From contig NZ_BMCP01000002.1 of assembly GCF_014635245.1 (NCBI RefSeq), forward strand, positions 744,001 through 808,000: 64,000 nucleotides of DNA, in the 5' to 3' direction. Every line of letters starts with the position of its first letter. Positions within the stretch are counted from its first letter, which is position 1. The notes under the pieces were generated by a model. That model did not search any database. It was not told the origin of the DNA and saw only the letters and a list, made by a program, of their open reading frames with translations. The translations under genes were made by a program, and so were the position numbers. Below are positions 1 to 64,000 of this stretch, one piece after another. Source of the stretch: Agaricicola taiwanensis (GTDB taxonomy: Bacteria > Pseudomonadota > Alphaproteobacteria > Rhizobiales > Methylopilaceae).

Positions 1-120
1 GCGCTTCGCCTACAAGCCCGAGCATTCCACACGTGGACATGCAGTGTGAACTGCCCCGGTGCTCCTTGCCTATCCCGCAAGGCGTAAGACGTCCACGGAG
101 GCTTTAACCGGAGAATGAGA
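1..120 (+). promoter_or_regulatory. Upstream/leader region of rpsB
   Basis: No gene is visible here. A hairpin can form from CCTTGC (64-69) and GCAAGG (77-82). The Shine-Dalgarno sequence GGAG at 110-113 lies 7 bases before the ATG at 121 and directly abuts an in-frame ATG at 115, so 121 is the better start for rpsB. rpsB leaders are bound by S2 for feedback control in some bacteria; whether this one is cannot be told from sequence alone. No convincing -35/-10 pair was found. Confidence 0.35.
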
Positions 121-1128
121 ATGGCACTTCCTGACGTTTCCTTGCGTAATCTGCTCGAGTCCGGCGTCCACTTTGGCCATCAGGTCCATCGCTGGAACCC
201 CAAGATGGGTCCGTATATTTTCGGCTCGCGCAACAACATCCACATCATCGATCTGGCCCAGACGGTTCCGCTTCTGCATCAGGCCCTTCTGGCTGTGTCC
301 GACACCGTTGCCCGTGGCGGCCGCGTGCTTTTCGTCGGCACCAAGCGGCAGGCCCAGGAGCCGGTGGCCGCTGCTGCTCGGCGCTCGGCACAGTATTTCG
401 TGAACTCCCGTTGGCTCGGCGGCATGCTGACCAACTGGAAGACGGTGTCCCACTCGATCGCCCGCCTCAAGAAGCTTGAGGAGATGCTCAGCGGCGAAGC
501 CCAGGGCTTCACCAAGAAGGAGCGCCTGACGCTGTCGCGCGAGCGCGAAAAGCTTGATCGGGCCCTCGGCGGCATCCGCGATATGGGCGGCACCCCGGAT
601 CTGATCTTCGTGATCGACACCAACAAGGAGCAGATCGCCGTCAAGGAAGCGCGCCGTCTCGGCATTCCCGTGGCAGCCATCCTCGACACCAACAGCGATC
701 CCGACGGCATCACCTATCCGATCCCGGGCAACGACGACGCCGGTCGTGCGCTGGCGCTTTACTGCGATCTCGTGGCGCGCGCCGTTCTCGACGGTATCGC
801 CCGTGCACAGGGCGGCGCCGGCATCGACCTCGGTGCCTCAGAGCAGCCCGTGGCTGAAGATCTGGGAGATGCCGCGGCCGAAGCCACAGAGAGCTTCGAG
901 CTTCTGACCGCACCACGGGGCGCTCCGGACGATCTGTCGAAGCTCCCCGGCGTCGGCCCGCAGCTTGAGAAGAAGCTCAATGAGGCCGGTGTTTTCCACT
1001 ATTGGCAGCTTGCCGCACTGACCCCGGCTGATGCTGAAAAGCTCGACGGCGACCTGAAGCTGTCCGGCCGCATTGGCCGCGAGGGCTGGGTGGACCAGGC
1101 TCGCAACCTCATGGAAGGCGCGGCTTGA
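121..1128 (+). CDS. rpsB: 30S ribosomal protein S2 with helix-hairpin-helix C-terminal extension
   Basis: Small-subunit ribosomal protein needed for S1 binding and translation initiation. The N-terminus [20 protein letters not shown] and the segment around [14 protein letters not shown] are typical S2, and the core covers about residues 1-225. At 335 residues it is much longer than the roughly 240 of Escherichia coli S2. The extra tail, about residues 270-333, contains [16 protein letters not shown] followed by a WQL segment, a helix-hairpin-helix-like module seen on S2, and in similar form on L21, of alphaproteobacteria. The start at 121 is favoured over 115 by ribosome-binding-site spacing. 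It heads the rpsB-tsf-pyrH-frr series. The stop codon lies in the loop of a hairpin (1115-1138). Confidence 0.96.
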
Positions 1129-1138
1129 GCCGCGCCTT
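1115..1138 (+). terminator. Hairpin spanning the rpsB stop codon (attenuator candidate)
   Basis: A perfect 10-bp inverted repeat, AAGGCGCGGC (1115-1124) and GCCGCGCCTT (1129-1138), encloses the tetranucleotide TTGA whose last three bases are the rpsB stop codon. There is no long T run after it (CAATTAACTCC follows), so it is more likely a partial terminator, pause site or mRNA-stabilising hairpin between rpsB and tsf than a full terminator. Confidence 0.6.
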
Positions 1139-1187
1139 CAATTAACTCCTGATTTTCTGCATAAAGACGGCATACGAGGACTTTCCC

Positions 1188-2123
1188 ATGACGAACATCT
1201 CCGCGGCCATGGTCAAGGAGCTGCGCGACAAGACTGGCGCGGGCATGATGGACTGCAAGTCGGCGCTGACCGAGACCAACGGCGATATCGAAGCCGCGGT
1301 TGACTGGCTGCGCACGAAGGGTCTTGCCAAGGCTGCCAAGAAGGCTGGCCGGATTGCCGCGGAAGGTCTTGTCGGCCTCGCGGTCGGAGAGACCGAAGCC
1401 GCCGTGGTGGAGATCAATTCCGAGACGGACTTCGTGGCCCGGAACGATCAGTTTCAGATTCTCGTGTCAGAGATTGCCAAGGTAGCGCTTGCAGCACCGG
1501 CTGACGTGGAAGCTTTGTCATCGGCGGCCTATCCGGCCGGCGGCACCGTCTCCTCGGCCATCGCTGAAGCGGTTGCCACGATCGGCGAAAACATGACCCT
1601 TCGCCGGGTGGAGAAACTGACGGTGACGCAGGGCGCCTTCGGTTTTTATGTCCACAACGCAGTCAGCGCGGACAAGGCAAATCTCGGCCGCATCGGCGTG
1701 ATTGTTGCCCTTGAATCCGCTGGCAAAAAGGACGAGCTGACAGCGCTTGGCCGCCAGATTGCCATGCATGTCGCAGCGGCCAACCCTCTCGCACTGGAAT
1801 CTTCGCAGCTGAGCGCGGACGTGATTGAGCGCGAGCGTGCGGTGCTGTTGGAGAAGGCCCGTGCCAGCGGCAAGCCGGAAGCTGTCGTCGAGAAGATCGT
1901 CGAGGGCGGCCTCAAGACCTACTACAAGGAAGTCTGCCTGGTCGACCAGGCCTTCATCCATGAGCCGTCCAAGACCGTGGCCCAGGCTGTCAAGGAAAGC
2001 GAAGGCAAGGTGGGAGCACCCATTAAGCTTGCCGGCTTTGTTCGCTATGCTCTTGGTGAGGGCGTCGAGAAGACGGAAAGCGACTTTGCCGCAGAGGTTG
2101 CCGCGGCGGCCGGACAGCGCTGA
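1188..2123 (+). CDS. tsf: Translation elongation factor Ts
   Basis: Guanine nucleotide exchange factor that recycles EF-Tu in the cytoplasm. The start region reads [20 protein letters not shown], followed by MDCKSAL, the classic EF-Ts signature at the UBA-like N-terminus. A second signature, [13 protein letters not shown], lies at about residues 75-87. The 311-residue length is normal for the family. GAGGA at 1176-1180 is 7 bases before the ATG. The gene follows rpsB by 59 bases, the near-universal rpsB-tsf pairing, and probably shares its transcript subject to the hairpin between them. Confidence 0.97.
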
Positions 2124-2132
2124 GCGCGACCG

Positions 2133-2849
2133 ATGTCGGAAACTCCCTATCGGCGAGTTCTCATAAAAATATCGGGTGAAGCCCTCATGGGCCCCTCCGC
2201 CTTCGGACTTCACCCCGCCACCGTCGAACGCATTGCCCAGGACGTGTCCGAGGTCCGCGCATCCGGTGTCGATGTTGCCATCGTCGTCGGCGGCGGCAAT
2301 ATCTTCCGCGGCATCCAGGGTGCGGCCGAGGGCATCGACCGGGCCACGGCCGATTACATGGGCATGCTGGCGACGGTCATGAACGCGCTGGCGCTGGGGG
2401 AGGTCCTGGAGCGACAGGGAACATCCGCACGTGTGATGTCCGCATTGGATGTGTCCGCCGTCTGCGAGACTTACGCGCGGCCACGGGCGCTTCGCCATCT
2501 TGAAAAGGGCCATGTGCTGATCTTCGCTGCCGGCACCGGCAATCCCTTCTTCACGACAGACACGGCCGCCGCCCTCCGCGCCGCCGAAATGGGATGCGAT
2601 GCCTTGCTGAAGGCGACGCAGGTCGATGGTGTCTATTCGGCAGACCCGAAGAAGGATCCAACGGCGACACGTTACGACCGTCTGTCGTTCGACGAGGCTC
2701 TTGCGCGCGATCTCAAGGTTATGGACACCGCGGCCTTTGCTCTTGCTCGCGAGAACCGCATTCCGGTAATCGTATTTTCCATTCACGAACCTCACGCGAT
2801 TGGCGCCGCCATTCGAGGTGAGGGGCGCTCGACGGTTGTTGGGCCCTGA
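2133..2849 (+). CDS. pyrH: Uridylate kinase (UMP kinase)
   Basis: Phosphorylates UMP to UDP with ATP in pyrimidine nucleotide synthesis. It is an amino acid kinase fold protein: the N-terminal [13 protein letters not shown] is the phosphate-binding lysine region and [11 protein letters not shown] is the glycine-rich loop of bacterial UMP kinases; [17 protein letters not shown] lies further on. The 238-residue length is typical. It begins 9 bases after tsf with no good ribosome-binding site, which suggests translational coupling to tsf. The order tsf-pyrH-frr is strongly conserved in bacteria. Confidence 0.96.
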
Positions 2850-2897
2850 AGCGAATACATCCCACAGTCCATCCACTGCAGAACATGCGAGGCCAGA

Positions 2898-3461
2898 ATG
2901 TCCCAAAGCTCACATGATATGGCCGAGCTCAAGCGCCGCATGAATGGCGCTATCGCCGCCCTCAAGCAGGAATTCTCGGGCCTGCGCACCGGCCGTGCCA
3001 GCATCAACATGCTCGATCCTGTCATGGTCGATGCCTATGGTTCCTCCATGCCACTCAACCAGGTGGCAACGGTCAGCGTGCCGGAGGCGCGTATGCTCGT
3101 GGTCCAGGTATGGGACCGCAGCATGGCGGGCGCTGTCGACAAGGCCATCAGAGACGCCAACCTTGGCCTCAATCCCGTCAGCGAAGGCCAGGTCATCCGT
3201 GTACCGATCCCCGAGCTCAATGCGGAACGCCGCGCTGAACTGGTCAAGGTCGCGCATAAATACGCTGAGAACGCGCGCATCGCCGTCCGTCATGTCCGCC
3301 GCGATGGTCTGGACAATCTGAAGCGCCTGGAAAAAGACGGACAGATGAGCCAGGATGAGCAGCGCCACCAGGCGGACCTGGTGCAGAAGACGACGGACGA
3401 GATCATCGCCGAAATCGATCAGGCCCTGGCAACCAAGGAAAAGGAGATCATGCAGGTTTAG
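2898..3461 (+). CDS. frr: Ribosome recycling factor
   Basis: With EF-G it splits post-termination ribosomes. The protein has 187 residues, the usual size. The segment [20 protein letters not shown], conserved in the family, lies at about residues 28-47, and a long helical C-terminus ends the three-helix bundle. GAGG at 2888-2891 sits just before the ATG. It follows pyrH by 48 bases and precedes uppS by 8, so it probably belongs to the same transcript. Confidence 0.96.
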
Positions 3462-3469
3462 GTGCCTGC

Positions 3470-4267
3470 ATGATCCGGCGGCAGGTCATGTCGCACCCTC
3501 AAACCACATCGCGGTATCAAGCCGCCCCCCTCTCGGATCCCGGTTCGGGTGCCGCGCCACGTCATGTCGCCCTTATCATGGATGGCAATGGACGTTGGGC
3601 GGCCAAGCGTGGTTTGCCGCGCTTCGAGGGACACAGGCGAGGTGTTGAAGCTTTGCGGCGCGCCGTAAGGGCCGCGGGCGAGCTCGGAATCCTCTACCTC
3701 ACCATCTATAGCTTCTCGTCGGAGAATTGGCGCCGGCCCGAATCCGAGGTCAGCGATTTGATGAATCTCCTGCGCCGGTTCGTGCGGGATGACCTGGCGC
3801 AGCTTCATGAGGCCGGCATCCGCATCAAGGTCATCGGCGAGCGCGGCAATCTAGCGCCCGATATCCGTTCCCTGCTCGAGGAGGCGGAAAACCTGACGCG
3901 CGACAACGGCCGGCTCGTGCTGCAGATCGCCTTCAATTACGGCTCGCGCCAGGAGATCGCCCGGGCGGCGCGCTTGATTGCCGCCGATGTGGCCGGAGGC
4001 CGTCTGGCGCCGGATGCGATCAACGCCGATCTCTTTGCCGATTACCTCGACACCGCCGGCGTGCCGGACCCCGATCTTGTGATCCGTACCAGCGGAGAGC
4101 AACGTCTGTCGAATTTCCTCCTTTGGCAGTCCGCCTATGCCGAGTTCGTCTTTCTGCCGATCCATTGGCCGGAGTTCGACCGCTCATCCTTTGAAGCAGC
4201 CATCGCACAATATGCCTCCCGGGACCGCCGGTTCGGTGGCACCTCCAGCAAAGAGCGGCCGCTATGA
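3470..4267 (+). CDS. uppS: Undecaprenyl diphosphate synthase (cis-prenyltransferase)
   Basis: Condenses isopentenyl diphosphate onto farnesyl diphosphate to make the C55 lipid carrier for peptidoglycan and other surface glycans. The family motif [13 protein letters not shown], with the catalytic aspartate, is at about residues 32-44, and the conserved region [14 protein letters not shown] and the C-terminal [15 protein letters not shown] are also clear. An alternative in-frame ATG lies at 3488 and would remove six residues; neither start has a strong ribosome-binding site. The stop overlaps the cdsA start as ATGA, indicating translational coupling with the next membrane-lipid gene. Confidence 0.95.
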
Positions 4268-4968
4268 GCGGTGAGCCGGCTCATGCCAGAGGCAGCTCAA
4301 GCGAGATAAAGCTGCGTATCGCTTCGGCCGTGGTGCTCGGCGCGCTTGCGATCTTCGTCACCTGGACGGGCGGCATTCTGTTTGCCGGGCTCTGGTGCAT
4401 CGCCGGAGCTATGGCTCTGGTGGAATGGCTGAAGGTCGCCGGTGCAGGCGGCCTCGGCTGGAAGATCGCAGGAGTTGCCTTTGCAGCAACGGTTGCCGTC
4501 GCGCCCATTGTCGTACGCATGGACCCGCTGCTTGGCCTGCAAGGCATCCTCTGGCTGTTTGCCGTCGTCTGGGGAACGGACATCATGGCTTTCGTGGTCG
4601 GACGAACGCTCGGTGGCCCGAAGCTCTGGGTAAGGATATCTCCCAAGAAGACCTGGAGCGGCTTCATCGGCGGCCTGCTTGGCGGCTCCATCGGCGGTTT
4701 CCTTGTTACCGCGGCTGCCGGGCTGCCAAACCTGTTTTTGCCCACACTTCTGGCCTTGCTCCTGTCGGTTTCCGTTCACGCCGGTGATCTCCTGGAATCC
4801 GCCGTAAAGCGCCGCTTTCATGTCAAGGATTCCGGTCAGTTGATCCCCGGTCATGGCGGTGTCATGGACCGGCTCGATGGCTTTGCTGTCGCCGCCTTCC
4901 TCGCCTGTGCCATCGGCGCCGCGCGGGCCGGTTGGGAGCAGGTCGCGCAAGGCTTTTTGATGTGGTGA
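4264..4968 (+). CDS. cdsA: Phosphatidate cytidylyltransferase
   Basis: Integral membrane enzyme that makes CDP-diacylglycerol from phosphatidate and CTP, the entry to phospholipid synthesis. Several hydrophobic segments span the protein, and the C-terminal signature is present: [11 protein letters not shown] followed by [19 protein letters not shown], matching the CdsA consensus with its metal-binding aspartates. At 234 residues it is a little shorter than many homologues, mainly for want of N-terminal membrane segments. It overlaps uppS by four bases at the start and dxr by one base (TGATG) at the end. Confidence 0.93.
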
Positions 4969-6170
4969 TGGTCCGTACGGTTTCGGTTCTGGGAGCGACC
5001 GGCTCCATCGGCAAGGCAACGCTCGATGTGCTTCAGTCACAGCAGGACAGGGTTGCTGTCGATGCCCTGGTTGGCGGGCGTGATGTAGCGGCTCTTGCAC
5101 AGGCCGCCCGACGCATGCAGGCGCGGGTGGCGGTTATCGCGGATCCCGACGCTTACCAGGACCTGAAGGCGGCGCTCGCCGGCAGCGGGATTGAAGCCGC
5201 GGCAGGACCATCCGCGGTCGTGGAAGCGGCGGCACGCCCAGTGGATTGGACCATGGCGGCGATCTCGGGGACCGCAGGGCTTCGACCAAGCATCGCGGCA
5301 GCGCGTCGCGGTGGCACGCTGGCGCTTGCCACCAAGGAATGCATCGTCAGCGCGGGCACGGTTTTCCTTGATGCCGTCAAGGCAGGGGGAGGGGCACTGC
5401 TTCCGGTGGATTCGGAACATAACGCCATCTTCCAATCATTGGCGGGCGCCGCAGTTCGCGACATCAAGAAGATGGTTCTTACCGCCTCCGGCGGGCCGTT
5501 CCGGTCCTGGCCATTGGAGCGTATTGCGACCGCGCGCCTCGAAGATGCCCTGCAACATCCCACCTGGAGCATGGGCGCCAAGATCACGATCGATTCAGCC
5601 ACGATGATGAACAAGGGACTGGAACTCATCGAGGCGAGTTATCTGTTCGGGGTGGAGTCCGGCAGGATCGAGATCGTCGTCCATCCGCAGTCCATTGTGC
5701 ACGGAATGGTCGAGTTTCGTGACGGCTCTGTTGTGGCCGGGTTGGCTCCTGCGGACATGCGGGTCGCGATTTCCCACGCCCTGGGTTATCCAGACAGGAT
5801 CGAAACCGCTGTCGGTTCACTTGACCTGATCCAAATCGGAACGCTGACGTTCGAGGCGCCGGATGAAAAGCGCTTTCCAGCGCTAAAGGTCGCGCGGGCG
5901 GCACTGGAGCGTGGCGATGGCGCCATTGCGGCACTCAATGCAGCCAATGAGGTGGCCGTCGAAGCTTTTCTGGCGCGCAGCATCCGCTTCATTGATATTA
6001 TGCCGGTTGTTATCGAAACGCTTGAGCAGCTCGATCGTCGAAACGGGCTTGCGGCGCCTCGCGATCTTGAACAGGTCACCGCGCTCGACGATGAGGCGCG
6101 CAAGACGGCGCGTAACCTAATGCAAAGCATTTCGAACCAAACTGCGACGCAGGCGAAAGCGCTGCCTTAA
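4968..6170 (+). CDS. dxr: 1-deoxy-D-xylulose 5-phosphate reductoisomerase
   Basis: Second enzyme of the non-mevalonate isoprenoid pathway; converts DXP to MEP with NADPH. The N-terminus [20 protein letters not shown] has the nucleotide-binding GATGSIG, and the metal and substrate motifs DSEHNAIFQ and SGGPFR lie in the middle. The 400-residue length is typical. An upstream in-frame start at 4932 would add a non-homologous 12-residue leader; the ATG at 4968 puts the NADPH motif in its normal position and gives TGATG coupling with cdsA. It feeds the isoprenoid precursors used by UppS two genes upstream. Confidence 0.95.
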   Translation: MVRTVSVLGATGSIGKATLDVLQSQQDRVAVDALVGGRDVAALAQAARRMQARVAVIADPDAYQDLKAALAGSGIEAAAGPSAVVEAAARPVDWTMAAISGTAGLRPSIAAARRGGTLALATKECIVSAGTVFLDAVKAGGGALLPVDSEHNAIFQSLAGAAVRDIKKMVLTASGGPFRSWPLERIATARLEDALQHPTWSMGAKITIDSATMMNKGLELIEASYLFGVESGRIEIVVHPQSIVHGMVEFRDGSVVAGLAPADMRVAISHALGYPDRIETAVGSLDLIQIGTLTFEAPDEKRFPALKVARAALERGDGAIAALNAANEVAVEAFLARSIRFIDIMPVVIETLEQLDRRNGLAAPRDLEQVTALDDEARKTARNLMQSISNQTATQAKALP

Positions 6171-6176
6171 GGGACA

Positions 6177-7319
6177 ATGATGATCGAGAACATTAGCGGT
6201 TTCGTCGGGTCGGCCTTTGGTTACCTCATTCCCTTCTTGTTGGTGCTGACGGTCGTCATCTTCATCCATGAGCTCGGCCATTTTCTCGTCGCCCGGTGGG
6301 CGGGCGTTCGGGTACTCGTGTTCTCCATCGGGTTTGGACCGGAGCTTCTCGGCCGAACCGATCGCCACGGCACGCGCTGGCGGATCGCAGCCATACCTCT
6401 GGGCGGCTATGTCCGCTTTCTGGGCGATGCCAATGCTGCGAGCGGCACGGATCATGAAGCCATAGAACAGATGAGTGACCGCGCGAGATCGGAAACATTC
6501 GCGGCGGCATCACTGCCGCGCCGTGCCGCCATCGTCGCCGCGGGCCCCTTTGCCAACTTCATTCTCGCGGTTGCTCTTTTCGCTGGCATATTCGCCTTTG
6601 TCGGCCGCCCTGTCACGGATGCCAGGATCGACACCGTGCAGGAGGGAAGCCCTGCCGCCACGGCCGGTTTCCAGCCTGGCGACATCATCCTGTCTATCAA
6701 CGGCGATGCGATTTCCAGCTTCGCGGAGCTTCAGCGCGTGGTTTCGTCGAATGCCGACCGCGCTCTCGGCGTGACCGTGCAGCGCTCCGACGGACAAGTA
6801 CAGCTCAACGTCACGCCTGAACGCCGCGAGGTCGAGGACGGCTTCGGCAACAAGATGAACATCGGTGTGCTTGGCATCACGCGGTCCTTCGAGGACGGTG
6901 ACATCCAGCGCGTTTATGCCGGTCCGGTGGAAGCGGTGAAACTGGGGATGGGCGAGACCTGGTTTGTCGTGACCCGGACGCTCGATTACATCGGCGGGTT
7001 GTTCTCAGGCCGCGAATCCACGGATCAGCTCAGCGGGCCGATTCGGATTGCCCAGGTCTCCGGGCAGGCCGCCACGGTTGGTGCTGCGGCGCTGATCCAG
7101 CTGATGGCCGTGCTGTCGGTATCGATCGGCCTGCTGAACCTCTTTCCCATTCCGATGCTCGATGGTGGCCATCTGGTGTTTTATGCGATCGAGGCCGTCC
7201 GCGGGCGACCGCTCAGCGAGCGGATCCAGGAGTATGGAATGCGGATCGGGGTGGCGCTGGTTCTGATGCTGATGATCGTCGCGACGTCCAATGACATCGC
7301 GCATCTGTGGTCGTTATGA
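6177..7319 (+). CDS. rseP: RseP-type site-2 intramembrane zinc protease
   Basis: Inner-membrane metalloprotease that cleaves anti-sigma factors and remnant signal peptides. The zinc motif HELGH is at residues 31-35 in the first membrane helix, a single PDZ domain covers about residues 115-200 (DTVQEGSPAATAGFQPGD), and the second metal motif NLFPIPMLDGGH is near the C-terminus. E. coli RseP has two PDZ domains; this 380-residue protein shows one, as is usual in alphaproteobacteria. AAGGGA at 6168-6173 precedes tandem ATG codons (6177 and 6180). It lies between dxr and bamA, the standard context. Confidence 0.94.
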   Translation: MMIENISGFVGSAFGYLIPFLLVLTVVIFIHELGHFLVARWAGVRVLVFSIGFGPELLGRTDRHGTRWRIAAIPLGGYVRFLGDANAASGTDHEAIEQMSDRARSETFAAASLPRRAAIVAAGPFANFILAVALFAGIFAFVGRPVTDARIDTVQEGSPAATAGFQPGDIILSINGDAISSFAELQRVVSSNADRALGVTVQRSDGQVQLNVTPERREVEDGFGNKMNIGVLGITRSFEDGDIQRVYAGPVEAVKLGMGETWFVVTRTLDYIGGLFSGRESTDQLSGPIRIAQVSGQAATVGAAALIQLMAVLSVSIGLLNLFPIPMLDGGHLVFYAIEAVRGRPLSERIQEYGMRIGVALVLMLMIVATSNDIAHLWSL

Positions 7320-7374
7320 CGTGTCCTGAGTGCCACGGCGCGGGGAAAAACGGCATCAACCTTGTGCTTCGGCT

Positions 7375-7402
7375 TTGCAGGCTTGTTTAAAAGAGCTAGA
7401 AG
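7375..7402 (+). promoter_or_regulatory. Candidate promoter for bamA
   Basis: In the 130-base gap between rseP and bamA, TTGCAG (7375-7380) and TAGAAG (7397-7402) are separated by 16 bases and resemble a housekeeping -35/-10 pair. Support is by inspection only. No match to an extracytoplasmic sigma-factor consensus was convincing. Confidence 0.3.
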
Positions 7403-7449
7403 CGGCCGGAGTGTGTAACGGTCGCGTTCTAGGCGACGGGGATTGAAAT

Positions 7450-9831
7450 ATGAGGGCCGGGAACCCAATGACCTGTGTTTCGCGTGTTTTTGGACGACTG
7501 TCCGTCGCAACTGCCCTGGGAATCGGTGCTGCTGCTGTTGCGCCCGTAGTGCCCTATGTGAATGGCTACGCTTTCGCTCAATCAGCCAGTTCCATCGTGG
7601 TCCGCGGCAATCAGCGCATCGAGGCTGATGCCGTCCGCGCCTATTTCCAGAACGGAGCCAATGGACGGCTTGATGCCGTCGCCGTGGACGAAGGTCTCCG
7701 CCGCCTCTATGCCACCGGCCTTTTCCAGGATGTCCGCGTCAGCCGCAGCGGCGGCGCAATCGTCGTGACCGTGGTCGAGAACTCCGTCATCAACAACGTG
7801 AACTTCAAGGGCAACAAGAGGATCAAGGACGCCGTCATCGCTCCTGAGGTTCAATCGAAAGCCCGTGGTCCCTACAGCGCCAACCTGGTGCAGGCCGACG
7901 TTCAGCGTATCGAGGAAATCTATCGCCGTTCCGGCCGGGCGGCAGCTTCCGTGGAAGCCCAGACCGTGACGCTCCCTAACGGTCGTATCGACCTCGTGTT
8001 TCAGATCGACGAAGGCAAGAAGACCAAGATCAAGACCATCGATTTCGTCGGCAATGAAGCCTATTCGGACGGTCGCCTGCGCGATGAGATGAACACCACG
8101 CGCTCAAACTTCCTGAGCTGGCTGAAGAGCAGCGATGTTTATGACCCGGATCGGCTGAACGCCGACCTCGAGCTGGTTCGCCGCTTTTATATGAACCGCG
8201 GCTACGCTGATTTCCGCGTCGTGGATTCGCAGGTGGACTTCGACGAGGCCGAAAACGCCTATTCCATCACCATCACGGTGGAAGAGGGCACGAAGTATGA
8301 TTTCGGCGCCATTGATGTCGAATCCAATGTTGCCGACGTCGACCCCGACAGCCTACGACGGCTTGTCGAGACGAAATCCGGCGGCACCTATGACGCCGAG
8401 GCGGTCGATAAGACCGTCGAAGCCCTGTCCATCGAAGTCGCGACGCGGGGCTATGCCTTCGCCCGTGTTCGTCCGCGCGGATCGCGCGACTACGCCACCA
8501 ACTCCATTTCCGTCGCCTATGTGGTCGAGGAAGGCCCGCGGGTTTATGTCGAGCGCATCAATGTACGGGGCAACACCCGCACGCGCGACTATGTCATCCG
8601 CCGCGAGTTCGATCTTGCCGAAGGCGATGCCTATAATCAGGCCCTGATCAACCGGGCTGAACGCCGCCTCAAGAATCTCGGTTATTTCGAACGGGTGGTC
8701 ATTTCCTCCGAGCCCGGCAGTGCACCCGATCGCATCGTGGTCAATGTCGACGTCGTTGATCAGGCAACCGGCGAGTTCTCGGTGGCCGGTGGTTACTCGA
8801 CCTCCGACGGCATCATCGGTGAGGTGGGCATTGCCGAGAAAAACTTCCTCGGCCGCGGCCAGTATGTAAAGCTCTCCGGTTCCTGGGGCGAGCGGACCAA
8901 CGGCTTTGAGTTCGCCTTTACCGAGCCCTATTTCCTCGGCCACCGCATCTCGGCCGGCTTCGACGTCTATCGGAAGTATCGCGACAGCACGAACTATGCT
9001 TCGTATGAGTCCGATGTCATTGGCGGTGCGCTTCGTCTCGGCCTGCCGATCACCGAGAACCTGCAGCTCGGCCTGAACTACACCGGCTACAACCGCGATA
9101 TTACGATCCCCTCGGTCTACAAGGATGGTGATTCCAGTAATGGTGAAGCATCGGTTGGTCTGAAGCAGGCGGAAGGCGAGACCTTCACCTCCAGCGTCGG
9201 CTATACGCTGGTCTACAATTCGCTCGACAACAATCGTAACCCCTCCGAAGGCCTTTACGCCGAGTTCAAGCAGGATTTCGCGGGTGTGGGCGGTGACGTC
9301 AACTTCATCCGTTCCACGGCTGATGCGCGTTACTACCACGAGCTTCCCGGCGAGCTCATCGGCTTCGTTCGCCTCCAGGGCGGTCATATCGCCGGTTGGG
9401 GTGATGATGAGGACCTGCGCATCCTTGACCACTTCTACAAGGGTCCGGATCTCGTTCGTGGTTTCCGCACCTCCGGTATTGGTCCGCGTGACTTGAACTC
9501 GCCGAACCTCGATGCCATCGGCGGCACAGCTTACTTCGGCGGCACGCTCGAAGTGCAGTTTCCGCTCTTCGGCATCCCGAAAGACTTTGGCCTCAAGGGC
9601 GCGGTCTTCGCTGATGCCGGTACGGTGATGAACTTCGAGGGTCAGACGGACTTCGGCGCTGACGGCACGATTGACGTCTGGGACGATGACTCGATCCGTT
9701 CGTCGGTTGGCGCGTCGCTGCTCTGGGCCTCACCGCTCGGACCGATCCGCTTTGACTACGCGTATGTGCTCTCCAGCGGAGAGTACGACAAGGAACAGGC
9801 GTTCCGCTTCTCCGGCGGCACCAAGTTCTGA
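7450..9831 (+). CDS. bamA: Outer membrane protein assembly factor BamA
   Basis: Central, essential component of the BAM complex, which inserts beta-barrel proteins into the outer membrane. An N-terminal signal sequence ends near AFAQSASS, about residues 40-45. Five POTRA repeats follow to about residue 420, recognisable from segments such as IVVRGNQRIEADAVRAYF and INVRGNTRTRDYVIRREFDL. The C-terminal half is the 16-strand barrel, and the last residue is phenylalanine (FSGGTKF), the outer-membrane insertion signal. GGGGA at 7439-7443 supports the ATG at 7450; a second ATG at 7468 is possible and also leaves a good signal peptide. A strong terminator follows. Confidence 0.96.
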   Translation: MRAGNPMTCVSRVFGRLSVATALGIGAAAVAPVVPYVNGYAFAQSASSIVVRGNQRIEADAVRAYFQNGANGRLDAVAVDEGLRRLYATGLFQDVRVSRSGGAIVVTVVENSVINNVNFKGNKRIKDAVIAPEVQSKARGPYSANLVQADVQRIEEIYRRSGRAAASVEAQTVTLPNGRIDLVFQIDEGKKTKIKTIDFVGNEAYSDGRLRDEMNTTRSNFLSWLKSSDVYDPDRLNADLELVRRFYMNRGYADFRVVDSQVDFDEAENAYSITITVEEGTKYDFGAIDVESNVADVDPDSLRRLVETKSGGTYDAEAVDKTVEALSIEVATRGYAFARVRPRGSRDYATNSISVAYVVEEGPRVYVERINVRGNTRTRDYVIRREFDLAEGDAYNQALINRAERRLKNLGYFERVVISSEPGSAPDRIVVNVDVVDQATGEFSVAGGYSTSDGIIGEVGIAEKNFLGRGQYVKLSGSWGERTNGFEFAFTEPYFLGHRISAGFDVYRKYRDSTNYASYESDVIGGALRLGLPITENLQLGLNYTGYNRDITIPSVYKDGDSSNGEASVGLKQAEGETFTSSVGYTLVYNSLDNNRNPSEGLYAEFKQDFAGVGGDVNFIRSTADARYYHELPGELIGFVRLQGGHIAGWGDDEDLRILDHFYKGPDLVRGFRTSGIGPRDLNSPNLDAIGGTAYFGGTLEVQFPLFGIPKDFGLKGAVFADAGTVMNFEGQTDFGADGTIDVWDDDSIRSSVGASLLWASPLGPIRFDYAYVLSSGEYDKEQAFRFSGGTKF

Positions 9832-9850
9832 TCTACGCCTGAGGGCGGAC

Positions 9851-9884
9851 TCGGGGTGCATCGTGCATGCACCCCGATTTTCTG
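9851..9884 (+). terminator. Rho-independent terminator after bamA
   Basis: A perfect 11-bp stem, TCGGGGTGCAT (9851-9861) and ATGCACCCCGA (9867-9877), has a 5-base loop and is followed by TTTTCTGT. It lies between bamA and lpxD and probably ends or attenuates the upstream transcript. Confidence 0.8.
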
Positions 9885-9896
9885 TGAGCCAGCGTT

Positions 9897-10982
9897 ATGG
9901 GCGATCCTCAATTTTTCGATTCTGTCGCGCCCCTGTCTCTGGCGGATATTGCAGCGCTCACAGGAGCGGAGCTTCGCGGCCCCGCCGAGCGCCTCGTCGA
10001 CGGTATTGCGCCGCTGGGCCAGGCAAGCTCCCGCGATCTAGCCTTTCTTGATAATCCCGCTTATCTCGACACCTTTAAAACCGCCTCCGCGGGCGCTTGC
10101 CTGGTGGCGCCGAAGTTCGCGGCGCACGCCCCGAAGGATTTAGCGCTGCTGATCGCGCCGCAGCCTTATCATGCCTTCGCGCAAGTGGCGGCGCGCATGT
10201 TTCCCGCTGCCATGCGGCCGCAGCCGGTATTTGGAGAGAATGGAATTGCGCCCGGCGCCATCATTCATCCCAATGCCCACCTGGAGCCTGATGTCCACAT
10301 TGACCCAGGTGCTGTCATCGGTCCCGGTGCCGAGATCGGATCCGGGACGGTCATCTGCGCCAATGCCGTGGTCGGTCCCAATGTCCGCATCGGCCGCAAC
10401 TGCGCCATCGGACCGTCCGCATCCATCGTGCACAGCCTGATCGGCAATCGCGTCATTGTTCATGGCGGCTGCCGTCTCGGTCAGGACGGCTTCGGCTTCG
10501 CGCTGGGGCCGGGCGGACATCGCAAGGTGCCCCAGGTTGGCCGCGTTGTCGTTCAGGACGATGTCGAGATCGGCGCCGGCACTTGCATCGACCGCGGTGC
10601 CAACAGGGACACGATCGTGGGCGAGGGCACCAAGATCGATAATCTCGTCCAGATTGGTCACAACGTCGTCATCGGACGGCATTGTGTTATCGTCGCGCAG
10701 ACGGGCTTGTCGGGTAGTTCCACATTGGACGATTTTGTGGTGCTGGGGGGACAGGTGGGCGTGGTCGGTCATGTCCGCATCGGCATGGGCGCCCAGATCG
10801 CCGGCTCCAGCAATGTTCGCGAGGACGTTCCCGCAGGTGCACGCTGGGGCGGGACGCCGGCAAAACCCTATCGCGAATGGTTCCGAGAATTGACAACGTT
10901 GAAGCGTTTGGCCGAAAAGCCCGAAAGCGCGTCGCACACGCGCAAAACCAGGGCCGAGGGCGGGGGAGAAAGCAATGACTGA
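9897..10982 (+). CDS. lpxD: UDP-3-O-(3-hydroxyacyl)glucosamine N-acyltransferase
   Basis: Third step of lipid A synthesis: adds an N-linked 3-hydroxyacyl chain from acyl-ACP. After an N-terminal uridine-binding domain (about residues 1-110) comes a long left-handed beta-helix of hexapeptide repeats such as [13 protein letters not shown], including the region [14 protein letters not shown] that carries the catalytic histidine. The length of 361 is typical. No strong ribosome-binding site precedes the ATG. The 3' end overlaps fabZ by eight bases. This begins the lpxD-fabZ-lpxA-lpxI-lpxB lipid A operon. Confidence 0.95.
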
Positions 10983-11439
10983 CGGTGCCACCGATAGGCT
11001 CGAAACCCTCGACGTCATCAAGGTGCTGGAGTTCCTTCCCCACCGCTATCCCTTCCTGATGGTCGACAAGATCACCGAGATCCGTGGCGATGATTACGGC
11101 ATCGGCATCAAGAACGTGACGTTCAATGAACCGCAGTTCCAGGGCCATTTTCCGGGGGCGCCTGTATTTCCGGGCGTTCTGCTGATCGAGGGAATGGCAC
11201 AGACCGCCGGCGCGCTGTGTGTCAACAACCGCAAGGAGACGGCGGCTCCGAAGCTGGTTTATTTCATGACCATCGACAAAGCCAAGTTCCGCAAACCTGT
11301 TGTTCCCGGGGACACGGTCGAGTTCCACATGACCAAGCTCAAGCAGCGATTGAACATGTGGTGGTTCCGAGGGGAAGCCAAGGTTGATGGAACCATCGTC
11401 GCTGAGGCGGAAGTCTCCGCGATGCTGTTGGATCGGTAG
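10975..11439 (+). CDS. fabZ: 3-hydroxyacyl-[acyl-carrier-protein] dehydratase
   Basis: Dehydrates 3-hydroxyacyl-ACP in fatty acid elongation, competing with LpxA and LpxD for the same acyl-ACP pool, which explains its place in the lipid A operon. Hot-dog fold signatures are present: [13 protein letters not shown] with the catalytic histidine near the N-terminus, then [19 protein letters not shown] with the active-site glutamate. The 154-residue length is normal. A purine-rich GGGGGAGAAA precedes the ATG. Start overlaps lpxD by eight bases. Confidence 0.96.
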
Positions 11440-11444
11440 ATCAG

Positions 11445-12251
11445 ATGTCGAGAATTCATCACACGGCGATCATCGAGCCCGGCGCACAACTCGGCGCTGA
11501 TGTCGAGATCGGTGCATTCTGCGTGGTGGGACCGGAAGTCGTTCTCGGCGACGGAAGCATTTTGCATTCACACGTCTCCGTCGCGGGCAATACCACCATC
11601 GGCGCGCACGCCCGCATTTTCCCCTTTGCCTCGGTCGGGAATGCTCCCCAAGACCTGAAATACAAGGGCGAGAAGACCCGACTTGAAATCGGCGACCATG
11701 TCACCATCCGGGAGAACGTCACTATCAATCCCGGCACCGAGGGCGGCGGCGGGGTGACGCGGCTTGGAGATCATGTCTCGCTGCTGGCGGGTGCGCATAT
11801 CGCCCACGATTGCATGGTGGGCAACCACGTCGTGCTGGTGAACGGCGCGATGGTCGCCGGCCATTGCGTGATCGGCGAACACGCTATCATCGGCGGCGGG
11901 TCCGGCCTCCACCAGTTCGTCCGAATTGGGGCGCATGCCTTTGCCGGCGGTATGAGCGCGATCGCAGCCGATGTCATTCCCTACGGCATGGTGCTGGGCA
12001 ATCGGGCTAAACTGACTGGTCTCAACATCGTCGGCCTGAAGCGCCGTGGGTTTTCCCGTGAAGCCATTCACGGGCTTCGCCAGGCCTATCGGTTGCTCTT
12101 CGCCAACGAGGGCACACTGAAGGAGCGGGCAGAGGACGTGGCGAAGAGCTATGCCGGGCAGCCGCTGGTCGAGGAAATTCTTGATTTCATCAATGCCGGT
12201 CGCGACCGCCAGCTCTGCATGCCATCAAACAACGCCGACATGGCGGATTGA
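11445..12251 (+). CDS. lpxA: UDP-N-acetylglucosamine O-acyltransferase
   Basis: First step of lipid A synthesis, transferring a 3-hydroxyacyl chain from ACP to UDP-GlcNAc. Hexapeptide repeats form a left-handed beta-helix from the N-terminus (HTAIIEPGAQLGADVEIG), and the segment AHIAHDCMVGNHV contains the conserved catalytic histidine region. The C-terminal helical part has INAGRDRQLCMP-like residues. The length of 268 is typical. The gene starts five bases after fabZ and ends three bases before lpxI. Confidence 0.96.
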   Translation: MSRIHHTAIIEPGAQLGADVEIGAFCVVGPEVVLGDGSILHSHVSVAGNTTIGAHARIFPFASVGNAPQDLKYKGEKTRLEIGDHVTIRENVTINPGTEGGGGVTRLGDHVSLLAGAHIAHDCMVGNHVVLVNGAMVAGHCVIGEHAIIGGGSGLHQFVRIGAHAFAGGMSAIAADVIPYGMVLGNRAKLTGLNIVGLKRRGFSREAIHGLRQAYRLLFANEGTLKERAEDVAKSYAGQPLVEEILDFINAGRDRQLCMPSNNADMAD

Positions 12252-12254
12252 CCC

Positions 12255-13115
12255 ATGCCGGCCGGACCGCTGGCTATCGTCGCGGGGGCGGGCCGCTTTC
12301 CCCTTGAAGTGGCAGAGGCTGCCACGGCAAACGGGTACCATGTCCGCCTTGTCGGCATCGCGGGGTCAGCGGACCCGGAGATCGAGCGTTTCCCGCATGT
12401 CTGGGTGAAGCTCGGAGAGCTCGGCAAGCTGTACAAGCAGCTTCACGCCTGGGAGTGTCAGGATCTCGTCATCGTCGGCGCGGTCACCCGTCCCCACATG
12501 AGCGAGATCAAATTCGATATCGGCGCCCTGTCCAGTCTGCCGGATCTGACACGGCTTCTGAAGGGCGGCGACGACGGTGTTCTTGGCGGGATCGTGAGCT
12601 TCCTGGAGGCTCGGGGCTATCGGGTGCATGGCATTCTTGATGTCGCGCCCGACCTCGCCGCGCGGGAGGGACGCCTTGGCGCCGTCCCCGTGGACGCCAG
12701 CGCCGAGCGATTGATTACCTATGGCGCCGATCTTCTGACAGCCCTTGCCCCTTTTGATGTGGGGCAGGGTGCCGTGGTCATGGACGGGCGCGCGATCGCC
12801 GTGGAAGGCATTGAGGGAACGGACGCCATGCTCGAGCGGGTCGCGGCGTTGCGGGCGTCCGGCCGGCTGCGTGTCAAGGGCCGCATCGGCGTTCTGGTCA
12901 AAGCGCCGAAGCGGGGCCAGAACATGAAGGTCGATCTGCCGACGATCGGCGTCCGAACCATCGAGAAAGCGCTTGAAGCCCAGCTTGCGGGAATCGCCAT
13001 TGCCGCCCAGGGCGTGCTGATCGCCGACCGGGCATCAACGGTGCGCGCCGCCGACGAGGGTGGCCTGTTCCTTTATGGCATGCCCTCAAAGGCTCGTGGC
13101 CTTGATCGGAGCTGA
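12255..13115 (+). CDS. lpxI: UDP-2,3-diacylglucosamine pyrophosphatase LpxI
   Basis: Hydrolyses UDP-2,3-diacylglucosamine to lipid X, the job done by LpxH in E. coli; LpxI replaces LpxH in many alphaproteobacteria. The 286-residue sequence begins AGPLAIVAGAGRFPLEVAEA and contains LGKLYKQLHAWECQDLVIVG and KAPKRGQNMKVDLPTIGVRT, which I recognise as the LpxI (DUF1009) family. No calcineurin-like phosphoesterase motifs of LpxH are seen. Its position between lpxA and lpxB, three bases from each, matches the missing step in the pathway. Confidence 0.93.
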   Translation: MPAGPLAIVAGAGRFPLEVAEAATANGYHVRLVGIAGSADPEIERFPHVWVKLGELGKLYKQLHAWECQDLVIVGAVTRPHMSEIKFDIGALSSLPDLTRLLKGGDDGVLGGIVSFLEARGYRVHGILDVAPDLAAREGRLGAVPVDASAERLITYGADLLTALAPFDVGQGAVVMDGRAIAVEGIEGTDAMLERVAALRASGRLRVKGRIGVLVKAPKRGQNMKVDLPTIGVRTIEKALEAQLAGIAIAAQGVLIADRASTVRAADEGGLFLYGMPSKARGLDRS

Positions 13116-13118
13116 GCG

Positions 13119-14273
13119 ATGACAGGGCTGAAAATCGCAATCGTCGTCGGCGAGGAATCGGGAGATCAGCTCGGTTTCAAGCTCATGCACGCCTTGAAAG
13201 CCAGTGCTGGAACCGACGTTGCCTTCAGCGGGGTAGGCGGTCGGCGCATGACCGAAGAAGGGATGGAAAGCCTCTTTCCCTTGCACGATGTTGCCGTCAT
13301 GGGCGTCACCGCCGTAATTGGGCGTCTTCCAACCATTATCCGGCGCGTCCATGGCGCGGTCGACGCCATTGTGCGGGAAGATCCGGATATCCTTGTGATC
13401 ATCGACAGTCCTGATTTCACCCATGCCGTCGCAAAACGCGTGCGCCGCCGGCTGCCGGACCTGCCGATCGTTGATTATGTCTCGCCCTCGGTCTGGGCCT
13501 GGCGATCAGGACGCGCCAGGAAGATGCGAGCCTATGTCGACCATATCCTGGCGCTCCTGCCGTTCGAGCCTGAGGTCCATCGCAAGCTCGGGGGTCCGCC
13601 TTGCACCTATGTCGGACACCCTCTGACCGAGCGGCTCGATGCTCTCACGCCCAACCAGGCGGAACTTGCCGAGCGCAATGCTTCGGATGGGCCGCTTCTG
13701 GTGCTTCCAGGCAGCCGCCGCTCGGTCGCCGAGCGTATGCTGCCGGTCTTTCGCGCCACGATCCAGCGGATCGCCGGCACGCGGGAGATCATCATGCCGA
13801 CGGTTCCCGCGTTGCAGGACTGGCTGCGGGACGAGGTCGCCGGTTGGGATCAGCCGGTTCGTCTCGTGCTGGGAGACGATGAGAAATTCGCGGAGTTCCG
13901 CCGAGCTCGGGCGGCGCTGGTCTGTTCGGGAACGTCCTCGCTGGAGCTGGCGCTGGCTGGTGTGCCCATGATCGTGGGTTACCGCGTACCGCCCTTCGAG
14001 TCGCTCTTTGTGCCGCTCGTGCGCGTGCCCTCGATTGTCCTGCCCAATCTGATCCTGGGCGAAAACGCGATACCGGAATTCCTGCACGGCCCGTGTCGGC
14101 CGGAAATCCTGGCGCCCGCCCTGACCCAGATCATCGCCGAGACACCGAAACGGCAGCATCAGGTGGAGGCCTTTAAGACGCTTCGGCTGAAGATGGAAAC
14201 TGGTGACGAAACGCCGTCGCAGCGATCGGCTCGGATCGTGCTTGAAGTACTGCATGAAAAAACGGGGCGCTGA
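13119..14273 (+). CDS. lpxB: Lipid-A-disaccharide synthase
   Basis: Glycosyltransferase (family GT19) that joins lipid X and UDP-diacylglucosamine to give the lipid A disaccharide. Family segments seen are VGEESGDQLG at the N-terminus, YVSPSVWAWRSGRARKM in the middle, LPGSRRSVAERMLPVF, and CSGTSSLELALAGVPMIVGYR in the nucleotide-binding C-terminal half. The length of 384 is typical. It ends the lipid A operon, and its TGA stop forms the three-base loop of a terminator hairpin shared with gltA on the opposite strand. Confidence 0.95.
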   Translation: MTGLKIAIVVGEESGDQLGFKLMHALKASAGTDVAFSGVGGRRMTEEGMESLFPLHDVAVMGVTAVIGRLPTIIRRVHGAVDAIVREDPDILVIIDSPDFTHAVAKRVRRRLPDLPIVDYVSPSVWAWRSGRARKMRAYVDHILALLPFEPEVHRKLGGPPCTYVGHPLTERLDALTPNQAELAERNASDGPLLVLPGSRRSVAERMLPVFRATIQRIAGTREIIMPTVPALQDWLRDEVAGWDQPVRLVLGDDEKFAEFRRARAALVCSGTSSLELALAGVPMIVGYRVPPFESLFVPLVRVPSIVLPNLILGENAIPEFLHGPCRPEILAPALTQIIAETPKRQHQVEAFKTLRLKMETGDETPSQRSARIVLEVLHEKTGR

Positions 14274-14290
14274 GCGCCCCGTTCTCATTT
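14257..14290. terminator. Bidirectional terminator between lpxB and gltA, loop is the lpxB stop codon
   Basis: Perfect 10-bp stem AACGGGGCGC (14261-14270) and GCGCCCCGTT (14274-14283) with the loop TGA, which is the lpxB stop codon. Reading the minus strand, the stem is followed by a run of six T (complement of 14257-14262), giving a classic terminator for gltA. Reading the plus strand the tail is only CTCATTT, so it is weaker for lpxB. Confidence 0.82.
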
Positions 14291-14305
14291 ATCCGAAATT
14301 CAAGC

Positions 14306-15598
14306 TCAGCGGCGCTGAGCGATGCTCACGTAGTCGCGCTTGGCGTGACCGGTGTAGAGCTGACGAGGGCGGCCGATGCGCTGGCTCGGATCCTCGATCA
14401 TTTCCTTCCACTGCGCGATCCAGCCCACGGTGCGGGCAAGCGCAAAGAGGGCCGTGAACATCGAGGTGGGGAAGCCCATCGCCTTGAGGGTGATGCCCGA
14501 ATAAAAATCGATATTCGGATAGAGCTTCTTCTCGATGAAGTACTCGTCCTTGAGCGCGAAACGCTCGAGTTCGATAGCAACATCGAGAAGCGGATCGTCC
14601 TTGATCCCCATCTCGCTCAAGACCTCATGGCAGGTTTTCTGCATGATCTTGGCGCGCGGGTCGTAGTTCTTGTAGACACGGTGTCCGAAGCCCATCAGGC
14701 GGAACGGATCGTTTTTGTCCTTGGCCTTGGCCACATATTCCGGAATGCGGTCAGGCGTGCCGATCTCCTGCAGCATCTGCAGGGCCGCCTCGTTGGCACC
14801 GCCATGCGCGGGCCCCCAGAGACAGGCGATGCCGGCGGCGATGCAGGCGAAGGGATTGGCGCCAGAGGAGCCTGCGAGACGCACGGTCGAGGTCGATGCG
14901 TTCTGCTCATGATCGGCGTGCAGGATGAAGATGCGGTCCAGTGCCCGGGCAAGCACCGGGTTCGGCTTGAACTCCTCGCAGGGCACGGCGAAACACATGT
15001 GCAGGAAGTTCGCCGCATAATCGAGGTCATTGCGAGGATAAACGAAGGGCTGGCCGATCGAATATTTATACGCCATGGCGGCGAGCGTCGGCACCTTCGC
15101 AATCATGCGAATGGAGGCGATCTCACGGGCCATGGGATCAGTGATATCGGTCGAGTCGTGATAGAAGGCCGAGAGGGCGCCGACGCAGCCGACGATCACC
15201 GCCATGGGATGCGCGTCACGGCGGAAGCCGGTGAAGAAGCGCGTCATCTGCTCGTGCACCATCGTGTGGCGCGTGACGCGGTAGTCGAAGTCAGCCTTCT
15301 GTGCCGGCGTCGGCAGATCGCCGTAGAGCAGAAGGTAGCAGGTCTCGAGGAAATCACCGTGCTCGGCGAGCTGTTCGATGGGATAGCCGCGGTAGTTCAG
15401 GATGCCGGCATCGCCGTCAATATAGGTGATCTTGGATTCGCAGCTGGCGGTCGACGTGAAGCCCGGATCATAGGTAAACATGCCCGTGTCGCCATAGAGC
15501 GACGAGATATCGACAACATCGGGACCAACAGATCCCTTACGAATGTCGAATTCGAATGATTTGTTGTCGACGATAAGTGTGCCTTTATTATCAGTCAT
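14306..15598 (-). CDS. gltA: Citrate synthase (type I)
   Basis: Condenses acetyl-CoA and oxaloacetate at the entry of the TCA cycle. The 430-residue protein has the hexameric type I layout. Catalytic residues are in [20 protein letters not shown] and [12 protein letters not shown] (the two histidines), and [13 protein letters not shown] leads into the region of the active-site aspartate. The N-terminus carries the beta-rich extension typical of type I enzymes. It is oriented against lpxB, with which it shares a bidirectional terminator, and lies downstream of gltX. Confidence 0.97.
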
Positions 15599-15741
15599 GG
15601 TTCAGAAACCCCATGTTGGAAGTTCCCGCTGGGGCTGCGGCAAGAACAGGCGCCTGTGGTCACAAGGCGCCCAACCCCGGGGAAAGTAGGTAGGACTGGC
15701 GTATCTGAAACGGTAGAGCACCGCAAGACGAAGTGCGGATG
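15599..15741 (-). promoter_or_regulatory. gltX-gltA intergenic region with leader hairpin
   Basis: The 143-base gap upstream of gltA contains an inverted repeat GGCGCCT (15649-15655) and AGGCGCC (15665-15671) that would form a 7-bp hairpin about 50 bases before the gltA start. No confident promoter was found. The plus strand of the same gap carries a degenerate tRNA-like stretch, described separately. Confidence 0.4.
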
Positions 15742-15764
15742 TCAGGCGTTCAAATCCGCAAGTC
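15694..15764 (+). other. Degenerate tRNA-like sequence overlapping the gltX 3' end
   Basis: Plus-strand segment with a D-arm-like GGTAGAGCA (15712-15720), an arm CCGCA/TGCGG (15721-15725 and 15734-15738) with an 8-base loop lacking the usual U33, and a T-loop-like GTTCAAATCC (15748-15757). The ends GACTGGC (15694-15700) and GCAAGTC (15758-15764) pair at six of seven positions, but this uses bases also needed for a T stem. The T-loop part codes for the last residues of gltX on the other strand. It cannot be a normal tRNA; it could be a relic or chance. Confidence 0.2.
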
Positions 15765-17205
15765 GCGCAAGGCTTTCATCGCGCCCCAGTGCCTCCAGCA
15801 CATCAAAGATCGGCGGCGAAACGGCCCGCCCGGTCAAGGCGGCACGCAGAGGTTGAGCGACCTGGCCGAGCTTCACGCCTTTGCGCTCGGCGAAAGCGCG
15901 CACTTCACGTTCCACCGATGCTGCGGAAAAGTTCGGTAGAGCAACCAGATTGGCGCCGAGTTCGGCCATGAGCGCTCGTGCCTCCGGCGTCAGCATGCCG
16001 CTGGCTTTTTCATCGAACGACAGGGGACGCGGTGTGAAAAGGAACTCCATGCTCTCCAGCAATTCGACCAAGGTCTTGGCGCGCTCCTTCAATGCCGGCA
16101 GAAGTCGCTCGAAGACCGGCCACAGACCTGCGTCGAGCCGGGCTTCGGCGTCCGCACCGCCTGGAAGATAGGGCAGGGCCTTCCGGAATTCCGCGAGGAG
16201 ATCCGCGTTGTCCATCGACCGCATGTATTGGCCGTTGACGTTCTCCAGCTTGGCGAAGTCAAACCGCGCGGCTGACTTACCGATGCCATCCAGCTCGAAC
16301 AGTGAGATCATCTCGTCGGTGGAGAAGATTTCCTTGTCACCGGCGCTCCAGCCAAGGCGCACGAGATAGTTTCGCAGCGCCTGGGGCAGATACCCCATCG
16401 CACGGTAAGCCTCGACGCCTAGAGCGCCGTGACGCTTGGAGAGCTTGGCCCCGTCGGGTCCGTGGATCAGAGGAATATGCGCCATCTCAGGCACGGGCCA
16501 GTCCAACGCCGCATAGATCTGCATTTGCCGGGCCGCGTTGGTCAGATGATCTACCCCGCGGATGACATGCGTGACGCCCATGTCGTGATCGTCGACAACG
16601 ACCGCCAGCATATAGGTCGGGGTGCCATCGGAACGCAGCAGCACAAGATCGTCGAGATCGGCATTTGGAAAGACGACGTGCCCCTGCACGGCGTCTTCCA
16701 CCGTGGTTTCGCCCTCGCGCGGCGCCTTCAGGCGGATGGCGGGTGCGCGGCCTGCCGGTGCTTCGGACGGATCACGATCCCGCCAGCGACCGTCATAGCG
16801 CGGGGGACGACCTTCAGCCTGCGCCTGCTGGCGCATTTGATCGAGTTCCTCCGGTGTCGCATAGCAGCGATAAGCGCGACCTGCCGACAGCATCTCCTCC
16901 ACCACGGCGCGATGGCGCTCGGCTCGAGAGAACTGGAACACGGGCTCGTCATCCCACTTGAGGCCGAGCCAATCCAGCCCGTCCATGATCGCGGCAATGG
17001 CCTCCTCCGTGGACCGCGCGCGATCGGTATCCTCAATGCGCAGCAGCATCTTGCCGCCCTTGGCCTTGGCGAACAGCCAGTTGAACAGCGCCGTGCGGGC
17101 ACCACCGATATGGAGGAAGCCAGTGGGCGAGGGGGCAAAACGAGTAACGACGGTTTCAGACATAGAACTTGAGACCACTTCAGATTTTCGGCTGCTGACG
17201 CACAT
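15742..17205 (-). CDS. gltX: Glutamyl-tRNA synthetase
   Basis: Class I aminoacyl-tRNA synthetase that charges tRNA-Glu (and, in many alphaproteobacteria, tRNA-Gln as a first step of transamidation). The HIGH-type motif is in [19 protein letters not shown] and the KMSKS-type motif is KLSKRHG. A C-terminal helical anticodon-binding part ends in LARLADLNA. The ATG at 17205 has a perfect AGGAGG (17217-17212) six bases upstream, so I annotate 487 residues; homologues usually begin near the internal MSETVVTRF (ATG at 17163), which has no ribosome-binding site. It is divergent from comEC and followed by gltA. Confidence 0.93.
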
Positions 17206-17208
17206 GCG

Positions 17209-19509
17209 GTGCCTCCTGTATCATGGCCCGCGACGGGGAGAAACGGGGGACAAGCGCTGTCAATCGAACGGCCTGCATCACAATCACGGGCGAAAGCGCT
17301 GGCGGCGGCGGCAACGCGCCGCCGGTTTGCCGCTCGTGTGCGGCCGTGGCCGCGTTTTGCCGATCTTCTGGCTGAGGAACGTGAGTGGGGACGTCTGTTT
17401 CTCTGGCTCCCGGTGCTGTTCGGCTGCGGCGTGCTGCTCTTCTTCGGCGCCGGCCAAAATCCCAACGGGTTCCTGTCAGCCACCTTGAGCGGCATGTTGG
17501 CGGCGGCAGCCTTTCTCGCCCGGCGGCGTGAGTTTTCCGGCCCGGTTCTGATCGGGGCCGCCTTGATTGCGTTCGGCTTCACCAGCGCTGCGATCCGGAC
17601 GGAAAACGTCAAAGCGCCAATTCTGGAGCGACCGGCGAGGGCAACCGTCACGGGCCTCGTGGAGCACGTCGAGCCACGGGCCCGCGGATACAGGATACTG
17701 ATTGCGGTTGAGCGCTTCGACAGCCGCGCCCGCGTCTCCGCTCCTGTCAAACTGCGTGCCATCGTCAGCCGCAAAGGATCGGAGCCGCCTGTCGGGGCAC
17801 GGATCGCTGTCGATGGCCTCTGGCGGCCTCCGCCTGGAGCGGTGCGGCCGGGCGGCTATGACTGGAGCAGAGATGCCTTCTTCCTGAGGATCGGTGCCGT
17901 GGGTCTCACCGAAGGGCCGCCGCGCATCGTCGACAGAGCAGCTGCACTTCCCCTGGGTCTTGCTTTTGACAAGGCCGTGACGGAAACGCGAGGTGCCATT
18001 GCAGAGCGCATCAAGGCCGCTGTCTCGGGCGCCGCCGGAGCCATCGCGGTCTCGCTCGTGGTGGGAGAACGAGGCGCTATTCCTGAAAGCATCAACGAGG
18101 ACATGCGTGTCGCCGGCCTCTCCCATGTCCTCTCTATCTCCGGGCTGCATATGGCGCTCTTTGCCGGTGCTGTTTTCTGGGCGCTGAGGCTGTCACTGGT
18201 GCTCTGGACGCCGATCCCGCTGCGCCACCCCATCAAGAAGTGGGCCGCCGTTGCCGCCATTTTCGCTGCCTATGGCTATCTGCTGCTGGCGGGTGCCGAG
18301 ATCGCGGCGCAACGGTCGTTCCTGATGGCGGCGATCGCCTTTCTCGCGATCGTGCTTGATCGCGCGGCCATCTCGCTGAGATCCGTTGCTCTTGCGGCCT
18401 TGGCTCTGATGATACTGATGCCGGAGGTTCTGCTCTCCATCAGCTTCCAGATGTCCTTTGCCGCCGTGCTTGCGCTCGTCGCCCTCTACGATCACTGGAA
18501 GCATCGCCATCACCAGCGTGAAGAACGCCGCGAGCGGTCGGGGGTCACGCGTTATCTGGTGCTGGCGCTCGCAACGACCGCGGTGACGACGCTCGTCGCA
18601 GGATTGGCAACCGCGCCCTTCGGGGCCTTCTATTTCCAGCGCAGCGGCATCTATTCCTTGCTGGCAAACCTCGCAGCCTTGCCGATCGTCAGCATTCTCA
18701 TCATGCCGTTCGCGGTGATCGGCCTTGCCCTCACGCCCTTCAGGCTCGATGCCCCGGCGTGGCAGATCATGGGCTGGGGTGTTGATGGCATGATCAAGGT
18801 GGCCGATGTCGTGGCGGGATTGCCCGGCGCCGCGGTTCATACCTCTGCCTTCGGCAGCATTCCCTTCCTGCTGATGATCGCCGCCCTGATCTGGCTGTGC
18901 CTGTGGAGGACCCTGCTGCGCTGGCTGGCCGCTCTTCCGCTCGTGGCGGCCTTCGTCGCGCTGACGTTCAGCACCAAGCCCGACATCTATATCGAACCGG
19001 AGGGACGGGCGATGGCCGTTCGCCATCCCGATGGTGACCTGCGCATCACCGGCATCCGCTTTGCCCGTTTCGCTGGGGAAAGCTGGCTTGCCGCTGATGG
19101 CGACGCGCGCAAAATCTCAGATCGCCATATCACCTCGGATGTCTCATGCGATCGAACCGCTTGCCGGCTCACGCTTCCTGATGGCCGTGCGGCGGTGCTG
19201 GCCTGGACCTATCAGGCGCTGAAGACCGATTGCGCCAGGGCGGACCTCATTGTGACACGGCTGGTCGCGCCGCCGGAATGCCGCGCGATGACCACGGTCA
19301 TCGATGCGCGGGATCTGGCATCACGCGGCGCCATTGCGCTCACCTTGGATGATGGAAAGTTTCTGCTGCGATCGGCGCGGGAGCCCCATGAAGAGCGTTA
19401 CTGGTTCAACCGTCCCCGCGTCCGTAGCCCCTTGTTTGTGGAACCGCAGGAGGATGACACACGCGTAGAGGGCGGCTCCCAGGACCCCTATGACGGGATC
19501 GCTCAATAA
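17209..19509 (+). CDS. comEC: ComEC/Rec2-family DNA-uptake channel protein
   Basis: Polytopic inner-membrane protein related to the channel that passes single-stranded DNA during natural transformation. An N-terminal membrane segment ([17 protein letters not shown]) precedes a DUF4131-type domain, and the Competence domain has [19 protein letters not shown]. The C-terminal soluble part, from about residue 585, has no HxHxDH motif, so the metallo-beta-lactamase domain is degenerate or absent. The start is uncertain: GTG at 17209 has no ribosome-binding site, whereas an in-frame CTG at 17257 lies six bases after GGGGGA (17245-17250). Its 3' end overlaps lexA by seven bases, tail to tail. Actual competence is not implied. 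Confidence 0.85.
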
Positions 19510-20210
19510 CGGCGGATGAGACCGACGAGCTTTCCCTGAATGGTCACCCGATCCGGCCCGAAAATACGGGTTTCATAGGCTGGATTGGCGGCCTCCAGCG
19601 CCACCGAGCCGCCTTTACGTCGCAGCCGTTTAAGCGTCGCTTCCTCGTCATCGATCAATGCCACGACGATGTCGCCGGAATCCGCGCTCTGGGTCTTGCG
19701 AATGACCACTGTATCGCCATCGAGGATACCGGCCTCGATCATGGAGTCGCCCCTGACCTCCAGGGCATAGTGCTCGCCTTTAGTCAGAATGTCGGGCGGA
19801 ACACTGACGCTGTGGCTGCTGGTCTGGATCGCCGAGATCGGGGTACCAGCTGCGATACGGCCCATGACGGGGATCGAAATGGCCTGCGTGTCCAGATCCA
19901 CGGCCGGTTCTGGTTTCTTAGGTGTGCCGGCCAGATCGCCATCGATGACATTGGGCTGGAATCGCGGCGTCGAGCGGCCCAAACCTTGCGATACCGAATC
20001 CGGCAGCTTGATCACCTCCAACGCGCGCGCCCGGTTCGGCAGGCGCCGGATGAAACCACGCTCTTCCAGCGCGGTGATCAGGCGATGGATTCCCGATTTC
20101 GAGCGCAGATCCAGTGCCTCCTTCATCTCGTCGAAGGAGGGAGGAACGCCCGTTTCCTTCAGACGCTCATTGATGAACCGAAGAAGTTCGTGCTGCTTGC
20201 GTGTAAGCAT
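19503..20210 (-). CDS. lexA: LexA repressor
   Basis: SOS-response repressor with autoproteolysis. The winged helix-turn-helix lies at about residues 1-65 ([17 protein letters not shown]). The C-terminal S24 peptidase domain has the Ala121-Gly122 scissile bond in GRIAAGTP, nucleophile Ser156 in RGDSMIEAG and the general base Lys194 in ATLKRL. At 235 residues it is longer than the 202 of E. coli because of a linker around residues 70-110, common in alphaproteobacteria. An SOS box of the GTTC-N7-GTTC type lies 49 bases before the start, inside the 3' end of mobA, so autoregulation is likely. Confidence 0.96.
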
Positions 20211-20252
20211 GAAACGGCGGCGCTCCGCAGGGAAAACAAATCAAGAACATTT

Positions 20253-20888
20253 CTAGCTGTTCCCGCTGTGTTCCGCAACCGAAATATATGCCGATGCCAC
20301 CGTTGCCGAAAGCAGATCAGCCGGACTGTTGATGTTGAAGAAGGGGTCAATGCCTGCAACATCCGCAAACTCAACGACTTCATGACGCCGGCTCAGCGCC
20401 CATCCGCCAACGGACAGCGCGCCCTTCGCCAGATCACGCCGCAGGTCGGCTTCAACACTCATGGGCCACATTGCGACCACCGGATGCACTCTGCCGCGCG
20501 ATGCGGCGATAATGATTCCCTCTCCATCCCATCCGGCCGCGAGACGGGTCACGAGATCGCGAGGAATAAAGGGTGTATCGGCCGGAGTGGTCACGATCGC
20601 CTGCCCACCCGGTGCCGACCCTCTCGCCCAGGCAAGGCCGGCGAGGACACCGGCCAGCGGACCTCGATCGCCGAGTGCATCATCGGTCACCATGGGAAGG
20701 TCCCAATTCCCGAACCGGGAGGCCACGCCGTTGGCGTTCAGAACAAGCCGAGAGACCTGCGGCCTCAGACGTGTCCCCACGTGCTCTACGAGGGGCCGCC
20801 CTTCGAGAATCGCGAGGCTTTTTTCCATGCCCATGCGCCGGGACTTGCCGCCGGCCAGGATGACGCCGGTGATGCCGGTGTCAGGCAC
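20253..20888 (-). CDS. mobA: Molybdenum cofactor guanylyltransferase
   Basis: Adds GMP to molybdopterin to form the guanine dinucleotide cofactor used by NasA and similar enzymes. The nucleotide-binding motif GVILAGGKSRRMGMEKSLA is at the N-terminus, and GDRGPLAGVLAGL and TTPADTPFIPRDL are typical of MobA. The best start is GTG at 20888, overlapping the cysG stop by eight bases and giving 211 residues, close to the family norm; a TTG at 20957 would add an unlikely leader. It is the last gene of the nitrate block, and its 3' end contains the lexA SOS box. Confidence 0.9.
   Translation of the reverse strand: MPDTGITGVILAGGKSRRMGMEKSLAILEGRPLVEHVGTRLRPQVSRLVLNANGVASRFGNWDLPMVTDDALGDRGPLAGVLAGLAWARGSAPGGQAIVTTPADTPFIPRDLVTRLAAGWDGEGIIIAASRGRVHPVVAMWPMSVEADLRRDLAKGALSVGGWALSRRHEVVEFADVAGIDPFFNINSPADLLSATVASAYISVAEHSGNS
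20259..20273 (-). promoter_or_regulatory. SOS box (LexA operator) upstream of lexA
   Basis: The sequence GTTC-CCGCTGT-GTTC (plus strand) is an exact match to the alphaproteobacterial LexA operator, a direct repeat GTTC-N7-GTTC. It ends 49 bases before the lexA start and lies within the last codons of mobA. A further GAAC half-site is at 20245-20248. The operator pattern is established knowledge for this class; the assignment here is from sequence. Confidence 0.82.
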
Positions 20889-22332
20889 AGTGGCTGAAGA
20901 TCTGCAGGGCTGCTTCGCCCCGGCTCGCAGCTCGGGCTTCGGCAAAACAGCGACCAATGCCGATCAGGACCGGCGCCGCGCCCAGGGCTGCTCCTTGTTC
21001 GGCAAGTGCTCCAAGCGTCATCGCGCGGATGGCTTCTTCCGGCCGTGACACAGCTTCCGCCACGACAACGGGAGTCCCTCCCGAAAGGCCCTCGGCTATC
21101 AGCCGGGAAGCCAGCAGCCTGGAAGTACCCGCGCCCATATAAACCACCAGCGTTGTGGCGGGATCGGCCAGTCCCTTCCAGTCTAGGTTCTTGGGCAGGC
21201 TGCCGTCGCGGGCGTGCCCCGTGACGAAGCGGACCGATTGCGCGTGATCCCGATGGGTCAGAGACACGCCAAGGCGGGCGGCAAGCCCGAAAGCCGCACT
21301 GATCCCAGGAACCACATCAACAGGGATGCCGGCCGCGGACAGCTCAGCGATCTCTTCGCCGGCGCGACCGAAGATCATCGGATCACCCGACTTCAGCCGC
21401 ACCACATGCTTGCCCGCCAGCGCCGCGCGCACCATCAGCGCGTTGATGTCGTCCTGGCGGCAGGAGAGTTTGCCGCCGCGCTTGCCCACCATCATGCGCT
21501 TGGCCTCCCGCCGCGCCAGTTCCAGTACCTCGGTTGACACAAGGTCGTCGAAAAGGATGACGTCCGCGGCCTGAAGCGCCCGCATGGCTTTGATGGTGAG
21601 ATATTCCGCATCGCCGGGGCCGGCGCCGACAATGGTGACGTGCCCCGGCGCCTTCGCGCTGGCCTGTGCCGCCATGATCAGGGCTTCGGCCGAGGCTTCA
21701 TCAGCGACGGTGCGGGAAAAAGCGAGATCGGAGAAGCGTTCCCAGAATAGACGACGCTCGGCGCCCGGCTTCAAGAGATCAAGCGTTCGCTGCCGGATGC
21801 GCAGGGCAAGGGCGGCCCAGGTAGAGAGCGTTTGCGGCAGCATGGCCTCGATGCGGCGGCGCAGGTTCTGGCCGATGATCGGAGCTGCCCCCGCCGTTGA
21901 AATACCGATCACGACCGGCGAGCGGTTCACGATGGAGCCGAACTGGAAGTCGCAGAAATCCGGCTTGTCGATCACGTTCCAACGCGCACCCACGGTACAT
22001 GCTGCTGCGGCAAATGCGGCGGCCTCCGCCTCATCTTCGGCGTCGCAGATGGCGATCGCAGCGCCGTCAATGTCGGCTTCGGTCCAGTTCCGGCGAATGA
22101 TGCGTAGGGTGCCGGCCTCTTCCAGCTTGGCCATGACTTGGCCGGGCCCGGCGGCAAAGACCTCGACCCTGGCGCCGGCAGCGGCGGTGAGCTCCGCCTT
22201 CCAGGCCGCGGCATCGCTGCCGCCGGCAACCAATACCCTGCGGCCTTCCAGCGTGAGAAAAACAGGAAGGACAGCCAGAGGGCCCATGCGGGCGGGTGCG
22301 GCCTCAGCCGGTTTTCTGAAGGTGGTGTCCAT
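20881..22332 (-). CDS. cysG: Siroheme synthase (fused dehydrogenase/ferrochelatase and uroporphyrinogen methyltransferase)
   Basis: Makes siroheme, the cofactor of the nitrite reductase NirB encoded upstream. The N-terminal precorrin-2 dehydrogenase/ferrochelatase half begins LAVLPVFLTLEGRRVLVAGG and contains FCDFQFGSIVNRSPVVIGIST. The C-terminal methyltransferase half has VTIVGAGPGDAEYLTIKAMRA and RLKSGDPMIFGRAGEE. The length is about 483 residues. The start is taken as ATG at 22332 behind an AAGG, overlapping nasA by 29 bases; a GTG at 22335 and an ATG at 22287 are alternatives. The C-terminus overlaps mobA by eight bases. Confidence 0.94.
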   Translation of the reverse strand: MDTTFRKPAEAAPARMGPLAVLPVFLTLEGRRVLVAGGSDAAAWKAELTAAAGARVEVFAAGPGQVMAKLEEAGTLRIIRRNWTEADIDGAAIAICDAEDEAEAAAFAAAACTVGARWNVIDKPDFCDFQFGSIVNRSPVVIGISTAGAAPIIGQNLRRRIEAMLPQTLSTWAALALRIRQRTLDLLKPGAERRLFWERFSDLAFSRTVADEASAEALIMAAQASAKAPGHVTIVGAGPGDAEYLTIKAMRALQAADVILFDDLVSTEVLELARREAKRMMVGKRGGKLSCRQDDINALMVRAALAGKHVVRLKSGDPMIFGRAGEEIAELSAAGIPVDVVPGISAAFGLAARLGVSLTHRDHAQSVRFVTGHARDGSLPKNLDWKGLADPATTLVVYMGAGTSRLLASRLIAEGLSGGTPVVVAEAVSRPEEAIRAMTLGALAEQGAALGAAPVLIGIGRCFAEARAASRGEAALQIFSHCA

Positions 22333-25051
22333 CACAGAGCCTTTTGATTTCCGGACGGCAGGAGCCGCAGTTGGTGCCCGCCTTCAAACACACGCCGATA
22401 GCCTCCACCGTGACCGCGGCGCCCGAACTGATCGCCGCGATGATGGTGTTCACGCCCACGTCGAAGCAGGAACAGACCGTCGCGCCTTGATCGGGCGCAT
22501 GGGCACCGGCGCGGCCCGCCAGGAGACTCATCCGGCCGTGCCCATCAAAGGAGGCATCATCCAGCCGATCGGCGATCCAGTTCCGAGACACCGCAACAGG
22601 CTCGGGCGCGGCGAAGAATGCCCCCGCCAGCCGGCCGTCATGGAAAGCGGCGAAGCGGAAGGAGCGGCCGGCAGCATCCTGATAAGACACGACCTCCGCG
22701 TCCTTCGGCAGGCCCAGCAGCGTCGTGACATAGCCTGTCCAATCATCGGGCGTGTCGCTACCGGCGCATTCCAGGCGCCAGCCGCCCTTGGCCCGGGCGG
22801 CAGCCGCATAGGGAAGATCTGACAGGACCGGCTTTCCGCGCGAGGCCGCGAAGCCGTACCAGGCAACGGCAAAAGGGGTTACTGCGACATCCGTCAGTTT
22901 CAGGCCGGGTTGGCCGGACACAGGGTCGACTGCGGGAGAAACAGCCGCGTCGATCCGGGCCGCGGGGGCATATTCCGTTGTCCAGTGCATGGGGACGAAC
23001 ACCGATCCGGGCTGCTGGCGATCGGTGACGAGGGCCCGCGCGACTGCCGCTCCATGGGCGCTGGTGATCTGAACCAGTCCTGCGGGTGTCACGCCGAGCT
23101 GCGACGCGTCGGAGGGATGAAGTTCGGCAAAGGGTTCGGCGATGTGACTCGCCAGTCGCGGGGTTTTGCCCGTCCGCGTCATGGTGTGCCATTGATCTCG
23201 AATGCGGCCGGTGTTGAGGCGAAGGCCGCTGTAATCCTGTTTGGCTTGAACCGGCGTCGGAATGAAACGAGCGCGCGTATCGGACGTGTAGAAGCGTCCT
23301 GTCGCGAAGAACCGGCCATCGTGGGTGGGCGGATTTCCGCCCTTGGGCGCTGGCCATTGAAAAGGCTCCAGGGCCTCGTAATCGGTGTTGGTGACGTTCT
23401 CGAAGGCCCCGATGTCGAAATCGCGTGTGCCGTCATTCTCGAAGGCCGACAGCGCGGCATGCTCCCGGAAAATGTCGGCAGGCCCTTCATAAGCGAAGGC
23501 TTTTTTGAAGCCGAGACGCTGGGCCACCTGCGTCATGATCCACCAGTCGGACCTGGCATCTCCGGGCAGCGGCAGGAAGGGGCGCTGCCTGGAGATGCGG
23601 CGTTCGGAGTTGGTCACGGTGCCGTCCTTCTCGCCCCAAGCAGCGGCGGGCAGAAGCACATGGGCGAGGGCGGCCGTATCGGCTCCCGAAACCACATCGG
23701 AGACCACCACGAAAGGGCAGCGCGCAAGAGCATCCCGGACGCGGTTGGCGGCGGGCATGCTGACCACGGGATTGGTGCCCATGATCCAGATGGCCTTGAC
23801 GCGTCCGTCGCCTACGGCTTCGAAAAGGTCGACCGCCTTGAGACCTGGCCGTGACGCGAGCCGATCGGTGCCCCAAAACCGGGCCACGCGATCCCGGGCG
23901 ATCTCGTCGAAATCCATGTGAGCGGCGAGCTGATTGGCGAGCCCGCCGACCTCGCGGCCGCCCATAGCATTGGGCTGGCCCGTCACCGAAAAGGGCCCCA
24001 TGCCGGGTCTTCCGATCCGCCCCGTGAAGAGGTGGCAGTTGATCATGGCATTGACCTTGTCGGTGCCGGATACCGATTGATTGACCCCTTGCGAGTAGAC
24101 GGTGACGACCTTCTCCGTCGCCGCGAAGAGCTGGAAGAAGGTGGCGATGTCCGCGGTCGAAAGGCCGGTGCCGGCGGCTGTTATTTCGATGTCGGCTGCC
24201 GAGGCCGCCAGAGCGTCATCCAACCCTGAGGTATGGGCGCTGACAAAACCCGCATCGGCCTTGCCTTCCCGCGCGAGATGGCTGAGCAGACCGTTGAAGA
24301 GGGCGACGTCTCCGTTGGGCGCGATGGGGAGGAAAAGATCGGCGGCCTCCGCGGTGGCCGTGCGGCGGGGGTCGACGACGACGATCTTCATGTCCGGCCG
24401 GGCGGCCTTCGCCGCCAGGAGGCGCTGGAACAGGACCGGATGGCACCAGGCAAGGTTGGAACCCACCAGCACCGCGAGGTCGGTGAGCTCAAGATCCTCA
24501 TAGGTGCCCGGCACCGTATCGGCGCCGAACGCGCGGCGGTGCCCCGCTACCGAGGAGGCCATGCAGAGGCGCGAGTTGGTGTCGATATTGCCGGAGCCGA
24601 TGAAGCCCTTCATCAGCTTGTTGGCGACGTAATAATCCTCTGTAAGGAGCTGGCCGGACACGTAAAAAGCAACTGCGTCGGGTCCATGTTCGGCGATGGT
24701 TGATCGGAATTTCGCCGCGACCAGATCGAGAGCTTCGTCCCAATCCGCGGTACGGCCGTCGATCCGAGGGTGCAAGACGCGGTCATCGAGGGAGAGCGTT
24801 TCAGCAAGGGCCGAGCCCTTTGAGCACAGCCTTCCGAAATTCGAGGGATGGGAGGCATCGCCCTTGACGGACGCGAGACCTGTGCCATCAACCGAGGCGG
24901 TCACGCCGCAACCAACGCCGCAATAGGGGCAGGTGGTCCGCACTGCGTCAGGAACGGACCTTTCCGGCGTCCCGGTCGCGTCCACCAGGGCAAGGTCGAG
25001 TCCTGCGGGCGCAGAAAGCAAACCTTCCCCGTGAGACGGACGGTCGTCCAT
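22304..25051 (-). CDS. nasA: Assimilatory nitrate reductase, molybdopterin catalytic subunit
   Basis: Cytoplasmic enzyme that reduces nitrate to nitrite with a molybdopterin guanine dinucleotide and Fe-S clusters. The N-terminal 4Fe-4S motif is Cys41, Cys44, Cys48 and Cys76 (TTCPYCGVGCGV then GRLCSKGSA). The molybdopterin oxidoreductase domain follows, with a dinucleotide-binding domain in the region LRLNTGRIRDQWHTMTRTG. The last 60 residues form a BFD-type 2Fe-2S domain (VCSCFDVGV then CLKAGTNCGSCRPEI), typical of NasA/NasC enzymes that take electrons from a flavoprotein or ferredoxin. No separate NasB reductase gene is nearby. Starts two bases after nirD. Confidence 0.95.
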   Translation of the reverse strand: MDDRPSHGEGLLSAPAGLDLALVDATGTPERSVPDAVRTTCPYCGVGCGVTASVDGTGLASVKGDASHPSNFGRLCSKGSALAETLSLDDRVLHPRIDGRTADWDEALDLVAAKFRSTIAEHGPDAVAFYVSGQLLTEDYYVANKLMKGFIGSGNIDTNSRLCMASSVAGHRRAFGADTVPGTYEDLELTDLAVLVGSNLAWCHPVLFQRLLAAKAARPDMKIVVVDPRRTATAEAADLFLPIAPNGDVALFNGLLSHLAREGKADAGFVSAHTSGLDDALAASAADIEITAAGTGLSTADIATFFQLFAATEKVVTVYSQGVNQSVSGTDKVNAMINCHLFTGRIGRPGMGPFSVTGQPNAMGGREVGGLANQLAAHMDFDEIARDRVARFWGTDRLASRPGLKAVDLFEAVGDGRVKAIWIMGTNPVVSMPAANRVRDALARCPFVVVSDVVSGADTAALAHVLLPAAAWGEKDGTVTNSERRISRQRPFLPLPGDARSDWWIMTQVAQRLGFKKAFAYEGPADIFREHAALSAFENDGTRDFDIGAFENVTNTDYEALEPFQWPAPKGGNPPTHDGRFFATGRFYTSDTRARFIPTPVQAKQDYSGLRLNTGRIRDQWHTMTRTGKTPRLASHIAEPFAELHPSDASQLGVTPAGLVQITSAHGAAVARALVTDRQQPGSVFVPMHWTTEYAPAARIDAAVSPAVDPVSGQPGLKLTDVAVTPFAVAWYGFAASRGKPVLSDLPYAAAARAKGGWRLECAGSDTPDDWTGYVTTLLGLPKDAEVVSYQDAAGRSFRFAAFHDGRLAGAFFAAPEPVAVSRNWIADRLDDASFDGHGRMSLLAGRAGAHAPDQGATVCSCFDVGVNTIIAAISSGAAVTVEAIGVCLKAGTNCGSCRPEIKRLCDGHHLQKTG

Positions 25052-25053
25052 GA

Positions 25054-25407
25054 TCAGGCTGCCACGTTTGCCGCTATACTGACGGGAAGATCGAGCGAGA
25101 GCCGCCCATCGGCATCCACATAGGTGGCGATGGTGCGAACGCAGCCCTCATCCGCGCCCTGCGCAAGGCCGGTCTTCAGGTCGATCACCCAGTTGTGCAG
25201 GGGGCAGGTGACAAAGCCGCCATGGACGATGCCCTCAGACAGCGGGCCGCCGCGATGCGGACAGCGGTTGTCGATGGCATAGATTTCGTCGGCGACAGTG
25301 CGGAAAATCGCGATCTCCATGGGACCGGCACGGACCATGCGCGCGCCTTCACGCGGGATGTCGTCAATGCGGCCGATGGTGGTACGGATGGTGGCAGGAG
25401 CGTTCAT
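25054..25407 (-). CDS. nirD: Nitrite reductase (NADH) small subunit
   Basis: Rieske-fold partner of NirB in assimilatory nitrite reduction. The 117-residue protein carries a full 2Fe-2S Rieske motif, CPHRGGP (Cys-x-His) and CPLHNW (Cys-x-x-His), unlike some NirD proteins that have lost these ligands. The start overlaps the nirB stop by four bases and the stop is two bases before nasA, so the three reductase genes are translationally coupled. Confidence 0.94.
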   Translation of the reverse strand: MNAPATIRTTIGRIDDIPREGARMVRAGPMEIAIFRTVADEIYAIDNRCPHRGGPLSEGIVHGGFVTCPLHNWVIDLKTGLAQGADEGCVRTIATYVDADGRLSLDLPVSIAANVAA

Positions 25408-27857
25408 TCGGCGGCCTCCATGGCGGGGATCGTGACAAGCGGGGCGAACTCGTGGGCATCGTGGCCGGCAACGCGCTCCGCCCAGGGGTCGGTCTGGAAC
25501 AGCTTTTGGGAATGGAGGAAACGCTCCACCAATGCGGTGCGGCCGGTTTCATCCTCGGCGATGCGACGGCGGATTTCGTCCATGCCGACGCGCTTGGCCC
25601 ATTTGTAGATGCGCTCGAGGTAGAAGCCCTGCTCGCGATAGAGCTGGAGCAGAGCGATGCCGTGATCGATGGCTTCCTGCTCGGTCTTGACCCGGCACAG
25701 GACCTCGGTACCCTTGATGTCGAGCCCCGCCGCACCGGCAAAATGCAGCTCATAGCCCGCATCGGTGCAGATCACGCCGAAGTCCTTGCAGGTTGCCTCG
25801 GCGCAGTTCCGTGGGCAGCCCGACACCGCCATTTTTACCTTGGCGGGGGTCCATGAACCCCACATGGCCTTCTCCAGCTTGACACCGAGGCCGGTGGAAT
25901 CCTGCGTGCCAAAGCGGCACCAATCAGTGCCGACGCAGGTCTTCACGGTGCGCACGCCCTTGGCATAGGCGTGGCCGGACACCATGCCTGCGTCGTTGAG
26001 ATCCGCCCAGACGGCGGGCAGGTCCTCCTTGCGCACGCCGAGAAGATCGATGCGCTGGCCGCCGGTGACCTTCACCGTGGGAATGGCAAATTTATCGGCA
26101 ACATCGGCAATGGCGCGCAGTTCCGCCGCCGTGGTGACGCCGCCCCACATGCGTGGCACGACCGAGTAGGTGCCGTCCTTCTGGATGTTGGCGTGAACGC
26201 GTTCATTGACGAAACGCGAGCGGTAATCGTCGGCTGCCTCATCGGGCCAGGTCGCGATCATATAATAGTTGAGGGCCGGGCGGCATCTTGCGCAGCCGCA
26301 TGAACTTTTCCATTCAAGCTCCTGCATCAACGCGGGAATTGACTTCAGCCTCCTCACCACGATCAGGCGCCGCACATCGGCGTGGGACAGATCGGTGCAG
26401 GTGCACATGGGCGTCACCGCCTTGGCTTCGAAGGCATCGCCCAAGGTCAGGGCCAGCACCTGTTCGACAAGGCCGGTGCAGGAGCCGCAGGACGCGGAAG
26501 CCTTGGTGTGGGCGCGTACACCATCAAGATCGGTGACGCCCTTGGCGCCGATGGCCTCGACGATGGCACCTTTGCAAACGCCGTTGCAGCCGCAGATCTC
26601 AGCACTATCCGGCAAGGCTGCAACGGCCGCCGTAGGGTCCAGGGGGGCGCCCCCGGCGAAAGAACGGCCAAAGATCAGCGTGTCGCGATCGGCCGCGACA
26701 TCCGCTTCCTGTCGAAGGAGATCGAAGAAATATCCTCCGTCGGAGGTTTCTCCGTAGAGAACCGCGCCGAGGATCTTGTTGTCCTTCAGCACAATCCGCT
26801 TGTAGACACCGCGCGCCGCGTCGCGAAAAACGATCTCCTCGCGGTCCTTGGCTTCGGCGAAATCGCCCGCCGAGAAGAGGTCGACACCTGTGACCTTCAG
26901 CTTGGTGGAGGTGACGGAGCCGGTATATTCCGCCTCGGCATTGCTCAAGGTCGCGGCAACCACCTTGGCCATCTCGTAAAGCGGCGCCACGAGACCGTAG
27001 CACTGGCCGCGGTGCTCAACGCATTCACCCACAGCAAGAATATCAGGGTCGCTGGTCAGCATCCGGTCGTCGACGACGACGCCACGGTTCACATCGAGGC
27101 CTGCTGACTTGGCAAGCGCCGCGTGAGGGCGGATGCCCACGGCCATGACGACGAGATCGCAGTCGATCCGGGTGCCATCCTCCAGCTCCAGGGCCTGGAC
27201 ATGGCCGTCGCCATGAATGGCCTTGGTGTTGGCCCGCGTCACCACATCGATGCCGCGGCGACGCATCTCCTGCTCCAGAAGATAGCCGGCGGCAGGATCG
27301 AGCTGGCGCTCCATGAGCGTGGCGGCAAGATGGATCACCGTCACATCCATGCCCCGCATCTTGAGGCCGGCTGCCGCTTCAAGCCCCAGCAGTCCGCCGC
27401 CGATGACAACCGCGCGGCCGCCTTTCTCGGCGGCGGCGAGCATGCGGTCCACGTCGTCGAGATCGCGATAAGCGATGACGCCGGGAAGGTCCTTGCCCGG
27501 CACCGGGATCATGATGGGAGACGAGCCAGTCGCGATCAGCAGCTTGTCGTAAGGGGCGACGACGCCATCGGCCGTTTCCACGATCTTGCGGGTGCGGTCG
27601 ATGGTCGTGATGGTTTGGCCGCGAACGAGCGTCACCTCGTGCTGGTCATACCAGGCTTCCGGGTGGGTGACGATTTCGTCGAAGGTCTTCTCGCCGGAGA
27701 GCACCGGCGAAAGCAGGATCCGATTGTAATTGACGCGCGGCTCGGCGCTGAAGACGGTGACCTGATAGCGGCCCGGAGCGCTTTCGAAGAGATGCTCCAG
27801 GGCGCGGCCCGAGGCCATGCCGTTGCCGATGACGACCAGTTTTTCAGTCATGTTCAT
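25404..27857 (-). CDS. nirB: Nitrite reductase (NADH) large subunit
   Basis: Six-electron reduction of nitrite to ammonium in the cytoplasm. Domains in order: FAD/NAD(P)H-binding reductase (VVIGNGMASGRALEHL near the N-terminus, then VVIGGGLLGLEAAAGL), two BFD-type 2Fe-2S segments (CGCNGVCKGAI and CASCGSC-like ASCGSCTGLVEQ at about residues 420-500), and the siroheme/4Fe-4S domain with TCVGTDWCRFGTQDS and SGCPRNCAEATCKD, whose four cysteines hold the cluster bridged to siroheme. The length of 817 is typical. Siroheme comes from cysG in the same operon. Confidence 0.96.
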   Translation of the reverse strand: MNMTEKLVVIGNGMASGRALEHLFESAPGRYQVTVFSAEPRVNYNRILLSPVLSGEKTFDEIVTHPEAWYDQHEVTLVRGQTITTIDRTRKIVETADGVVAPYDKLLIATGSSPIMIPVPGKDLPGVIAYRDLDDVDRMLAAAEKGGRAVVIGGGLLGLEAAAGLKMRGMDVTVIHLAATLMERQLDPAAGYLLEQEMRRRGIDVVTRANTKAIHGDGHVQALELEDGTRIDCDLVVMAVGIRPHAALAKSAGLDVNRGVVVDDRMLTSDPDILAVGECVEHRGQCYGLVAPLYEMAKVVAATLSNAEAEYTGSVTSTKLKVTGVDLFSAGDFAEAKDREEIVFRDAARGVYKRIVLKDNKILGAVLYGETSDGGYFFDLLRQEADVAADRDTLIFGRSFAGGAPLDPTAAVAALPDSAEICGCNGVCKGAIVEAIGAKGVTDLDGVRAHTKASASCGSCTGLVEQVLALTLGDAFEAKAVTPMCTCTDLSHADVRRLIVVRRLKSIPALMQELEWKSSCGCARCRPALNYYMIATWPDEAADDYRSRFVNERVHANIQKDGTYSVVPRMWGGVTTAAELRAIADVADKFAIPTVKVTGGQRIDLLGVRKEDLPAVWADLNDAGMVSGHAYAKGVRTVKTCVGTDWCRFGTQDSTGLGVKLEKAMWGSWTPAKVKMAVSGCPRNCAEATCKDFGVICTDAGYELHFAGAAGLDIKGTEVLCRVKTEQEAIDHGIALLQLYREQGFYLERIYKWAKRVGMDEIRRRIAEDETGRTALVERFLHSQKLFQTDPWAERVAGHDAHEFAPLVTIPAMEAAE

Positions 27858-27876
27858 CCTCCCCGGACTTGAGCCG

Positions 27877-28674
27877 TCAGGCAGCTTCCACGAAGCGATT
27901 GCGCTCGTAGAGGAACTTCAGAACCGCCGCGCGGCAGGCGAGATAGGTGGCGTCGTTGACCAGTTCGAGCCGGCGGCGGGGACGCTCAAGCGGAACCTCG
28001 AGCACTTCGCCGATGCGGGCGGAGGGGCCGTTGGTCATCATCACGATGCGATCGGACAAAAGGACCGCCTCATCGACATCATGGGTGATCATCATCACCG
28101 TGTTCTCAAGCGTCGCCTGGATCTGCATGACCTGATCCTGCAGATGGGCACGGGTGAGGGCGTCCAAGGCTCCAAAGGGTTCGTCGAGAAGCAGCACCTT
28201 GGGTTCCATGGCGAGCGCCCGCGCGATGCCGACGCGCTGCTTCATGCCGCCGGAGATTTCCGATGGGCGCTTGTCCCTGGCGTGGCCCATATGGACCAGC
28301 TCCAGGTTGAACATGGTCCAGTCGCGGCGCTCGGCAGCGCTTTTCCGGCGCCTGAACACCTTATCGACACCGAGGGCGACATTCTCGTAGACGGTGAGCC
28401 AGGGCAGCAGCGAGTGGTTCTGGAAGACCACCGCGCGATCCGGCCCCGGTTCATCGACCAGTTGTCCTTCCAGCAGCACCGCGCCCGACGTCGCCGGAGT
28501 GAGGCCGGCCACGATGTTCAGCAGCGTAGACTTGCCGCAGCCGGAGTGCCCGATGATCGAAATGAATTCGCCCTTGTCGACCGTCAGGGAGATATCCTTC
28601 AGCACCTCCGTGGTCGCGGGGCCGCGCGAGAAGCTCTTGTCGATGCCTTCGATGGAGAGATAGGCCTTGGCCAT
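27877..28674 (-). CDS. nrtD: Nitrate ABC transporter ATP-binding protein
   Basis: ATPase subunit of the nitrate/nitrite importer. Walker A is GHSGCGKSTLLN, the ABC signature is SEISGGMKQRVGIARAL, and Walker B is VLLLDEPFGALD, all in normal order in a 265-residue protein. The start MAKAYLSIEGIDKSF has GAGGAGG six bases upstream; a longer frame to 28812 would overlap nrtB and is rejected. The short C-terminal tail after EVPLERPRRR resembles the taurine/nitrate transporter ATPases. The symbol follows the cyanobacterial naming and could equally be nasD or ntrD. Confidence 0.92.
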   Translation of the reverse strand: MAKAYLSIEGIDKSFSRGPATTEVLKDISLTVDKGEFISIIGHSGCGKSTLLNIVAGLTPATSGAVLLEGQLVDEPGPDRAVVFQNHSLLPWLTVYENVALGVDKVFRRRKSAAERRDWTMFNLELVHMGHARDKRPSEISGGMKQRVGIARALAMEPKVLLLDEPFGALDALTRAHLQDQVMQIQATLENTVMMITHDVDEAVLLSDRIVMMTNGPSARIGEVLEVPLERPRRRLELVNDATYLACRAAVLKFLYERNRFVEAA

Positions 28675-28685
28675 GGTCGTCCTCC

Positions 28686-29591
28686 TCACGCTGCCGCAAC
28701 GCCGCGGGTGATGCGGCTGCCGATGAAGGCGACGATCCGATCCAGCACGAAGCCGACGAGGCCGACGTAGACGAGGGCCAGGATGATGTCGCTGATGAGG
28801 GACGAGTTCCACGCGTCCCAGATGAAGAAGCCGATGCCGACACCGCCGATCAGCATCTCGGCCGCCACGATGGCGAGCCAGGACAGGCCGATGCCAATGC
28901 GCAGGCCGGTGAAGATGTATGGCGCGGCCGCCGGCAGCATGATCTTTCCGAAGTATTCGAGGCCGTTGAGCTTCACAACCTGCGCCACGTTTCGGTAGTC
29001 GGACGGAATATTGCGGATGCCGACGGCGGTATTGATGATGATGGGCCAGATGGCGGTGATGAAGATCACGAAAATGGCGGACGGCTCTCCATCACGGAAC
29101 GCGGCGAGCGAGAGCGGCAGCCAGGCAAGCGGCGGCACCGTCCGCAGCACCTGGAACACCGGATCGAGGCCTCGCATGGCCCAGGTCGACTGGCCGACGA
29201 GCACCCCCAGGGCCACGCCGGCGACCACTGCCAGCGCGTAACCGAGAGCGACGCGTTTCAGGCTCGCGAGAAGCTGCCAGGCCATGCCCTTGTCGTTCCC
29301 GCCATTGTCGTAGAAGGGATCGACGATGAGCTGCCAAGTATCGGTTATGACCTGTGAGGGCGGCGGCAGGGCGGAGGAGGGGCTGGAGCAGAGCGCCTCC
29401 CACAGGCCGATCAGGAGCACCAGGGTGATGAGTGGCGGCAGGACGTTCGCCATGGCGGCGTTGGCGTGCGCGCTAAGCTTCGGCAGACGGGCGGCACCCG
29501 GCTTCGGCAAGGCGATGACCTCTGCGGCGCGGCGTACCGGCGGGGTCGGCAGAGGCGTCACATCGGCTCCTATCGGTGCGGTCTGGCTCAT
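28686..29591 (-). CDS. nrtB: Nitrate ABC transporter permease
   Basis: Membrane subunit of the importer. About six hydrophobic helices are visible from residue 48 (ANVLPPLITLVLLIGLWEAL) to the C-terminus, with the binding-protein-dependent transport motif near VVKLNGLEYFGKIMLPAAAP, which contacts the ATPase. The N-terminal 45 residues are soluble and proline- and alanine-rich. CGGAGA lies just before the ATG. The nrtA stop is 57 bases upstream and the ATPase gene starts 11 bases downstream. Confidence 0.93.
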   Translation of the reverse strand: MSQTAPIGADVTPLPTPPVRRAAEVIALPKPGAARLPKLSAHANAAMANVLPPLITLVLLIGLWEALCSSPSSALPPPSQVITDTWQLIVDPFYDNGGNDKGMAWQLLASLKRVALGYALAVVAGVALGVLVGQSTWAMRGLDPVFQVLRTVPPLAWLPLSLAAFRDGEPSAIFVIFITAIWPIIINTAVGIRNIPSDYRNVAQVVKLNGLEYFGKIMLPAAAPYIFTGLRIGIGLSWLAIVAAEMLIGGVGIGFFIWDAWNSSLISDIILALVYVGLVGFVLDRIVAFIGSRITRGVAAA

Positions 29592-29648
29592 ACTTTTCTC
29601 CGTGCGGGGGCAGACAGACCGGCGGCATCCGCCGGCCGGTGTCCTCAG

Positions 29649-30944
29649 TTAGGCGAGGCGGGAGATGCCCAGGCTCTCGAGATAGGCGGTCGGATTTTCG
29701 GGATCGAAGACCTTCCCATCGAAGAAGGTTTCCTTGCCACGTGAGGTGGAGCTGGGAATGTTCTCCACACCCAGTTCCTTCGCGGCCTCGCGCCACAGAT
29801 CCTCGCGGTTGACCTGCGCGATCAACGCTTTGGTATCGGTGTTTTCCTTCAGATAGCCCCAGCGGATGTCCTCGGTCAGGAACCAGAGGTCATGGCTCTG
29901 ATAGGGATAGGAGGCGTTATTGGCCCAGTACTTCATCGCGAAGGGGCTGTTCTCGACCACCTTGCCGGTGCCGTAATCGAAGTTGCCCTTCATGCGCTCG
30001 ACCACGTCCTTGTAGGGAGCGTTGATCCAGTTGCGCTTGGAGCTGATTTCCGCCAGCTCTTCCCTGTTCTCGTGTTTGTCGCACCACATCTGGGCTTCCA
30101 TCACTGCCATCAGCAGTGCCTTTGCGGCCCTCGGGTTCTTGTCGACATAGTCGGCGCGCAGGGCGAAAGCCTTCTCCGGATGTCCGTTCCAGAGTTCGCC
30201 CGTCGTCAGGGCCGTATAGCCGATCTCCTGGTTCTTCAGCTGCTCATTCCAGGGCTCGCAGACGCAGAAGCAGTCCATGGTGCCAACCTTCATGTTGGCG
30301 ACCATCTGCGCCGGAGGCACCACGATGGTCTGAATGTCCTTGTCGGGATCGATGCCACCGGCCGCCAGCCAGTAGCGGATCCACAGATCGTGGGTGCCGC
30401 CGGGGAAGGTCATGGCCGCCTTCACTTGCCTGCCGGACGCCTTCTTCGCCTCCAGAGCCGCCTTGAAGGGAGACGCATCGGTGCCGAGCTTGAGGTCGAT
30501 GTATTCCTGGCCGACCGAAATGCACTGGCCGGCAAGATTGAGCCGGGAGAGGATCATCATGGGCGTCGGCTGATTGTTCTGCGTCATCGCCCCTGACGTG
30601 ATGAGGTAGGGCATCGGCGTGAGGATATGGCCGCCATCAATCCCATTGCCGGCGGAACCCAACACGATGTTGTCGCGCGTCGTGCCCCAGGACGACTGCT
30701 TGACCACCTCGACATCAGGCATGCCGTATTTTTCGAAGATGCCCTTTTCCTTGGCGACGAACAGCGGACCGGCATCGGTCAGGGCGATGAAACCGAGCCG
30801 CGCCTTGGTGGTCTCCGGACCGGCTCCCTGAGCGAAGGCGCCACTGGGAAAACCGAGCCTGATGGCCGAAGCCACGGCGGCGGTGCCGGCGGCCGATTGC
30901 AGCAACCTGCGGCGGGTCATGCCCTTGGTCGTCGATGTCGCCAC
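29649..30944 (-). CDS. nrtA: Periplasmic nitrate-binding protein, Tat-exported
   Basis: Solute-binding subunit of the nitrate importer. The twin-arginine signal MTRRRLLQSAAG with a hydrophobic stretch ending near GAFAQGAG directs export of the folded protein. The mature part begins KARLGFIALTDAGPLFVAKE, and DCFCVCEPWNEQ is a nitrate-binding-protein segment. The annotated GTG at 30944 has GAGGGG six bases upstream; an internal ATG (30920) lies right at the twin-arginine motif. It is paralogous to the cytoplasmic sensor NasS encoded upstream. It is the first structural gene of the operon, preceded by a long leader with an antitermination structure. Confidence 0.93.
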   Translation of the reverse strand: MATSTTKGMTRRRLLQSAAGTAAVASAIRLGFPSGAFAQGAGPETTKARLGFIALTDAGPLFVAKEKGIFEKYGMPDVEVVKQSSWGTTRDNIVLGSAGNGIDGGHILTPMPYLITSGAMTQNNQPTPMMILSRLNLAGQCISVGQEYIDLKLGTDASPFKAALEAKKASGRQVKAAMTFPGGTHDLWIRYWLAAGGIDPDKDIQTIVVPPAQMVANMKVGTMDCFCVCEPWNEQLKNQEIGYTALTTGELWNGHPEKAFALRADYVDKNPRAAKALLMAVMEAQMWCDKHENREELAEISSKRNWINAPYKDVVERMKGNFDYGTGKVVENSPFAMKYWANNASYPYQSHDLWFLTEDIRWGYLKENTDTKALIAQVNREDLWREAAKELGVENIPSSTSRGKETFFDGKVFDPENPTAYLESLGISRLA

Positions 30945-30999
30945 GTGTCACCCCTCATGTTCGGATCGCCCCTCAGAGCGCCCGCCTCAGCCGGAAAAT

Positions 31000-31068
31000 A
31001 AAAAACGCCGCCGAACCAAGAACACGGGCCAGATAGCAAGGCCTCGCTGCTTCAGGTTCGAGCGACGT
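31000..31068 (-). terminator. Leader terminator of the nitrate operon
   Basis: Read on the minus strand, ACGTCGCTCGAACC (31068-31055) pairs with GGTTCGGCGGCGT (31017-31005) over 13 base pairs including two G-U pairs and one bulged T, and six T follow at 31005-31000. The 37-base apical part contains smaller hairpins. Its 5' arm covers the 3' arm and part of the loop of the second hexaloop hairpin (31063-31076), so the two structures exclude each other. The nrtA start is 56 bases downstream. Confidence 0.72.
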
Positions 31069-31125
31069 CGTTGTCGATCGTGCGGGATTACTAATCCCGC
31101 TATGGTGCCGATCGCCGTTGATCGG
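31063..31125 (-). promoter_or_regulatory. ANTAR-type antiterminator RNA: two hexaloop hairpins in the nrtA leader
   Basis: Hairpin P1 is CCGATC-AACGGC-GATCGG (31125-31108) and P2 is CGAC-AACGAC-GTCG (31076-31063), both read on the minus strand. Each has a six-base loop with A at position 1 and G at position 4, the published hallmark of RNAs bound by ANTAR proteins such as NasR and NasT. The linker holds a third hairpin, GCGGGATT-AGT-AATCCCGC (31100-31082). P2 overlaps the terminator arm. NasT, an ANTAR protein, is encoded just upstream. Loop identity and overlap are seen; the binding is inferred. Confidence 0.75.
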
Positions 31126-31141
31126 ATCATTACTAAGATAG

Positions 31142-31212
31142 GACGAGCGAAGGTCTCGTCACATCTGCACTTTAGGTTGTTTCCAGTATGAAGCCGCTGC
31201 TTCTTTCCGCAA
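31142..31212 (-). promoter_or_regulatory. Candidate promoter and 5' hairpin of the nitrate operon leader
   Basis: On the minus strand TTGCGG (31212-31207) and CATACT (31190-31185) are 16 bases apart and could be a -35/-10 pair. A 6-bp hairpin GACGAG/CTCGTC with a 7-base loop (31160-31142) follows inside the predicted transcript, before P1. No sigma-54 GG-N10-GC element was found in 31126-31269. A TGATG-N10-CATCA inverted repeat lies upstream at about 31233-31252. Confidence 0.35.
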
Positions 31213-31269
31213 GACGAAAGTTTGTGCACTGCATGATGTAATTTTGTGCATCAGCGTCAGGTCGGATTG

Positions 31270-32535
31270 TCAGAAGGGCGTATTGCTCGTTCCAGGCTCG
31301 GTTCTCAGCTTAAAGTCCCCGATGTAGGCGTCGAGACGCGCGGGATCAAAGATGCGGCCGTCGATGAACCCATCGTTCTGGAGGCCCTCCACCTTGCTGT
31401 CGGCAGGGGGAAACGCGATTGCCGCTCCGGCGAGCGCCGCACGATAAATATCTGGCCGGTAGGCCGATGCAGCCACCGCCGCCTGTTCGGCGCGATGCTC
31501 GACCTGTCCCCATCGCACCATCTGGCTGTAGGTCCAGAGGGCCTGACTGAGCCAGGGAAAATTCGCGTGTTGGCCGTGGAAGGTGAAGTAGCCCGGAATT
31601 GAGCGATGTCGACCATCCGGATCGACGGTCAAATCGCCCGCCAGCAGGCGTTCCAGCATACGGGGAGAGGCCCCGACATAGTTTTCACCGCTCAACATGA
31701 CCGCAAGATCCGCATGGTTCTCCGGCGTGTCACACCAGCGTGCCGCCGCATCCAGTGCCACGATCAATCGCATCAAGCTCTCAGGATTAGCCTCGGCCCA
31801 GTCCGGCCGCACGCCCAGCACTTTTTCCGGCGCCGACGGCCATATGTCGGGCTTGGTTGCGACGATGCGGCCGACCCCGCTCTCGACCGCCATGATGTTC
31901 CAGGGGGCGTTGACGCAAAAGCCATCGATGGCACCCATGGCCAGCGCATCAGCTGTAAGGGGCGGCGGCACGACTGTCATGATGACATCGCGATCCGGAT
32001 GAATGCCGGCCGACGCCATCCAGAAGCGGAATTCGTAGTTGTGCGAGGAGAATGGGTAGGTCATGGCGAAGACTGGCGGCGGCTTGCCTTCAGCCCTGCG
32101 CCGGTCGATGACATCCTTTAAAGCGCGAGCATTGGTGAGTGCGTCCTCATCACCTTTGAGGCCGCACATTGCTTGCATGTCCCTGTAGAGCGCGATTGAA
32201 AGCGTAATGGCATTGCCGCCTCGGCCGAGGGCGAAGGGCGCGAAGCTGGGATAGGGATTGGATCCGATGCCCAGCACGGAAGCCACCGCCATTGGGCTGA
32301 GCATATGCGCCACATCGAACTGGCGGAAGGCGAGGCGGTCGCGGATGTTGGACCAGGAGACGTCCCGGATGAGTTGCAGCTCGAGTCCTTCACGAGCCGC
32401 GAAGCCAACTTCGACCGCGGCCACCAGAACCGCAATATCGATCAGTGGAATGAAACCAGCACGCACCAGACGGGCTTCATTACCGCGCACCTGCGCGGGG
32501 CGGGCCAATCCCGATGTTGTGGCAGGAGCAGTCAT
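31270..32535 (-). CDS. nasS: Nitrate/nitrite sensor NasS (cytoplasmic NrtA-like protein)
   Basis: Homologue of the nitrate-binding protein NrtA without a signal peptide: the N-terminus MTAPATTSGLARPAQ is polar and the binding fold begins at LVRAGFIPLIDIAVLVAA. In Paracoccus, Azotobacter and Bradyrhizobium, NasS binds NasT and releases it when nitrate or nitrite is present. Ligand-site-like segments such as DGFCVNAPWNIM align with the NrtA DCFCVCEPWNEQ. The length is 421 residues. GAGG seven bases before the ATG supports the start, and nasT ends 12 bases upstream, so the pair is co-expressed. Confidence 0.9.
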   Translation of the reverse strand: MTAPATTSGLARPAQVRGNEARLVRAGFIPLIDIAVLVAAVEVGFAAREGLELQLIRDVSWSNIRDRLAFRQFDVAHMLSPMAVASVLGIGSNPYPSFAPFALGRGGNAITLSIALYRDMQAMCGLKGDEDALTNARALKDVIDRRRAEGKPPPVFAMTYPFSSHNYEFRFWMASAGIHPDRDVIMTVVPPPLTADALAMGAIDGFCVNAPWNIMAVESGVGRIVATKPDIWPSAPEKVLGVRPDWAEANPESLMRLIVALDAAARWCDTPENHADLAVMLSGENYVGASPRMLERLLAGDLTVDPDGRHRSIPGYFTFHGQHANFPWLSQALWTYSQMVRWGQVEHRAEQAAVAASAYRPDIYRAALAGAAIAFPPADSKVEGLQNDGFIDGRIFDPARLDAYIGDFKLRTEPGTSNTPF

Positions 32536-32547
32536 CGCGGAACCTCT

Positions 32548-33138
32548 CTATTGCCCCAGCAAGGCGGCAGCGGTGACCACGCTGCGTGCGATATCAGCCA
32601 TTCGGCGCTTCTCGTTCATGGCGGTCTGGCGCATCAGGGCGTAGGCCTCTTCCTCGCCCAGTCCGCGCGATTTCATGAGGATGCCCTTGGCCCGTTCGAT
32701 GATCTTGCGCTCCTCGAGCTGGCTCTTGGCCGTGTCCAACTCGCGCTGCAGGCGCTCAAAAGCGTTGAAGCGACTGACCGCCATATCGACGATGGGCTTC
32801 ACGCGCTCCATGCGCAGGCCATCGACGATATAGGCGGAGACGCCGGCATCCACCGCGGCCTGGATCATGTCGCCGTCGGACTGATCTACGAACATGGCCA
32901 CGGGGCGCGAGACAACACGCGACACCTGAAACATCTGTTCCAGCACGTCGCGGCTGGGATTCTGAAGATCGATGATGATGACGTCAGGATCGATCTCGGT
33001 CAGGCGGCGCAGCAGGCTCGCCGTGCTGGCGATCACTTCGATTTCCGTGTGTCCGGCCGCACGAAGCCCCTCGACCAGAATCGCCGCACGCAGGGCGTTC
33101 TCATCGATGACAGCAACGCGAAGAAAAGGAGGAGCCAT
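32548..33138 (-). CDS. nasT: ANTAR-domain antiterminator NasT
   Basis: RNA-binding positive regulator of nitrate assimilation. The N-terminal receiver-like domain begins LRVAVIDENALRAAIL and includes DPDVIIIDLQNPSRD. After a helical linker (LQRELDTAKSQLEERKIIE) the C-terminal ANTAR domain reads RAKGILMKSRGLGEEEAYA, with the conserved RAK-hydrophobic-LM pattern. The 196-residue product from ATG 33138 has the usual size; a longer frame to 33261 would overlap moeA and is disfavoured. It is expected to bind the two-hairpin leader before nrtA unless held by NasS. Confidence 0.9.
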   Translation of the reverse strand: MAPPFLRVAVIDENALRAAILVEGLRAAGHTEIEVIASTASLLRRLTEIDPDVIIIDLQNPSRDVLEQMFQVSRVVSRPVAMFVDQSDGDMIQAAVDAGVSAYIVDGLRMERVKPIVDMAVSRFNAFERLQRELDTAKSQLEERKIIERAKGILMKSRGLGEEEAYALMRQTAMNEKRRMADIARSVVTAAALLGQ

Positions 33139-33227
33139 CTGGTAGGACCGACCCGCCACTGTATCAGCAGGTATCCCATGCAAGGCAGATGCCAGCAGGC
33201 ATCGGACGAGGTGCGAAGGTGTGGCCT

Positions 33228-34433
33228 CTAGTCGGACAATCCTAGCCGCAGAAAGCGGCACGGCGCGCCCGCGCGGATCTCACCCTCGTGGGCCGGCCGG
33301 ACCAACAGGGCGTCCGCCAGGGCGAGAGATCGCGTCATGGACGAATCCTGCACATCAAATGGGCGGATGGCGATGCCCTCCGGCCCCTCGGACAAGGTTG
33401 CGCGCATGTAGTCCTCGCGAGGCCCGTTTGCGGGAAGATCGCTCGCCAGCGTCGCCACTTCCAGAGATGGCAGCAGATCGGTTCGGCCCTGGAGTTTGCG
33501 AAGCATCGGCTTGAGGAAGAGAAGCGCGCAGATCTGCGCGGACACCGGATTGCCAGGCAGGCCGAGGAGGGGGGTCTCGCCGAACCAGCCGAAGATCATC
33601 GGCTTTCCCGGGCGCATGGCGATCTTCCAGAAATCGAGCCGCATGCCCTCCTGTTCGAACACCTGGCGGATCAAGTCGTGATCGCCGACGGATGCGCCTC
33701 CAAGCGTGATGAAGACATCCGGCCGCATGTCCCGCACGCGCGCAATGGCCGCCTTCAGATCCGCGACTGTGTCACGGGCGATGCCGAGATCATGGGCGAT
33801 GCCGCCCTCTGCCTCGACCATGACCGCCAGTGCGGTGCTGCTCGTGGCGATGATCTGATCCTTGCCCGGCATTTCCCCGGGCAGCACCAGTTCGTCTCCG
33901 GTCGCGAGGATGGCGACAGTCGGACGGCGGCGTAAAGGCAGGCTGGCATGACCGAGACCGGCCGCGAGCCCAAGATCCCTTGCGGTCAGCCTCCGGCCGG
34001 CATCGAAGACGATATCGCCTTCCTGAAAGTCGAGGCCGCGGTGCCGAATATTCTGGCGGGCCTTTACCTCGGCCAGCGGTGTCAGGAAGTCGCCATCGCG
34101 CTCGGCATTTTCCTGGATCAGCACCGCGTCGGCCCCATTAGGCAGCGGTGCGCCTGTGAAGATGCGCACGGCCGTGCCGGCGGCGAGCGTGCCGTCAAAG
34201 GCGCAGCCGGCCTGGGACGTTCCGATGATTGTCAGCTGTCGGCCAGGCTCCGCATCGGCGGCCCGCAGCGCATAACCATCCATGGCGGAGACGTCGAAGG
34301 GCGGCTGCGTGCGCAGGGCCTCCAATGGTGCCGCGAGGATCCGGCCATGGCTCTGGGAAAGCGGAACCCGTTCGGCGCTCAGCGGCGCCACGCTTGTGAG
34401 GATGCGCTCCCGGGCCTCATCGACCGATAGCAT
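33228..34433 (-). CDS. moeA: Molybdopterin molybdenumtransferase
   Basis: Inserts molybdate into adenylated molybdopterin. The 401-residue protein has the MoeA layout: N-terminal domains with AMDGYALRAAD and VRIFTGAPLPNGADAV, then the MogA-like domain with VAILATGDELV and ITLGGASVGDHD, and GLPGNPVSAQICALLFLKP toward the C-terminus. The start overlaps the moaC stop by one base (TGATG). It makes cofactor for NasA and other molybdoenzymes, and it now sits beside the nitrate block. Confidence 0.95.
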   Translation of the reverse strand: MLSVDEARERILTSVAPLSAERVPLSQSHGRILAAPLEALRTQPPFDVSAMDGYALRAADAEPGRQLTIIGTSQAGCAFDGTLAAGTAVRIFTGAPLPNGADAVLIQENAERDGDFLTPLAEVKARQNIRHRGLDFQEGDIVFDAGRRLTARDLGLAAGLGHASLPLRRRPTVAILATGDELVLPGEMPGKDQIIATSSTALAVMVEAEGGIAHDLGIARDTVADLKAAIARVRDMRPDVFITLGGASVGDHDLIRQVFEQEGMRLDFWKIAMRPGKPMIFGWFGETPLLGLPGNPVSAQICALLFLKPMLRKLQGRTDLLPSLEVATLASDLPANGPREDYMRATLSEGPEGIAIRPFDVQDSSMTRSLALADALLVRPAHEGEIRAGAPCRFLRLGLSD

Positions 34434-34927
34434 CAGGCGCCTCGATCCGCGAGGCTCAAGTCGCCGGAGCGGCCGCCGGTTTTTTCCAGAAGGCGGATGC
34501 CTTCGATCCGCATGCCGCGATCGACGGCTTTTGCCATGTCGTAGATGGTGAGGGCGGCGACCGTGACGGCGGTCAGAGCTTCCATCTCGACGCCAGTCAT
34601 GCCCGTCACCTTTGCGGTCGCCTCAATCCGCAGCCCCGGCAGGTCGTGGTCGGGGGTGATGTCGACGCCCGCCCGCGCAAGCGGCAAAGGATGACACAGA
34701 GGGATAAGGTCGCTGGTGCGCTTGGCGGCCATGATACCTGCAAGACGCGCGGTGCCGACGACATCGCCCTTCTTGGCGTCACCCTTGAGGATCAGTTCCA
34801 GCGTCTCCGGCGCCATGCGCACCAAGGCTTCGGCGACCGCCGTTCGGGTCGTCACAGGCTTGTCGGAGACATCAACCATATTGGCCTCGCCCGTCGCGCC
34901 GAGATGGGAGAGGCGCGGACCGGTCAT
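34433..34927 (-). CDS. moaC: Cyclic pyranopterin monophosphate synthase
   Basis: Second half of the first step of molybdenum cofactor synthesis, acting with MoaA. The family segments [17 protein letters not shown] and [23 protein letters not shown] are present, including the conserved residues of the active-site pocket. The start [10 protein letters not shown] at 34927 gives 164 residues, as usual; a longer frame to 34978 overlaps trpC and is rejected. It starts four bases after trpC. The trpC-moaC-moeA order is a recurrent alphaproteobacterial arrangement. Confidence 0.95.
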
Positions 34928-34931
34928 GGCT

Positions 34932-35732
34932 TTAAGCCTCGACCGGGGCGAGAAGAGTGCGGGTGGCCGCCGTGACATCGACCTGGCGCATCAGGCTTTC
35001 GCCGACGAGGATCGTGTTGACGCCGACCTGGGACAGACGCTGCACATCCGCGGCGGTGAAGATCCCGCTTTCGCCGACGATGATCCGGTCCGCCGGCACG
35101 AGCGGCGCCAGCGTCTCCGTCACCTCCAGCGAGACATCGAAGGTGCGCAGATTGCGATTGTTGATGCCGACCAGGCGCACATCGAGCTCGAGGGCCCGGT
35201 GGAGTTCCGGCTCGTCGTGAACCTCGACCAGGACATCGAGGCCGGTATCCGCCGCCGCCTTGGCGAGATCCTGCGCCTCCTGATCCGAGACAGCGGCCAT
35301 GATGATCAGGATACAGTCGGCGCCCCAGGCCTTCGCTTCAAGCACTTGATAAGGATCGAACAGGAAGTCCTTGCGCAGGCACGGCAATCCACTGGCCTCC
35401 CGCGCCTGCGCCAGATATTCCGGCGCACCCTGGAAGGACGGAGCATCGGTTAGGATCGAGAGGCAGGTGGCGCCGCCCGCGGCATAGGCCTCGGCCAGCG
35501 CGGGAGGATTGAAGTCGGCGCGGATAAGGCCCTTGGAGGGGCTCGCCTTCTTGATCTCGGCGATGAGGGCGGTTCCACCGGCATCGACACGCTCGGCGAT
35601 GGCGCCGGCGAAGGACCGGACCGGCCGAGTGAAACCGGGCGTCGCCTGAAGGGCCGATACTGGCACACGTTCCTTGGCTTCCGCGATCTCGCGGCGCTTG
35701 TAGGCTTCGATGCGGGTAAGAATATCCGTCAT
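34932..35732 (-). CDS. trpC: Indole-3-glycerol phosphate synthase
   Basis: Ring closure of carboxyphenylaminodeoxyribulose phosphate in tryptophan synthesis, a TIM-barrel enzyme. Signatures: [19 protein letters not shown] (catalytic lysine and phosphate binding), [22 protein letters not shown] and [11 protein letters not shown]. The start [16 protein letters not shown] gives 266 residues; the frame extends to 35768 but would overlap trpD. It is monofunctional, without a fused PRA isomerase. It starts four bases after trpD. Confidence 0.96.
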
Positions 35733-35736
35733 GCCG

Positions 35737-36750
35737 CTACCTGTTCGAAACCGCGACCAGCGCCTCAAGACGCGCCATCGCGGCTCCCGTGTCGATCGAT
35801 TCTGCTGCCTGTCTCACGCCTTCGACAAGGTCGGGCGCTTTGCCGGCGACGGCGAGGGTGGCCGCGGCATTGAAGACGGCGATGTCACGATAGGCGTTGC
35901 GGGCGCCTTCAAGCACAGCACGCAGCGCGTCTGCGTTGTGCTTGCCGTCACCGCCCTTGAGGTCTTCCGCGCGTGCTCGGGAAAGACCTACATCTTCCGG
36001 CGAGATCTCTTCAACCGTGACACCGCCGCCGTCCAGACGCGCTACCGTGGTCGGGCCGGTGGTTGTGATCTCGTCAAGCCCGTCAGAACCATGCACCACC
36101 CAGGCCGCCTCGCTGCCGAGCGTGCGCAGCACCTCGGCCACCGGCTCAACCCACTGGCGCGAGAAGACACCCACCATCTGCCGCCGGACGCCGGCGGGAT
36201 TGGAGAGAGGTCCGAGCAAGTTGAAGATGGTACGGACACCAAGCTCCGTGCGGGCGGGGCCGACATGGCGCATGGCGCTGTGATGGTTCGGCGCGAACAT
36301 GAAGCCGATGCCGGCCTCTGCGATGCAGGCGCCGATCTGCTCGGGCGTCAGATCGAGATTGATGCCGAGAGCGGCCAACGCATCGGCTGCGCCTGATTTC
36401 GACGACAGGGCGCGGTTGCCATGCTTGGCGACCGGCACGCCACAGCCTGCGACGATGAAGGCCGCGCAGGTGGAGACATTATAGCTGCCGGAACCGTCTC
36501 CGCCGGTACCAACCACATCCACGGCGCCCGCGGGAGCGGACACGGTGGTCATCTTGTCCCGCATGACCGAAACTGCGCCGGCTATCTCGTCCACCGTCTC
36601 GCCGCGCACACGCAGCGCCATGAGGAAGCCGCCGATCTGCGCGGGTGTGGCCTCGCCCGACATGATGACGTCGAAGGCTGTCCGCGCCTCTTCGAAGGAA
36701 AGGGGCGTGCCGGTCGCGATCTTGGCGATGTGAGGCTTGAAATTATCCAT
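35737..36750 (-). CDS. trpD: Anthranilate phosphoribosyltransferase
   Basis: Transfers phosphoribosyl from PRPP to anthranilate. The phosphoribosyl-binding [14 protein letters not shown] and [21 protein letters not shown] are unmistakable. The ATG at 36750 overlaps the trpG stop (TGATG), and an adjacent GTG at 36753 is possible. About 337 residues, the usual length. It is not fused to TrpG, in contrast to E. coli. Confidence 0.96.
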
Positions 36751-37370
36751 CACAGGCCAAGCCTTCCGAGCAGAGTGGCCTTATGCGCCTTCCACTCCCG
36801 CGCGATCTCCAGGAAGTTCGCGAACATCACGTCGCCCTGTTCGGAGGCGATGCTCTCGGGGTGGAACTGCACGCCGTGCACGGGATGGGATTTATGCGCC
36901 AGCCCCATGATGAGACTGTCGTCGGTCTCGGCCGTCACCTCCAAATCCTTTGGCAGGCTGTCGCGATCGACGATCAGGGAGTGGTAGCGCGTGGCACTCA
37001 CCGGGCCATTGATCCCCCGGAACACGCTTTTCCCCTCATGCTTCACCGGGGAAAGCTTGCCGTGCACGGGGGTAGGGGCCCGGACCACTTCGCCGCCATA
37101 GACATCGCCAATGGCCTGAAGGCCAAGGCAGATGCCAAAGATCGGGATGTCGGGTCCGGCGCGCCGGATCAATTCGCAGGAGATGCCAGCCTCCTTGGGC
37201 GTGCAGGGGCCGGGAGAGATGACGATGGCATCCGGCTTTGCCTCCAGCGCATCCTCAACCGTGATCTTGTCGTTGCGATGCACGGCAACATCCGCGCCGA
37301 GACGCGCGATGGCATGGAAGACGTTGAATGTGAAGCTGTCGTAGTTGTCGATCAGGAGAACGCGGGTCAT
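36750..37370 (-). CDS. trpG: Anthranilate synthase component II (glutamine amidotransferase)
   Basis: Supplies ammonia from glutamine to TrpE. The class I amidotransferase triad is visible: nucleophile cysteine in [14 protein letters not shown], and the His-Glu pair in GVQFHPESI. The N-terminus [13 protein letters not shown] is typical. The start at 37370 ([10 protein letters not shown]) gives 206 residues; a longer frame to 37433 adds unrelated residues. A 135-base gap separates it from trpE, in which I see no leader peptide or clear attenuator. Confidence 0.95.
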
Positions 37371-37505
37371 GGTCTTGTCCGATGTCGTGGGGAAAAGCTG
37401 GTCAGGCTCGTCCCGCGCGCCATCGCTGCCCATGGCGTTGATGCCCTTCTATCACAGGCCGCCGCAGCGGCTCAAACCCTTGAGATCTCGACCGGGCGGC
37501 ACGCA

Positions 37506-39026
37506 TTACTGCCCCCGTCCGGCACTGCTGGCGAAACGAACGGCCTCTTCGGCGGCCCGGAACAGGGCCTTCGCCTTGTTCACGCATTCCTCGTGCTCGC
37601 TCTCCGGCACTGAGTCCGCGACGATGCCAGCGCCAGCCTGCACATACATGCGGCCGTCCTTGATAACGGAGGTGCGCAGCGCGATGCAGTTGTCCATATC
37701 GCCGTTGGCGGAGAAGTAGCCGACGCAGCCGGCGTAAACGCCCCGCTTGTCCTTCTCCAGCTCGTCGATGATCTCCATGGCGCGCACTTTTGGCGCTCCC
37801 GATACGGTTCCCGCCGGAAAGCCGGCGACAAGAGCCGAAAGCGCGTCGTGGTCGGCTGAAAGTTGTCCCTCGACGTTGGAGACGATGTGCATGACGTGGC
37901 TGAAGCGCTCCAGGAAAAACTTGTCCGTTACTTCCACCGTGCCGACCCGGGCCACCCGGCCGACATCGTTGCGGCCAAGGTCGAGCAGCATGAGGTGCTC
38001 GGCCAATTCTTTCTGGTCCGCGAGGAGTTCCGCGCCAAGTGCGATGTCCTCCGCCTCGGTGGCGCCGCGCCGCCGCGTGCCGGCAAGCGGCCGGATCGTG
38101 ACCTTGCCCCCACGCAACCGCACCAGGATTTCGGGGCTGGAGGAGACGATCTGGAAATGTCCGAAATCCAGATAAACCAGGAAGGGCGCCGGATTGACGC
38201 GGCGCAGGGCGCGGTAGAGCGCGAAGGCCGGAAGATCGAAATCGCTCTCGAACCGCTGGGACAGGACGACCTGGAAGATATCGCCGGCCGCGATATATTC
38301 CTTGGCCTTGGCCACCATCTCCTTGAACTCGTCCGGCGTCGTATTCGACGCCGGTGAGGCAACGGGGAGGGCCGTCGCGGGTGCCGCGTCGGTTTTCGGC
38401 ACCGGACGATCGAGGGTGTCGAGAATATCCGTCAGCCGGTTGACGGCCCGATCAAGCGCCATGCGGGCGGTCAGTGACGGGTCCGGCCGGACCGGCGTCA
38501 CCACAGTGATTTCGTCGCGCACCGAATCAAAAATGAGAAGGATGGTCGGGCGGATCAGCGTGGCGTCATCCAGATCGGCACGGTCGGGATTGGGCTCCGG
38601 CAGCTTCTCCATCAGCCGGACCATGTCATAGCCGAGATAGCCGAAGATGCCTGCTGCCATGGGCGGCAGCTCCTTTGGCATGTCGTCGATCCTGGACTCC
38701 GCGATCAGGCGGCGCAGCGAATCGAGCGGCGGCTCATTGGCCGGCTCGAACGCATCCGGCGACTCCAAGGCGTCGCGGTTGATCGCGGCCGTTTCGCCTC
38801 GGCACTTCCAGATAAGGTCGGGCGCCAGCCCGATCATGGAATAGCGTCCGCGCGCGCTGCCTCCCTCCACGGATTCCAGCAAGAAGGTGTTGGCCTTCCC
38901 GCTGGCGACCTTGAGAAAGGCGGAGACCGGCGTTTCCAGGTCAGCGACGAGCGTCGTCCAGACGACCTGGGCCTCACCGGCATCATAACGAGCGGCAAAG
39001 ACACCGAGAGGCGGATCGAAACGCAT
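37506..39026 (-). CDS. trpE: Anthranilate synthase component I
   Basis: Converts chorismate to anthranilate with ammonia from TrpG. The chorismate-binding C-terminal domain has segments such as VVLSQRFESDFDLPAFALYRAL, SPEILVRLRGGKVTIRPLAGTRRRGA and VSGAPKVRAMEIIDELEKDKRG. The feedback region near the N-terminus contains LLESVEGG, the tryptophan-binding LLES motif, so inhibition by tryptophan is expected. It has 506 residues and is not fused to TrpG, unlike the trpE(G) fusion of rhizobia such as Sinorhizobium. It begins 12 bases downstream of the PpiD gene. Confidence 0.95.
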   Translation of the reverse strand: MRFDPPLGVFAARYDAGEAQVVWTTLVADLETPVSAFLKVASGKANTFLLESVEGGSARGRYSMIGLAPDLIWKCRGETAAINRDALESPDAFEPANEPPLDSLRRLIAESRIDDMPKELPPMAAGIFGYLGYDMVRLMEKLPEPNPDRADLDDATLIRPTILLIFDSVRDEITVVTPVRPDPSLTARMALDRAVNRLTDILDTLDRPVPKTDAAPATALPVASPASNTTPDEFKEMVAKAKEYIAAGDIFQVVLSQRFESDFDLPAFALYRALRRVNPAPFLVYLDFGHFQIVSSSPEILVRLRGGKVTIRPLAGTRRRGATEAEDIALGAELLADQKELAEHLMLLDLGRNDVGRVARVGTVEVTDKFFLERFSHVMHIVSNVEGQLSADHDALSALVAGFPAGTVSGAPKVRAMEIIDELEKDKRGVYAGCVGYFSANGDMDNCIALRTSVIKDGRMYVQAGAGIVADSVPESEHEECVNKAKALFRAAEEAVRFASSAGRGQ

Positions 39027-39038
39027 GTCTATCTTCCG

Positions 39039-40934
39039 TCAGTAAGCTTCGGCGCTACCGCCAAGGGCGGCGTTCAGCGCGGTCTGGTCGATGGACGAGC
39101 CCAGTTCATTCTGGCGCTGCAGCACATAGGTGGTGGCAAGATCGCCTTCCATCATGACCGACAAACGTCCCGCCATCTGCTTGGCAGCTTCGCTCTCAGG
39201 ATCGAAGGGCGGCACCTCGCTGCCCGTCACCTGGAACACGATCCGCGTGTTCTCCTGGTTGCCCTGGACCTCACCGAAACCATTGACCGGCGTCGCAAAG
39301 ACCTGGGTGGCCACCACGCGGCCGAGATCGCCCGCGCCTTGTTCCCGGGTCAGACCGGCGGCGGTCTCGACGGTCAGCTTTTCTTCGGCCGCAACATCGG
39401 CCAGCGGCGCACCGTCCGTCAGCTTCTTCACGATGTCGGAGGCCTTCGCCGCGAGACGCTTCGCCGTCTCCTCGTTGCGCCATGCCTCTTCAACACGAGC
39501 GCGGGCCTCCTCGAAGGTACGATCGCGGCTGGGGGTGACGTCGGCGACTTCATACCAGAGATAGCCGTTGCCCGGCGTGCGCAATGCCTCGTTCTCCAAG
39601 CCCACCTCGGCCTCAAAGGCCTGCTGCAGCAGGCCATCGGCCTGGGGCAGGGAAACAGTGTTGCCGTCCGTTCCACGCCCTTCGGCATCGACCGCTTCCA
39701 CGGTCTGCACCTCCAGACCCTGTTTGGAGGCGATTTCCGACAGTGTTAGGCCACCGAGACGATCTTCCTCGATCGCGTCGTGCTTGCTTCCGACGTCTGC
39801 CTGCGCACGCTCATTGGCGATCTCGGTCGCGAGTTCCTGGCGCACGTCGTCGAACGGGCGGGTCGTGCCGCCCTCAATGGCGCGCACCCTGACCAATGCC
39901 GGGCCGAAGCTTCCCGCAACGGGACCGCTGACCGCGCCCTCGGCAAGGCTGAAGGCCGCCTCGGCCACCGCCGGATCGATCACTTCGTTGCGCCGAAGTG
40001 TCCCGAGCGAGATGGCTTCGACCGTCTGCCCCTGTTCGGCAACGAGATCTTCGAAGCTCTTGCCTGACGCGAGCGACTGTTTGGCCGCTGCGGCTTCTTC
40101 CGTGGAGCCAAAACGCAGCTGATCGATGGTTCGCCGCTCCGCCTGGGCAAAGCGCGACTGCTGCTCCTCATAGCGCTTGCGCAGGTCCTCTTCCGAAACG
40201 GTGGAGGGATTGGCAAGGGCTCCGGGCGACAGCGGCAGCAGAGTGAGCTTGCGATATTCCGGTGCACGGAAAGCGGCCTTACGTTCCTCAAAAAAGGCGC
40301 GAAGCGCCGTCTCATCGGGCAGGGCGACCTCGCCCAGCGCGCTTGTGCCGACGGTCAGATAGGAAATGCTGCGCTTCTCATTGGTGTAATGATGCGCCGC
40401 CTCCAGCATGGGGCGGGGCGCCCTGACATCGGATGCCAGCCCTTCGATGATCTGGCGACGGCGCAGGAAATCGCGCTGCAGATCCACAAAGGCGGCTTCA
40501 CTCAGGCCGTTGGCGGCCAGCACCCGGCGAAAGCGGTCCACGTCGAAGGTGCCGCCCGGGGCAAAGCTCGGGTCGTCGCGCACGCTATCGACCACAGTTT
40601 CATCGGTGACGTTCAGCTTCATCTGCCGCGCAGTCTGGTCAAGCGCCGCCTCCGCCATCATTTCGCCCAGCACCTGACGGTCGAGCCCCAGCATGCGGCC
40701 TTCGGCCGGTGTCGGCTGGCGGCCGAGCTGGCTCGCCGCCTGGCGAAGCGCGTTGTCGAAGCCCTGCCTGAATTCCTGTTGGCTGATCTCGCGGTCACCC
40801 ACCTCGGCCACATTGGCCTGAGTGACACTGCGAAAGACATCGCCGATACCCCAGACCGCGAAGCTGGCGATAAGCAGGAGAAGCAGCGTTTTGGCGACCC
40901 AGCCGGCGGAGCGGGAGCGAAGAGCCCGAAGCAT
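39039..40934 (-). CDS. PpiD/SurA-like membrane-anchored peptidyl-prolyl isomerase
   Basis: Periplasmic folding factor anchored in the inner membrane. A single N-terminal membrane segment (WVAKTLLLLLIASFAVWGIGDVF, about residues 10-32) is followed by a SurA_N-type chaperone domain and a parvulin-like rotamase segment (LRRNEVIDPAVAEAAFSLAEGAVSGPV). The start MLRALRSRSAGWV at 40934 gives 631 residues; a longer frame to 41027 would put a basic leader before the anchor. It is probably the first gene of the trp transcript and divergent from tpiA. PpiD is the closest named family. Confidence 0.88.
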   Translation of the reverse strand: MLRALRSRSAGWVAKTLLLLLIASFAVWGIGDVFRSVTQANVAEVGDREISQQEFRQGFDNALRQAASQLGRQPTPAEGRMLGLDRQVLGEMMAEAALDQTARQMKLNVTDETVVDSVRDDPSFAPGGTFDVDRFRRVLAANGLSEAAFVDLQRDFLRRRQIIEGLASDVRAPRPMLEAAHHYTNEKRSISYLTVGTSALGEVALPDETALRAFFEERKAAFRAPEYRKLTLLPLSPGALANPSTVSEEDLRKRYEEQQSRFAQAERRTIDQLRFGSTEEAAAAKQSLASGKSFEDLVAEQGQTVEAISLGTLRRNEVIDPAVAEAAFSLAEGAVSGPVAGSFGPALVRVRAIEGGTTRPFDDVRQELATEIANERAQADVGSKHDAIEEDRLGGLTLSEIASKQGLEVQTVEAVDAEGRGTDGNTVSLPQADGLLQQAFEAEVGLENEALRTPGNGYLWYEVADVTPSRDRTFEEARARVEEAWRNEETAKRLAAKASDIVKKLTDGAPLADVAAEEKLTVETAAGLTREQGAGDLGRVVATQVFATPVNGFGEVQGNQENTRIVFQVTGSEVPPFDPESEAAKQMAGRLSVMMEGDLATTYVLQRQNELGSSIDQTALNAALGGSAEAY

Positions 40935-41097
40935 GAAGTGGGGTATCCTGTCGTCTTGGTTGTCTTGAAGCCTGGTCGCCGGCCGGCGACGGCGGCGGAT
41001 CATAGGGATGAGAGACAAGCGCCGCAACCGGATGGGCTTGGCCTTTTCGTCCCATCTCTGCTAGGTCGCGCGCAGATAATCAACTCACGAGAGCGCC

Positions 41098-41856
41098 ATG
41101 ACCGAGAAAGCCCCCCGTCCCCTTGTCGCTGGAAACTGGAAGATGAACGGCCTCAGCTCCGCTCTGGAGGAAATCGGCGCGATCGCGGACGGTGCGGCAT
41201 CGGAGGCCGCGGGCGATGCGGAAGTTGCCATCTGCCCGCCGGCAACGCTGCTCGTGCTGGCGGCGGAGACGGTCGGCGGCGCCATCGCCCTGGGAGGGCA
41301 GGACTGTCACCCAAAGGAATCGGGCGCCCATACCGGTGATATCTCGGCGGAAATGCTGGCCGAACTTGGAGCCTCCTACATCATCGTCGGTCATTCGGAA
41401 CGCCGTTCGGACCACGGCGAAACGGATGCGCTGGTGCAGGAAAAAGCCAAAGCAGCGTGGCGCGCCGGGGTTGTGCCGATCGTCTGCGTCGGCGAAACCG
41501 AGGCTGAACGGCTTGAGGGAAAAGCTCTGGAGGTTGTCGGGCGCCAGCTTCAGGATTCGATCCCCGGCGGCGCAACGGCGGATAACCTCGTGGTGGCCTA
41601 TGAGCCCGTTTGGGCCATCGGCACCGGCCGCACGCCGACCAATGAGGACATCGCTGAAATGCACGGCCACATGCGCAAGCTCCTCATCGAGCGCTTTGGC
41701 GCCAATGCGGAAGGCGTCCGGCTGCTCTACGGCGGCTCAGTGAAACCGGCCAATGCCTCCGAGATTCTGGCGATCGCCGACGTCAATGGCGCCCTTGTGG
41801 GCGGCGCCAGCTTGAAAGCAAAGGATTTCCTCGCCATCTGCGAAGCCTACGCCTGA
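41098..41856 (+). CDS. tpiA: Triosephosphate isomerase
   Basis: Interconverts dihydroxyacetone phosphate and glyceraldehyde 3-phosphate. All active-site motifs are seen: GNWKMNG (Asn, Lys), VGHSERR (catalytic His), [11 protein letters not shown] (catalytic Glu) and the phosphate-binding LYGGSV and GGASL. The length of 252 is normal. Divergent from the PpiD gene across a 163-base region with no confident promoter; the hexamer GATAAT at 41072-41077 could serve as a -10. Confidence 0.97.
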
Positions 41857-41936
41857 TCGTCACATAAGGCGGAAAGGCGGGTAGAAACCGCGGCGCGCGT
41901 GGTGTAGAGACACGCTCAAACGGAACCCCGGACACC

Positions 41937-42428
41937 ATGCATACGGTAATTATCGTCATCCACCTGATGGTCGTGCTCGCGCTTGTCGCGGTCGTTCTCC
42001 TGCAGCGCTCGGAGGGCGGCGCGCTCGGCATCGGGGGGGGAGGCGGCTTCATGTCGAGCCGCGGACAGGCCAATGCGCTGACCCGCGCGACGACGGTTCT
42101 GGCCATCCTGTTCTTCGGCACCAGCCTGGGACTTGCTCTTCTGGCTCGCGGCGAAACCGGCGGCGGCAGGTCCATCTTCGACCAGCCCGGCGCGACCGCG
42201 CCGGCCGGCACCGAAGGTCAGGGCCTGCTTCCGCTGCTGCGTGGTCCGCAAGGCTCCAACGGTGAGACGTCCGAGCAGCCGCAACCGCCGGCGCCTCCGG
42301 CTGACGGTGCACCAACGGCTCCCGCCGCGCCGAACGCAGGTCAGCAGCCCACCGCTCCACAGCCCCCGGCTGAGACACAGCCGGCGCCGCAGCAACCCGC
42401 TGCGCCGCAAGCACCCGTTTCGCAGTAA
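41937..42428 (+). CDS. secG: Preprotein translocase subunit SecG with long Pro/Ala/Gln-rich tail
   Basis: Accessory subunit of the SecYEG channel. The first 75 residues show the two-helix SecG hairpin: an N-terminal helix (VIIVIHLMVVLALVAVVLLQRSEGG), a glycine-rich cytoplasmic loop (GIGGGGGFMSSRGQAN) and a second helix (TTVLAILFFGTSLGLALL). The remaining 90 residues are low-complexity, rich in proline, alanine and glutamine. E. coli SecG has about 110 residues, and extended tails of this kind are common in alphaproteobacteria. It sits between tpiA and pyrG. Confidence 0.92.
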   Translation: MHTVIIVIHLMVVLALVAVVLLQRSEGGALGIGGGGGFMSSRGQANALTRATTVLAILFFGTSLGLALLARGETGGGRSIFDQPGATAPAGTEGQGLLPLLRGPQGSNGETSEQPQPPAPPADGAPTAPAAPNAGQQPTAPQPPAETQPAPQQPAAPQAPVSQ

Positions 42429-42436
42429 TGCCCAGC

Positions 42437-42482
42437 TTATCCACAGCAGCGCCGCAGGGTTATCCAGACCTCGCGGCGCTGC
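42437..42482 (+). promoter_or_regulatory. Two DnaA-box-like sites and a strong hairpin before pyrG
   Basis: TTATCCACA (42437-42445) is a perfect DnaA-box consensus and TTATCCAGA (42460-42468) differs at one base. A perfect 10-bp inverted repeat GCAGCGCCGC (42446-42455) and GCGGCGCTGC (42473-42482) encloses the second box in its loop. It could terminate secG, although no T run follows, or regulate pyrG. The pattern is directly visible and the function is not known. Confidence 0.45.
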
Positions 42483-42514
42483 CTCCGCTTGTTCGCATGC
42501 CGAATCGATTCTAG

Positions 42515-44151
<1,637 letters not shown>

Positions 44152-44152
<1 letters not shown>

Positions 44153-45021
44153 TGGCCATGACCGCGCGAGGGCTCGATCATCTCGTCGTCGCCACGCACG
44201 ATCTCGATGCCGCGGCGAAGACCTGGGACAGGATCGGCTTCCAGGTCGGCGCGGAGAACAAGCATCCCTTCGGCACCAAGAACCGAATCATCCAGATGCC
44301 GGGGTTCTTTATTGAACTCGTGGCGATCAATGATCCTGCGGTGATATCAGAGACTTTCGGCCGCAATTTTTCGTTCGCCGCCTTCAATCGGGATTTCCTG
44401 ACGCGCGCGGGCGAGGGGCCATCGATGCTGGCTCTTGAAAGCCGTGATGCAAAAGCCGATGCCGCCGCCTTCGTGAAAGGCGGGATCGGTGACTTCGAGC
44501 CCGTCTTTTTCGAACGCCGCGGCCTTCGCCCCGACGGGTCGGACGTGCATGTGGCCTTCACTCTGGCATTTGCCGAAGATCCTACGATGCCGGATGGGAG
44601 TTTCTTCGTGTGCCAGCAGCACCGGCCGGACGACTTCTGGAACCCGGCCTTCCAGAGCCATGCCAATGGCGCCGTCGGGATCTCCTCGGTAATGCTGACC
44701 GCCGAAAATCCGACCGACCATCACGTTTTCCTTTCCGCCTTCACCGGCATCCGGGACTTCATCTCAACCTCCACGGGGCTCGTCTTCAAAACCCCACGCG
44801 GCAGCGTGGAGATGATGACGCCGATCGCCTTCGCGCGCCGCTGCGGCGTGATGGTCGACGATGCGCCCCGGCTGCGCGGGCTCAGGGTGCGGGTTGCCGA
44901 TCTCGATGAGACGGCCATGCGCTTTGAAGCCAGTGGCGTTCAATCGGTGAGAAAAGGGGACTGGCTTGTCCTTGGACCGGAGGAGCTGACGGAGACGGTC
45001 ATCGTCTTTGAGCAGGCCTGA
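44152..45021 (+). CDS. VOC-superfamily (glyoxalase-like) protein
   Basis: The N-terminus GLDHLVVATHDLDAAAKTWDRIGFQVG is a typical glyoxalase-like start with a histidine in the metal-binding position, and later segments such as PGFFIELVAIND supply a plausible glutamate ligand. A second, weaker repeat begins about residue 165 (GAVGISSVMLTAENPTDH). This matches the glyoxalase-like domain group PF13468 by my recognition. Substrate unknown. ATG at 44152 overlaps the pyrG stop; a second ATG is at 44158. Homologues are often found between pyrG and kdsA in related genomes, but this is from memory. Confidence 0.78.
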
Positions 45022-45088
45022 ACTCACCCCATGGCTGCATTCCAGTCATGCCTTGTGAGCGCGCCGTGCCCGCAGTAGGTAAAGCGCC

Positions 45089-45922
45089 ATGAAAGCAAAC
45101 CAGACCGTCACCCTCGGCTCCGTTGCCTTTGGCAATCATCTGCCGCTCGCGCTGATCGCCGGCCCTTGCCAGATGGAGAGCCGCGACCATGCGCTGGAAA
45201 CCGCTTCCGCGCTGAAGGAGATCGCCGGAAGGCTCGGCATCGGACTTGTCTACAAATCCTCCTTCGACAAGGCGAACCGGACCAGCGCCAATGCCGCACG
45301 CGGGATCGGGCTTAAGGAGGCACTGCCGATCTTTGCGGAGATCCGCGAGAGTCTGGCCCTGCCGGTGCTGACTGACGTGCATGAGATCTATCAATGCGCG
45401 CCAGTGGGTGAGGCGGTCGATGTCCTGCAGATCCCGGCCTTCCTGTGCCGGCAGACAGACCTTCTCATCGCGGCGGCGCAAACCGGCAAGGCCGTCAATG
45501 TGAAGAAGGGGCAGTTTCTCGCGCCCTGGGACATGGCCAATGTGGTGGCCAAGGTCATCGGCGCGGGCAATGCCGATGTGCTGGTCACCGAGCGGGGTGC
45601 ATCCTTCGGTTATAACACGCTGGTGTCCGACATGCGGGCCTTGCCGGTGCTGGCTGAGACGGGCGCTCCGGTGATCTTCGACGCCACCCATTCCGTGCAG
45701 CAGCCCGGCGGCAAGGGCTCGTCCTCCGGCGGACAGCGGGAGTTCGTGCCGGTGCTCTCGCGTGCGGCTGTGGCGGTGGGGGTCGCCGGCGTCTTCATCG
45801 AAACGCATCCCGATCCTGACAATGCCCCATCCGACGGCCCCAACATGGTGCCGCTGGACGAAATGGAAGCGCTGCTTCGCCAGTTGATGGCCTTCGACAG
45901 GCTCGCCAAGGGCGGGAGCTGA
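45089..45922 (+). CDS. kdsA: 3-deoxy-D-manno-octulosonate 8-phosphate synthase
   Basis: Condenses phosphoenolpyruvate with arabinose 5-phosphate to make the precursor of Kdo, the inner-core sugar of lipopolysaccharide, matching the lipid A genes elsewhere in the window. Signatures are [35 protein letters not shown] and [12 protein letters not shown]. The length of 277 is typical. Its position seven bases before thiO suggests a shared transcript with the thiamine genes. Confidence 0.96.
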
Positions 45923-45929
45923 TAGAGCC

Positions 45930-47056
45930 ATGCCCCAGGTCGTCATCATCGGGGCAGGCATTGTCGGGCTTGGTGCCGCATGGCGCCTCGCGCAGGCAGG
46001 CGTTGCTGTCGCGGTGTTCGACAAAGGCCAAGCAGGGTCGGGCGCGAGCTATGCCGCCGCGGGCATGTTGGGCGGTTGCGCCGAGGTTGAGCCCGGCGAA
46101 GAGATGCTGACGCGGCTCGGCCGGCACAGCCAGCTTCTCTGGCCGGGATTTGCAAGCGAGCTTCTAGAGGCCTCCGGCGTCGACGTGAACCTTCGGACCG
46201 AAGGCACGCTCATGCCCGCCATCACGGCAGACGATCGTGCGCGCCTGCAGCATCATATCCACCTGCAGAAGGCGCTGGATCTTCCGGTGGAATGGCTGAC
46301 CGCTGTCGATGCCCGCCAGCGCGAGCCCTATCTAACCCCATCCCTTCAGGGCGCGCTCTGGGTGCCCGACGACCACCAGGTAGACAACCGCAAGTTGGCC
46401 CTGGCACTGAAGATCGCGGCTGAGCGGGCAGGGGCGGTGCTGCGCGAGGAGACCGAGGTTGCTTCTCTGCTGCTCAGCGACGGCCGCGTCTGCGGCGTGC
46501 GGCTGAGAGACGGTGAGGAGATCCGGGGCGACACCGTCGTGCTGGCCGCCGGCGCCTGGTCGCGCCTGATCGAGGGCCTGCCCAAGGATGAACGCCCGCC
46601 CGTGCGGCCCATCAAGGGCCAGATGCTGGCGCTCGGCATGGACCCCGAGGCGCCACTGGTGCGGCATGTCATCCGGGGCGCTGGAATCTATCTCGTGCCG
46701 CGCGTTGACGGACGGCTGATCGTGGGCGCGACCACTGAGGAAAAGGGCTTTGACGGTCGCCTCACGGCCGGCGGCATGCTGGCGTTGCTGGAAGCCGCCT
46801 GGCGCTTGATTCCCGGCATCGAGGAATTACCTCTGGGGGAGAGCTGGGTCGGCCATCGGCCGGGTAGCCGGGACGATGCGCCCATTCTGGGGCGCGGCCC
46901 GGTGGAAGGCCTGGTCTATGCGACAGGGCATCACCGCAACGGTGTGCTTCTGGCGCCGGTCACGGCAGATGCCGTGCGGGACATCGTTCTCGATCGGCCG
47001 GTCGGCAATCTGATCTCAGCTTTTGGTTTTGAACGCTTCAGGTCTAGAACAGCAGC

Positions 47057-47060
<4 letters not shown>
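45930..47060 (+). CDS. thiO: Glycine oxidase ThiO
   Basis: FAD enzyme that oxidises glycine to the imine used for the thiazole ring of thiamine, replacing the radical enzyme ThiH. The dinucleotide-binding motif IIGAGIVGLGAAWRLAQAG is at the N-terminus, and the C-terminal VYATGHHRNGVLLAPVTAD is typical of ThiO. The length is 376. It overlaps thiS by four bases (ATGA), and no ThiH gene is present, which fits an aerobic lifestyle. No TPP riboswitch was recognised upstream; the gap to kdsA is only seven bases. Confidence 0.93.
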
Positions 47061-48670
<1,610 letters not shown>

Positions 48671-48686
<16 letters not shown>

Positions 48687-49123
48687 GTGGGAACGCCCTG
48701 ATCAGGCGCCCAGACGCCTTCCGGCAAGCTGCCGTGCTGCCAGAAGACATCGATCGGGATGCCCCCGCGCGGGTACCAGTAGCCGCCGATGCGCAGCCAG
48801 CGCGGGGCGATCAGCTCTACCAGACGCTTGCCGATGCCGACCGTGCAGTCCTCATGAAAGGCGCCATGGTTGCGGAAAGAGTGCAGGTAAAGCTTCAGGG
48901 CCTTGGATTCCACCAGCCACTGATCCGGCACGTAATCAATCACAAGCGTCGCGAAATCGGGCTGCCCGGTCACGGGGCACAGCGAGGTGAACTCGGGGCA
49001 GGTGAAGCGGGCCAGGTAGTTCGTGTCCGCATGCGGGTTGGGCACGCGGTCGATCACCGCCTCCTCGGGCGAGGTGGGCGTGGGCGTCAAATGCCCGAGT
49101 TGCAGGTCCTCGGTGCGAGTCAT
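48671..49123 (-). CDS. queF: NADPH-dependent 7-cyano-7-deazaguanine reductase
   Basis: Reduces preQ0 to preQ1 in queuosine synthesis for tRNA modification. The unimodal QueF family is recognised from [19 protein letters not shown], containing the catalytic cysteine, and [21 protein letters not shown], the QueF motif. The start [10 protein letters not shown] has AAGGA seven bases upstream and gives 150 residues; a longer frame to 49390 runs into the divergent eno gene and is rejected. No other queuosine gene is in the window. Confidence 0.95.
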
Positions 49124-49156
49124 CTTTTTTCCTTCGCAATCTTCTGCGCGAACTGT

Positions 49157-50507
<1,351 letters not shown>

Positions 50508-50522
50508 ACCAATCACTGATAC

Positions 50523-50602
50523 GCATCCTTGGATGCACCGAGGACTTGATCCTCCTAAAGTTTCCGGCCGGTTGTCGAAATTTCAAACTTTGGCCGGAAA
50601 CT
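50523..50602 (+). promoter_or_regulatory. Inverted repeats between eno and the antiporter gene
   Basis: A perfect 11-bp inverted repeat, AGTTTCCGGCC (50559-50569) and GGCCGGAAACT (50592-50602), has a 22-base loop. A second pairing, AAAGTTT (50557-50563) with AAACTTT (50585-50591), uses the same 5' arm and excludes the first. Upstream, GCATCC-TT-GGATGC (50523-50536) forms another small repeat. It may terminate eno or control the antiporter; there is no T run. Confidence 0.45.
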
Positions 50603-50662
50603 GTCCCGACAAGAGCATGATCCGACGGCTCACCGAAGGATTCGCGCCGGCCGGGGCTCCCC

Positions 50663-52486
50663 ATGCAGAACATCATGTTTGCCAACGCTGCCATCTTGTT
50701 TGGGGCCGCGCTTGTGCTCATGGGTGTCATCTCCAGCCTCGTCGCCCAGCGCTTCGGCACGCCGCTGCTGCTGGTCTTCCTCGTCATTGGCATGTTGGTC
50801 GGTGTCGACGGGATAGGCGGAATCGCGTTTGACAATTACGCGCTGACCTATCTCGTCGGATCGCTGGCGCTGGCCATCATCCTGTTCGACGGCGGGTTGC
50901 GCACGCGGCTGGACAAGTTCCGCGGCGTGCTGCTGCCGGCCATGTCGCTGGCGACGGTCGGTGTCGTCATCACGACGGCGCTTACAGGCCTTTTCGCCGC
51001 CCTGGTCCTCAGCCTTTCCGTCCTTGAGGGTTTCCTGGTCGGCGCCATGGTGGCCTCCACCGATGCCGCGGCGGTGTTCTTCCTGCTGCGATCCGGCGGG
51101 CTGCAGTTGCGTAACCGGCTTCAGGCCATCCTCGAGATCGAATCGGGCACCAACGATCCCGTCGCCGTCTTCCTGACGATCTTGCTGATCGAACTCATCC
51201 TGGCACAGGGGCATGAGACAGGCCTAGAAACCGCGCTCCTGCTCTTACGGCAGGGCGCTCTTGGTGGCGCGATCGGGCTTGGCGGGGGATGGCTGATCAC
51301 CATCATGCTCAACAGGGTCAGTCTTCCCACGGGGATGCATCCCCTGTTCGTGGTGGCCTCCGCAGTCGCGATCTACGGGCTCACGGCGGTTATGGATGGC
51401 TCCGGCCTGCTGGCGGTTTATCTTGCCGGCCTCGTGGTGGGGAACAGGCCAGTCCGGGCTCTTCCCGCCATTATCTCGTTCCACGATACGGTGACCTGGC
51501 TGTGCCAGATCGTGATGTTCATCATGCTCGGCCTCCTGATCACGCCGTCGAGCCTCCTGCCGGATCTCGGCCTATCCCTCGTCATTGCCGTTTTCCTGAT
51601 GTTCGTGGGGCGTCCGCTTGCTGTCGCCGCCTGCCTGGCGCCGCTCGGATACTCCCGGCGCGAAATCGCCTTTGTCGGCTGGGTCGGTCTTCGCGGCGCC
51701 GTCTCGATCTTCCTTGCCGCCATACCGACCTTGGCGGGTGTGCCGAACAGCGGCATCTATTTTCATGTGGCCTTTGTCGTGGTCTGCATCTCCCTGATCT
51801 GCCAGGGATGGACGCTCAACCCGCTCGCCCGGATGCTGGAACTGGCGCGGCCGGGCGTTCGCCCTGAGGTTTCCCGTGTGGAGATCGATCTACCGGGTCA
51901 GCACGCGCAGGAGATGGTGGCCTATCCGGTGGAGGCAGACAGCCCCGTTGCCGTGAGAGCCGCGCTGCCGAAATGGGCACAGCGCGTCTTCGTCATTCGT
52001 GACGATACAATCATCGACACGGCCAAGGCGGGGCCGCTGCGCCCGGGGGACTACGGCTATTTTCTCGTTCCGCCAGAGCGGGTGAGGGAGCTTGACCGGC
52101 TCTTCATCGCCCGGGCAGCCGATCATGAAGTCAGCGGCGCGCGCTTTCCCATCCGTCCGGACGCACCACTCGGCGGGGTCACGTCCATCTATGGCGTCGA
52201 ATTGCCGGAGGAATTCGGCGATCGCACGGTCGCCGAGGCTTTCACACAGCAGTTTGAAGGGGAGCCGGGCGTCGGCGACAGTTTTGAGATCGGCCCGCTG
52301 CGGCTCACCATCACGGACATGCACGAAGGCCGCATCAGCGAGGCGGAACTTTCCCTTGGCGAAGAAAGCGGGGCCGAGGTGGGCCTACCGACCTGGAATG
52401 AGCGGATCGGCGGCTGGATGACGTCCGCATGGCAGCAAATTCGGGGACTGGCCGAGGAGGCCAGCGACCGGTTGCGCCGGCGTTAG
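50663..52486 (+). CDS. NhaP2-type potassium/proton antiporter (CPA1 family)
   Basis: Inner-membrane cation/proton antiporter. The first 390 residues contain about twelve hydrophobic helices, with the charged cores ALAIILFDGGLRTRL and VASTDAAAVFFLLRSGG plus IESGTNDPVAVFLTILL, the ND pair being the ion-binding site of this family. After about residue 410 comes a TrkA-C-like regulatory domain (AVRAALPKWAQRVFVIRDD) and then a CorC/HlyC-like module to the end (VGDSFEIGPLRLTITDM). This order matches NhaP2/CvrA. 607 residues. Ion preference for K+ is inferred from the family. Confidence 0.87.
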   Translation: MQNIMFANAAILFGAALVLMGVISSLVAQRFGTPLLLVFLVIGMLVGVDGIGGIAFDNYALTYLVGSLALAIILFDGGLRTRLDKFRGVLLPAMSLATVGVVITTALTGLFAALVLSLSVLEGFLVGAMVASTDAAAVFFLLRSGGLQLRNRLQAILEIESGTNDPVAVFLTILLIELILAQGHETGLETALLLLRQGALGGAIGLGGGWLITIMLNRVSLPTGMHPLFVVASAVAIYGLTAVMDGSGLLAVYLAGLVVGNRPVRALPAIISFHDTVTWLCQIVMFIMLGLLITPSSLLPDLGLSLVIAVFLMFVGRPLAVAACLAPLGYSRREIAFVGWVGLRGAVSIFLAAIPTLAGVPNSGIYFHVAFVVVCISLICQGWTLNPLARMLELARPGVRPEVSRVEIDLPGQHAQEMVAYPVEADSPVAVRAALPKWAQRVFVIRDDTIIDTAKAGPLRPGDYGYFLVPPERVRELDRLFIARAADHEVSGARFPIRPDAPLGGVTSIYGVELPEEFGDRTVAEAFTQQFEGEPGVGDSFEIGPLRLTITDMHEGRISEAELSLGEESGAEVGLPTWNERIGGWMTSAWQQIRGLAEEASDRLRRR

Positions 52487-52525
52487 GTTAACGAGATATC
52501 AACCGGAGCGGCGCAAGTTTAAGGC

Positions 52526-52837
52526 ATGGTCCGACATCATCGTCTTCGTTCTGCTCTTGCCCAGCTGGTGCTCTGGATGGCGACGCTCGCCTCCATGGCC
52601 TACTTCGCCCATCATGCGGTCAGCGGCAACCGCGGTATCGTCGCCAAACGTGCCTATGAAGCCGAGATGAAGGCGCTTGAAGCGGACTTGAAGAAAGTGA
52701 AGGCGGAACGGACAGCACTGGAAAAGCGTGTCGCCGCGCTCCGTCCAACCCAGGTCGAACGTGATATGCTGGATCAACTCGCGCGCGAACGGCTGGGCTA
52801 TATGCATCCCGATGAGCGCGTGCTGGAAAAGCAGTAA
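52526..52837 (+). CDS. ftsB: Septum formation initiator FtsB
   Basis: Short bitopic division protein that links FtsL and FtsQ at the septum. An N-terminal membrane helix (LVLWMATLASMAYFAHHA) precedes a periplasmic coiled coil (about residues 38-72, KALEADLKKVKAERTALEKR) and a short conserved end, DMLDQLARERLGYMHPDE, typical of the DivIC/FtsB family. Length is 103. Its position between eno and the pyruvate dehydrogenase genes is the usual one in this class and in gammaproteobacteria (eno-ftsB). Confidence 0.92.
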   Translation: MVRHHRLRSALAQLVLWMATLASMAYFAHHAVSGNRGIVAKRAYEAEMKALEADLKKVKAERTALEKRVAALRPTQVERDMLDQLARERLGYMHPDERVLEKQ

Positions 52838-52882
52838 AAACACGAGCCATGCACCCAGCGCATGAGGACTATGCATGGTGCA

Positions 52883-52907
52883 TTGCAACACAACCCTTGT
52901 GTTTCAA
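52883..52907 (+). promoter_or_regulatory. 25-bp inverted repeat upstream of pdhA (operator candidate)
   Basis: TTGCAACACAA (52883-52893) and TTGTGTTTCAA (52897-52907) are inverted copies with one mismatch and a 3-base centre. They lie in the 168-base gap between ftsB and pdhA, about 100 bases before the pdhA ATG. The symmetry and length suit a dimeric repressor such as a GntR- or LacI-type regulator; it is also followed by no T run, so a terminator is less likely. Confidence 0.45.
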
Positions 52908-53005
52908 GAAGAAAACGCGTTCAACTCGAAACTGCGCCTACTCGCTTTTCGACAAACCTTGCGCTAGTCTCCCGCAAAATTCATACGACAAAAGTGGGAG
53001 AGCGT

Positions 53006-54037
53006 ATGGCCACGACCGCCCTCAAGGCTGCTCCGAAGAACGGGCCTGCCACGGCTGCCAAGACTTCTGAAAAGATAGACTTTACTAAGGCAGAGGAGCT
53101 GCATGCCTATGAAGAAATGCTCCTCATCCGCCGTTTCGAAGAAAAGGCCGGCCAGCTCTATGGCATGGGTCTGATCGGCGGCTTCTGCCATCTCTACATC
53201 GGCCAGGAGGCCGTGGTTGTCGGCATGCAGATGGCCCTCGAGGAGGGCGATCAGGTCATTACCGCCTATCGTGATCATGCTCATATGCTGGCCTGCGGCA
53301 TGGAAGCCAACGGCATCATGGCTGAACTGACCGGTCGGCGTGGTGGCTATTCCAAGGGCAAGGGCGGCTCCATGCACATGTTCAGCGTGGAGAAGGGCTT
53401 CTATGGCGGCCACGGCATCGTGGGCGCGCAGGTGCCTCTGGGCACGGGCCTTGCCTTTGCCAACCGCTATCGCGGCAACAACAGCGTCTCGCTGACCTAT
53501 TTCGGTGATGGCGCTTCCAACCAGGGCCAGGTTTACGAGAGCTTCAACATGGCGAAGCTCTGGAACCTGCCGGTGGTCTACATCATCGAGAACAATCAGT
53601 ACGGTATGGGCACCAGCGTCGCCCGCGCCTCTGCGGTGACCAATCTGTCCCAGCGAGGCGCCTCGTTCGACATCCCCGGTGAGCAGGTGGACGGCATGGA
53701 CGTGCGCGCTGTGCGCGCGGCGGGCGAACGTGCTGTCGAACATGCGCGGTCCGGCAAGGGACCGTACATCCTTGAAATGCTGACCTATCGCTATCGTGGC
53801 CATTCCATGTCCGATCCGGCCAAATACCGGCCGAAGGAAGAAGTGCAGAAGATGCGCGACGATCGCGATCCGATCGAACATGTCCGCAAGCGAATCCTGG
53901 ATTCCAAGTTCGCAACGGAAGACGAACTGAAGGTCATCGACCAGAAGGTTCGCTCCGTCGTCAATGCCTCTGCGGAATTTGCCAGCTCCGATCCGGAGCC
54001 CGATCCGTCCGAGCTCTACACCGACATCTTGCGCTAA
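53006..54037 (+). CDS. pdhA: Pyruvate dehydrogenase E1 component, alpha subunit
   Basis: Thiamine diphosphate enzyme that decarboxylates pyruvate; pairs with PdhB. The ThDP motif begins GDGASNQGQVYESFNMA and ends with NNQYGMGT, and YRYRGHSMSDPAKYR contains the phosphorylation-loop region known from related enzymes. The start MATTALKAAP has GGGAG seven bases upstream and gives 343 residues; the frame is open upstream to 52862 but without ribosome-binding site. A strong hairpin follows 8 bases after the stop. Confidence 0.96.
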   Translation: MATTALKAAPKNGPATAAKTSEKIDFTKAEELHAYEEMLLIRRFEEKAGQLYGMGLIGGFCHLYIGQEAVVVGMQMALEEGDQVITAYRDHAHMLACGMEANGIMAELTGRRGGYSKGKGGSMHMFSVEKGFYGGHGIVGAQVPLGTGLAFANRYRGNNSVSLTYFGDGASNQGQVYESFNMAKLWNLPVVYIIENNQYGMGTSVARASAVTNLSQRGASFDIPGEQVDGMDVRAVRAAGERAVEHARSGKGPYILEMLTYRYRGHSMSDPAKYRPKEEVQKMRDDRDPIEHVRKRILDSKFATEDELKVIDQKVRSVVNASAEFASSDPEPDPSELYTDILR

Positions 54038-54044
54038 TAATCGC

Positions 54045-54091
54045 TCGCGGGCGTGGCGCGACAGAAGCGCCACCCCCCGCGATTTATCGTT
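54045..54091 (+). terminator. Strong terminator-like hairpin between pdhA and pdhB
   Basis: Two perfect 7-bp stems stack: TCGCGGG (54045-54051) with CCCGCGA (54076-54082), and GTGGCGC (54053-54059) with GCGCCAC (54067-54073), separated by a small C/CC internal loop, with a 7-base apical loop. TTTATCGTT follows. A second small hairpin GGTAA-CCGC-TTACC (54094-54107) precedes the pdhB start. It would reduce pdhB read-through or protect transcript ends. Confidence 0.72.
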
Positions 54092-54133
54092 CGGGTAACC
54101 GCTTACCGACCGGGAACGTCAAGGAATTATCGT

Positions 54134-55543
54134 ATGCCGATCGAAGTGTTGATGCCGGCGCTTTCGCCGACAATGGAAAAGGGCAATCTGGCCAAATGGC
54201 TCGTCAAGGAAGGCGATGCCGTGAAGTCAGGTGATGTGCTCGCCGAAATCGAAACGGACAAGGCCACGATGGAAGTGGAAGCCGTGGACGAGGGCACCAT
54301 CGGCAAGATCCTGGTTCAGGAAGGCGCGGCTGATGTGGCGGTGAACACGCCCATTGCCGTTCTGCTGGGCGATGGGGAATCGGCCGGAGACATCGGCACG
54401 TCTTCCTCCGCGCCAAAGGGCGAAGAAGCGGACACGGCGAAGGCTGATGACGCGGCGCCGGAACCCAAGAGCGGCGAGAAGGCCACAAGCGAATCCGCTT
54501 CCGCGCCGGCGCTTGCCAAGACGCCTCGGCCGGCCGAACCCGATGTGCCAGAAGGCACCGAGATGGTCACGCAGACTGTCCGTGAGGCGCTCCGGGATGC
54601 CATGGCGGAAGAGATGCGCGCCGACGGCGACGTCTTCGTCATGGGTGAGGAAGTGGCTGAATACCAGGGTGCCTACAAGATCACCCAGGGCCTCCTGCAG
54701 GAGTTCGGCGATCGCCGCGTCATTGATACGCCTATCACCGAACATGGCTTCGCCGGCCTTGGCGTCGGCGCTGCCTTCGCGGGCCTGAAGCCCATCGTCG
54801 AGTTCATGACCTTCAACTTCGCCATGCAGGCGATCGATCAGATCGTCAATTCGGCGGCGAAGACGCTCTATATGTCCGGCGGCAAGATCCAGTGCTCGAT
54901 CGTGTTTCGCGGCCCCAACGGCGCGGCTGCGCGCGTTGCGGCCCAGCACAGCCAGGACTACGCGGCGTGGTACTCGCATATTCCGGGGCTCAAGGTGGTC
55001 GCGCCCTATACGGCGGCCGACGCCAAGGGCTTGCTGAAGGCGGCAATCCGCGATCCCAATCCGGTCATTTTCCTGGAGAATGAAATCCTTTACGGCCAGA
55101 GCTTCCCGGTTCCCAAGCTGGACGACTGGACCGTGCCGATCGGCAAAGCCAAGATCGCACGGCCCGGCAAGGATGTGACGCTGGTCTCCTGGTCCATCGG
55201 CATGACTTACGCCCTCAAGGCGGCTGAAGAACTGGCCAAGGACGGAATCGAGGCCGAGATCATCGACCTGCGCACCATCCGCCCCATGGACATCGAGACC
55301 ATTATCGAATCGGTCAAGAAGACCGGTCGCTGTGTCACTGTCGAGGAAGGTTTCCCGCAGTCCGGCGTCGGTTCCGAAATCGCGGCACAGCTCATGACCC
55401 AGGCTTTCGACTATCTTGATGCTCCGGTGACAAGGGTCACCGGCAAGGATGTGCCGATGCCTTATGCGGCAAATCTTGAAAAACTCGCGCTGCCGTCGGT
55501 GGCCGAGGTCGTCGAGGCGGCAAAATCCGTCTGCTATCGCTGA
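54134..55543 (+). CDS. pdhB: Pyruvate dehydrogenase E1 component, beta subunit with N-terminal lipoyl domain
   Basis: Carries the beta half of the E1 heterotetramer. Residues 1-80 form a lipoyl domain with the target lysine in [17 protein letters not shown] (Lys43), then a linker rich in Ala, Pro and Lys to about residue 140, then the transketolase-like domain ([20 protein letters not shown], then [22 protein letters not shown]) and the C-terminal domain ([15 protein letters not shown]). A lipoyl domain on E1-beta is known from alphaproteobacteria such as Sinorhizobium. AAGGA precedes the ATG. The N-terminus is nearly identical to that of PdhC. Confidence 0.95.
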
Positions 55544-55558
55544 GCGGGAGGCGGATCC

Positions 55559-56926
55559 ATGCCCATCAACATCCTGATGCCCGCCCTGTCTCCGACCATG
55601 GAGAAGGGCAATCTGGCCAAATGGCTCAAGAAGGAAGGCGACCAGGTCAAATCCGGCGATGTGATCGCCGAAATTGAGACCGACAAGGCCACCATGGAAG
55701 TGGAGGCCGTGGACGAAGGCACCATCGGCAAGATCGTGGTGGCTGAGGGCACCGCCGACGTGCCGGTCAATGAAACCATCGCCATCCTGCTGGAAGAGGG
55801 CGAAAGTGCTGGTGACATCAGCAGTGCGCCCAAGGCCGCTCCGAAGGCTGAAGCCAAGGCTGGGCCCGCTGAGGCCGATCAAAAAACCGAATCGTCGAAG
55901 GATCCCACCAAAGAGGCGGAGCCTGCCGGTGCCAAGCCCCAGGCAGCAGGTCATGAGGCGGCCCCAAAGACCCCCAGCCCGAACACCGGTGAGCGCGTGT
56001 TCGCGTCTCCCCTGGCACGGCGCATCGCCAAGGACGCAGGCCTCGACGTGTCTGCGATCAACGGATCGGGCCCGCACGGCCGTGTGGTGAAGCGCGACGT
56101 CGAACAGGCAATGGCGAGCGGCACCGGTAAGCCGGCCGCGACTGCAGCGGGCGGGGCTACTCCTGCCGCCGCAGGCGCGGCACCCATGGCGGACGACAAG
56201 ATCCGCGCCCTGTTCGCCGAAGGCTCCTATGAGGCCGTGCCGCATGACAATATGCGGAAGGTCATCGCCCGGCGCCTCGTTGAGTCAAAACTCACGGTTC
56301 CGCACTTCTATGTCACGGCGGATTGCGAGATCGATGCCCTGCTGGCGCTGCGTTCCGAAATCAACAAGAGCGCGCCCAAGGACAAGGACGGCAATCCTGC
56401 CTACAAGCTGTCGGTCAATGATCTCGTCATCAAGGCCCTGGCCCTGGCGCTGAAGCGCGTGCCCGACGCCAATGTGACCTGGACCGAAGGCGCGATGCTG
56501 AAGCACAAGAGCGCCGACGTGGGCGTCGCCGTGTCGATCCCCAATGGCCTGATCACGCCGGTGATCCGCAATGCCGACACCAAGGCGATCTCCGCCATTT
56601 CCAATGAGATGAAGGATCTCGCCAAACGGGCCCGCGACCGCAAGCTTAAGCCTGAGGAATATCAGGGCGGCTCGACGGCGGTGTCCAACCTCGGAATGTA
56701 TGGCGTCAAGGAATTCTCGGCCATCATCAATCCGCCCCATGCCACCATCCTTGCGGTTGGCGCGGGAGAACAGCGGCCGGTGGTCAAGGACGGCCAGCTT
56801 GCCGTTGCCACGCTGATGTCGGTCACCCTCTCGACCGATCATCGCGCGGTGGACGGCGCCTTGGGCGCCGAGTTCTTGGCGGCTTTCAAGGATCTGATCG
56901 AGAAGCCCATATCACTTCTCGTGTGA
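55559..56926 (+). CDS. pdhC: Dihydrolipoamide acetyltransferase (E2) of pyruvate dehydrogenase
   Basis: Transfers the acetyl group from lipoamide to CoA and forms the complex core. Domains in order: one lipoyl domain (Lys43 in [12 protein letters not shown]), linker, peripheral subunit-binding domain at about residues 142-178 (FASPLARRIAKDAGLDVSAI, then GSGPHGRVVKRDV), and the catalytic domain ending with STDHRAVDGALGAEFL, which contains the catalytic histidine and aspartate. The length of 455 is usual. GGAGG precedes the ATG by eight bases; pdhB ends 15 bases upstream. Confidence 0.96.
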   Translation: MPINILMPALSPTMEKGNLAKWLKKEGDQVKSGDVIAEIETDKATMEVEAVDEGTIGKIVVAEGTADVPVNETIAILLEEGESAGDISSAPKAAPKAEAKAGPAEADQKTESSKDPTKEAEPAGAKPQAAGHEAAPKTPSPNTGERVFASPLARRIAKDAGLDVSAINGSGPHGRVVKRDVEQAMASGTGKPAATAAGGATPAAAGAAPMADDKIRALFAEGSYEAVPHDNMRKVIARRLVESKLTVPHFYVTADCEIDALLALRSEINKSAPKDKDGNPAYKLSVNDLVIKALALALKRVPDANVTWTEGAMLKHKSADVGVAVSIPNGLITPVIRNADTKAISAISNEMKDLAKRARDRKLKPEEYQGGSTAVSNLGMYGVKEFSAIINPPHATILAVGAGEQRPVVKDGQLAVATLMSVTLSTDHRAVDGALGAEFLAAFKDLIEKPISLLV

Positions 56927-56938
56927 TAGGGGGACGCC

Positions 56939-57601
56939 ATGGCCGCCACCGAACAGCAGGTTCAGATCCGCTTTCGGACAGGCACCGAGGCTGACGCGGA
57001 AGATGTCGCGATCCTCTTCGACATGTCCAACGCCGGGTACATCACCCAGCTTTGGGGCGAGGAGGCGCAGGAGGGCGAAACCTGGCTCGATGTTGCCAAG
57101 CGCAAGATCCTCGCGCCGGGTTCGGAGATCGGGCCTGCTCACACCATCATCGCCGAAGCCGGCTTCGGCGATGGTCGCTCCAAGGTGGCGGGCATGCTCA
57201 TCTGGAAGCTCATTCCCGATGTGCCACCGGATCCCTCCCGCGAGACCGATGCGACCCGCGCCTTCGCGGAGCTGAAAACCCATGTGCCGGGCAGCTTCTA
57301 CCTCAGCAACATGGCCGTCTATCCAGACTGGCGCGACTACCGGCTTGCCACGGCCATGCTGAACGTCGCCATCACCACCGCCTATAAAATGGGTTACAAG
57401 ACGATCTCGGCGATCGTGCACGAGAGCAACACCAAGCTTCTCGCCCACTATGACAAGCGCGGCATGGCCGTAACAGCCAGCATGCCGGTCGGACCCCGTT
57501 CTGCCTATGCGGCGGAGAGCCGGTGGCTCTTGCTGACCTGCCAGCAGCCGCACGGCCTGCTTCAATCGAACACAGGAAAGAGTGACACCGATGGCCAATG
57601 A
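56939..57601 (+). CDS. GNAT-family N-acetyltransferase in the pyruvate dehydrogenase operon
   Basis: The 220-residue protein begins with IRFRTGTEADAEDVAILFD, an acetyltransferase-like start, and has SFYLSNMAVYPDWRDYRLATAMLNVA, where the second beta strand and the acetyl-CoA pyrophosphate-binding loop should be, though the R-x-x-G-x-G/A signature is altered to WRDYRLAT. HESNTKLLAHYDKRGMAV is the usual GNAT C-terminal stretch. Strong AGGGGG precedes the ATG. The 3' end overlaps the lpd start by 11 bases, so it is coupled to the E3 gene. Substrate unknown. Confidence 0.78.
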   Translation: MAATEQQVQIRFRTGTEADAEDVAILFDMSNAGYITQLWGEEAQEGETWLDVAKRKILAPGSEIGPAHTIIAEAGFGDGRSKVAGMLIWKLIPDVPPDPSRETDATRAFAELKTHVPGSFYLSNMAVYPDWRDYRLATAMLNVAITTAYKMGYKTISAIVHESNTKLLAHYDKRGMAVTASMPVGPRSAYAAESRWLLLTCQQPHGLLQSNTGKSDTDGQ

Positions 57602-59027
57602 ATATGATGTGATCGTCATCGGCGGCGGACCGGGCGGCTATGTGACCGCGATCCGCTCTGCCCAACTGGGATTCAAGACCGCCGTGGTCGAGCGCGAGCA
57701 CCTCGGCGGCATCTGCCTCAACTGGGGCTGCATCCCGACGAAGGCGTTGCTGCGTTCGGCTGAAATCTACCACTACATGAACCACGCCAAGGACTATGGG
57801 TTGAGCGCGGAGAAGGTCGGCTTCGACATCAAGGCCGTCACCGATCGCTCGCGGGGCGTGTCCGGCCGGCTCAACGGCGGCGTCGGCATGCTTCTGAAGA
57901 AGAACAAGGTCGATGTCATCTGGGGTGAGGCGCAGCTCACAAAGCCTGACGAGATCAAGGTGTCCGCCTCCAAGAAGCCGCCTGTGCAGCCGCAGAATCC
58001 GGTGCCGAAGGGCACGCTGGGCGAGGGCACCTACAAGGCCAAGCACATCATCATCGCCACCGGTGCACGCCCGCGCGTGCTGCCGGGCTTGGAGCCGGAC
58101 GGCAAACTCGTCTGGACCTATTTTGAAGCCATGATGCCGCCGGCGATGCCGAAGTCTCTCCTGGTCGTCGGCTCCGGCGCCATCGGCATCGAGTTTGCCA
58201 GCTTCTACCGCACCATGGGCGCGGAGGTGACCGTCGTGGAACTGCTGCCGCAGATCCTGCCGGTCGAGGATGACGAGATCGCCAAGCACGTCCAGAAGCG
58301 GCTGGAAAAGCAGGGGATCAAGATTCTCACCGGCGCAAAGGTGTCGAAGCTCGACAAGAAGGGCGACAGCGTCACCGCGACGGTCGATGCCAACGGCAAG
58401 ACCGAGACCATTACCGTCGATCGGGTCATCTCCGCCGTCGGGGTGGCCTGCAATACGGAAAATCTCGGGCTGGAAGCCCTCGGTGTAAAGATCGACAGGG
58501 GTGCGATCGTGACCGACGGCTATGGCCGCACCAATGTCAAAGGCGTCTATGCCATCGGCGACGTCGCCGGTCCGCCCATGCTGGCCCACAAGGCCGAGCA
58601 TGAGGGCGTCGTCTGCATCGAGACCATCAAGGGCCTCAAGACCCACCCGCTGGACAAGAACAAGATTCCCGGCTGCACCTATTGCCATCCGCAGGTCGCT
58701 TCGGTCGGCCTCACCGAGAAGAAGGCCAAGGAAGCGGGCCGCGACATCCGCGTCGGCCGCTTCCAGTTCCTCGGTAACGGCAAGGCGATCGCGCTCGGCG
58801 AGGACCAGGGCCTGGTCAAGGTGATCTTCGACAAGAAGACCGGGGAGCTGCTCGGTGCTCACATGACCGGCGCTGAAGTGACCGAACTCATCCAGGGATT
58901 CGTGGTGGCCATGAACTGTGAGACCACCGAGGAAGAGCTGATGCATGCAGTGTTCCCGCATCCCACCCTGTCGGAGATGATGCACGAGGCAGTGCTGGAC
59001 GCTTACGGCCGCGTCATCCATATGTAA
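57591..59027 (+). CDS. lpdA: Dihydrolipoyl dehydrogenase (E3)
   Basis: Reoxidises dihydrolipoamide for the pyruvate dehydrogenase complex. FAD motif VIGGGPGGYVTAIRSAQLG, redox disulfide GGICLNWGCIPTKALL, NAD motif VVGSGAIGIEFASFYRTMG, and the C-terminal active-site base in HPTLSEMMHEAV are all present. The start MANEYDVIVIGG at 57591 gives 478 residues; a GTG at 57582 in frame is less likely. No separate lipoyl domain is fused here, unlike some E3 proteins. It closes the pdhA-B-C-GNAT-lpd series. Confidence 0.96.
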   Translation: MANEYDVIVIGGGPGGYVTAIRSAQLGFKTAVVEREHLGGICLNWGCIPTKALLRSAEIYHYMNHAKDYGLSAEKVGFDIKAVTDRSRGVSGRLNGGVGMLLKKNKVDVIWGEAQLTKPDEIKVSASKKPPVQPQNPVPKGTLGEGTYKAKHIIIATGARPRVLPGLEPDGKLVWTYFEAMMPPAMPKSLLVVGSGAIGIEFASFYRTMGAEVTVVELLPQILPVEDDEIAKHVQKRLEKQGIKILTGAKVSKLDKKGDSVTATVDANGKTETITVDRVISAVGVACNTENLGLEALGVKIDRGAIVTDGYGRTNVKGVYAIGDVAGPPMLAHKAEHEGVVCIETIKGLKTHPLDKNKIPGCTYCHPQVASVGLTEKKAKEAGRDIRVGRFQFLGNGKAIALGEDQGLVKVIFDKKTGELLGAHMTGAEVTELIQGFVVAMNCETTEEELMHAVFPHPTLSEMMHEAVLDAYGRVIHM

Positions 59028-59055
59028 CGGTAACTTTCCAGCGCCGGGCAAGGAA

Positions 59056-59074
59056 CCTCCTGACGCGCAGGAGG
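59056..59074 (+). promoter_or_regulatory. Hairpin upstream of the GlsB-like gene
   Basis: CCTCCT (59056-59061) and AGGAGG (59069-59074) form a small stem with flanking A/T pairs in the 76-base gap after lpd. The real ribosome-binding site of the next gene, GGAGGA, lies at 59093-59098 outside the stem. The stem's 5' arm is anti-Shine-Dalgarno-like, so it could pair with that site instead. Confidence 0.3.
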
Positions 59075-59103
59075 GTTGAAAGCCCATATTACGGAGGAAC
59101 AGT

Positions 59104-59352
59104 ATGAGCGGTGTCGGCTTCTTCGGTGCGATCATTATCGGCATTCTTGCCGGCTGGATCGCGGAACGCGTGACCGGACGGGATCACGGTCTGATTACGA
59201 ATCTGATCGTCGGCCTAGTCGGCGCATTGTTGGGCGGCTTTGTCGCCGGCCAACTCGGCTATGCCTTTGCTGGCTTCTGGCAAAGCCTCCTGGTATCGGC
59301 CGTCGGCGCGATCGTCCTGCTCTTCCTGCTTGGATTGGTCCGACGAGGCTGA
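59104..59352 (+). CDS. GlsB/YeaQ/YmgE-family small membrane protein
   Basis: Small inner-membrane protein of 82 residues with three hydrophobic segments: VGFFGAIIIGILAGWIAERV, LITNLIVGLVGALLGGFVAG and the C-terminal LLVSAVGAIVLLFLLGLV. The glycine-zipper spacing and the GWIAERVTGRDHGLITNLIVG pattern fit the transglycosylase-associated/GlsB family. Function is poorly known; members respond to stress in several bacteria. GGAGGA is six bases before the ATG. Confidence 0.85.
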   Translation: MSGVGFFGAIIIGILAGWIAERVTGRDHGLITNLIVGLVGALLGGFVAGQLGYAFAGFWQSLLVSAVGAIVLLFLLGLVRRG

Positions 59353-59559
59353 TTGCGGCAAGGCGACGCCGGATCGTCATTCCCATTGTCTGCGAGGATG
59401 GTGCTTATTAATCTGAGCACCATCCTACTGATTTGTTTCGATATCTTCATGTCGGACAAAGAGTTCCGCACACGCCGATCCTTGTGTCGCAAAAGATTGT
59501 CAGCTGCATGTTTCCTTGCCACAATGTCGCACTGTAAGAAACGTGCGGGGGGAGAAGAG
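59353..59559 (+). other. Gap with a perfect 11-bp inverted repeat
   Basis: No gene is supported here. AGGATGGTGCT (59395-59405) and AGCACCATCCT (59416-59426) are perfect inverted copies with a 10-base A/T-rich loop. The sequence after the repeat is moderately T-rich (ACTGATTTGTTTCG), so it may terminate the GlsB-like gene or be an operator for the secreted-protein gene. Confidence 0.5.
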
Positions 59560-59946
59560 ATGCGCACACATGTGACTTTCATCGGCTGCCTGGTGACTGG
59601 CCTGATCGCTGCTTCAGCGGCGCAGGCGGAATGTACCGGCAGTAATGGCCGAGGCTGGGGCAGCGGGAATGGCAAGGGTCAATTCTCGATGACCACCGCC
59701 GACAAGCTGTGCAAGATCAGCTTTCCCGGCTTCATTGACGACGCCAAAAAGACGAGAACCCCGGCGACCGACGTGACCATCACCAGGGCTCCGAAGTCGG
59801 GGAAGGTGGCGATCGTGGCGGGTCGGGGGCTTACCTATACGCCCAACGCCGGCTTCAAAGGCACCGACCGTTTCTGCACCAAGAACACCAGTCCCAAGGT
59901 GAGGGGACAATCCCTTTCCGGGTGCATCGCCGTTACCGTTCGTTGA
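59560..59946 (+). CDS. Secreted protein with one Ig/cadherin-like (Big_9-type) module
   Basis: A 128-residue protein with an N-terminal signal peptide (TFIGCLVTGLIAASAAQA, cleavage before ECTG). The C-terminal half, ITRAPKSGKVAIVAGRGLTY then TPNAGFKGTDRFCTKNTSP, matches the consensus of cadherin/Ig-like repeats of bacterial adhesins, with the YTPxxGFxGTDxF core. Four cysteines in the mature part could form two disulfides. Such modules are normally many in a row in very large proteins; a stand-alone copy is unusual. GGGGAGAAGAG precedes the ATG; a longer frame from 59353 lacks a signal peptide and is rejected. Not recognised as a named family. Confidence 0.7.
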   Translation: MRTHVTFIGCLVTGLIAASAAQAECTGSNGRGWGSGNGKGQFSMTTADKLCKISFPGFIDDAKKTRTPATDVTITRAPKSGKVAIVAGRGLTYTPNAGFKGTDRFCTKNTSPKVRGQSLSGCIAVTVR

Positions 59947-59997
59947 GCGCAAAATCGGGCGCCGGATACATCCCGCAAGAAGCTGCGGCCTGACACG

Positions 59998-61068
59998 TCA
60001 GGCTGCGGACAAGGACGAACGCCTGGCGCGTGAGAGCAACCGCGGCAGACATGCCATGGCCGGTCGCTCGACCGCATACCAGGAGAAAGCCGCAAGGACA
60101 CCGCCCGTCGCGGTGCCGAGGATCGCCAACAGAGCGATCGACATATCCGGCGCCACCATGTGCCAGGCTTGGGTGGCAGGCCAGGCATAAAGATAAAGAC
60201 CGTAGGATAGGTCTGTGTCCGACGCCCTGGTTTTCGGGAGGCGAAGGCCGAAGGCGAGCCAGAGCGCCACGTAAAGCTCAAGCACATAGTAAGCGAGCGT
60301 CGGAAAGCCGCCGAACCACATGCCGGCCAGTGTCATCAGAGCTGCCGCCGCGGCAATGCGCCCATGCATGGGCAGGCTGGAGCGAAACCGCCAGGCGGCC
60401 ATGCCGAGGGCGAAGCACAAGCCGAAGCGCACGCCGTGGCCTATGGCATCATGCAGGGTGATAAGGGGCTGAGCGCCATTCAGTGCCAGATCGAGGGCAA
60501 TAAGCGCCACGATGGCGGCCACATGGATAAACGCCCAGCGAAAGAGGCCTGTTATGCCGAGCAGGATCACGCCGATGATCCCGGCGATCAGGAATTTCAT
60601 GGTCCAGAGTGTCGTCAGCACGTGATCTTCCGGCGCCGGCGGTCCGAAGACGCCGGGCAGATGGGCTTGGCCGTCCATCAGGACGGTGACACGCAGGATA
60701 TAAGCGCCGAGAGCCATGGGATCGGCATAGCTGGAGAGCGAAAGTGCGGTGAAGGCCGCACCAAGCACTACCGTCAGCAGTGCCGCGAATATCAGTCCAG
60801 GCAGGATCCTCAGCAGCCGGGCGAGGAAAAAGCGCAGCGCATCGGGGTGCCGTTCCCAGCTTGCCAGAAGCAGGAAGCCACTGAGGCCGAAGAAGATGAT
60901 GAAGGCGTGTTTCCAGAGGGTCAGGCCGGTGGTCGTCAGGAGAGGCTCGCTGTCCGCCGTGCCGATGGCGATATAGAAGGCCTGTGACACGCTCATCATG
61001 ATGGCCGCGAGCAACCGCACGAGCGGGACGTTGCCGGTGTTGCGATCGATAGCTTCAAGCAGGGTCAT
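59998..61068 (-). CDS. Acyltransferase 3-family membrane protein lacking the conserved His and Glu
   Basis: A polytopic membrane protein of 356 residues with about ten hydrophobic helices, clearly paralogous to its upstream neighbour. It keeps VRLLAA and FFGLSGFLLLASWERHPD, but the position of the catalytic histidine is Gln29 (MMSVSQAFYI) where the neighbour has His29, and the conserved glutamate near residue 159 is Leu (LWTMKFLIAG). It may have lost acyl transfer activity or act as a partner. Starts seven bases after the neighbour. Proteins of this family acylate surface sugars. Confidence 0.8.
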   Translation of the reverse strand: MTLLEAIDRNTGNVPLVRLLAAIMMSVSQAFYIAIGTADSEPLLTTTGLTLWKHAFIIFFGLSGFLLLASWERHPDALRFFLARLLRILPGLIFAALLTVVLGAAFTALSLSSYADPMALGAYILRVTVLMDGQAHLPGVFGPPAPEDHVLTTLWTMKFLIAGIIGVILLGITGLFRWAFIHVAAIVALIALDLALNGAQPLITLHDAIGHGVRFGLCFALGMAAWRFRSSLPMHGRIAAAAALMTLAGMWFGGFPTLAYYVLELYVALWLAFGLRLPKTRASDTDLSYGLYLYAWPATQAWHMVAPDMSIALLAILGTATGGVLAAFSWYAVERPAMACLPRLLSRARRSSLSAA

Positions 61069-61075
61069 ATCAGGA

Positions 61076-62179
61076 TCAGCCGTTGGACGGGTTCTGTGAC
61101 GGCGCGACGATGATCGGTTTCGTCGCGCGCATCATCGCCCATGCGGTCATTCGCGGCAGAGCCCGGACGGAGGGACGCTCCACCATGATCCAGGACAAGG
61201 CTGCCGCTCCCACGGCCAGCACCATGCTCAGAGCGACAAGCGACGGCATCCCGACGCCTGGCCACTGCACCTGCAGTGCCTGGCTGATCGGCCATCCATA
61301 GAGATAGATACCATAGGAGAGGTCGGTCTGCTGAAGCCAGCCGACAACCGGCAAGCGGGGCGACAGCGCAACCCACAGGCCGGCATAAATCTCGGCCGGG
61401 TAGAGCAGGGCGCGAGGCAGGCCACCGAACAGCGTGGCGGTTGCCAGAGCCGCGATGGCAACGAGAAAGAGCGTGCCATCGAGCCGGACGTATGCGCGAA
61501 ACCGCCAGGCTGACATGCCCAGCACGAAGCAGAAGCCAAAGCGGGCAAAGTGCGGCAGCGAGGTGTGCTTTTGGGCGATCTCCGGCCAGAGCGCCAAGGC
61601 TACTTCGGCGGCGATACAGACGGTAAGGGCAACGGGATAGAAAAACCTCGAGCGGGTAAGACCGATCAACCCGAAGACGAGCACGCCAAGATAGGCTGCG
61701 ACCTCGTATTTCAGTGTCCAGATCGTCATCAGCACGATGTTGGTAGGAACCTGGCTCTCGAATACACCCGGAAGCGTCGCGCGAGCGTTGAAGCTGAACG
61801 CCTTGAGCAGAAAAGCGCCGAGCTTCGACGACGTCAGGTAGTCCGTCAGCGGCAGCTGCGTGAGCCACATACCAGATACGACCATGACGCATGCCGCCAC
61901 GATAAGCGCCGGCATGATGCGCAGCGTCCGGGCAAGAGCGAAGCGCAGCGGGTCCGGATGTCGCTCCCAGCTGGCCAGGATCAAGCAGCCGCTGATGCCG
62001 AAAAAGAGGTTGACCGCATGTCCTCCCAACGACAATCCGGTCGAGGAAATCAAGGGTTCGCTCTCGGTCACACCCGTCGAGATATAAAAGGCATGAGAGA
62101 GCACCACGGCAAGCGCCGCTAGCAACCTTACGGCTGTGAAGTTGTTCCGTTTCGAGACGAATGCATCTGCCAGAGTCAT
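61076..62179 (-). CDS. Acyltransferase 3-family membrane protein, intact motifs
   Basis: Polytopic membrane acyltransferase of 367 residues. VRLLAALAVVLSHAFYI holds Arg18 and His29, the invariant pair of this family (OafA/OatA type), LFFGISGCLILASWERHPD follows, and Glu159 lies in IWTLKYEVAAYL. Such enzymes move acetyl or other acyl groups to exported sugars such as O-antigen or periplasmic glucans; the substrate is unknown here. The start is taken at 62179 (MTLADAFVSKRNNF); the frame is open further upstream, towards lipA, without homology. Confidence 0.83.
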   Translation of the reverse strand: MTLADAFVSKRNNFTAVRLLAALAVVLSHAFYISTGVTESEPLISSTGLSLGGHAVNLFFGISGCLILASWERHPDPLRFALARTLRIMPALIVAACVMVVSGMWLTQLPLTDYLTSSKLGAFLLKAFSFNARATLPGVFESQVPTNIVLMTIWTLKYEVAAYLGVLVFGLIGLTRSRFFYPVALTVCIAAEVALALWPEIAQKHTSLPHFARFGFCFVLGMSAWRFRAYVRLDGTLFLVAIAALATATLFGGLPRALLYPAEIYAGLWVALSPRLPVVGWLQQTDLSYGIYLYGWPISQALQVQWPGVGMPSLVALSMVLAVGAAALSWIMVERPSVRALPRMTAWAMMRATKPIIVAPSQNPSNG

Positions 62180-62290
62180 GCTGAAATCCCGAAACGCAAC
62201 ACCTTGGGGCCATCTCATCGACTTGTCCCGCCGGCCTCGCATGTCTCGTGCCAAAGTGCTATCTAAAGCCCTCTGACGACACTGCGATTT

Positions 62291-62319
62291 TTGACAGAAT
62301 GCGCCGCACGAAGGGTTAA
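62291..62319 (+). promoter_or_regulatory. Candidate lipA promoter
   Basis: TTGACA (62291-62296) is a perfect -35 hexamer. The best -10, GGTTAA (62314-62319), is 17 bases later but lies only six bases before the lipA ATG at 62325, so transcription from it would start at or near the start codon. Either lipA is made from a nearly leaderless transcript or the true -10 is elsewhere. Confidence 0.3.
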
Positions 62320-62324
62320 GCTGA

Positions 62325-63305
62325 ATGGCCGTGCTGATCGATACTTTGAATGGCAGGGATCGCCGCCAGGTCCGCCATCCGGAAAAGCAGTCGCGACCGG
62401 ATGCGCCGGTGATGCGCAAGCCTGACTGGATCCGCGTGCGGGCTCCGGGTTCTCCCATCTACCGCGAGACGCAGGACATCGTCCGCTCCAACAAGCTGGT
62501 GACGGTCTGCGAGGAGGCTGGATGCCCCAATATCGGCGAGTGCTGGTCGAAGAAACACGCCACCTTCATGATTCTGGGCGATACCTGCACGCGGGCCTGC
62601 GCCTTCTGCAATGTGCGCACTGGCATGCCTCAACCGGTCGACGCCGATGAGCCCCGCCGCATCGCCGAGGCGGTCGCGAAGCTCGGCCTGCACCACGTTG
62701 TGATTACCTCGGTGGATCGCGACGACCTCAAGGATGGCGGCGCTCGGCATTTCGCCGATGTGATCCGCGCCATCCGCGAGGTGAGCCCGACCACCACCAT
62801 TGAGATCCTGACACCGGACTTCCTGCGCAAGGACGGCGCGCTTGAGATCGTGGTCGAGGCGCGGCCCGACGTCTTCAACCACAATCTGGAATGCGTGCCT
62901 TCGCTCTATCTCACCGTGCGCCCGGGCGCCCGCTACTTCCACTCCATTCGTCTGCTGCAGCGGGTGAAGGAACTCGATCCCTCCATGTTCACCAAATCGG
63001 GCATCATGGTCGGGCTTGGCGAGGAGCGGAACGAAGTACTGCAGTTGATGGACGATCTGCGGGTGGCCGAGATCGATTTCCTGACCATCGGCCAGTATCT
63101 CCAGCCGACGAAGAAGCATCATTCGATCGCGCGCTTCGTCACGCCGGATGAGTTCAAAGCCTATGAGACCATCGCCTATGCCAAAGGCTTCCTCATGGTT
63201 TCATCAAGCCCGTTGACCCGTTCGTCACATCATGCCGGCGAGGATTTCGAGCGTCTGCGTGCGGCGCGGCCGCTCAAGCTCGGCACCCGCGTTGCCGCCG
63301 AATAA
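62325..63305 (+). CDS. lipA: Lipoyl synthase
   Basis: Radical-SAM enzyme that inserts two sulfurs into octanoyl groups, making the lipoyl cofactor for PdhB, PdhC and other lipoyl domains. The auxiliary cluster motif is [17 protein letters not shown] and the radical-SAM motif is CTRACAFC, in the usual order; [10 protein letters not shown] near the end is the conserved serine segment. Length is 326. Its linkage to the pyruvate dehydrogenase genes fits its product's use. It is convergent with the ATPase gene, seven bases apart. Confidence 0.97.
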
Positions 63306-63312
63306 AAAGCCA

Positions 63313-64000
63313 TCAGATCCTGACACCGCAGCGGCCCGCAAGATCCTGGATGAACTGCCAGGCGGTGCGCCCCGACCGGGCGCCCCGCGTGGTGGCCCAC
63401 TCCAGCGCCTCGCTGCGCAGCTTCTCTGGCGCGATCTTGATACCGAGGCTGCCGGCATAGCCCTCCACCATGGCGAGATAGTCATCCTGGCTGCACTTGT
63501 GAAAGCCCAGCCAGAGGCCGAATCGATCCGACAGCGAGATTTTCTCCTCGACCGCTTCGCCAGGATTGATCGCCGTGGAGCGCTCGTTGTCGATCATGTC
63601 GCGCGGCATCAGGTGCCGCCGGTTCGAGGTGGCATAGAAGATAATGTTGGTCGGCCGTCCCTCGAGCCCTCCTTCGAGGGCGGCTTTCAGTGACTTGTAG
63701 GAGGTATCCTCCGGATCGAACGACAGATCGTCGCAGAACAGGATGAAGTGGAAGGGTGCGGCCTTCAGCAGCGCCATGGCTTCCGGCAGGCTGTCGATAT
63801 CCTCGCGATGGATTTCAACAAGTTTGAGCGGCGGCACGCCTTCGGCAGCCAAACGCTGATTGATCTCGGCATGCGAGGCCTTCACCAGCGAGCTCTTTCC
63901 CATACCGCGGGCGCCCCACAAAAGAGCGTTGTTGGCGGGCAGCCCGCGCGCGAAACGCTCTGTGTTTTCAACCAGGATATCGCGTACGCGATCAATGCCC
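63313..64000 (-). CDS. DUF815-family AAA+ ATPase (partial, 5' end outside window)
   Basis: The frame runs off the right edge, so the N-terminus is missing. The visible part starts in GIDRVRDILVENTERFA, then GLPANNALLWGARGMGKSS, which contains a Walker A loop, followed by ILFCDDLSFDPED with a Walker B-like aspartate pair and NIIFYATSNRRHLMPRDM, a sensor-1-like segment. These are the hallmarks of the DUF815 ATPases, widespread and of unknown function. A TTG at 63921 inside the frame is not the real start. Confidence 0.85.
   Translation of the reverse strand, partial: GIDRVRDILVENTERFARGLPANNALLWGARGMGKSSLVKASHAEINQRLAAEGVPPLKLVEIHREDIDSLPEAMALLKAAPFHFILFCDDLSFDPEDTSYKSLKAALEGGLEGRPTNIIFYATSNRRHLMPRDMIDNERSTAINPGEAVEEKISLSDRFGLWLGFHKCSQDDYLAMVEGYAGSLGIKIAPEKLRSEALEWATTRGARSGRTAWQFIQDLAGRCGVRI

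Follow-up and report, generated by a model that had tools for sequence, protein, structure and literature searches.

A predicted NasT-controlled antitermination leader with a third, conserved hairpin upstream of the nitrate operon of Agaricicola taiwanensis

Genes flanking the leader

The window analyzed here is a 64,000-nucleotide stretch of the A. taiwanensis genome (contig NZ_BMCP01000002.1, positions 744,001 to 808,000 of the forward strand), and positions below are counted from its first letter. The leader lies on the minus strand in the gap between nasS (31270-32535) and nrtA (29649-30944). All genes described are on the same strand. The nasT gene (32548-33132) encodes an ANTAR domain together with a pseudo-receiver domain (PF03861, E = 1e-19; PF00072, E = 5e-8); its start was inferred at MAPPFLRV, inside a longer GTG open reading frame ending at 33261. 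It is followed by nasS, encoding an NrtA-like nitrate/nitrite sensor (PF13379, E = 6.6e-68) that is probably cytoplasmic, with no signal peptide evident by eye. A NasT with a receiver-like domain and an ANTAR domain, encoded beside an NrtA-like NasS, is the arrangement of a NasS-NasT system.

The first gene of the operon, nrtA, encodes the binding protein of a nitrate ABC transporter (PF13379, E = 2e-104), and NrtA was judged by eye to carry a twin-arginine-like leader. The downstream operon (22304-29591) consists of nrtB (28686-29591), a gene for an NrtC/D-type ATPase (27877-28812), nirB (25404-27857), nirD (25054-25407) and a molybdopterin-type nitrate reductase gene (22304-25051) that matched the TIGR01591 and NasC families, both below cut-off. 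NCBIfam matches above cut-off in the operon were TIGR01183, TIGR01184, TIGR02374 and TIGR02378.

Only one ANTAR domain was found in the whole genome, that of nasT, about 1.4 kb upstream of the leader. The best solved relatives of NasT are Rv1626 (1s8n), EutV (6wsh) and NasR (4akk). With numbering matched to the EutV structure paper (PMC8934654), the RNA-contact residues Arg142, Lys143, Tyr164 and Met172 of EutV are kept in NasT, and an Arg stands in place of Lys147. Instead of the receiver Lys, which forms part of VKP in EutV and Rv1626, NasT has Asp; this is consistent with control of NasT by NasS and not by phosphorylation.

A search for the sigma-54 pattern allowing up to three mismatches gave no match in the leader. 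Before the first hairpin, positions 31126-31269 hold no sigma-54 site, unlike many related nrtA leaders, in which TGGCAC-N5-TTG[CA] occurs. They do contain, at about 31250-31220, a GTGCA-type element that looks like an NtrC site. Scans of the leader region for sigma-70 promoters and simple terminators returned nothing, the terminator scan having a loop limit of 8 that excludes the long terminator described below.

Hairpins and terminator of the leader

The first hairpin, P1 (31125-31108), reads CCGATC-AACGGC-GATCGG and was found in both sequence and fold; it has six base pairs and a hexaloop with A at position 1 and G at position 4 (A1/G4), with a folding energy of -7.7 kcal/mol. It is followed by a linker hairpin of 19 nt and eight base pairs (31100-31082, GCGGGATT-AGT-AATCCCGC, -10.9 kcal/mol). 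P2 (31076-31063, CGAC-AACGAC-GTCG) has four base pairs, again an A1/G4 hexaloop, and an energy of -3.1 kcal/mol. An intrinsic terminator hairpin occupies 31069-31006 (-34.1 kcal/mol), folding as GACGUCGC.CGAACC...GGUUCGGCGGCG and then UUUUUUAUUUU, and a U tract read from the sequence follows at 31005-30995 (TTTTTTATTTT). Positions 31069-31063 of the terminator 5' arm are common to P2, whose 3' arm (31066-31063) falls within that arm, so that P2 and the terminator base exclude each other. The leader has the two stem-loops of at least 3 bp with A1/G4 hexaloops, the second overlapping and excluding a terminator, by which ANTAR targets have been defined (PMC3369931). An earlier note, made from the sequence alone, had described these two hexaloop hairpins, the P2-terminator overlap, NasT and NasS encoded just upstream and the nitrate operon behind the leader; the positions of P1 and P2 proved exact, those of the terminator good to about one base, and the protein family matches bear out both the regulators and the nitrate transport and reduction genes.

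A possible further hairpin 5' of P1 was seen in sequence and fold (31160-31142, GACGAG-ACCTTCG-CTCGTC); its loop of 7 nt is not an ANTAR hexaloop. In sister genera, too, a hairpin stands 5' of P1, and its loop is often a hexaloop whose fourth base is G.

The 151-nt leader folded better than 200 of 200 dinucleotide shuffles (z -3.3). Over positions 31125-31000 the terminated fold had an energy of -56.1 kcal/mol versus -46.7 kcal/mol for the fold in which P2 was forced, a gap of 9.4 kcal/mol, and forcing P2 shortened the terminator. When the P2 region was taken out, a shortened terminator hairpin persisted (-22.0 kcal/mol), set back from the U tract. With P2 held, a 7-bp hairpin and the upper part of the terminator stay, and GGCG-type sequence separates them from the U tract.

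Folding and covariation of the linker hairpin

P1 and P2 are separated by a 31-nt linker, in which 7 nt before the linker hairpin and 5 nt after it are unpaired, 12 nt altogether. This linker folded with z -4.8, and none of 300 shuffles reached as low an energy. In an alignment of four sequences, which was made by MAFFT and not fitted to structure, six of the seven linker pairs had two-sided changes, and the covariation score was reached by 0 of 500 shuffles; shifting the pairing partners in the same four sequences abolished the signal. A larger alignment of 21 distinct rows (set A3) gave two-sided changes in all seven linker pairs and in five of six P1 pairs, a result that leans towards structure because the alignment was fitted to a covariance model, with four false positives included. 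The P2 pairs in these rows were mostly invariant, with little covariation. Leaders from other genomes of the order that had been chosen solely by the P2 motif contained a linker hairpin too.

Linker length was near-constant in three families: 31-32 nt, apart from one of 30 nt, in the window leader and the leaders of families f24 and f41, most of which have 6-7 nt before the linker helix and 4-5 nt after it. The leaders of family f11 showed another geometry, with linkers of 27-37 nt, several of which folded no better than shuffles (p 0.07-0.21). A UA dinucleotide, often AUA, stands at the same place in the loop of several linker hairpins (GGCATAA, GCGATAG, GACATAG; TTAGTAA at 31093-31087 in the window), and could be a contact site or chance.

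At 31 nt, the linker exceeds both the 5-12 nt of eut leaders and the 2-25 nt allowed in a later survey of ANTAR targets (PMC8164766), but 19 nt of it are taken up by the hairpin. Linkers of this kind fit the published ranges only if the hairpin is taken to be a folded spacer. The founding definition of ANTAR targets called the linker merely "variable" (PMC3369931).

Recurrence in related genomes

A strict search for two hexaloops with an overlapping terminator was applied to 143 loci upstream of nrtA in related genomes, some of which contributed twice. Of these, 45 have the architecture; mononucleotide shuffles of the same loci never produced it. A covariance model covering all three helices (R1) was searched against 397 genomes of the order and matched 21 sites in 20 of them; 17 sites, in 17 genomes, had an overlapping terminator and an adjacent nitrate-type gene. 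Four marginal matches (L199, L201, L202 and L203), which lacked both a terminator and nitrate genes, were rejected as false positives. Outside the order, the class-level matches were L252 and L253, both weak.

In the A. taiwanensis genome the window leader scored 79 bits with R1 and the next best site 21.7 bits, in a search by R1 and one pattern that covered leaders of the linker-hairpin type. The genome has one ANTAR protein and one strong target.

Two observations were made alongside these searches. In one genome (G074, site L200) the gene behind a linker-hairpin leader is NrtA/NasS-like but more distant (about 32-35% identity), a hint at a different target gene. The nasTS-nrt cluster on contig NZ_JTIY01000019.1 (L045), which is labelled Streptomyces sp. 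AcH 505, falls with those of Afipia and Rhodopseudomonas, and is probably contamination.

Leader type and the NasS clade

Other genera of the family to which A. taiwanensis belongs have linkers of 2-4 nt and a P2 of the type CAGC-ANNGCC-GCTG. The window NasS is 55-60% identical to NasS proteins encoded beside linker-hairpin leaders and at most 47% identical to others. In a tree of NasS proteins, a branch with an SH-aLRT value of 98 sets off all 13 linker-hairpin rows, including the window, from the rest. Linker-hairpin leaders go with one NasS clade. The NasT tree gave no equally clean split (two changes, weak support). The NasS tree was made by a quick method and contains some long branches, and "short" in both trees means not of the linker-hairpin type, the leaders having been checked individually for part of the rows. 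The nrtA and nrtB genes of the window resemble own-family or Aquibium homologues. From these comparisons, nasS and the leader may have moved together.

Relation to narK RNA

Compared with all Rfam families, the leader scored below the gathering cut-off throughout. Weak matches with E above 0.05, such as BcKCsr2 and CRISPR-DR23, were set aside as chance. The match of positions 31160-31062 to narK RNA (RF03032) reached 19.2 bits against a cut-off of 43.2, so that by score the leader is not a narK RNA member, even though it is made of the same hexaloops; the alignment was pursued because both hexaloop hairpins fell inside it.

A search of 398 genomes of the phylum found RF03032 in 21. In its 5' part the RNA has what reads as a sigma-54 promoter (GGC...TTGCT); then come a P1 with the loop AACGGC, a P2 such as CGAC-AAAGAC-GTCG and a terminator that overlaps P2. 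The Rfam model leaves P2 unpaired. Thirty RF03032 sites were examined in whole genomes (L204-L233, genomes G417-G739): 22 passed the strict test for dual hexaloops, each of them also having an overlapping terminator, and no shuffles did; the remaining sites were off by one base or had a mismatch. An ANTAR protein was encoded in all 20 narK-RNA genomes tested, its gene often a few hundred bases from the RNA, and in 7 of 20 comparison genomes, a figure that is indicative only, as the comparison set was chosen by number, is less complete and spans a wider range of taxa. Downstream of RF03032 lie, among others, genes for NarK-type transporters and nitrate reductase, nirB and nrtA-like genes.

These features suggest that narK RNA is likely an ANTAR antitermination leader, composed of a sigma-54 promoter, a dual hexaloop and a terminator. 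Such a link is not without precedent, since hairpins recognizable by NasT had already been noted before narK in Bradyrhizobium (PMC6759348). No paper naming RF03032 as an ANTAR target was found, in a search that did not extend to the 2017 paper describing narK RNA. The link would give a catalogued RNA family a function and would extend predicted NasT-type regulation to its nitrate genes.

Proposed mechanism and alternative readings

Given the anatomy, conservation, compensatory changes and gene context observed here, the element is very probably a three-hairpin leader through which NasT controls antitermination in the nrt-nir-nas operon. When nitrate is absent, NasS would hold NasT, and the transcript would fold into the 31069-31006 terminator. 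When nitrate or nitrite is present, NasS would release NasT, which would grip the A1/G4 hexaloops of P1 and P2. P2 would then withhold 31066-31063 from the terminator stem, and the leftover hairpin, set back from the U tract, would permit read-through. As the P2-forced state is the less stable one and P2 is weak alone, NasT would have to act co-transcriptionally. We infer nitrate sensing, NasT binding and read-through from studies of NasT, NasR and EutV. The linker hairpin most likely serves as a rigid spacer that would restore a usable distance between hexaloops lying far apart, a role proposed from the present analysis.

That the leader is a plain terminator or attenuator after nasTS, or under some other control, with hexaloops present by coincidence, appears extremely improbable. 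The terminator is indeed very stable, and the lack of any Rfam match at the gathering cut-off fits this reading, but coincidence does not explain why dual A1/G4 hexaloops and a terminator recur upstream of nrtA and never in the shuffles, and it is opposed by the compensatory changes, the adjacency of nasT and nasS and the NasT leaders established in related systems. The earlier note had taken the element for an ANTAR antitermination leader and had named compensatory changes in related leaders as a check. Such changes are present in P1 and in the linker helix, and together with the hexaloops, the overlap of P2 with the terminator, the adjacent regulators, the single ANTAR protein and the downstream nitrate genes they uphold that reading. 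It was incomplete rather than wrong, having overlooked the linker hairpin, which makes the leader a variant architecture.

The linker hairpin itself could be a functionless, lineage-specific chance insertion, as sister genera of the same family manage with linkers of 2-4 nt. We regard this as improbable: several families keep the same pairing register with differing sequence, all seven pairs have two-sided changes, and leaders selected by the P2 motif alone likewise contained a linker hairpin. It is possible, though doubtful, that the hairpin is a separate functional element, either a transcription pause site giving NasT time or a hairpin whose loop a second factor binds. The conserved and covarying helix, the UA in the 7-nt loop register of several leaders and the association with one NasS clade would suit such an element, and a spacer is perhaps needless if EutV dimers touch hexaloops singly, as has been proposed; the loop sequence, however, is not kept in f11 or in L191, and the near-constant spacing in the window, f24 and f41 leaders suits geometry better than loop recognition.

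We lean modestly towards treating the linker-hairpin leaders as a distinct class of NasT targets, in which the conserved third helix would be a working part of the antiterminator, through hexaloop distance or an extra contact, inherited with one NasS clade, and towards counting narK RNA among ANTAR antitermination leaders of this kind. The NasS-NasT mechanism is already known; new here are the three-hairpin variant, its association with one clade of NasS and the probable assignment of narK RNA.

There is no settled view of how the two hexaloops serve an ANTAR dimer. Induction was strongly reduced when the eutP linker was set to 3 or 14 nt, and these EutV-system mutants suggest that distance matters (PMC3369931), whereas the EutV-RNA structure led to the proposal that the dimer contacts each hexaloop singly, so that the loops would be gripped separately (PMC8934654). 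A natural 31-nt linker with a covarying helix, beside relatives with 2-4 nt, makes the question of hexaloop distance directly testable within one protein family.

Comparison with known systems

In Paracoccus denitrificans, NasT binds nasA leader RNA and NasS frees NasT on nitrate or nitrite (PMC3795266), and mutation of hairpin HI in the leader abolished expression (PMC5424462). Regulation by NasS-NasT is also reported for Bradyrhizobium nosR and Pseudomonas aeruginosa nirBD (as cited in PMC6759348). As at the window locus, these systems have nasT and nasS next to the operon, with hairpins and a terminator between nasS and the operon and with nitrate genes downstream. The window leader differs from known NasS-NasT nas leaders in having three hairpins; none of the literature examined on these leaders was found to describe a helix lying between the hexaloops.

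The EutV targets of Enterococcus share the two A1/G4 hexaloop hairpins and a P2 that excludes the terminator (PMC3369931, PMC8934654). Their short linkers contrast with that of the window, which holds a helix, and EutV has a phospho-receiver, whereas NasT appears to have a pseudo-receiver.

Among nrtA leaders, those with short linkers (Methylopila, Hansschlegelia, Methylobacterium and others) resemble the window leader in position, dual hexaloops and terminator. They differ in linkers of mostly 2-8 nt, in the CAGC-ANNGCC-GCTG form of P2, in a sigma-54 promoter and in a NasS of another clade. With narK RNA the window leader shares the P1 loop AACGGC, a P2 akin to CGAC-AAAGAC-GTCG, the overlapping terminator and the location upstream of nitrate genes; narK RNA differs from it in including a sigma-54 promoter and in linkers that are mostly short.
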